A stretch of DNA of 27,818 nucleotides from a bacterium (lineage in GTDB: Bacteria > SAR324 > XYD2-FULL-50-16). The position numbers and the translations under genes were made by a program. How positions within the stretch are numbered: position 1 is the first letter of the stretch; each line of letters opens with the position of its first letter. The stretch is from assembly GCA_024275165.1 (NCBI GenBank), contig JAJRZQ010000046.1:1-27818 (forward strand). Reading direction: 5' to 3'. The notes under the pieces were generated by a model that was given only the letters and a program-made list of their open reading frames with translations, did not search any database and was not told the DNA's origin. Positions 1 to 27,818 of the stretch are shown here, piece after piece.

Positions 1-1482
1 AACTACAACGCCTTTATCACCAACCACGGAAGTATCATGATCTTCTGGGTGGCGATGCCTTTATTGATCGCCGCCTTCGGCAACATCCTGATCCCCTTGA
101 TGATCGGCGCCGATGACATGGTGTTCCCCCGCTTAAACCAACTCTCCTACCAAATCTTCTTTGTCAGCATCTTGGTGCTGATCGCGAGCTGGTTGGTTCC
201 CGGGGGCGGTTTTGGCGGTTCTTGGACCACCTATCCGCCTCTTTCTGCCAGAGCGGAATACAACCTGACCCCCTATGGGAGTTCCTTGTGGCTCTTGGCC
301 ATTGCCCTAGAGATCGTCTCCTTCTTGGTCGGAGGGATCAACTTCTTGACCACCACCATGAACCACCGCGCTCCGGGCATGCGGATGATGGACATCCCCA
401 CCATTGTATGGATGATCGACATCGCCGTTGTGCTGTTCATGTTCTCTGTCGGCCCCTTGGTCGCCGGCGCCATCATGCTGCTCTTAGACCAGCAGGTGGG
501 CACCAGCTTTTATGTTCCCAGCGGGGGCGGTGACCCGATCTTGTTCCAGCACCTCTTCTGGTTTTTCGGCCACCCCGAGGTCTATGTGATCTTGTTGCCC
601 GGGATGGGGGTTGTAGCCGAGGTCTTATCGACCTTCAGCCGCAAGAAGATCTTTGCCTACAAGACCATCATCTACACCACCTTCATGACCGGGATTCTCT
701 CCATGGTGGTTTGGGCGCACCACCAGTTTGTCGCGGGCATCGACCCTCGCATGGCTTCGGTCTTTAGCGTGACCACCATCATGATTTCGTTGCCCATCGC
801 GGTGGTGTACTTCTGTTATGTGGCCACCCTCTACGGCGGCAGCATTCAGTTCACCACCCCCATGTTGTTTGCCCTGGGCTTTATCGTGGAATTCTTGGTC
901 GGCGGTTTGACCGGCCTGTTCTTAGGCTCCAGCGGCATGGACATCTACTTCCATGACAATACCTTTGTGGTGGCGCACTTCCACTACACCTTGATGCCCG
1001 CGACCTTCTTCTGCGGTTTCGCCGGCCTCTACTACTGGTACCCGAAGCTTTACGGTCGCATGTACAACGAGACCTTGGGCAAGATCCACTTTTGGGGCAC
1101 CGCCATCTTTTTCAACGGGGTCTTCCTCCCTCTGTTTATCTTAGGGATTGGCGGTCAGCATCGCAAGATCTATGATTACACGCACTTCCCCGAGTTGATG
1201 CAACCGGGCATGCAGGACTTGCGGGTCATGGCCACTACCTCCTTGGTCATCATGCTGCTCTTCCAGTTTGTCTTTGTGATCAACTATATCGGCAGCCTCC
1301 GCAGTGGGGAAAAGGCCTCCAACAACCCCTGGAGAGCCAACAGCTTAGAGTGGGTCGCTCCCTCCCCTCCCGGCCATGGCAACTTTGAAACCTTTCCCAC
1401 CGTTTATCGTGGGCCTTACGAGTACAGCCGCGAGGACATGGAAGAGGACTTTTTACCTCAAAATGTGCCCAGCAAGGCTTAA
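1..1482 (+). CDS. ctaD: Cytochrome c oxidase subunit I (aa3-type), 5'-truncated by the window edge
   Basis: Catalytic subunit of a heme-copper terminal oxidase in the inner membrane; it reduces O2 to water and pumps protons. The reading frame is open from base 1 (the first codons read NYNAFITNHG, the heme a His region), so the true start lies upstream and 493 codons remain. Visible hallmarks are the HPEVY motif (571-585, CuB His and cross-linking Tyr), the CuB His pair in WAHHQF, and the HFHY heme ligand segment near 976-987. D-pathway residues match Paracoccus: Asn, Asp and Asn of FGN...DDM...LNQ, with Asp at 115-117. In contrast the K-pathway is altered: the canonical Ser is Ala (616-618), Thr is Ile (796-798) and Lys is Val (805-807). 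The second Arg of the propionate-binding RR pair is Lys. Family identity is certain; the K-pathway reading is a gapless alignment by eye. Subunit II is probably upstream. Confidence 0.97.
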   Translation, partial: NYNAFITNHGSIMIFWVAMPLLIAAFGNILIPLMIGADDMVFPRLNQLSYQIFFVSILVLIASWLVPGGGFGGSWTTYPPLSARAEYNLTPYGSSLWLLAIALEIVSFLVGGINFLTTTMNHRAPGMRMMDIPTIVWMIDIAVVLFMFSVGPLVAGAIMLLLDQQVGTSFYVPSGGGDPILFQHLFWFFGHPEVYVILLPGMGVVAEVLSTFSRKKIFAYKTIIYTTFMTGILSMVVWAHHQFVAGIDPRMASVFSVTTIMISLPIAVVYFCYVATLYGGSIQFTTPMLFALGFIVEFLVGGLTGLFLGSSGMDIYFHDNTFVVAHFHYTLMPATFFCGFAGLYYWYPKLYGRMYNETLGKIHFWGTAIFFNGVFLPLFILGIGGQHRKIYDYTHFPELMQPGMQDLRVMATTSLVIMLLFQFVFVINYIGSLRSGEKASNNPWRANSLEWVAPSPPGHGNFETFPTVYRGPYEYSREDMEEDFLPQNVPSKA

Positions 1483-1502
1483 GGTTTAGATTCGCTTTTA
1501 CC

Positions 1503-1527
1503 GTGGAGGCGGCTTAGCCGCCTCCAC
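1503..1527 (+). repeat. Perfect intercistronic hairpin between oxidase subunit I and III genes
   Basis: Two perfectly complementary 11-bp arms (GTGGAGGCGGC at 1503-1513 and its complement at 1517-1527) flank a 3-nt loop, TTA. No T-run follows, so it is not a standard intrinsic terminator. It sits 21 nt after the ctaD stop and 25 nt before the next start. It may stabilise the upstream mRNA, attenuate the downstream genes, or be one copy of a REP-like palindrome. No second copy was found in this window. Confidence 0.7.
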
Positions 1528-1552
1528 TACACAAAATAAACGGAGAAGAAAC

Positions 1553-2131
1553 ATGTCATTTGATTCATCCATCGCCGCAGGGCGGAGTACCACAGGAATC
1601 CCCAATGGTCGCTTGGCCATGTGGACCCTGCTGGCCTCAGAGATTGTCATCTTTGGTGGCCTGGTCGCCTCTTACTTGCTCTACCGCTTTCACAACGCCT
1701 ACTGGGCCGTGGAAGCCAGTCATACCAATGTGGTTACCGGGGCGACCAACGCCTTTATCCTCCTAACCAGTTCCTTGTTGATCGTCTTGGCGCAAAACGC
1801 GGCCGAAGCCGGAGACGGGAAAAAAGCGGCCAAGTTGATGCTCGCCACCGTAGGGGGCGGCTTTTTGTTCCTCGCGGTGAAAAGCTATGAGTATATCCAT
1901 GAGATTCAACATGGCTTTACCATTGGGGCCAATCCTTTTTGGTCTTTTTACTACACCGCGACCGCCATTCACTCCAGCCATGTCGTCGCTGGGATGATCG
2001 CGATTTACATCGTTTCCTTGGGCGCAGCCAAGGGCAAAAACTTGCAAAGAGTTGAACTCTGCGGGATCTATTGGCACTTTGTCGATCTCGTGTGGATCTT
2101 GCTCTTCCCTTTGCTTTATATCGTCAAGTAA
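1553..2131 (+). CDS. ctaE: Cytochrome c oxidase subunit III family protein (first copy)
   Basis: Non-catalytic membrane subunit of a heme-copper oxidase, 192 aa, about five transmembrane helices (the short CyoC-like form without the first two helices). It carries the family's conserved Glu in the AVKSYEY segment and the closing WHFVDLVWILLFPLLY helix typical of COX3. The ATG at 1553 is preceded by a GGAGAAG ribosome binding site. The gene follows ctaD after 70 nt containing a strong hairpin and is followed by the subunit IV gene after 19 nt, so the three probably form one oxidase operon. A second, diverged subunit III gene lies at 2764-3351; this copy is the better match to the canonical family and is presumably the partner of the subunit I seen here (inference). 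Confidence 0.93.
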   Translation: MSFDSSIAAGRSTTGIPNGRLAMWTLLASEIVIFGGLVASYLLYRFHNAYWAVEASHTNVVTGATNAFILLTSSLLIVLAQNAAEAGDGKKAAKLMLATVGGGFLFLAVKSYEYIHEIQHGFTIGANPFWSFYYTATAIHSSHVVAGMIAIYIVSLGAAKGKNLQRVELCGIYWHFVDLVWILLFPLLYIVK

Positions 2132-2150
2132 CCCTATCGGAGATAAAGAA

Positions 2151-2564
2151 ATGGGAAACGCAGAACATGGAACCAATTACTATGTCAAGATTTATGTCAC
2201 CTTGCTGGCAGCGATCGCGGCGGTCATCATCATCGGCCCCATTGTGGGGCATTTTGCGGTCATCATGGCCGCGGCCTTGGTGATTGCCGTTTATAAAGCC
2301 TCTTTCTTCATGCACTTGAATGTGGAAAAGCATTGGATCTGGTTATTTCTGATCACCGCTTTGATTTGCCTTTTCGCCTTGTTCTTCGGATCGGCAAAAG
2401 ACATCATGATGGATGAAGGGGTTTCTTGGAAACGCTGCAATGCCATCAACGAGCAGAATCGCGAGCGGATCGCGGAGCAAACGCATCATGTCGCTGAAAA
2501 ACGGCCCGACTTAGCCGGCATTGCCTTGCCTCCTGGAGTCGATTGCGTGAAGCAACGCTTTTAG
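2151..2564 (+). CDS. ctaF: Cytochrome c oxidase subunit IV-like protein with C-terminal tail
   Basis: Small 137-aa membrane protein of the prokaryotic cytochrome oxidase subunit IV type, recognised by three hydrophobic helices and the KASFFMHL segment after the second helix. The family helps assemble or stabilise the oxidase; the exact role is not established. The ATG at 2151 has a CGGAG site at 2138-2142; an upstream in-frame extension to 2052 overlaps ctaE and is rejected. The first about 90 residues cover the family. After WKRCN a hydrophilic tail of about 45 residues follows, containing two Cys and a His-His pair, which is longer than usual. The gene ends the first oxidase transcription unit: an intrinsic terminator follows 28 nt after the stop. 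Confidence 0.82.
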   Translation: MGNAEHGTNYYVKIYVTLLAAIAAVIIIGPIVGHFAVIMAAALVIAVYKASFFMHLNVEKHWIWLFLITALICLFALFFGSAKDIMMDEGVSWKRCNAINEQNRERIAEQTHHVAEKRPDLAGIALPPGVDCVKQRF

Positions 2565-2591
2565 AAAGGATAACCTTAAGGTAATTCCACG

Positions 2592-2626
2592 GGCCTCTCA
2601 CCTCACGGTGAGGGGCCTTTTTTTTT
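2592..2626 (+). terminator. Strong rho-independent terminator after the oxidase subunit IV gene
   Basis: An 11-bp GC-rich stem (2592-2602 with 2607-2617, one G-T pair) and a 4-nt loop are followed directly by nine T residues (2618-2626). This is a textbook intrinsic terminator and it separates the first three oxidase genes from the second subunit III gene. Confidence 0.93.
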
Positions 2627-2665
2627 GTTCTTTTCGCTAGTTTACAGTTTCTCTAGCCCTGTTAG

Positions 2666-2693
2666 TTGACGAAGGGATGAAAAAAAGCATAAA
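2666..2693 (+). promoter_or_regulatory. Candidate sigma-70 promoter for the second subunit III gene
   Basis: TTGACG at 2666-2671 and CATAAA at 2688-2693 are separated by 16 bp, just downstream of the terminator and upstream of the next genes. The -35 box is one base from consensus and the -10 is weaker. Position makes it the likely promoter for 2764-3581. Confidence 0.5.
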
Positions 2694-2763
2694 GAAAAGG
2701 ATACGGTTCCAATGAATCCCATTGGTCGAACGCAGACGACGCAGAACTTCAAAGCCTTGCCTT

Positions 2764-3351
2764 ATGACTTCAAGCACTTCTACCCGCATCAAGCCCAGAA
2801 AACCCGCGATTCCCAACGGAATTGTCGGCATGGCGATTTTCGTCGCCGCAGAGACCATGTTTTTTGCCGCCTTGATTAGTTCTTATTTGATTTTACGCGC
2901 TGGCGTTCCCGTTTGGCCCCCCTGGGGACAGCCAAGGTTGCCGATTTGGACCACCACCTTTAATACCTTGGTGCTTTTTGCCAGTGGTGTTTTTTTATAC
3001 CGCGCCAAAAAGCAATTTTTTGCAGATCAACTTGCGGGGGCCAAAAAACAGTTTGTTCTTTGTTTGGGGACAGGAGGGTTCTTCATCCTCTTCCAGGGTT
3101 ATGAGTGGACCCAGCTCATCAGTTTCGGTCTCACTCTTACCTCTTCCAATTATGGAGGAATTTTCTATCTGATTATCGGGCTGCACGCCCTACACGCCAT
3201 TGGCGCCCTACTCGGCTTGACCTGGGTATATAAAGAACTTTCCGGTGATGACAAAGCGGCAATCCGAGTCAACATTACCACGATTCAACTTCTTTGGTAT
3301 TTTGTGGTTGGTTTATGGCCCCTGTTATATTTGACCGTCTATATTCTATAA
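2764..3351 (+). CDS. Cytochrome c oxidase subunit III family protein (second, divergent copy)
   Basis: 195-aa membrane protein of the heme-copper oxidase subunit III family. It shows the N-terminal PAIPNGIVGM entry to helix 1, the AAETMFFAAL segment, the conserved Glu in FFILFQGYEW, and a closing helix reading WYFVVGLWPLLY. In that last helix the usual His and Asp of WHFVDLVW are Tyr and Val/Gly, so it is clearly diverged from the copy at 1553. The start is uncertain: ATG 2764 gives a sensible short N-terminus but has no ribosome binding site. A TTG at 2722 in the same frame would add an Arg-rich stretch, and a well-placed AAAGGA serves an ATG at 2712 in a different frame. It is transcribed separately from the first oxidase genes and precedes the small CxxC protein by 8 nt. 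Its partner subunit I may be the one at 1-1482 or another elsewhere. Confidence 0.82.
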   Translation: MTSSTSTRIKPRKPAIPNGIVGMAIFVAAETMFFAALISSYLILRAGVPVWPPWGQPRLPIWTTTFNTLVLFASGVFLYRAKKQFFADQLAGAKKQFVLCLGTGGFFILFQGYEWTQLISFGLTLTSSNYGGIFYLIIGLHALHAIGALLGLTWVYKELSGDDKAAIRVNITTIQLLWYFVVGLWPLLYLTVYIL

Positions 3352-3359
3352 GAGGTTTT

Positions 3360-3581
3360 ATGCGCTTTTTAACCCTGATCGTTCTCACTCTACTCCTTTT
3401 TCAACAAAGTTTGTTTGCTTGCGCTGTTTGCACCGCAGGTAAAGAGGGGTTTCAAGGCCTGCATTATTTTGCGGTTTTAATGATGCTCTTAGCCCCTTGG
3501 GCCGTGCTTGGCATCTTGGGATATTTTTTATCCCGGTCCATCAAAAAGGTTCAGGCCCAACAAGACAACCGGGAAAACTGA
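3360..3581 (+). CDS. Small CxxC membrane protein of the oxidase cluster
   Basis: 73-aa protein with an N-terminal hydrophobic signal or anchor (about residues 3-18), a CAVC motif right after it, and a second hydrophobic helix (about 37-58) followed by a basic tail. I know of similar tiny proteins with a periplasmic CPVC/CAVC motif near cytochrome oxidase genes in deltaproteobacteria-like lineages, but their function is not established. The Cys pair outside the membrane would suit copper or redox handling during oxidase assembly (inference only). The ATG at 3360 has AGAGG at 3351-3355; a longer in-frame version from 3294 would overlap the preceding gene and is rejected. No clear terminator follows. 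Confidence 0.7.
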   Translation: MRFLTLIVLTLLLFQQSLFACAVCTAGKEGFQGLHYFAVLMMLLAPWAVLGILGYFLSRSIKKVQAQQDNREN

Positions 3582-3693
3582 GCCCCCCACTCCGCCCACA
3601 AACCCGTAGCCAGGGCGGATTTTCACAATCAGGCCTTGTTCCAGGCCCTCCGCCAAAAAAAATCGCGGAATTTCAGTCTTTTTCAAATTACTC

Positions 3694-3722
3694 TTGACAG
3701 TTTCAATCTGTATCCATAATAA
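3694..3722 (+). promoter_or_regulatory. Probable sigma-70 promoter of rpoBC
   Basis: A consensus -35 TTGACA (3694-3699) is followed by overlapping -10 candidates CATAAT (3715-3720, 15-bp spacing) and TAATAA (3717-3722, 17-bp spacing). An AT-rich stretch (about 3671-3692) lies just upstream, like an UP element. This is the best promoter-like sequence in the window. The 358-nt gap 3582-3939 holds nothing else I can name; transcription from here would give an untranslated leader of about 210 nt before rpoB. Short overlapping frames in this gap look spurious. Confidence 0.7.
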
Positions 3723-3939
3723 ATATAGATTCCCTTTAAAAAAAGGCCATTTTCTGTTACAGCAGTTCACAACATGGAATTTCCCACCCACAGAGCCTAT
3801 ACCGCTCCACGGTTTGCGCAACGCATTCGGAATATTGAGGCCACAAGCCGCCTCTGACGCGACATTGATTCTTGTTTTCAATGCGCCCTTTAACGACTAA
3901 GACACACTTGGTTGAGACGAACTATCATCCGAGAAGGCC

Positions 3940-6900
3940 ATGCTAAAGTTTCCACATACTCAAAGACTTAGAGTCAATTTCGGCAAGATCGAATCCATTT
4001 TGGACCCCCCTCCCTTGCTGCAATTGCAGAAAGATTCCTACGATTGGTTTCTGCAAAAGGACGCTCCCCCCGAGCAACGGACCAACCAAGGCTTAGAAGC
4101 CGTATTCCGCAGCGTATTCCCCATTTCCGACTTTGGGGGATCTTGCACTTTGGAATATGTCTCCTACCGCTTAGGAGAGCCGAAATACGACGAAAACGAA
4201 TGCAAAATCCGCGGGGTCACCTTCGCCTCTCCCATTCGCGCCCTTTTGCGCCTCATCATCTGGGAAAAGGACGAAAAGGCAGAGCAAAAACGCATCCACG
4301 ACATCAAAGAACAAGAAATCTACCTCGGTGAGTTCCCTTTGATGACCGATACGGGCAGCTTTATCATCAACGGTACCGAACGGGTTATCGTCAGTCAGTT
4401 GCACAAATCCAGCGGGGTCTTTTTCTCTCACGATAAGGGAAAAGTCCACAGCTCCGGAAAATTGCTTTACTCCGCCAGCGTTATTCCTCAGCGGGGTTCT
4501 TGGCTTGATTTTGAGTTCGACACCAAAAACTTGCTCAATGTACGCATTGACCGCCGTCGCAAGTTCTTAGCCAGTATCTTTTTAAAGGCTTTAGGCTATA
4601 GCAGCGAAGAATTGCTCAATCGCTTTTACTACACCGAAAAGGTGAACCTCAAAAAGGCTTGGGTTGCTGATCCCGCCAAGCGCAAGTATTCGAAGTTTTT
4701 TAACTCCCAAGCGGCCCAAAACCAGCGCGCCATTGACGATATTCTCTCCCCAGAAGACGGCACTCTGCTGATTCAAGGGGGAAAAAAGATTTCCAAAGCG
4801 GCTTTAAGAAAACTCAAAGACGCCGGTGTCCAAGAGATCCCCTCTTCTTTAGAAGACATCCTAGGCCGCTACAGCCTCTCCGATATCAAAGGTCAAGACG
4901 GCGAGATCATCTTAGGCAGCAACGAGCCGGTAACCGAAGAGGTGCTGGAGCTTTTGTTGGAAAACAAAGTAGAGAGCGTCACCCTGCTCTACATGGGCAA
5001 CAAAACCATTGGCGCCGCCTTACGCAACACCTTGGCGGCCGATAAGGTCAACAGTTCCAACGACGCCCTGATCGAAATCTACAAAAAAATGAAGCCCGGC
5101 GACCCCCCGACCCTGGAGGTGGCCAAAAACCTGCTGAACAACATGTTCTTCAACCCCGACCGCTACGACCTGTCGAATGTCGGTCGGATGAAGATCAACA
5201 AAAAACTGCACCTCGACATCCCCATGGAGCAGACCATCTTAGCCAAGGACGACATCTTGGCGGTGGTGGAATATCTCTTGCGGCTCAAAGACGGGGCCGG
5301 CGGGCAGGTGGACGACATCGACCACTTGGGGAATCGCCGGGTTCGCAGTGTGGGCGAACTGTTGGAAAATCAGATTCGCATCGGCTTGGTGCGCATGGAA
5401 CGCGCAATTAAAGAGCGCATGAGCCTGCAGGAAACCGAGACCATGATGCTGCATGACATCGTCAATTCCAAGCCCGTCAGCGCGGTGATCAATGAGTTCT
5501 TTGGCTCCAGCCAGCTCAGCCAGTTCATGGATCAAACCAATCCGCTTTCGGAAATCACCCACAAAAGACGCCTCAGCGCCTTAGGCCCGGGCGGTTTGAC
5601 CCGCGAGCGAGCCGGCTTTGAGGTGCGGGATGTGCATACCAGCCACTACGGCAGGATCTGCCCCGTAGAAACCCCCGAAGGCCCGAATATCGGGCTGATC
5701 TCTTCGGTGGCGACCTACGCCAAACTCAACGAGTTCGGCTTTATCGAAACCCCCTACCGCAAGATTGAGGACGGTCGGGTTACCGGCGAAATCGTTTATC
5801 TCTCCGCCATTGACGAGGGGAATTACAAAATCGCCCAGGCCAACGCGCGTTTGGACAAAAAGGGCAGCTTCCAGCGCGATTTCGTGCAGGCTCGCTATAC
5901 GGGCGAATCCAAGCTGATCAGGCGTGAAGAAATCGAGATGATGGATGTTTCTCCAAAGCAGTTGGTCTCCATCGCCGCCAGCTTGATCCCCTTTTTGGAA
6001 CACGATGACGCCAACCGCGCCTTGATGGGTTCCAACATGCAACGCCAGGCCGTACCGGTAGTCAAGCCCGAGGCCCCCTTCGTGGGCACGGGCATGGAAG
6101 GCCAGGTGGCCCATGACTCCGGCTCTTGCGTCGTGGCCCGTCGCTCTGGAGTCGTGGACCGGGTTGACGCCGAACGCATCGTGATTGAGGCGGATGTGGA
6201 TCTCGCCAGCGAAGAAGGCGGCATTGAAGCCAATGTAGATATCTACCACCTCAACAAGTACCGCCGCAGCAACCAAAACACCTGCGTGAACCAGCGCCCG
6301 GTGGTCAAGGTGGGCCAACGGATCGTGAAAAGTCAGATTCTGGCCGATGGCGGTTCTTGCGAAGGGGGCGAATTGGCTTTAGGGCAAAACATGCTCATCG
6401 CCTTCATGCCTTGGAACGGGTACAACTACGAAGATTCGATTTTGGTCAGTGAGCGGGTATTGCATGAAGACCGCTTTACCAGTGTCCACATTGAAGAATT
6501 AGAAGTCTTGGCCCGCGATACCAAGCTCGGCAAGGAAATGATTTCCAAAGACATCCCCAATGTGAGTGAAAACGCCTTGCGCAACTTAGACGAATCGGGA
6601 ATTATCCGCATCGGTTCCTATGTCAAATCCGGGGATATCTTAGTCGGCAAGACAACGCCTAAAGGGGAGACCCAACTCAATCCCGAAGAAAAGCTCTTGC
6701 GCGCCATCTTTGGTGAAAAGGCGGGAGATGTCCGCGATACTTCACTCCGCGTGCCTCAAGGCATCGAAGGGGTGGTGATTGATGTCAAGGTCTTTAACCG
6801 CAGAGGGGTGGAAAAAGACACCCGCACCGAGCAAATCGAAGCGGCGACCTTAGAAAAGATTAACGCCGATTACCAAGACGAGATTCGCATTGTGCGGGGC

Positions 6901-8100
6901 AACCTACACAAGCGCGTGCTGCCTCTGCTGGAAGGGAAAAAGGTGGAATACGACCTCTTCAACCCCCATTCCAACGAAAAAATCCTTGCCAAGGGCAAGG
7001 TCATGGACGCGGAAACCTTTGTCACCATCCCCAAAGAGGCCTGGGCCGATATTCGGGTTGGCGATGGCGAAGCCAATGAGCAAATTCGCATTATTTTGGC
7101 CAATGCCCGGGTTCAGTTGGAACTCTTAGACAATGTATACGCCTCTAAAAAAGAACGAGAATTCCGCACCGACGACCTCCAACCGGGGGTAATCCGCAGC
7201 ATCAAGGTCTATGTGGCCATGAAGCGCCGGTTGAGTGTCGGGGATAAAATGGCGGGCCGCCACGGGAACAAAGGGGTCATCTCAAAGATCATTCCCTTAG
7301 AAGAAATGCCCTACGATGAAAAGGGCAATACCGTGGACATCGTCTTAAACCCCTTGGGCGTCCCCTCCAGGATGAATATCGGGCAAGTGCTAGAAACCCA
7401 CTTAGGGCTCGCCGCCAAGGGCGTAGGCGATAAGATCAACGAGGCCCTCCAAGCGATGCACCCGGTCAACCAGGTCAAACAGCAGATCAACGAGATCTAC
7501 CAATCCAAGTTCTTAAAAGACTACCTCGACTCGGTCAGCGATGAAGAGGTCATGGAGTTTGCCGACAAATTAAAAAAAGGGGTGCATGTCTCCACCCCGG
7601 TCTTTGACGGGGCTCATGAAAGCAATATTGACACCCTCTTAAAGCTCGCCGACTTTGACAGTTCCGGGCAGATGACCCTTTTTGACGGGCGCACCGGCGA
7701 CCGCTTTGAGCAAAAGGTGACGGTCGGTTATTTGTATATGCTTAAATTGCACCACTTGGTCGATGACAAGCTGCATGCCCGCTCCATCGGGCCTTACAGC
7801 TTAGTCACCCAGCAACCCCTGGGCGGCAAGGCCCAGTTCGGAGGGCAGCGCTTCGGTGAGATGGAGGTCTGGGCTTTGGAAGCCTACGGTGCCGCCTACA
7901 CCCTGCGCGAGTTGTTGACCGTGAAGTCCGACGACATCACGGGGCGAAACCGCATTTATGAATCTATCGTCAAAGGCACCCATGATGTCAAAACCGGAAT
8001 CCCCGAATCCTTCCGGGTCTTAATCAACGAACTAAAATCCCTCTGTCTGGACTTCCAACTGATTTCCGACAAGGGGTACTTTGAAACCGAACAGGACTAA
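3940..8100 (+). CDS. rpoB: DNA-directed RNA polymerase subunit beta
   Basis: Beta subunit of the core RNA polymerase, 1386 aa, slightly longer than the E. coli protein. The N-terminus ([16 protein letters not shown]) matches the family start, so ATG 3940 is right although the GAGAAGG site is only 2 nt away. The [18 protein letters not shown] and [13 protein letters not shown] blocks and the C-terminal [22 protein letters not shown] block are intact. In the rifampicin pocket Asp531, His541, Arg544 and Ser546 correspond to E. coli D516, H526, R529 and S531, all in the sensitive state, so susceptibility is predicted. It is the first gene of a dense block with rpoC 33 nt downstream. Unusually, no rplJ or rplL precedes it; an oxidase cluster and a dedicated promoter do. 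Confidence 0.99.
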
Positions 8101-8133
8101 TCCAGCGAATGCGCTGACAAACAGGGAGGCCCC

Positions 8134-11100
8134 TTGAACGCATATAACGAGAATCTCGATCCGATCGACTATTACGCCGTGCAGATTAGTCTCGCTTCCG
8201 CCGAGCAGATTTTGTCCTGGTCGCATGGTGAGATTAAAACTTCGGAAACCATCAACTATCGCACCTTCAAGCCGGAACGAGACGGCCTGTTTTGCGGTAA
8301 AATCTTCGGACCGGTCAACGACTACGAATGTATCTGCGGGAAGTACAAACGAATGAAGCACCGCGGCATCACCTGTGAAAAGTGTGGGGTCGAGGTCATT
8401 CAATCCAAGGTTCGCCGCGAACGCTTAGGTCACATTAAACTCGCCTGCCCGGTGAGCCATGTCTGGTTCTTAAAAGGGCTGCCCAGCCGCTTGGCCAATA
8501 TCTTGGATATGACCCTGCGGGATTTGGAGCGAATCCTCTACTTCGATGCCTACATTGTCTTAGATCCCGGTGCCTCGGAAGTCGAAAAATATCAAGTCAT
8601 CGACGAGACCACCTACCAACGCTTGAGCGAAGAAGATGTCGACTTGGAAGCGAGCATGGGGGCAGAGGCGATCAAAGAAATCTTAGAAGACATGGATATC
8701 TTAGAGCTTTCTGAAACCCTGCGCGAAGAACTCCGCGAAGTAACCAGCGCAGCAAAAAGAAAAAAGATCATCAAACGGCTCAAAATCGTGGAGGCCTTTA
8801 AAAAATCCGGGCTCAATCCCTCCAACATGGTCTTGGACATCATCCCGGTGATCAGCCCCGAGTTGCGCCCCTTAGTGCCCTTAGAAGGGGGCCGTTTCGC
8901 TACCAGCGATTTAAACGACCTCTACCGTAGGGTGATCCATCGCAATAATCGTCTGAAAAGACTGATGGACCTCAACGCCCCAGAGATCATCGTTAAAAAC
9001 GAAAAAAGAATGCTGCAAGAGGCGGTAGACGCGCTTTTTGACAACGGGCGTAGAGGTCGGCCCATCTTAGGCACCAACAAGCGACCCTTAAAATCCCTTT
9101 CGGATACCTTAAAGGGAAAAACAGGCCGATTTCGCCAGAACCTTTTGGGAAAAAGGGTTGACTATTCCGGTCGTACCGTGATCGTGGTGGGCCCCGACTT
9201 AAAACTAAACCAATGCGGTCTGCCCAAGCAGATGGCCTTGGAGCTCTTTAAGCCTTTTATCTTCAACTACTTGATCGAACGCGGCAAGGCGGCGACCATC
9301 AAGGTGGCGAAAAAAATGGTGGAAAACAACGACCCGGAAATCTGGCCCGCGCTGGATACGGTCATCGTGGATCATCCCATTCTTTTAAACCGCGCGCCTA
9401 CGCTGCACCGTTTGGGGATTCAAGCCTTTATGCCGATTTTAATCGAAGGCAAGGCGGTGACGCTGCATCCTTTGGTCTGCTCCGCCTTCAACGCCGACTT
9501 CGACGGAGATCAAATGGCCGTCCACCTTCCCTTGTCGGTGGAAGCGCAGATGGAAGCCAAGGTTTTGATGATGGCGACCAACAACATCTTATCGCCTGCC
9601 ACCGGCAAGCCCGCCATGACCCCCACCCAAGATATGGTCTTGGGCATCTACTGGCTCACCCGCGCCGCGAGCGGCGCCAAGGGGGAGGGCAAGGCCTTTT
9701 CGGGCTACGATGATGTTTTGGCGGCTTACGATCACGATTTGGTCCATCTGCAAGCTCAGATCAAGGTGCGGCACGAAGGCGAAATCGTGCAAACCACCGT
9801 GGGCCGAGTGCTGCTCTATGACGGTATCCCCAAAGAAATTCCCTTTGCCTCCATCAATAAGCTCTTTAAGAAAAAAGACTTAGAAAACCTAATCGACCAG
9901 TCCTACCGGGTCGCGGGCAATGTAAAAACCGTAGAGATGCTCGACATGTTGAAAAACAAAGGGTTTTCTCACGCGGCACGGGCCGGTTTCTCCATTTGCA
10001 TGCGCGATATGATCATCCCCGATGAAAAGGTGGGGCTGCTCCAACGAGGGCAAAAAGAGGTCGAAGAGATTCAATTGCAGCACGACAACGGAATCATTAC
10101 CGACGGCGAACGCTACAACAAAGTCATTGATATTTGGTCTAAAATCACCAATGAAGTGGGCGAGGCCATGAAAAAAGGCATGGCCAAAGAGGTCATGGGG
10201 GCCGATAAGGTCATGATCCCCAATCCCATCTTTGTCATGGCCGATTCCGGCGCCCGGGGCTCTGAGCACCAATCCCGCCAGCTCGGCGGAATGCGCGGCC
10301 TCATGGCCAAACCTACGGGAGAAATCATTGAAACCCCCATTACGGCCAACTTCCGTGAAGGGCTCAATGTAGCCCAGTACTTTATCTCTACCCATGGCGC
10401 CAGAAAAGGCCTCGCCGATACGGCCCTAAAAACGGCCAACTCCGGTTACCTCACCCGTCGTTTGGTGGATGTCGCTCAAGATAGCGTGATCACCTCGCAG
10501 GATTGCGGCACCACCGAGGGCATCACCATCCAACCCTTGTTGGAAAACGGGGAAGTGATCGTGAAATTAGGCGAACGGGTTTTAGGGCGAATCATCGCAG
10601 AAGATGTCATCGACCCCTTAACCAGTCAGGTTATCCTCGCTCGGGGCACCTTGGTGACCGAAGCCGATACCGACCAACTCGACAACCTGGGGATTGATCA
10701 AATCAACATTCGCAGCGTGTTGACCTGCGAAAACCGGGAGGGAATCTGCGCTCTATGCTATGGCAGGGATTTGGCCAAAGGCAATCTCATCTCCGTGGGC
10801 GAGGCGGTGGGGGTCATTGCCGCCCAATCCATCGGCGAACCGGGAACCCAGTTGACCATGCGGACCTTCCACATCGGGGGTACGGCTTCTCGGAAAGCGG
10901 AAGCCACCCAATGGGAGTCGCGCAGCGCGGGCAAACTGCTCTTTAATGACGCAAAAACAGTCATCAATCGGGCGGGAATATGTATCTTGGCGAGTCGTAA
11001 GACGGAAATCGCCATCCAAGATAAACATGGCCGCGAGGTGGATAAACACATGTTGCCCGTTGGAGCTTTAATCTTCTTTAAAGAGGGCGACACCATCCAA

Positions 11101-12270
11101 AAAGGGGATAAAATCGCGGAATGGGACCCCTTTTCCATGCCCATCATTGCCGATGTGGAAGCGAAAATTAAGTTTGAGGATATTGAAGAAGGGAAATCCC
11201 TACGCATCCAAAAAGCCGAGGATACCGGTTACGAGCGGCGCGTCATTACCGAGGCCCCGGATCAGAACCTAAAACCTCGCCTCTTGGTAAAACATCTGAA
11301 AACAGGCAAGGAACTCAAAAAAGAGGATGGCCGCCCGCACCAGGGCTTTTATCTCCCCAATAAAGCCGAATTGATGGTTTCTGAGGGGGATGAAATCTTC
11401 CCCGGAGATCTTTTGGCACGGGTTCCGCGCGAAACCACCAAGAACAAGGATATCACCGGGGGTCTGCCTCGCGTGGCGGAACTGTTTGAAGCGAGAAGCC
11501 CCAAAGACCCCAGTCAGATTTCCGATATTGACGGCATTGTGGAATTTGGTGAGGACTTACGCCGCAAACGGCGCATCATCATCCGTCCGGAAATCGGTGA
11601 ACCCAAGGAATATCTGGTTTCCAAAGGGAAGCATGTCGTGGTGGTCGAGGGGGATTATGTCCGCATGGGCGAAGCCTTGACCGATGGTAGCGCCAACCCC
11701 CACGACATCTTACGGGTCAAGGGAGTCAAGGAGTTGCAACGCTTTTTAGTCGATGAGGTGCAAGAGGTTTACCGGCTCCAAGGGGTGCGCATCAACGACA
11801 AGCACATTGAGGCGATTGCTCGGCAAATGCTGAGGAAAATTAAAGTCTTAGAACCCGGTGACTCCAATTACCTGGTTGGGGAAGCGGTGAGCCGCGGCCA
11901 ACTGGAACAGGCCAACCAAAAACTGATGGAGGAGGGCTTGCGCCCCGCGATTGGCGAGCCCCTTTTATTGGGGATTACCAAAGCGGCCTTAAGCACCGAT
12001 TCGTTTATCTCCGCGGCGAGCTTCCAAGAGACCACCAAGGTCTTGACCGAAGCGGCGATCAACGGCAAGGTCGATACCTTCAAGGGGTTAAAGGAAAATG
12101 TGATTATCGGGCGCTTGATCCCGGCGGGAACGGGCTACAGTCCGAATCGATCCTTTGGTTACGAGGCCACTGAAGGAGAAGAGGAGGACTATTACGAAGG
12201 GGATGAAGCGGAATTGGTTGCCGAGCCGACCCTCGACGAGCTTGCCGATGACGAGGCCAAGGAGACTTAA
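8134..12270 (+). CDS. rpoC: DNA-directed RNA polymerase subunit beta'
   Basis: Catalytic beta' subunit of RNA polymerase, 1378 aa. A TTG start at 8134 is chosen: an AGGGAGG site lies at about 8122-8128 and the product begins just before the conserved [16 protein letters not shown] region. The first zinc site shows as CICGK...CEKCG near residues 68-88. The catalytic NADFDGDQM has Asp455, Asp457 and Asp459 for Mg. The second zinc site uses the Cys of SQDCGTTEG and the three Cys of [11 protein letters not shown]. The trigger-helix [11 protein letters not shown] is followed by the long insertion (SI3 type) known from E. coli, readable by similarity through [20 protein letters not shown]. The C-terminus is a strongly acidic tail of about 40 residues. 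ilvB begins 5 nt after the stop, with its ribosome site inside the rpoC end, so translation is probably coupled. Confidence 0.99.
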
Positions 12271-12275
12271 CTCCC

Positions 12276-13940
12276 ATGGGTTCAGCCAAAAACCTAGAAT
12301 TGACCGGGGCGCAGGCCCTGGTCAAGGTCTTGGAAGAAAAGGGCGTAACCCATATCTTCGGCTACCCCGGGGGGGCCAACCTCCCTATTTTTGACGCCTT
12401 ACGGCAATCTCGACAGATTCAATTCGTCTTAGCCCGACATGAGCAAGGCGCCGCGCATATGGCCGAGGGCTTTGCCCGCATCAAAAATCGGCCCGGAGTG
12501 GTCTTGGCGACCAGCGGCCCCGGCGCCACCAATCTGGTGACGGGCTTGGCCGATGCCCTGCTGGACTCCATTCCCTTAGTGGCCCTCACCGGGCAAATCC
12601 CCAGAGAATTTATCGGTACCGATGCCTTTCAAGAGGTGGATTGCCTCAATATCACCATGCCGGTCACCAAGCACAACGAATTGGTGCATGAAGAGGCCCA
12701 ACTCGTTCCTGCGTTAGAAGCCGCCTTTTATATCGCCGACACAGGGCGAAAAGGCCCGGTTTTGGTGGATATTCCCAAAGATGTCTTGACCAACTCCTAC
12801 CCCCACCAATTTGGCCTCCCTCTGGTTCTGCCAGGCTATAATCCTACGGTGATCGGCAATGTCGGGCAGGTCAAAAAAGCCTTAAAGGCCTTGAACAAAG
12901 CAGCCCGCCCGGTGGTTTTGGTCGGCGGCGGGGTCGTTTCGGCAGGAGCGGTGCCCGAATTGCTGGAATTTGTGCGCAAGCTCAAGCTGCCGGTGGTTCG
13001 CACCTTGATGGGCACGGGGGTGATCCCCGTAGAAGACCCGCTTTACATCGGCTTGGTGGGCACCCACGGCAATCAGGCGGCAAACCGCTTGGTACAAAAA
13101 GACGCGGATGTGATTTTCGCCATCGGAACCAAGTTGGGCAATCGCGCCACCATGCGGACGCAGCTCTTTAGCCGCAACGCCACCTTGATTCATTTGGATA
13201 TCGACCCCGCGGAAATCAGTAAAGTCATTCCCGCGCAAATCCCCATTGTGGGCAGCATCAAGGAAACCTTAAGGGATATGTTGCGCCGCATACAAGAAAA
13301 ACCCATCCGACAAAACCAGATTCCCTGGATCATCGGCAAAAAATCAAGTCACCTCTTGGCCACCCAGGATCAGGCAGAGGTCTTGGAGCTGGTGATCAAG
13401 GCTCTTTCCGCCATTGATCGGCCCTTGCATGTCAGCACCGATGTGGGGCGCCATCAAATGTGGGCCAACCATTACTGTACCAACCCCAAACACCTCCCCC
13501 TCTTGACCAGCGGGGGATTGGGCACCATGGGGTTTGGTCTGCCCGCCGCCATTGGGGCTTGGTTTGCCCAGCCGGACCGTTCCGCCGTCAACCTGACCGG
13601 AGACGGCTCTTTTATGATGAACATGCAGGAGTTCGCCGTTGCCGTGGAATACCAGATTCCTCTGGTGGTTTGCGTCTTTAACGATGGTCGACTCTCCATG
13701 ATTCGTGAATTGCAAAACGCGCAATACGGCAAGCGACACATCGCCCACGACCTCGGCCCACGCATCGACTATATGGGCTTTGCAAAAGCCATGGGCGGAA
13801 CGGGCTACCGGGTTTTGCATGAAGACAACATCGGCCCCATGCTGCTCAAGGCCCTCAACGGGGGCCGCCCTTGCATCATTGATTTCGATTTGGAAAAAAT
13901 CGCCCACTCCGGGCATTTGCACGCTGTAGCCAATCAATAA
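12276..13940 (+). CDS. ilvB: Acetolactate (acetohydroxyacid) synthase large subunit
   Basis: ThDP-dependent enzyme that condenses two pyruvates to acetolactate (valine/leucine) or pyruvate with 2-ketobutyrate (isoleucine). The 554-aa product has the N-terminal ThDP-activating Glu56 in RHEQGAAHMAEG, the SGPGATNLVTGLADA and GQIPREFIGTDAFQE blocks, the VGRHQMW segment, and the Mg-ThDP motif from GDGS to ND (about residues 442-469). Downstream of that motif the usual GMVRQWQ reads SMIRELQ: the specificity Trp (E. coli AHAS II W464, Arabidopsis W574) is Leu479 (13710-13712). Pairing with ilvN 3 nt downstream argues for the biosynthetic enzyme rather than the catabolic AlsS type. AAGGAG at 12259-12264 sits 11 nt before the ATG. 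Placement right after rpoC is unusual. Other ThDP carboligases are possible on sequence alone but unlikely with ilvN beside it. Confidence 0.93.
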   Translation: MGSAKNLELTGAQALVKVLEEKGVTHIFGYPGGANLPIFDALRQSRQIQFVLARHEQGAAHMAEGFARIKNRPGVVLATSGPGATNLVTGLADALLDSIPLVALTGQIPREFIGTDAFQEVDCLNITMPVTKHNELVHEEAQLVPALEAAFYIADTGRKGPVLVDIPKDVLTNSYPHQFGLPLVLPGYNPTVIGNVGQVKKALKALNKAARPVVLVGGGVVSAGAVPELLEFVRKLKLPVVRTLMGTGVIPVEDPLYIGLVGTHGNQAANRLVQKDADVIFAIGTKLGNRATMRTQLFSRNATLIHLDIDPAEISKVIPAQIPIVGSIKETLRDMLRRIQEKPIRQNQIPWIIGKKSSHLLATQDQAEVLELVIKALSAIDRPLHVSTDVGRHQMWANHYCTNPKHLPLLTSGGLGTMGFGLPAAIGAWFAQPDRSAVNLTGDGSFMMNMQEFAVAVEYQIPLVVCVFNDGRLSMIRELQNAQYGKRHIAHDLGPRIDYMGFAKAMGGTGYRVLHEDNIGPMLLKALNGGRPCIIDFDLEKIAHSGHLHAVANQ

Positions 13941-13943
13941 ACC

Positions 13944-14429
13944 ATGGAACACCGCCATATCATCACCCTGGAAGTGGAAGACAAACCCGGGGTTTTAAGC
14001 CGCATCTCCACCCTTTTTTCTCGCCGAGGCTTTAATGTGGACAGCCTGACGGTGGGCCACACCCACCGCCCCGGCATCAGCCGCTTTACCATTGTCGTGC
14101 AAGGGAATGACCAGGTGGTGGAGCAGATTCGCAAGCAAAGTCAAAAACTGATCCATGTCCTGACCGTGCAGGATTTGGAGCAAAAACGCTCGGTCATGCG
14201 GGAATTCGCCATCATCAAACTCGATTACAACCTAGAAGACTCCAAAGAAATCAACGAGATCGTAGACCTCTATGGGGGGAGGATGCTTGATTCCGGCGAG
14301 GGCCAATTGATTGTCGAATTCTCCGGTACAGAAGCAAAGATCAACAAGGTCTTTCGTAAACTCGAAAAATTTAAGGTGTTGGAATCCATCCGCACCGGAA
14401 AAATCGGCATGCAGATCGGCTCACTATGA
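13944..14429 (+). CDS. ilvN: Acetolactate synthase regulatory (small) subunit
   Basis: Regulatory partner of IlvB, 161 aa; it activates the large subunit and mediates valine feedback. The N-terminal ACT domain reads [27 protein letters not shown] (split here at residues 12-38). Gly16 and Asn31 match the valine-contact Gly14 and Asn29 of E. coli IlvH, while the position of Asn11 is Asp13. The C-terminal half (about 85-161) is the usual small-subunit domain. It starts 3 nt after ilvB without an obvious ribosome site, which suggests translational coupling, and its stop overlaps the lepA start by ATGA. The length is typical of the IlvH class. Confidence 0.95.
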
Positions 14430-16246
14430 CCTTTACCCTGGAAACACAACAACATATCCGCAACTTTTGCATCATCGCGCACATTGATCACGGCAAATCA
14501 ACTCTAGCCGACCGGATCTTAGAATTCACCGGGGCCATTGGCGACCGAGACAAGCAGGCTCAATTTTTAGACAACATGGATATTGAGCGGGAACGAGGGA
14601 TCACCATCAAGGCCCAAACCGTTTCCATCGAATATCAGGCGAAAGATGGACAGACCTATTTCTTAAACCTCATTGATACCCCGGGCCATGTGGATTTTAC
14701 CTATGAGGTAAGCCGCAGCTTGGCGGCCTGCGAGGGGGCCTTGCTGGTGGTGGACGCCGCCCAGGGGGTCGAAGCCCAGACCTTAGCCAATGTATACCTG
14801 GCGGTGGATCAAGATTTAGAGATCCTCCCCGTGTTAAACAAGATCGACCTCCCCGCGGCGGAACCGGACCGGGTGGCCCAAGAAATCGAAGAAATCGTCG
14901 GCATCGACACCACAGAAGCGGTGCGCGCCAGCGCCAAAGCGGGAATTGGGATTCAAGAAATCCTAGAGCAGGTGGTGGCCAAGATACCCGCTCCCGCAGG
15001 GCCCTTGAACGAGCCCTTACGCTGTTTGATCTTTGATTCCTGGTTTGATCCCTATGTGGGCATTATTATTTTATTTCGGGTCATGAGCGGCGTTTTACCG
15101 GCTAAATCCACCATTCGCTTTATGATTTCGGGCAAGGATTACCACTTGACCGAGTTGGGCAAATTCACCCCCTTCAAAAAGGAGGTCTCTGCCCTACACG
15201 CTGGAGAGGTCGGTTATTTCGCCGCGGGGATCAAAACCATTGCCGATGTTAAAATCGGGGATACGGTCACCCTAGCCCACAACCCGGCAGCTACCCCTTT
15301 GCAGGGCTACCACGAAATCAAACCCATGGTTTTTTCCGGGGTCTACCCGGTAGATTCCACCGATTTCCCCGAATTAAAAGAAGCCTTACAAAAACTGACC
15401 CTCAACGACAGCGCCATCCGCTTTGAGGCGGAGACCTCAGCCGCCTTGGGCTTTGGTTTTCGCTGCGGTTTTTTGGGCCTCTTGCATATGGAGATCGTGC
15501 AAGAACGCTTGGAACGAGAGTTCAACCTCGACTTACTGATCACCTCCCCCACCGTGGTTTACGAGGTGGAACGCACCAAGGGCAAGATGCTGAAAATCGA
15601 AAACCCGGCAGACCTCCCCAACCCGACCGAGATTACCGAGATACGCGAGCCCTTTGTCGCGGCCAATGTCATTATCCCGAAAGAATATATCGGAATCGTA
15701 ATGAAGCTCTGCTTGGAAAAAAGAGGACTTCAGCAAGAGATGGATTACCTCTCTGATACCAGGGTCTCCTTAAAATACGAAATGCCCTTAAACGAGATCG
15801 TCTATAACTTCTTCGACCAACTCAAATCCATGACCCAAGGCTATGCGAGTTTTGATTACGAATTGATCGACTACCGCAAATCCGATTTGGTCAAAATGGA
15901 TATTCTCTTAAACGGAGAGATCATCGACGCTTTGAGCATCATCAGTCACAAAGACAAGGTCTATTACCGAGGCCGGGAATTGGTCAAAAAATTGAAGGAA
16001 CTGATTCCCAAGCAGATGTTTGAAATCCCCATTCAGGCGGCCATTGGGGCAAAAATCGTGGCCCGAGAAACCATCAGCGCCATGCGCAAAAATGTAACGG
16101 CGAAATGCTACGGAGGCGATATCAGCCGTAAGCGCAAGTTACTGGATCGGCAAAAAAAAGGGAAAAAGCGCATGAAGCAATTTGGTAAGGTGGAGGTGCC
16201 TCAAGAAGCCTTTTTAGCCATTTTAAAAATCGGCGGGAAGGACTAG
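14426..16246 (+). CDS. lepA: Elongation factor 4 (LepA), ribosomal back-translocase GTPase
   Basis: Translational GTPase that binds the ribosome and affects translocation and initiation under stress. The 606-aa product has G1 AHIDHGKST (18-26), the [12 protein letters not shown] switch, G3 DTPGHVDF and G4 NKIDLP. It then has the EF-G-like domains and the LepA-specific C-terminal part ([17 protein letters not shown]... through the last 20 residues). Length matches the family. The ATG overlaps the ilvN stop as ATGA, so it is coupled to the ilv genes. LepA often sits with lepB; here no signal peptidase gene follows. After its stop there are 83 nt with a candidate promoter before ftsE. Confidence 0.98.
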
Positions 16247-16249
16247 CCC

Positions 16250-16278
16250 TTGCCCTAAAAACAAGTCAAGGTTATCTT
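16250..16278 (+). promoter_or_regulatory. Weak candidate promoter upstream of ftsE
   Basis: TTGCCC (16250-16255) and TATCTT (16273-16278) are spaced by 17 bp in the 83-nt gap between lepA and ftsE. Each box matches consensus at four of six positions, so this is only a candidate internal promoter for the ftsEX-envC genes. Confidence 0.35.
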
Positions 16279-16329
16279 AAAGAATCCCTAAACATTCTTC
16301 AGGGCTTTTAATCACCTCAAACCGATCCC

Positions 16330-17010
16330 ATGAACGACCCGCCCTTCATTCGCCTCTATAAGCTGGGCAAGGCCTATCAGGGGAAAGAACCGCTCTACCA
16401 AAACATCAACTTTTTCTTTGAAAAAGGCGATTTCCGCTACCTCACCGGGGCCAGCGGAGCCGGTAAAACCACCCTGTTTCGCCTGCTCCTAGGCTTGGAA
16501 AAACCCACTTGGGGAGAGGTTCATTTTCGAGGGCGCATCGTGGCGAAACTCCCTCCCCCAAAGCGCCCCTTGCATCGGCGCTCTTTCGGGATCATCTTTC
16601 AAGACAACAAACTCCTCTTAAAGCAAACGGTCTTGCAAAACATCCGCCTCCCCTTGATAATCCAAGGGGTTCCCCTGCGCAAAGCAGATCATCAGGTGGC
16701 CCAATTGGCAGAAAAGCTCAATCTAACCTCGCTTTTAGAGCAACCCGTTTCCACCCTATCTGGAGGGGAGCAGCAATTGACCGCCTTAGCCCGGGCCGCG
16801 ATCCACTCCCCAGCCGTGATTTTAGCGGATGAGCCAACCGCCAACCTGGATTTGGAGATGAGCGCCCGAGTTTTAGACCTCTTAGAACTCTTCCACCAAG
16901 AAGGGGCCACCGTGATCTTTGCCACCCACAACCTCGAACTGTTAAAAGAACGGCCCCATCCAACCCTCTTGATTAAAGATCGCAATTTTTTTGAGGTGAA
17001 AACCCCATGA
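16330..17010 (+). CDS. ftsE: Cell division ATP-binding protein FtsE
   Basis: ABC-type ATPase that works with FtsX at the division site to switch on septal peptidoglycan hydrolysis through EnvC-like activators. The 226-aa product has Walker A GASGAGKTT (40-48), the Q-loop GIIFQDNKLL, signature LSGGEQQ, Walker B AVILADEPTANLD and the His of the H-loop ATHNLEL. The FQDNKLLL text and the partner gene identify FtsE rather than LolD or other small ABC ATPases. The stop overlaps the ftsX start as ATGA. The start at 16330 has only a poor ribosome site. Confidence 0.94.
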   Translation: MNDPPFIRLYKLGKAYQGKEPLYQNINFFFEKGDFRYLTGASGAGKTTLFRLLLGLEKPTWGEVHFRGRIVAKLPPPKRPLHRRSFGIIFQDNKLLLKQTVLQNIRLPLIIQGVPLRKADHQVAQLAEKLNLTSLLEQPVSTLSGGEQQLTALARAAIHSPAVILADEPTANLDLEMSARVLDLLELFHQEGATVIFATHNLELLKERPHPTLLIKDRNFFEVKTP

Positions 17011-17891
17011 GCCGCTACCCTCTTCTATTGGATCGCTCTACCTGGAGGGAAAAACTGCCCAGCCTCTGGGGCGGAATTCTCACCAGCGCCTTTAGCCTCA
17101 TTATTTTCGGGGCGGTCTTATTGCTTTATTTGAACCTCATTGAGGTGAGCGCCGCGATTTTTGGACAAAATCAATATTCTTTATTTCTCCGCGACAACCT
17201 AGGGGGGAAGGAAAAACGAAGTTTAGAAAAAGCCTTGCGAAAAAAAAAGGCGCAAAACCTGGTTAAAATCAGCCCGGAACAGGCACGAGAAGAAATGCTG
17301 CAATCTTTTGTCGAGGCCAAAAGCATCTTAGAGCAGGCCCATTTTAAGCCCTTTCCCGAGGTCTGGGAGTTTAGCCTTCCCCCAGGGCCACAACCCAACC
17401 CGAAGCAACTCGATCAATTGCGTTCGCTCGCCGGAGTTACCGAGGTCTTTAGCGGTCGGCAAACCCAAGAAGAATTAAACCGCTATTTTCGCATCGCCCG
17501 CTTTGTGGGCTCGGTCTTGCTGCTCGCCTTGCTGGCCAGCATCTTTATTTTGATCGGGAACTCCATTCAGCTTTCCATTTATGCCCGCTTTCAAGAGATT
17601 CAACTGGCTACGATTTTAGGGGCGACCCGCCGATTTGTTCAGGTGCCGCTGCTCCTAGACGGAGTGTTTATCGCTTTTTCCGGCTTAGCCTTGAGCCTTT
17701 TGGTTTTGTATCTATTGTACCAATTCACCCTAGCGGGGGTGACCTTTGACGCGCCCACCTATGCCATTCGCGCCCATGCGCGCTTTTTTCAACTCCAGGA
17801 GTTGGCCCTGGGCTTTTTCTTCGCCTTCGCCTTAGGAGCCGGCTCCGCGCAGGTCGCGGCAAAAAAGCTTTTAAACCAGATGAATCTTTAA
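17007..17891 (+). CDS. ftsX: Cell division protein FtsX
   Basis: Inner-membrane partner of FtsE; its periplasmic loop relays ATP-driven conformational changes to peptidoglycan hydrolase activators. The 294-aa product follows the family topology: a cytoplasmic N-terminus, TM1 (about 22-46), a periplasmic domain of about 110 residues rich in charged and Gln residues, then three C-terminal helices with the FtsX-type QLSIYARFQEIQLATILGATRRFV segment between TM2 and TM3 (about residues 191-214). Sequence similarity in this family is low, so identification rests on topology, that segment and ftsE beside it. It overlaps ftsE by 4 nt and lies 12 nt before the EnvC-like gene. Confidence 0.9.
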   Translation: MSRYPLLLDRSTWREKLPSLWGGILTSAFSLIIFGAVLLLYLNLIEVSAAIFGQNQYSLFLRDNLGGKEKRSLEKALRKKKAQNLVKISPEQAREEMLQSFVEAKSILEQAHFKPFPEVWEFSLPPGPQPNPKQLDQLRSLAGVTEVFSGRQTQEELNRYFRIARFVGSVLLLALLASIFILIGNSIQLSIYARFQEIQLATILGATRRFVQVPLLLDGVFIAFSGLALSLLVLYLLYQFTLAGVTFDAPTYAIRAHARFFQLQELALGFFFAFALGAGSAQVAAKKLLNQMNL

Positions 17892-17903
17892 GCTTAGGTC
17901 AAA

Positions 17904-19025
17904 GTGCGTTGGCGTAACAACAACATCCCCCGGTTTTTTCTCCTCTGTTGCGCTTTGCTGGGCATTCTCTCCAGCGCTCCCCTCCTCAAGGCCGCAGCAA
18001 CAGAGCAAAGCAAGCAACTCTTGGAAAAACTAGAACTGTTTCGACGACAGCTCGACCAAGCCGAAAACCGCTTAAGGGAGATTCAAGGAAAAAAAATCAA
18101 GGCCGAGAGTCGTCTGGCCACCCTGCAAAGTCGCGTCATCCAGTTAAAAGGGCAAATTCAACTAGGGCAAAAGCATTTGGAAGACGAGTTTTACAGCCTC
18201 TATCTATTGCGCCGGGTCAGGGCGGCAACCCTCTTCCCGGGGCTGCATCACGACCCGAATTTTTTGCGCAGCCAACGCCTGTTGCAAAAAGCAGCGGCCT
18301 TGGATTTTGCCGCGGTGCGCTCTTGGAACAAGAAAAAAGCCTTGCTGTGGCGGAAAACAAAAAACCTCCAACAACTCAAAACCACCTGGGCGCAGTTGGA
18401 ACAACAAGAATTCATTAAAAAAACCACCCTAAGCCAAGTACTCCAACAGCAGACCCGGTTTTTAAACCAACTGCGCAGCCCGGGGCCGACAAAAATCGCC
18501 TATCAAAAGGAGCGGGCAAAAGCGGGGGAGGAACTTGCTCGGTTGCGGCCTGAAAAACTCCTCCTCCCCTTAACGGCCCAGGGGGAGTATCACGAAGCCC
18601 GCCCTGAGTTAAGGGGGTTAAAAGGGCTCAAGGCGAAGCTGCCCCTTCCGGTGCAGGGGCTCTTACAACAAAACTACAACCCCTCCCGCGCTCGAGATTT
18701 ATATGGAAAGGGCGTCTTGGTCCAAACCCAAGCGGACGCGGAAGTCAAAGCGACGCTGGGGGGGCGGGTCGTCTTTGCCGGGCCCTTTGTGGGCCTCGGT
18801 CAACTGGTCTTGCTCGATCACGGTAAGGGCGCCCTTTCTCTATACGGCAACTTAAAAAGCCTAGCCGTGAAAAAGGGCAGCGAAGTATCCCAAGGCACCC
18901 CTTTAGGGCAGGTTCGCCAAGACCCGGAAAACAACCTTCCCCTCTTTTACTTTGAATTGCGCTATCGCAGCCGACCGGTAGACCCTTTAATCTGGTTGGT
19001 GCCCCCAAGATGGAAAGAACCATGA
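17904..19025 (+). CDS. envC: EnvC-like murein hydrolase activator with degenerate LytM domain
   Basis: Periplasmic coiled-coil protein expected to link FtsEX to cell-wall amidases. The 373-aa product begins with a signal peptide (basic MRWRNNN, hydrophobic to about residue 28, cleavage near KAAA). It continues with a long Gln/Lys/Leu-rich coiled coil (about 34-185) and ends in an M23/LytM-type domain (about 265-373). The zinc ligands of active M23 peptidases are missing: the HxxxD region reads YGKGVLV, the YAHL His is Asn (YGNL), and the HLHFE motif is LFYFE. That matches the non-enzymatic activator class (EnvC/NlpD type). A GTG start at 17904 is chosen because it gives the complete signal peptide. 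Position after ftsEX supports the role. The end overlaps the next gene by ATGA. Confidence 0.88.
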   Translation: MRWRNNNIPRFFLLCCALLGILSSAPLLKAAATEQSKQLLEKLELFRRQLDQAENRLREIQGKKIKAESRLATLQSRVIQLKGQIQLGQKHLEDEFYSLYLLRRVRAATLFPGLHHDPNFLRSQRLLQKAAALDFAAVRSWNKKKALLWRKTKNLQQLKTTWAQLEQQEFIKKTTLSQVLQQQTRFLNQLRSPGPTKIAYQKERAKAGEELARLRPEKLLLPLTAQGEYHEARPELRGLKGLKAKLPLPVQGLLQQNYNPSRARDLYGKGVLVQTQADAEVKATLGGRVVFAGPFVGLGQLVLLDHGKGALSLYGNLKSLAVKKGSEVSQGTPLGQVRQDPENNLPLFYFELRYRSRPVDPLIWLVPPRWKEP

Positions 19026-20065
19026 AAGCTCCCTTACAAGCCCTGGCCCAAGAATTCTTACAAGAAAGCCCCCCCTATCGCCTCCTGCGAGGCGACGGCT
19101 CAGAGCGAAAAATCTACCGCCTCACCCCCAAGCGACATCGCTTCAAAAGCCTCATCGGAGTGTGGCATCAAGATGTAGAAGAGAATCAAGCCTTTTTGTC
19201 GCTCACCGAAGAGATGCGAAAAATCGGCCTGCCCGTGCCCGAAGTCTACGCTGTGGCCCCTGATCGGTCTTGTTATCTCCTAACCGATTTAGGGGAATAC
19301 AACCTAGCCCAAATGGCGGAGCGCTGGGCCCGCGAAGGAGAGCGTTCCGCCCTGCTCCAGGCCTATAAACAAGTGATTGAGCTCATGCCTTTATTGCAGG
19401 TGGAGCTTCCTAAAAAACTAAAGGACTTTTTAGCGTACAAACAGATGGGCGAAGAGGCTTTTGCAGAAGACTTAGCCTACTTCCAAACCAACTTTTTACA
19501 GCGTTTGGGCTTGGCTGAGCACTTACCTGTAGAGGTCAAGGCCGAGTTGCAAGAGCATTTAGTCGTGCCTTTAACAAGCTTAGGGGGTCAATTTTTTGTG
19601 TATCGTGATTTTCAGGCCAGAAACTTGATGTATCTCAAAGGCAAAATCTACCTGATCGACTACCAATCGGCCCTGTCAGGCAGCCGCTACTACGATCTGG
19701 CGAGCTTGCTCTTTGCCAGCAAATCCGGGCTCCACCCCGCTGAGCGAGAGCCTTTGCTCCGGCATTATTTTTCAGTCTGCCAACCAGAACCCGATTACGC
19801 TACCTTTGAGCGGCGGTTTTATCTCTTTGTTCTGCTGCGCCGCCTCCGCAGCTTAGGGAGTTACGGCTACTTAGGGGTGAAGATGCAAAAGGCGGGGTTT
19901 GTTGAATCCATTGCCCCCACCCTCCATGAGTTAACCGGCCTCTTCAGCCACAAAAAAGCTCTCGCTCCTTTTCAACAAACAGCCTTTTTTCTGGCGCAAA
20001 TTCAAGACCAATGGCCCGCGATTGAGGCGCAAATCACCAAGGCGCGACCTCCAACAAAAAACTGA
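19022..20065 (+). CDS. Aminoglycoside phosphotransferase-fold kinase, possibly amino-sugar kinase (COG3178-like)
   Basis: 347-aa cytoplasmic small-molecule kinase of the APH fold. The N-terminal lobe has the RLLRGDGSERKIYRL glycine loop and the LLTDLGEYNL hinge. The catalytic loop is YRDFQARNLM with Asp196, and the Mg-binding segment LIDYQSALSGSRYYDLASLL has Asp213. This pattern resembles AmgK-type anomeric MurNAc/GlcNAc kinases and their uncharacterised relatives (COG3178). Substrate cannot be read from sequence. Because it is translationally linked to ftsEX-envC (ATGA overlap), a role in cell-wall sugar recycling or signalling is a reasonable inference. An in-frame ATG at 19010 exists, but 19022 has GGAAAG just upstream and the typical overlap. 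Resistance to aminoglycosides is not implied. Confidence 0.78.
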   Translation: MKAPLQALAQEFLQESPPYRLLRGDGSERKIYRLTPKRHRFKSLIGVWHQDVEENQAFLSLTEEMRKIGLPVPEVYAVAPDRSCYLLTDLGEYNLAQMAERWAREGERSALLQAYKQVIELMPLLQVELPKKLKDFLAYKQMGEEAFAEDLAYFQTNFLQRLGLAEHLPVEVKAELQEHLVVPLTSLGGQFFVYRDFQARNLMYLKGKIYLIDYQSALSGSRYYDLASLLFASKSGLHPAEREPLLRHYFSVCQPEPDYATFERRFYLFVLLRRLRSLGSYGYLGVKMQKAGFVESIAPTLHELTGLFSHKKALAPFQQTAFFLAQIQDQWPAIEAQITKARPPTKN

Positions 20066-20066
20066 G

Positions 20067-20100
20067 CCGGGCCGGGCACCTGATTTACCCCTCAGCCCGG
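20067..20100. other. Weak hairpin in the convergent gap between the kinase gene and greA
   Basis: The 40-nt gap between two convergent genes contains CCGGGC (present twice, 20067-20072 and 20072-20077) facing GCCCGG at 20095-20100, a 6-bp GC stem with a long loop. No T-run follows on either strand. It could act as a shared weak stop for both transcripts, but this is only suggestive. Confidence 0.3.
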
Positions 20101-20105
20101 TAAAC

Positions 20106-20579
20106 TCAGCGATAAAACAACTGGGTGATTTCCACCTCAATGCTGCCTTTCGGAATGCGAATCTCCAAATCATCCCCCACGGCCTTGCCGATCAAGGCTT
20201 GGGCAATGGGGGATTTAATGGATATCTTGCTCCGGGCAATATCGGATTCTTCTTCCCCCACAATCTGCCAAGTTGTTTCTTCTTCCGTATCTAGGTTTTC
20301 ATAAGTCACTGTTGCCCCAAAACCGATCTTATTATCCTTGATGGCCGAGACATCCACGATATGGCTGTTGGCCAAGAGGTGATTGATTCTTTGAATACGG
20401 CCTTCCACCCAGCCTTGCTTTTCTTTGGCGGCATGGTATTCCGCGTTTTCCTTCAAATCACCGTGAGCCCTCGCCTCTTCAATCGCGGCGATCACCTTAG
20501 GCCGCTCCACCTTGATTAAATTTTGATATTCCTCTTTGAGTTTCTGATAGCCTTCTTTGGTAATAAGTGGTCGTTCCAT
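20106..20579 (-). CDS. greA: Transcription elongation factor GreA
   Basis: Secondary-channel factor that stimulates RNA cleavage by backtracked RNA polymerase. The 157-aa length is standard. The N-terminal coiled coil (1-75) carries the tip residues Asp41 and Glu44 in HGDLKENAEYHAAKE, identical in position to E. coli GreA, so it should be active. The C-terminal FKBP-like domain contains the family's SPIAQALIGKAVGDDLEI block. It is the second gene of a minus-strand unit, starting 13 nt after the SNF2 ATPase stop and with no good ribosome site of its own, so it probably depends on that upstream gene for expression. Confidence 0.98.
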   Translation of the reverse strand: MERPLITKEGYQKLKEEYQNLIKVERPKVIAAIEEARAHGDLKENAEYHAAKEKQGWVEGRIQRINHLLANSHIVDVSAIKDNKIGFGATVTYENLDTEEETTWQIVGEEESDIARSKISIKSPIAQALIGKAVGDDLEIRIPKGSIEVEITQLFYR

Positions 20580-20592
20580 AGCGTTTTTAAGC

Positions 20593-23500
20593 TTAGATTG
20601 CGAAAAGGTCGTTAAGGTCGTCGAGGTTCAACATCTCTTCTAAAGAGTCGTTCCCCCCAACAATATTGTCTGCCAGGGCTTGTTTTTTTTCTTGCAGTTC
20701 GATGATCTTTTCTTCGATGCTGCCCCGGGTGATCAATTTATATACAAAGAGATGATTTTTCTGCCCGATTCGGTAAGCGCGGTCGGTTGCCTGCGCCTCC
20801 GCGGCGGGGTTCCACCAGGGGTCGTAATGAATGACATAATCCGCCGCCGTGAGGTTGATGCCCGTTCCCCCCGCTTTCAGGCTGATCAGAAAAACAGGGT
20901 AGTCGTCACTTTGTTGGAACTTAGCGACCAATTCCTCCCGATTTTTACTGGTTCCATCGAGTTGCAAAAAGGGAATCCCCTCTTTTTTCAAGTCCGCGTG
21001 CATCAAGTTGAGCATTTTCACAAACTGACTGAAGACTAATACCCTATGACCTTCACCGACGATCTCCGTCAAGGTCTCCATAAAAAGCTTGTACTTGGCG
21101 CTGGTGGGGGGATCTTCTCCGGCTAAAGGGCTGAGCCTGGGATCATTACAGATTTGACGGAGCTTTAAGAGGGCATCGAAGATGGCGATTTTTGCCCCTC
21201 TCACCCCCCCAGCGGAGATCTTTTCCTTCACCTGTTGGCGCACCACCTCCATCACGGAGTAGTAGAGCTTTTTTTGCTGCTCGTTCATCTCGCAATGCAG
21301 CGTCTGCAAGGTTTTCGGAGGCAGCTCCTTGGCCACATTCTGCTTGAGGCGGCGCAGAATAAAGGGTCTGGTTTGACGGCGCAAAAGGCCATGGTTGGGC
21401 TTTTTTCGTCGGCTTCCCTTCCTCGATTTAATGTAGTCTCGTTCAAATTCACGCAGACTCCCAAAAAAGCCGGGCATCAAGAAATTAAATTGGCTCCACA
21501 GCTCACTCACGGAGTTTTCAATCGGGGTTCCCGTCAAGGTGAGGCGGCGGTTCCCCCTGAGTTCCATCACCGCTTGCGCGGTTTTGGAGCGGGCATTTTT
21601 GATATTTTGCGCCTCATCTAAAATAATAACCTGAAACTCAATCCCCGTCAGCCATTCCAAATCGCGCTGCAACAAACCATAGGTGGTAATGATCAGGTCC
21701 GCTTTTTTTGCCGCCTGCAATAGATTTTTCCGCTTCTGCCCATGGAGCAAAACCGCGTTGAAGGTGGGGATAAATTTATCCACCTCCGCCATCCAGTTGG
21801 TGACCACGCTGGTCGGGGCAATGACGAGATTGGGTTTTTTGGGCCTCTGCTTTTTTTGGATAATCCCTAAAAAAGCTAAGGTTTGTAGAGTTTTCCCCAG
21901 ACCCATATCGTCCGCCAAAATGCCCCCAAAACCAAACTCGTATAAAAAGCAGAGCCAGTCCACCCCCTCCCTTTGGTAATCGCGCAAGGTGGCGGTGATC
22001 TCTTTAGGGATGCGCTGCCGCCGGAGCCCCTTAAAGTTGGAAAGTTTTTCGGTAACCTCAATCCAGCCCTCGTCATGCTGTTTTTCCGCGGCAATGGATT
22101 CTAATTCACTCAAAAGCCCGATCTGGTATTTATCGACTTTCAACAATTCGCCTTGAGGCTCCTCCCCCGCCCCTTCGGGGACTTCACCTTGAGAGCTTTG
22201 CACCAAACGGTTTAAAATGGGGGCATATTTCTCAATCCAAGCCTGATCAATCACCGCAATCCCTTCCGAACCGGTCAGCTCAATCGCCTCTTCGTTTTTC
22301 TTCCACATTTCCACCAGCTTTTTGAGATCAAAAAGCTGACCGTCCACCGTGAGTTTGATATCCACATCAAACCAGTCCATCCCGCTTTTGATCGCCGTGG
22401 CAATCTGGGGAACCAATTTTTTGGTTCTCCAGCGCTTAAGCTTCGTGGAGCCGAGATATAAAATTAAATTTTCATGGTTCACATCGGGGAGGCGGTTTAA
22501 GACAAACTGCATGGCCATGTCTTCACGCATGGAGTATTCCCCATTGCCCTCGTCGATCCAACCGGTTTCCACCAATTCATCTCGCAGCCGTTGTTCTTGA
22601 TTGAAGTTTTTGGGAATCTTATACTTTTTCCCATCCAGAACCTGGGTAAACTCATCGGCGTTCAACTGAAAAGGATAGGGGTATTCCCCAATATCGGTGA
22701 GCATATAGGTATTGAGTCGGCCCATGAGCACGCCCTGTACCTCCCAAATTCCCATGCGGCCTTGAATCCGGTAGTTGAACAGGGCCGAGACCCGCAGCAC
22801 CCCTTGAGGGTCGTGGATCTGAATATTTCGCTGTTTTAAATAAGGCAGGGCAGCGGCGTAAAAATCACTGATTTCGTTTTCCTCCACCACAATGCCCGAC
22901 ATGGAATCATTCGCTAAACGCCCCGAGAGCATGCTGCCCACCCGCGCCAACTGAGAACCCCGCAGAATAAAACTGGGGGCCATGCCCACCGCCTTATCGC
23001 GAAAATCCTCTTTCGGCTTGAGGGGAATAAATTTATTCCCCTTCGGGCAAAGGCCGATTTCCCCCTTGAGCAGGTATTGATTCTCGTTTTCCGGGTTTCG
23101 TTTTACGATAATGCGAAATTGTACCTTTTCTTTGTTGAAGAGCGGTTGATCGTCCCAACTAAAAGAATAGGGGTATTCTTCCGCTAAAATCAGCACTTGA
23201 CTGGCTTGGTGCCGTTCTAAGGAAAAAAAATCCTCGGTTTTTTTCCCCTTCCAAATAGCGCGAAAAACCTGAAACAGTTTGGCCGCCTTCGGTGCCGCCT
23301 TGGGGTTGGCCAATTTGCCGGTTTTTGGTTCAAAGTTTTCAATGGTAATGGCCATCCGGTTGGTGTTGAAGTGCTTGGTTTCCTCATGCATCCGCAAACG
23401 CACAATTTGCTCCGGCGAATCAAAGAGCTGCACCTTAGTTTCCGGCTCGTGGAGCCAATACTTCCAGTCGCGAATCTTCCTCGCGATAAAGTTCGGGGTA

Positions 23501-24564
23501 TCGGCCTCCGTGGACTCGGCCTGTTTCAACTCCTGTTCGGGATACCAGATTTCCCATTTTTCCAAAAAGCCCTTCCACTCCTCGTTGGGAATCAAAACCC
23601 CGTTAAAGGTTTGCTGAATCATGGTCGCCGGGATGGAGGTCGGCAAGATTTCATAATAGCGATAATGGTGCAAAATCGCTTTGGGCAGCCCGTAAAACAT
23701 CACCCCGTTTTCATCAAAATCTTCGGCGATAATGGGCACCCTTTTTTCCTCCTCCCGATGGAAAAAAGCCCCGGAGAGAATCCGATGGTTGGGAAGGGTA
23801 TAAACCTGCAAATCAAATTCCACCTTTTTGTGGCTGTTGCGCACCGGGTTATTGGAATCCCCATAATATAAAAAGGGATGCCCCAAAAGCAAAAAGAGCA
23901 AGCTATGGCTATCTCGACTCGAAAGAATTAAAGGGTTGGGTATCTCTGCCCCTTCCTCTCTCAGATGATGCTCTTCATCCGTGATCAGGCGGTTTTCTTC
24001 CAAAAAGGTTTTCACCACCCAACCGGGATTATTGTTGTTGTCTAAAAGGGATTTAGAGATGTTTTTAATCGGCTTTTCATTCCCCCAACCGCGAATTCCA
24101 TAGCGGGAACGATTAAAGGACCATTTAAATTTATCTTCATAGTCCGGCGATTGAATCTGCTCAAAACGAATAATCGTATGGATGTCTCCCACCTCAATGG
24201 GAATCGAGTCAAATCCATGTTCTTGCTTCCAATCCTTAAAGGAAAACTGGGGGTAATCGGGGTAGATGCCAAAATTAGGCTGCCCCGGCACGGGGGGCGG
24301 GGGTAGGTTGAGGGTCGGGTCTGCCTCGAAGTTGGTGATCGCTTGCGCCTTTTTCCAGTCCGCTTGATCTTTTTGGGGTACATCGAAAAGGTCTTCGATG
24401 ATTTTTTCAATGGGCTCGCCTTTATCTTCTAAAAGATAGAGGGCTTGGGCCTCCCAATCCTCAAAGTCGGCTAAAAATTTAGAAAACTCCAAACGCAGAT
24501 CTTTAGAGATCGCCTTTGCCTTTTTCAAGGCTTTCACAATGGGGTGACGGGGGAAAAGGCTCAT
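20593..24564 (-). CDS. Large SNF2-family DNA-dependent ATPase (helicase-like)
   Basis: SWI2/SNF2 ATPase of about 1323 aa, expected to translocate on double-stranded DNA and remodel protein-DNA complexes. The C-terminal third (about 860-1310) has all helicase motifs: DDMGLGKT (Walker A, codons near 21889-21911), APTSVVTNW, DEAQ, LTGTPIENS, VLVFSQF, SLKAGGTGINLT, and DRAYRIGQ. Before it, a region near DWFDVDIKLTVDGQ resembles the bacterial SNF2-associated domain. The first about 650 residues are not recognisable to me; no Cys-rich zinc finger is evident. Start: ATG 24564 (MSLFPRHP) is preferred over TTG 24585, since the latter would place a perfect palindrome inside the gene; neither has a good ribosome site. 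It leads an operon with greA and is close to rpoBC, so a RapA-like role in RNA polymerase recycling is plausible but unproven. Confidence 0.9.
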   Translation of the reverse strand: MSLFPRHPIVKALKKAKAISKDLRLEFSKFLADFEDWEAQALYLLEDKGEPIEKIIEDLFDVPQKDQADWKKAQAITNFEADPTLNLPPPPVPGQPNFGIYPDYPQFSFKDWKQEHGFDSIPIEVGDIHTIIRFEQIQSPDYEDKFKWSFNRSRYGIRGWGNEKPIKNISKSLLDNNNNPGWVVKTFLEENRLITDEEHHLREEGAEIPNPLILSSRDSHSLLFLLLGHPFLYYGDSNNPVRNSHKKVEFDLQVYTLPNHRILSGAFFHREEEKRVPIIAEDFDENGVMFYGLPKAILHHYRYYEILPTSIPATMIQQTFNGVLIPNEEWKGFLEKWEIWYPEQELKQAESTEADTPNFIARKIRDWKYWLHEPETKVQLFDSPEQIVRLRMHEETKHFNTNRMAITIENFEPKTGKLANPKAAPKAAKLFQVFRAIWKGKKTEDFFSLERHQASQVLILAEEYPYSFSWDDQPLFNKEKVQFRIIVKRNPENENQYLLKGEIGLCPKGNKFIPLKPKEDFRDKAVGMAPSFILRGSQLARVGSMLSGRLANDSMSGIVVEENEISDFYAAALPYLKQRNIQIHDPQGVLRVSALFNYRIQGRMGIWEVQGVLMGRLNTYMLTDIGEYPYPFQLNADEFTQVLDGKKYKIPKNFNQEQRLRDELVETGWIDEGNGEYSMREDMAMQFVLNRLPDVNHENLILYLGSTKLKRWRTKKLVPQIATAIKSGMDWFDVDIKLTVDGQLFDLKKLVEMWKKNEEAIELTGSEGIAVIDQAWIEKYAPILNRLVQSSQGEVPEGAGEEPQGELLKVDKYQIGLLSELESIAAEKQHDEGWIEVTEKLSNFKGLRRQRIPKEITATLRDYQREGVDWLCFLYEFGFGGILADDMGLGKTLQTLAFLGIIQKKQRPKKPNLVIAPTSVVTNWMAEVDKFIPTFNAVLLHGQKRKNLLQAAKKADLIITTYGLLQRDLEWLTGIEFQVIILDEAQNIKNARSKTAQAVMELRGNRRLTLTGTPIENSVSELWSQFNFLMPGFFGSLREFERDYIKSRKGSRRKKPNHGLLRRQTRPFILRRLKQNVAKELPPKTLQTLHCEMNEQQKKLYYSVMEVVRQQVKEKISAGGVRGAKIAIFDALLKLRQICNDPRLSPLAGEDPPTSAKYKLFMETLTEIVGEGHRVLVFSQFVKMLNLMHADLKKEGIPFLQLDGTSKNREELVAKFQQSDDYPVFLISLKAGGTGINLTAADYVIHYDPWWNPAAEAQATDRAYRIGQKNHLFVYKLITRGSIEEKIIELQEKKQALADNIVGGNDSLEEMLNLDDLNDLFAI

Positions 24565-24567
24565 CCT

Positions 24568-24581
24568 AAGTTGTACAACTT
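24568..24581. promoter_or_regulatory. Perfect 14-bp palindrome at the start of the SNF2-greA operon
   Basis: AAGTTGTACAACTT is a perfect inverted repeat with no spacer. It lies 4 nt upstream of the SNF2 ATG and about 40 nt downstream of the candidate -10 box, within the predicted 5' untranslated leader. This placement fits a repressor operator or an RNA hairpin covering the ribosome binding site. A chance origin cannot be excluded. Confidence 0.45.
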
Positions 24582-24621
24582 GCAATCAACAATCATTAAA
24601 AAAACATTAGGCCATTTTAAT

Positions 24622-24650
24622 ATCATAATCTACTATTTAGGCAAGCTCAA
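24622..24650 (-). promoter_or_regulatory. Candidate sigma-70 promoter for the SNF2-greA operon
   Basis: On the minus strand TTGAGC (24645-24650) and TATGAT (24622-24627) are spaced by exactly 17 bp in an AT-rich stretch, about 58 nt upstream of the SNF2 ATG. The -10 box is one base from consensus. It lies in the 292-nt divergent gap 24565-24856 shared with mreB; I could not pick a convincing plus-strand promoter for mreB in that gap. Confidence 0.55.
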
Positions 24651-24844
24651 TTTCAATCAATTTAGCGCCCCGGTGATCCCCCTTACAAGCCAAACCTGAA
24701 TTATGCGTTTTTTTTCAAGGGGCGATTTACACCCTGATTGCGATAGGTTACAACTAATCAAAGCCGTAGGGGAATCTATGCCTAAAGCAAGAAGCACCCC
24801 CATCCAATGAAAAAAACGAACTTAGACCCTTCAAAAAGACCTAG

Positions 24845-25894
<1,050 letters not shown>

Positions 25895-25974
25895 TTCTTC
25901 ACCAGGAGGGTGAGACCGCCCCCTCCCACCTGCAAAAAAAAGGGAAGCCCCCCCTTAAAGAGGGCTAGGCCTGC

Positions 25975-26835
25975 ATGTTTAACTTCCTCAAACAATATCG
26001 GTTTCGCATCTCGATCAGCCTGCTGCTGATCGCCTTTTTCTTGGTTTTGGTCGGCCAACTCGAAAAAGGCAGGATGCAAAACTGGTTTGTCACCACGATT
26101 TCAACCCTTGTCTATCCTTTTCAGGCCGGGGGGGACTGGGTCGTCAACTCCAGCATTGAACTCTGGACCCACTACATCTGGCTGATCGACACCGCGAAAG
26201 ACAATGAAGCTTTAAAAAAAGAGCTCATCCGCCTCCAAGGGGAGCAGGCGGCGATGCAAGAGATTCAGCAAGCCTATCGCCGGATGATGTCTTTGTTGCA
26301 ATTCGGCAATGAAAACCCGGACCTGAAAATTTTTGCCCAAGTGATTGGAGAGAAAAAAGATGCCTTTTCCAGACTGCTGATTTTAAATCGAGGCACCCAG
26401 GCGGGGATCCATAAAAACTTTGCCGTGGTGACCCCCCAAGGCGTTGTGGGTAAGATTCAAAGCGTCACCCCCTTTCAATCGGTGGTTCAATTGATCACCG
26501 ATTCGCGCAGCCACTTCCCCACCCTATTGCAGCGAACCCGCCTTAAATCCATGGTCCAAGGGGATTTAGACGGCAGTTTGATCATTGCCAACTTCCCCCG
26601 CCGAATGAGTATCAAGCTGGGGGACAAGGTGATTACTTCCGGCTTAGCGGGCATCTTCCCCAAAAGCCTCCCCTTAGGCATTGTCTCTGAGATTGAAAAA
26701 AAGGATTTTGGTCTGTTCCAAAAAATCACCTTGACCCCGGCAGTCAACCTGGATCAACTCGAAGAGGTGGCCGTGATTCTCTACAGCAAGGGCAATATTC
26801 ACCAACCCCTGTTCACAACCGAGCCCGCGCGATGA
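25975..26835 (+). CDS. mreC: Rod shape-determining protein MreC
   Basis: Bitopic inner-membrane protein of the elongasome that binds and activates PBP2 in the periplasm. The 286-aa product has a short basic N-terminus, one transmembrane helix (about 11-29), a coiled-coil stretch (about 60-95) and the beta-rich MreC domain with GTQAGIHKNFAVVTPQGVVGKI and the LGDKVITSGLAGIFPKSLPLGIV block. The ATG at 25975 is preceded by AGGGCTAGG. The 80-nt gap after mreB holds C- and G-rich short repeats with only weak pairing. Its stop overlaps mreD by ATGA. Confidence 0.96.
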   Translation: MFNFLKQYRFRISISLLLIAFFLVLVGQLEKGRMQNWFVTTISTLVYPFQAGGDWVVNSSIELWTHYIWLIDTAKDNEALKKELIRLQGEQAAMQEIQQAYRRMMSLLQFGNENPDLKIFAQVIGEKKDAFSRLLILNRGTQAGIHKNFAVVTPQGVVGKIQSVTPFQSVVQLITDSRSHFPTLLQRTRLKSMVQGDLDGSLIIANFPRRMSIKLGDKVITSGLAGIFPKSLPLGIVSEIEKKDFGLFQKITLTPAVNLDQLEEVAVILYSKGNIHQPLFTTEPAR

Positions 26836-27338
26836 ATGCCCTTTTCTTAGCCGGGGGGTATCTGTTTCTCGCTGCCTGGCTGGAGCCCAGCCTGGCCCAC
26901 TGGTTTTGGAATTTAAACCCGAACCTTTTTTTTCTCGGTTCTTTTATCTTTACCCTGCGCTGGAGAGGGCGGGAGACTCATTTTCTCGCCGCCTTTTTCG
27001 GCTTGGTCGCCGATTGTTTCTCCAGTCTTTTTTTTGGCTTGAACGGATTGATTTTACTGCTTTGGAGTTTTCCCTTTCGGTGGTACGCCCTAAAAGGCTT
27101 CCAAGGCTCTGCCTTGGCCTTGCCCATTGCCAGCGGAATCGCTATGCTGCTGGTACACCTTAGCCTTTGGGCAACGGCCTACGCCTTAAACGATACCGGT
27201 GCCCTGAGCCTAAGCTGGCTTTATCACCTAACCCTTTGGGAGATTCTCCCCACGATGGTTTGCGCGGCCCCCCTGTATCTTTTGTTGGTCCAGCTTGAAC
27301 GCCGTTGGCGTATTCGCCTTTTTGAGAGAAAGTTTTGA
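26832..27338 (+). CDS. mreD: Rod shape-determining protein MreD
   Basis: Multispanning inner-membrane protein of the elongasome, 168 aa, with about five hydrophobic helices and little polar loop. Sequence conservation in this family is weak; identification rests on size, hydrophobicity, the GLVADCFSSLFFGLNGLILL segment (family pattern G-x-x-x-D...G-x-x-G) at about residues 57-76, and its place between mreC and PBP2. It overlaps mreC by ATGA and its stop overlaps the likely TTG start of the PBP2 gene. Confidence 0.9.
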   Translation: MNALFLAGGYLFLAAWLEPSLAHWFWNLNPNLFFLGSFIFTLRWRGRETHFLAAFFGLVADCFSSLFFGLNGLILLLWSFPFRWYALKGFQGSALALPIASGIAMLLVHLSLWATAYALNDTGALSLSWLYHLTLWEILPTMVCAAPLYLLLVQLERRWRIRLFERKF

Positions 27339-27818
27339 GAGAAGAGCCCCTAAACCTAGAAGAGTTACAGCTTTTTAAGCGCCGAGATTTTCTCTTAAAG
27401 GGGATGTTGGCTCTGCCTTTTTCCGCTTTTTTATGGCGGCTGTGGGATTTGCAGATCAAGCAGGGGGAGAAGTACCAAGAACTTTCCAAAGGGAACCGAA
27501 TCCGCATCAACTCGGTGGCGGCGCCTCGCGGAGTGATCTATGATCGCAACGGGGTCATCTTGTCGAAAAATATCCCCAACTATAACCTGACCTTGGTGCA
27601 AGAAGATTGCCCCGATGTAGAGGCCGTGTTTCATCAACTCGCGCTCACCTTAAGAATCCCCCTCTCCGCCATGCAGGCGGCCTTAAAAAAACACAAATCA
27701 ACGCGCCAATTCAAGCCGGTGATCATCTATACCGACTTGACCTGGTACCAGATGGCCTTGGTCAGTGCCTATCAAGAAGAGTTCCCCGGGGTTTCGGTCG
27801 AGGTGGAACCCCGACGCT
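27335..27818 (+). CDS. mrdA: Penicillin-binding protein 2 (elongation transpeptidase), 3'-truncated
   Basis: N-terminal part (161 codons) of the class B PBP that crosslinks peptidoglycan during rod elongation; the gene continues past the window. The product has a short charged cytoplasmic tail (MREEPLNLEELQLFKRRD), one transmembrane helix (about 20-40), then the hallmark AAPRGVIYDRNGVILSKN (about 65-82) of the PBP dimerisation domain. No ATG gives the whole N-terminus: ATG 27404 would cut into the pre-helix basic segment and has no spacing to its AAGGGG. TTG 27335 overlaps the mreD stop (TTGA) and has GAGAG a few bases upstream, so it is preferred. Catalytic motifs lie outside the window. Confidence 0.9.
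   Translation, partial: MREEPLNLEELQLFKRRDFLLKGMLALPFSAFLWRLWDLQIKQGEKYQELSKGNRIRINSVAAPRGVIYDRNGVILSKNIPNYNLTLVQEDCPDVEAVFHQLALTLRIPLSAMQAALKKHKSTRQFKPVIIYTDLTWYQMALVSAYQEEFPGVSVEVEPRR

Follow-up and report, generated by a model that had tools for sequence, protein, structure and literature searches.

The closest described relatives of the enzyme considered here are the type A cytochrome c oxidases, for which Lys354, Thr351 and Ser291 (Paracoccus denitrificans, Pd, numbering) are listed as the K-channel residues; oxidases of the B and C types are without the Lys (PMC3084760). In Rhodobacter sphaeroides (Rs) numbering, A356 is among the residues that line the K-channel and define its volume, and S197 is listed among the D-channel residues (PMC10341450), while the Cα atom of A319 has served as a marker of K-channel width (PMC9687966). 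In the ba3 oxidase, the haem a3 hydroxyl and Tyr237 receive protons from Ser309 (PMC3141039). For archaea, family A oxidases that lost the K-channel have already been described, with seven losses inferred on a tree of archaeal COX1 (PMC8239418). The lysine channel that is lost in the enzymes described below had been thought indispensable, and the clade without it is widespread among the mitochondrial-type oxidases.

The window, a stretch of 27,818 nucleotides from a SAR324 bacterium, opens with a gene for cytochrome c oxidase subunit I (coxA/ctaD; 1..1482, forward strand, as are all coordinates below unless stated otherwise). Its 493 residues match Pfam COX1 with 414 bits and NCBIfam CtaD_CoxA with 535 bits, the latter under the equivalog cut-off of 670.75. 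The gene is truncated at its 5′ end because contig C39 begins inside it, and about 80 N-terminal residues are absent from the assembly. The organism's own subunit II gene, which was searched for in the assembly and not found, was lost at the contig break. A second genome of the same family also has an assembly break in this oxidase gene (L020, G001:C164). Downstream lie a first COX3-like subunit III (1553..2131; Pfam COX3), whose place in the gene order is kept in the clade of related enzymes, a subunit IV-like membrane protein (2151..2564) with no trusted Pfam match and with homologues at the same place in relatives, a second COX3-like subunit III (2764..3351; Pfam COX3, the ATG at 2764 being assumed) and a small ORF for a membrane protein with a CxxC motif (3360..3581), which has no Pfam or NCBIfam match and to which a similarly placed ORF of L037 and L055 corresponds. 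Clade members share the operon order II-I-III-IV-III′, with the subunit IV gene unrecognised in a few of them. The two distinct COX3 genes around the subunit IV-like gene (1553-3351) are both kept through the clade, and the Lys-bearing L064 and L072 likewise have two COX3-like ORFs. The rpoB and rpoC genes (3940-12270) come immediately after the oxidase operon, and within the window they are not preceded by genes for ribosomal proteins. On the minus strand, positions 20593-24585 encode an SNF2-type helicase of 1330 residues, of which the roughly 850 preceding the helicase domain match no Pfam family.

Subunit I carries the marks of an A1 enzyme. The HPEVY motif (571..585) provides the CuB ligand His191, the D-pathway Glu193 and the active-site Tyr195, and all six His ligands of haem and CuB are conserved (H9, H191, H240, H241, H326 and H328). 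The initial annotation had described the D-pathway as intact in its Asn/Asp/Asn set and HPEVY Glu. This holds: the entrance Asp39 (115..117; Rs D132 in the alignment), N28, N46, N114 and E193 are the counterparts of Pd Asp124, Asn113, Asn131, Asn199 and Glu278, and E193 sits in FGHPEVY, a form of the XGHPEVY motif. S49 and S107 are kept as well. Two D-channel positions that had gone unmentioned do differ, Rs S197 being Glu104 and Rs S201 being Phe108. An AlphaFold2 model built on 54 sequences (pLDDT 84, pTM 0.88) confirms the A-family fold at the level of a predicted structure; its best PDB match in Foldseek is Rs cytochrome c oxidase (TM 0.87, 39% identity), the top hit happening to be the K362M mutant. 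Tree and fold both place the enzyme among the A-type oxidases, and in relatives a CuA subunit II gene adjoins that of subunit I. Three other memberships were rejected. The D-pathway speaks against a B-type (ba3) enzyme, as does the ba3 K-channel Thr/Ser/Tyr set, which is matched only by a Ser-like residue. The HPEVY Tyr, the D-pathway and the adjacent COX3 genes speak against a C-type (cbb3) enzyme, a type characterised by FixO/FixP subunits. A nitric oxide reductase, which would be marked by an extra Glu motif at the active site, FeB in place of CuB and the absence of the HPEVY Tyr, appears unlikely, given the presence of HPEVY and AHH and a sequence that is closest to those of oxidases.

Between HPEVY and GGSI the protein aligns to Rs subunit I without gaps, as the initial annotation had described for the Paracoccus aa3 sequence, and residue n of the window enzyme is Rs n+93. 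Direct reading and this alignment agree that the K-pathway Ser (Pd S291, Rs S299) is Ala206 (616..618), the Thr (Pd T351, Rs T359) is Ile266 (796..798) and the key Lys (Pd K354, Rs K362) is Val269 (805..807), followed immediately by Tyr270, which is what the initial annotation had reported. Since none of the three K-channel residues is present (0/3), the enzyme is filed as a variant subfamily and not as a standard A1 oxidase. The Ser-to-Ala change on its own is weak evidence because the Lys-bearing caa3 oxidase of Thermus also has Ala there. A sequence or assembly error, to which the position of the gene at a contig end might point, can practically be dismissed: three separate codons are changed, and dozens of independent relatives agree.

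No relative at 50-74% identity has Lys at this site; canonical enzymes, at about 44% identity, do. Lys was absent from 49 of 49 clade members in a first set and then from 86 of 86, and it is kept in the 119 other A-family enzymes examined. The 49 Lys-less sequences form one clade in the tree with an SH-aLRT support of 99, and the clade is recovered with a support of 98 in a larger tree from which the helix VIII columns were removed. The earlier suggestion of a distinct oxidase subfamily is thus well supported, and it is almost certain that the subfamily belongs to family A and is without a Lys-based K-pathway. Its members come from SAR324, Myxococcota, Gemmatimonadota, Bdellovibrionota, Verrucomicrobiota, an Eisenbacteria MAG, a Spirochaetia MAG and Kapaibacterium. 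About 60 of the 188 Myxococcota genomes sampled and 6 of the 61 of Gemmatimonadota have such an enzyme. Lys-less enzymes also occur in cultured bacteria, Pelagicoccus sp. SDUM812002 and Puniceicoccaceae bacterium K14.

Outside the clade, further Lys-less lineages are a Bdellovibrionota/Myxococcota/Bacteroidota group with FLAHPEVY, three Myxococcota enzymes (L166-L168) with a PAE motif and a Glu at Rs 360 of helix VIII, the A2-like L023 and L031 of SAR324, and L249 and L250 of Gemmatimonadota. A second A-family oxidase of Pelagicoccus (L180, G047:C147) has Gln in place of the Lys (PTGIQ), with neither a Ser at position 263 nor an acid in subunit II, and its loss of the Lys is an independent event. 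For the remainder, an AU test does not reject a tree constrained to a single Lys-less clade (p 0.28, with all Lys-less sequences taken except L180 and the later-fetched L249 and L250). One ancient loss is therefore possible for the group, in which case the traits shared by its members would have been inherited together and would not be convergent. The counts given below reflect few independent evolutionary events.

The genome from which the window comes is 98% complete and has two COX1 matches, the window gene and one on contig C14 (L002, G000:C14:50681-54958). The latter is B-like and has HTLVN in place of HPEVY, without the active-site Tyr; it apparently resembles the sNOR kind of NO reductase. 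Its locus also holds a CuA-like subunit II, a thioredoxin- or SCO-looking ORF and an NsrR/Rrf2 regulator. A bd oxidase was sought in the genome and not found, so that the window enzyme is its only recognisable O2 reductase. A predicted CtaA is encoded on contig C21, consistent with the use of haem A. Because CtaA is present, a bd oxidase was not found and the other COX1 is without the active-site Tyr, the window enzyme should be functional. These data also bear on the idea that the enzyme is impaired or repurposed, being inefficient at O2 reduction and reducing, for example, NO. According to work cited in PMC10341450, the Rs K362M mutation prevents complete transfer of electrons into the active site, as such an idea would predict. 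The gene complement just described, the conserved operon order and the fact that 86 members from many phyla keep every His that binds haem or CuB, as well as Glu193 and the active-site Tyr, make it very improbable.

If the enzyme is functional, its K-side protons may enter by another route. The initial annotation had offered a relocated pathway through the Tyr, Cys and Tyr that follow the lost Lys in the same helix. The general idea is plausible; the residues named are not the right ones. Y270 and C272 already differ in the closest relatives, the positions being F and A in L004 and L005 and L/M/C and V/S/A clade-wide, and Y273, although common in the clade (62/86), takes the place of a Trp, so a path through Y270, C272 and Y273 was rejected. 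A displaced Lys was sought in helix VIII and helix VI across the clade, and none was found. The conserved residues that emerge as candidate replacements are Ser263 in helix VIII, Thr226 in helix VII and an acid in the second transmembrane helix (TM2) of subunit II. Ser263 (787..789) corresponds to Rs A356 and is Ser or Thr in 108/109 Lys-less enzymes versus 2/119 Lys-bearing ones, 115 of which have Ala. In the last-fetched Lys-less set, from Bacteroidota and Gemmatimonadota, it is Ser or Thr in 12/12. It looks necessary and is not exclusive to Lys-less enzymes, because two Lys-bearing enzymes of the last-fetched set have Ser there. Thr226 (676..678; Rs A319) is Thr or Ser in 80/86 clade members and is less specific, with Ser found in 44 of the 119 Lys-bearing enzymes. 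The Lys-less lineages that share the replacement set are only about 45% alike.

Changes in subunit II accompany those in subunit I. The entrance Glu (Rs E101) is Glu in 68/68 Lys-bearing subunit pairs and in 22/88 Lys-less pairs; on the tree, this site has no change among 30 Lys-bearing sequences and at least 8 among 55 Lys-less ones. Fisher tests give p values of 1.6e-14 and 3e-25, both of which ignore relatedness and are not to be taken literally, the change counts being fairer. The whole K-pathway is dismantled, the entrance Glu of subunit II included. In the middle of TM2, 15 or 16 residues past E101, an acid is present by strict count in 84/88 Lys-less pairs and in 0/68 Lys-bearing ones. 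Of the four exceptions, L154, L164 and L165 have the acid shifted by about two residues relative to the ungapped anchor, and in L180 it is truly absent. At 1.5 Å per residue, this acid would lie about 22 Å above E101, roughly level with the active-site Tyr, when set against molecular dynamics distances taken from PMC9687966. L004 and L005, the nearest relatives of the window enzyme with a subunit II, both carry an Asp in TM2.

Most of the clade has a further pair of residues. Position 268, which is Val in the window enzyme (802..804; Rs I361), is Glu in 65/86 clade members. In 54/54 of those with a subunit II, this Glu is accompanied by a TM2 His that lies 8 residues past E101 of subunit II, as against 2/16 of the enzymes without Glu268. 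This His is the subunit II column most strongly associated with Glu268. With only 2-3 changes of each residue on the tree, the association is suggestive, and independent-pairs tests of the co-occurrences had only 1-3 pairs and no significance. The pair could be read as a one-residue relocation of the Lys, with Glu268 working together with the subunit II His and the enzymes lacking it being secondary or slow variants. This is improbable, since the early-branching L054-L058, L061, L021 and L181-L185, like the window lineage with L004 and L005, have neither residue; the pair is therefore not general to Lys-less enzymes.

We favour, with a probability of about 0.5, a functional CuA-type A-family oxidase with the A1 motif that retains the D-pathway and has a rebuilt K-side entry borne by subunit II. 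The D-pathway would supply the pumped protons and the chemical protons of the oxidative phase, and the chemical protons of the reductive phase would most likely use the rebuilt route on the K side. The acid halfway up TM2 of subunit II would replace the Lys as proton carrier and pass protons to Ser263 and Thr259 in helix VIII, together with Thr226 in helix VII, and from there they would reach Tyr195 and the hydroxyl on the side chain of haem a3, in the manner of Ser309 in the ba3 oxidase. In most of the clade, the Glu268-His pair could act as a lower relay two helix turns closer to the cytoplasm, and the window lineage would use the route without this extension. The sequences show that the Lys, Thr and Ser and the subunit II Glu have gone and that replacements are shared; that these residues touch, conduct protons and sustain pumping is inferred.

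The main competitor is an oxidase in which a modified D-pathway feeds both half-cycles and the TM2 acid and Ser263 are structural. Complete retention of the D-pathway suits this explanation, and so do two changes from the Arg of the proteobacterial set to Asp, at positions 38 and 131, close to where the D-pathway opens. Replacements on the K side are fewest in the window lineage. Glu104 (310..312), at the D-channel position Rs S197, is invariant in the clade (86/86) and occurs in none of the enzymes examined outside it; likewise, Gln242 (724..726), beside the CuB His-His pair, is found in 86/86, and the site is Met in all 119 Lys-bearing enzymes and in the other Lys-less ones. Being fixed only in the clade of the window enzyme, these two residues equally point to a change on the D side. 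However, the other Lys-less lineages do not have Glu104, and Ser/Thr263 and the subunit II acid occur in nearly all of them. The rebuilt K-side route is preferred because these two features, found in almost every Lys-less lineage, lie on the K side and the novelty on the D side is confined to one clade; supply through the D-pathway alone is a serious but less probable explanation. L180, which lost the Lys with no visible replacement, favours the latter and, like the two Lys-bearing enzymes with Ser263, counts against the rebuilt route. The shared residues could also have been inherited for other reasons, since there were few independent events and a single origin is not rejected.

More than 100 natural A-family enzymes from several phyla do without the Lys and retain the D-pathway. 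As natural experiments, they bear on the reason for two proton channels, on whether the reductive phase can be served through the D-pathway alone and on how proton channels are rebuilt across a subunit interface. At somewhat under an even chance, a large bacterial branch of family A has exchanged the Lys channel for one between subunits I and II, made up of the TM2 acid, the Ser at Rs 356 and, in most members, a co-evolved Glu-His pair, which would make the Lys dispensable for O2 reduction and perhaps for pumping. In the annotation of A-type oxidases, Lys, Thr and Ser should not be mandatory.

Among known systems, K-channel loss within family A is known from archaea, and the bacterial clade with its subunit II changes is apparently undescribed. 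A literature search for bacterial A-family enzymes without the K-channel Lys found only the archaeal report, whose count concerns archaeal COX1 and whose accessible part describes neither the present clade nor changes in subunit II; a search of the open-access literature, with few subscription papers covered, found no description of either. The window enzyme resembles the cbb3 oxidases in the principle of a single proton input without the Lys. Unlike them, it has the HPEVY Tyr and a D-pathway, whereas cbb3 has no D-pathway and takes its Tyr from another helix. With the ba3 oxidase of Thermus thermophilus it shares the absence of the Lys and a Ser in helix VIII that is spaced like Ser309, which would be equivalent to Rs 356 judging by the same three-residue spacing to Thr312 and Thr315, a comparison of spacing and not a structural alignment. 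It differs from ba3 in keeping the full D-pathway and in being without equivalents of Thr312, Thr315 and Tyr248, and its similarity to ba3 is low (E about 1e-10 versus 1e-118 for A-type enzymes). Closest are the A1 aa3 oxidases of Rhodobacter sphaeroides, Paracoccus and mitochondria, which have in common with it the 12-helix fold, XGHPEVY, the D-pathway Asp, Asn and Glu, a CuA-type subunit II (in its relatives) and CtaA (in its genome). Unlike these, the enzyme and its relatives have no Lys/Thr/Ser K-pathway and have often lost the subunit II entrance Glu; they have instead a Ser at Rs 356, an acid in TM2 of subunit II, a Glu at Rs S197 and a Gln after the CuB His pair.
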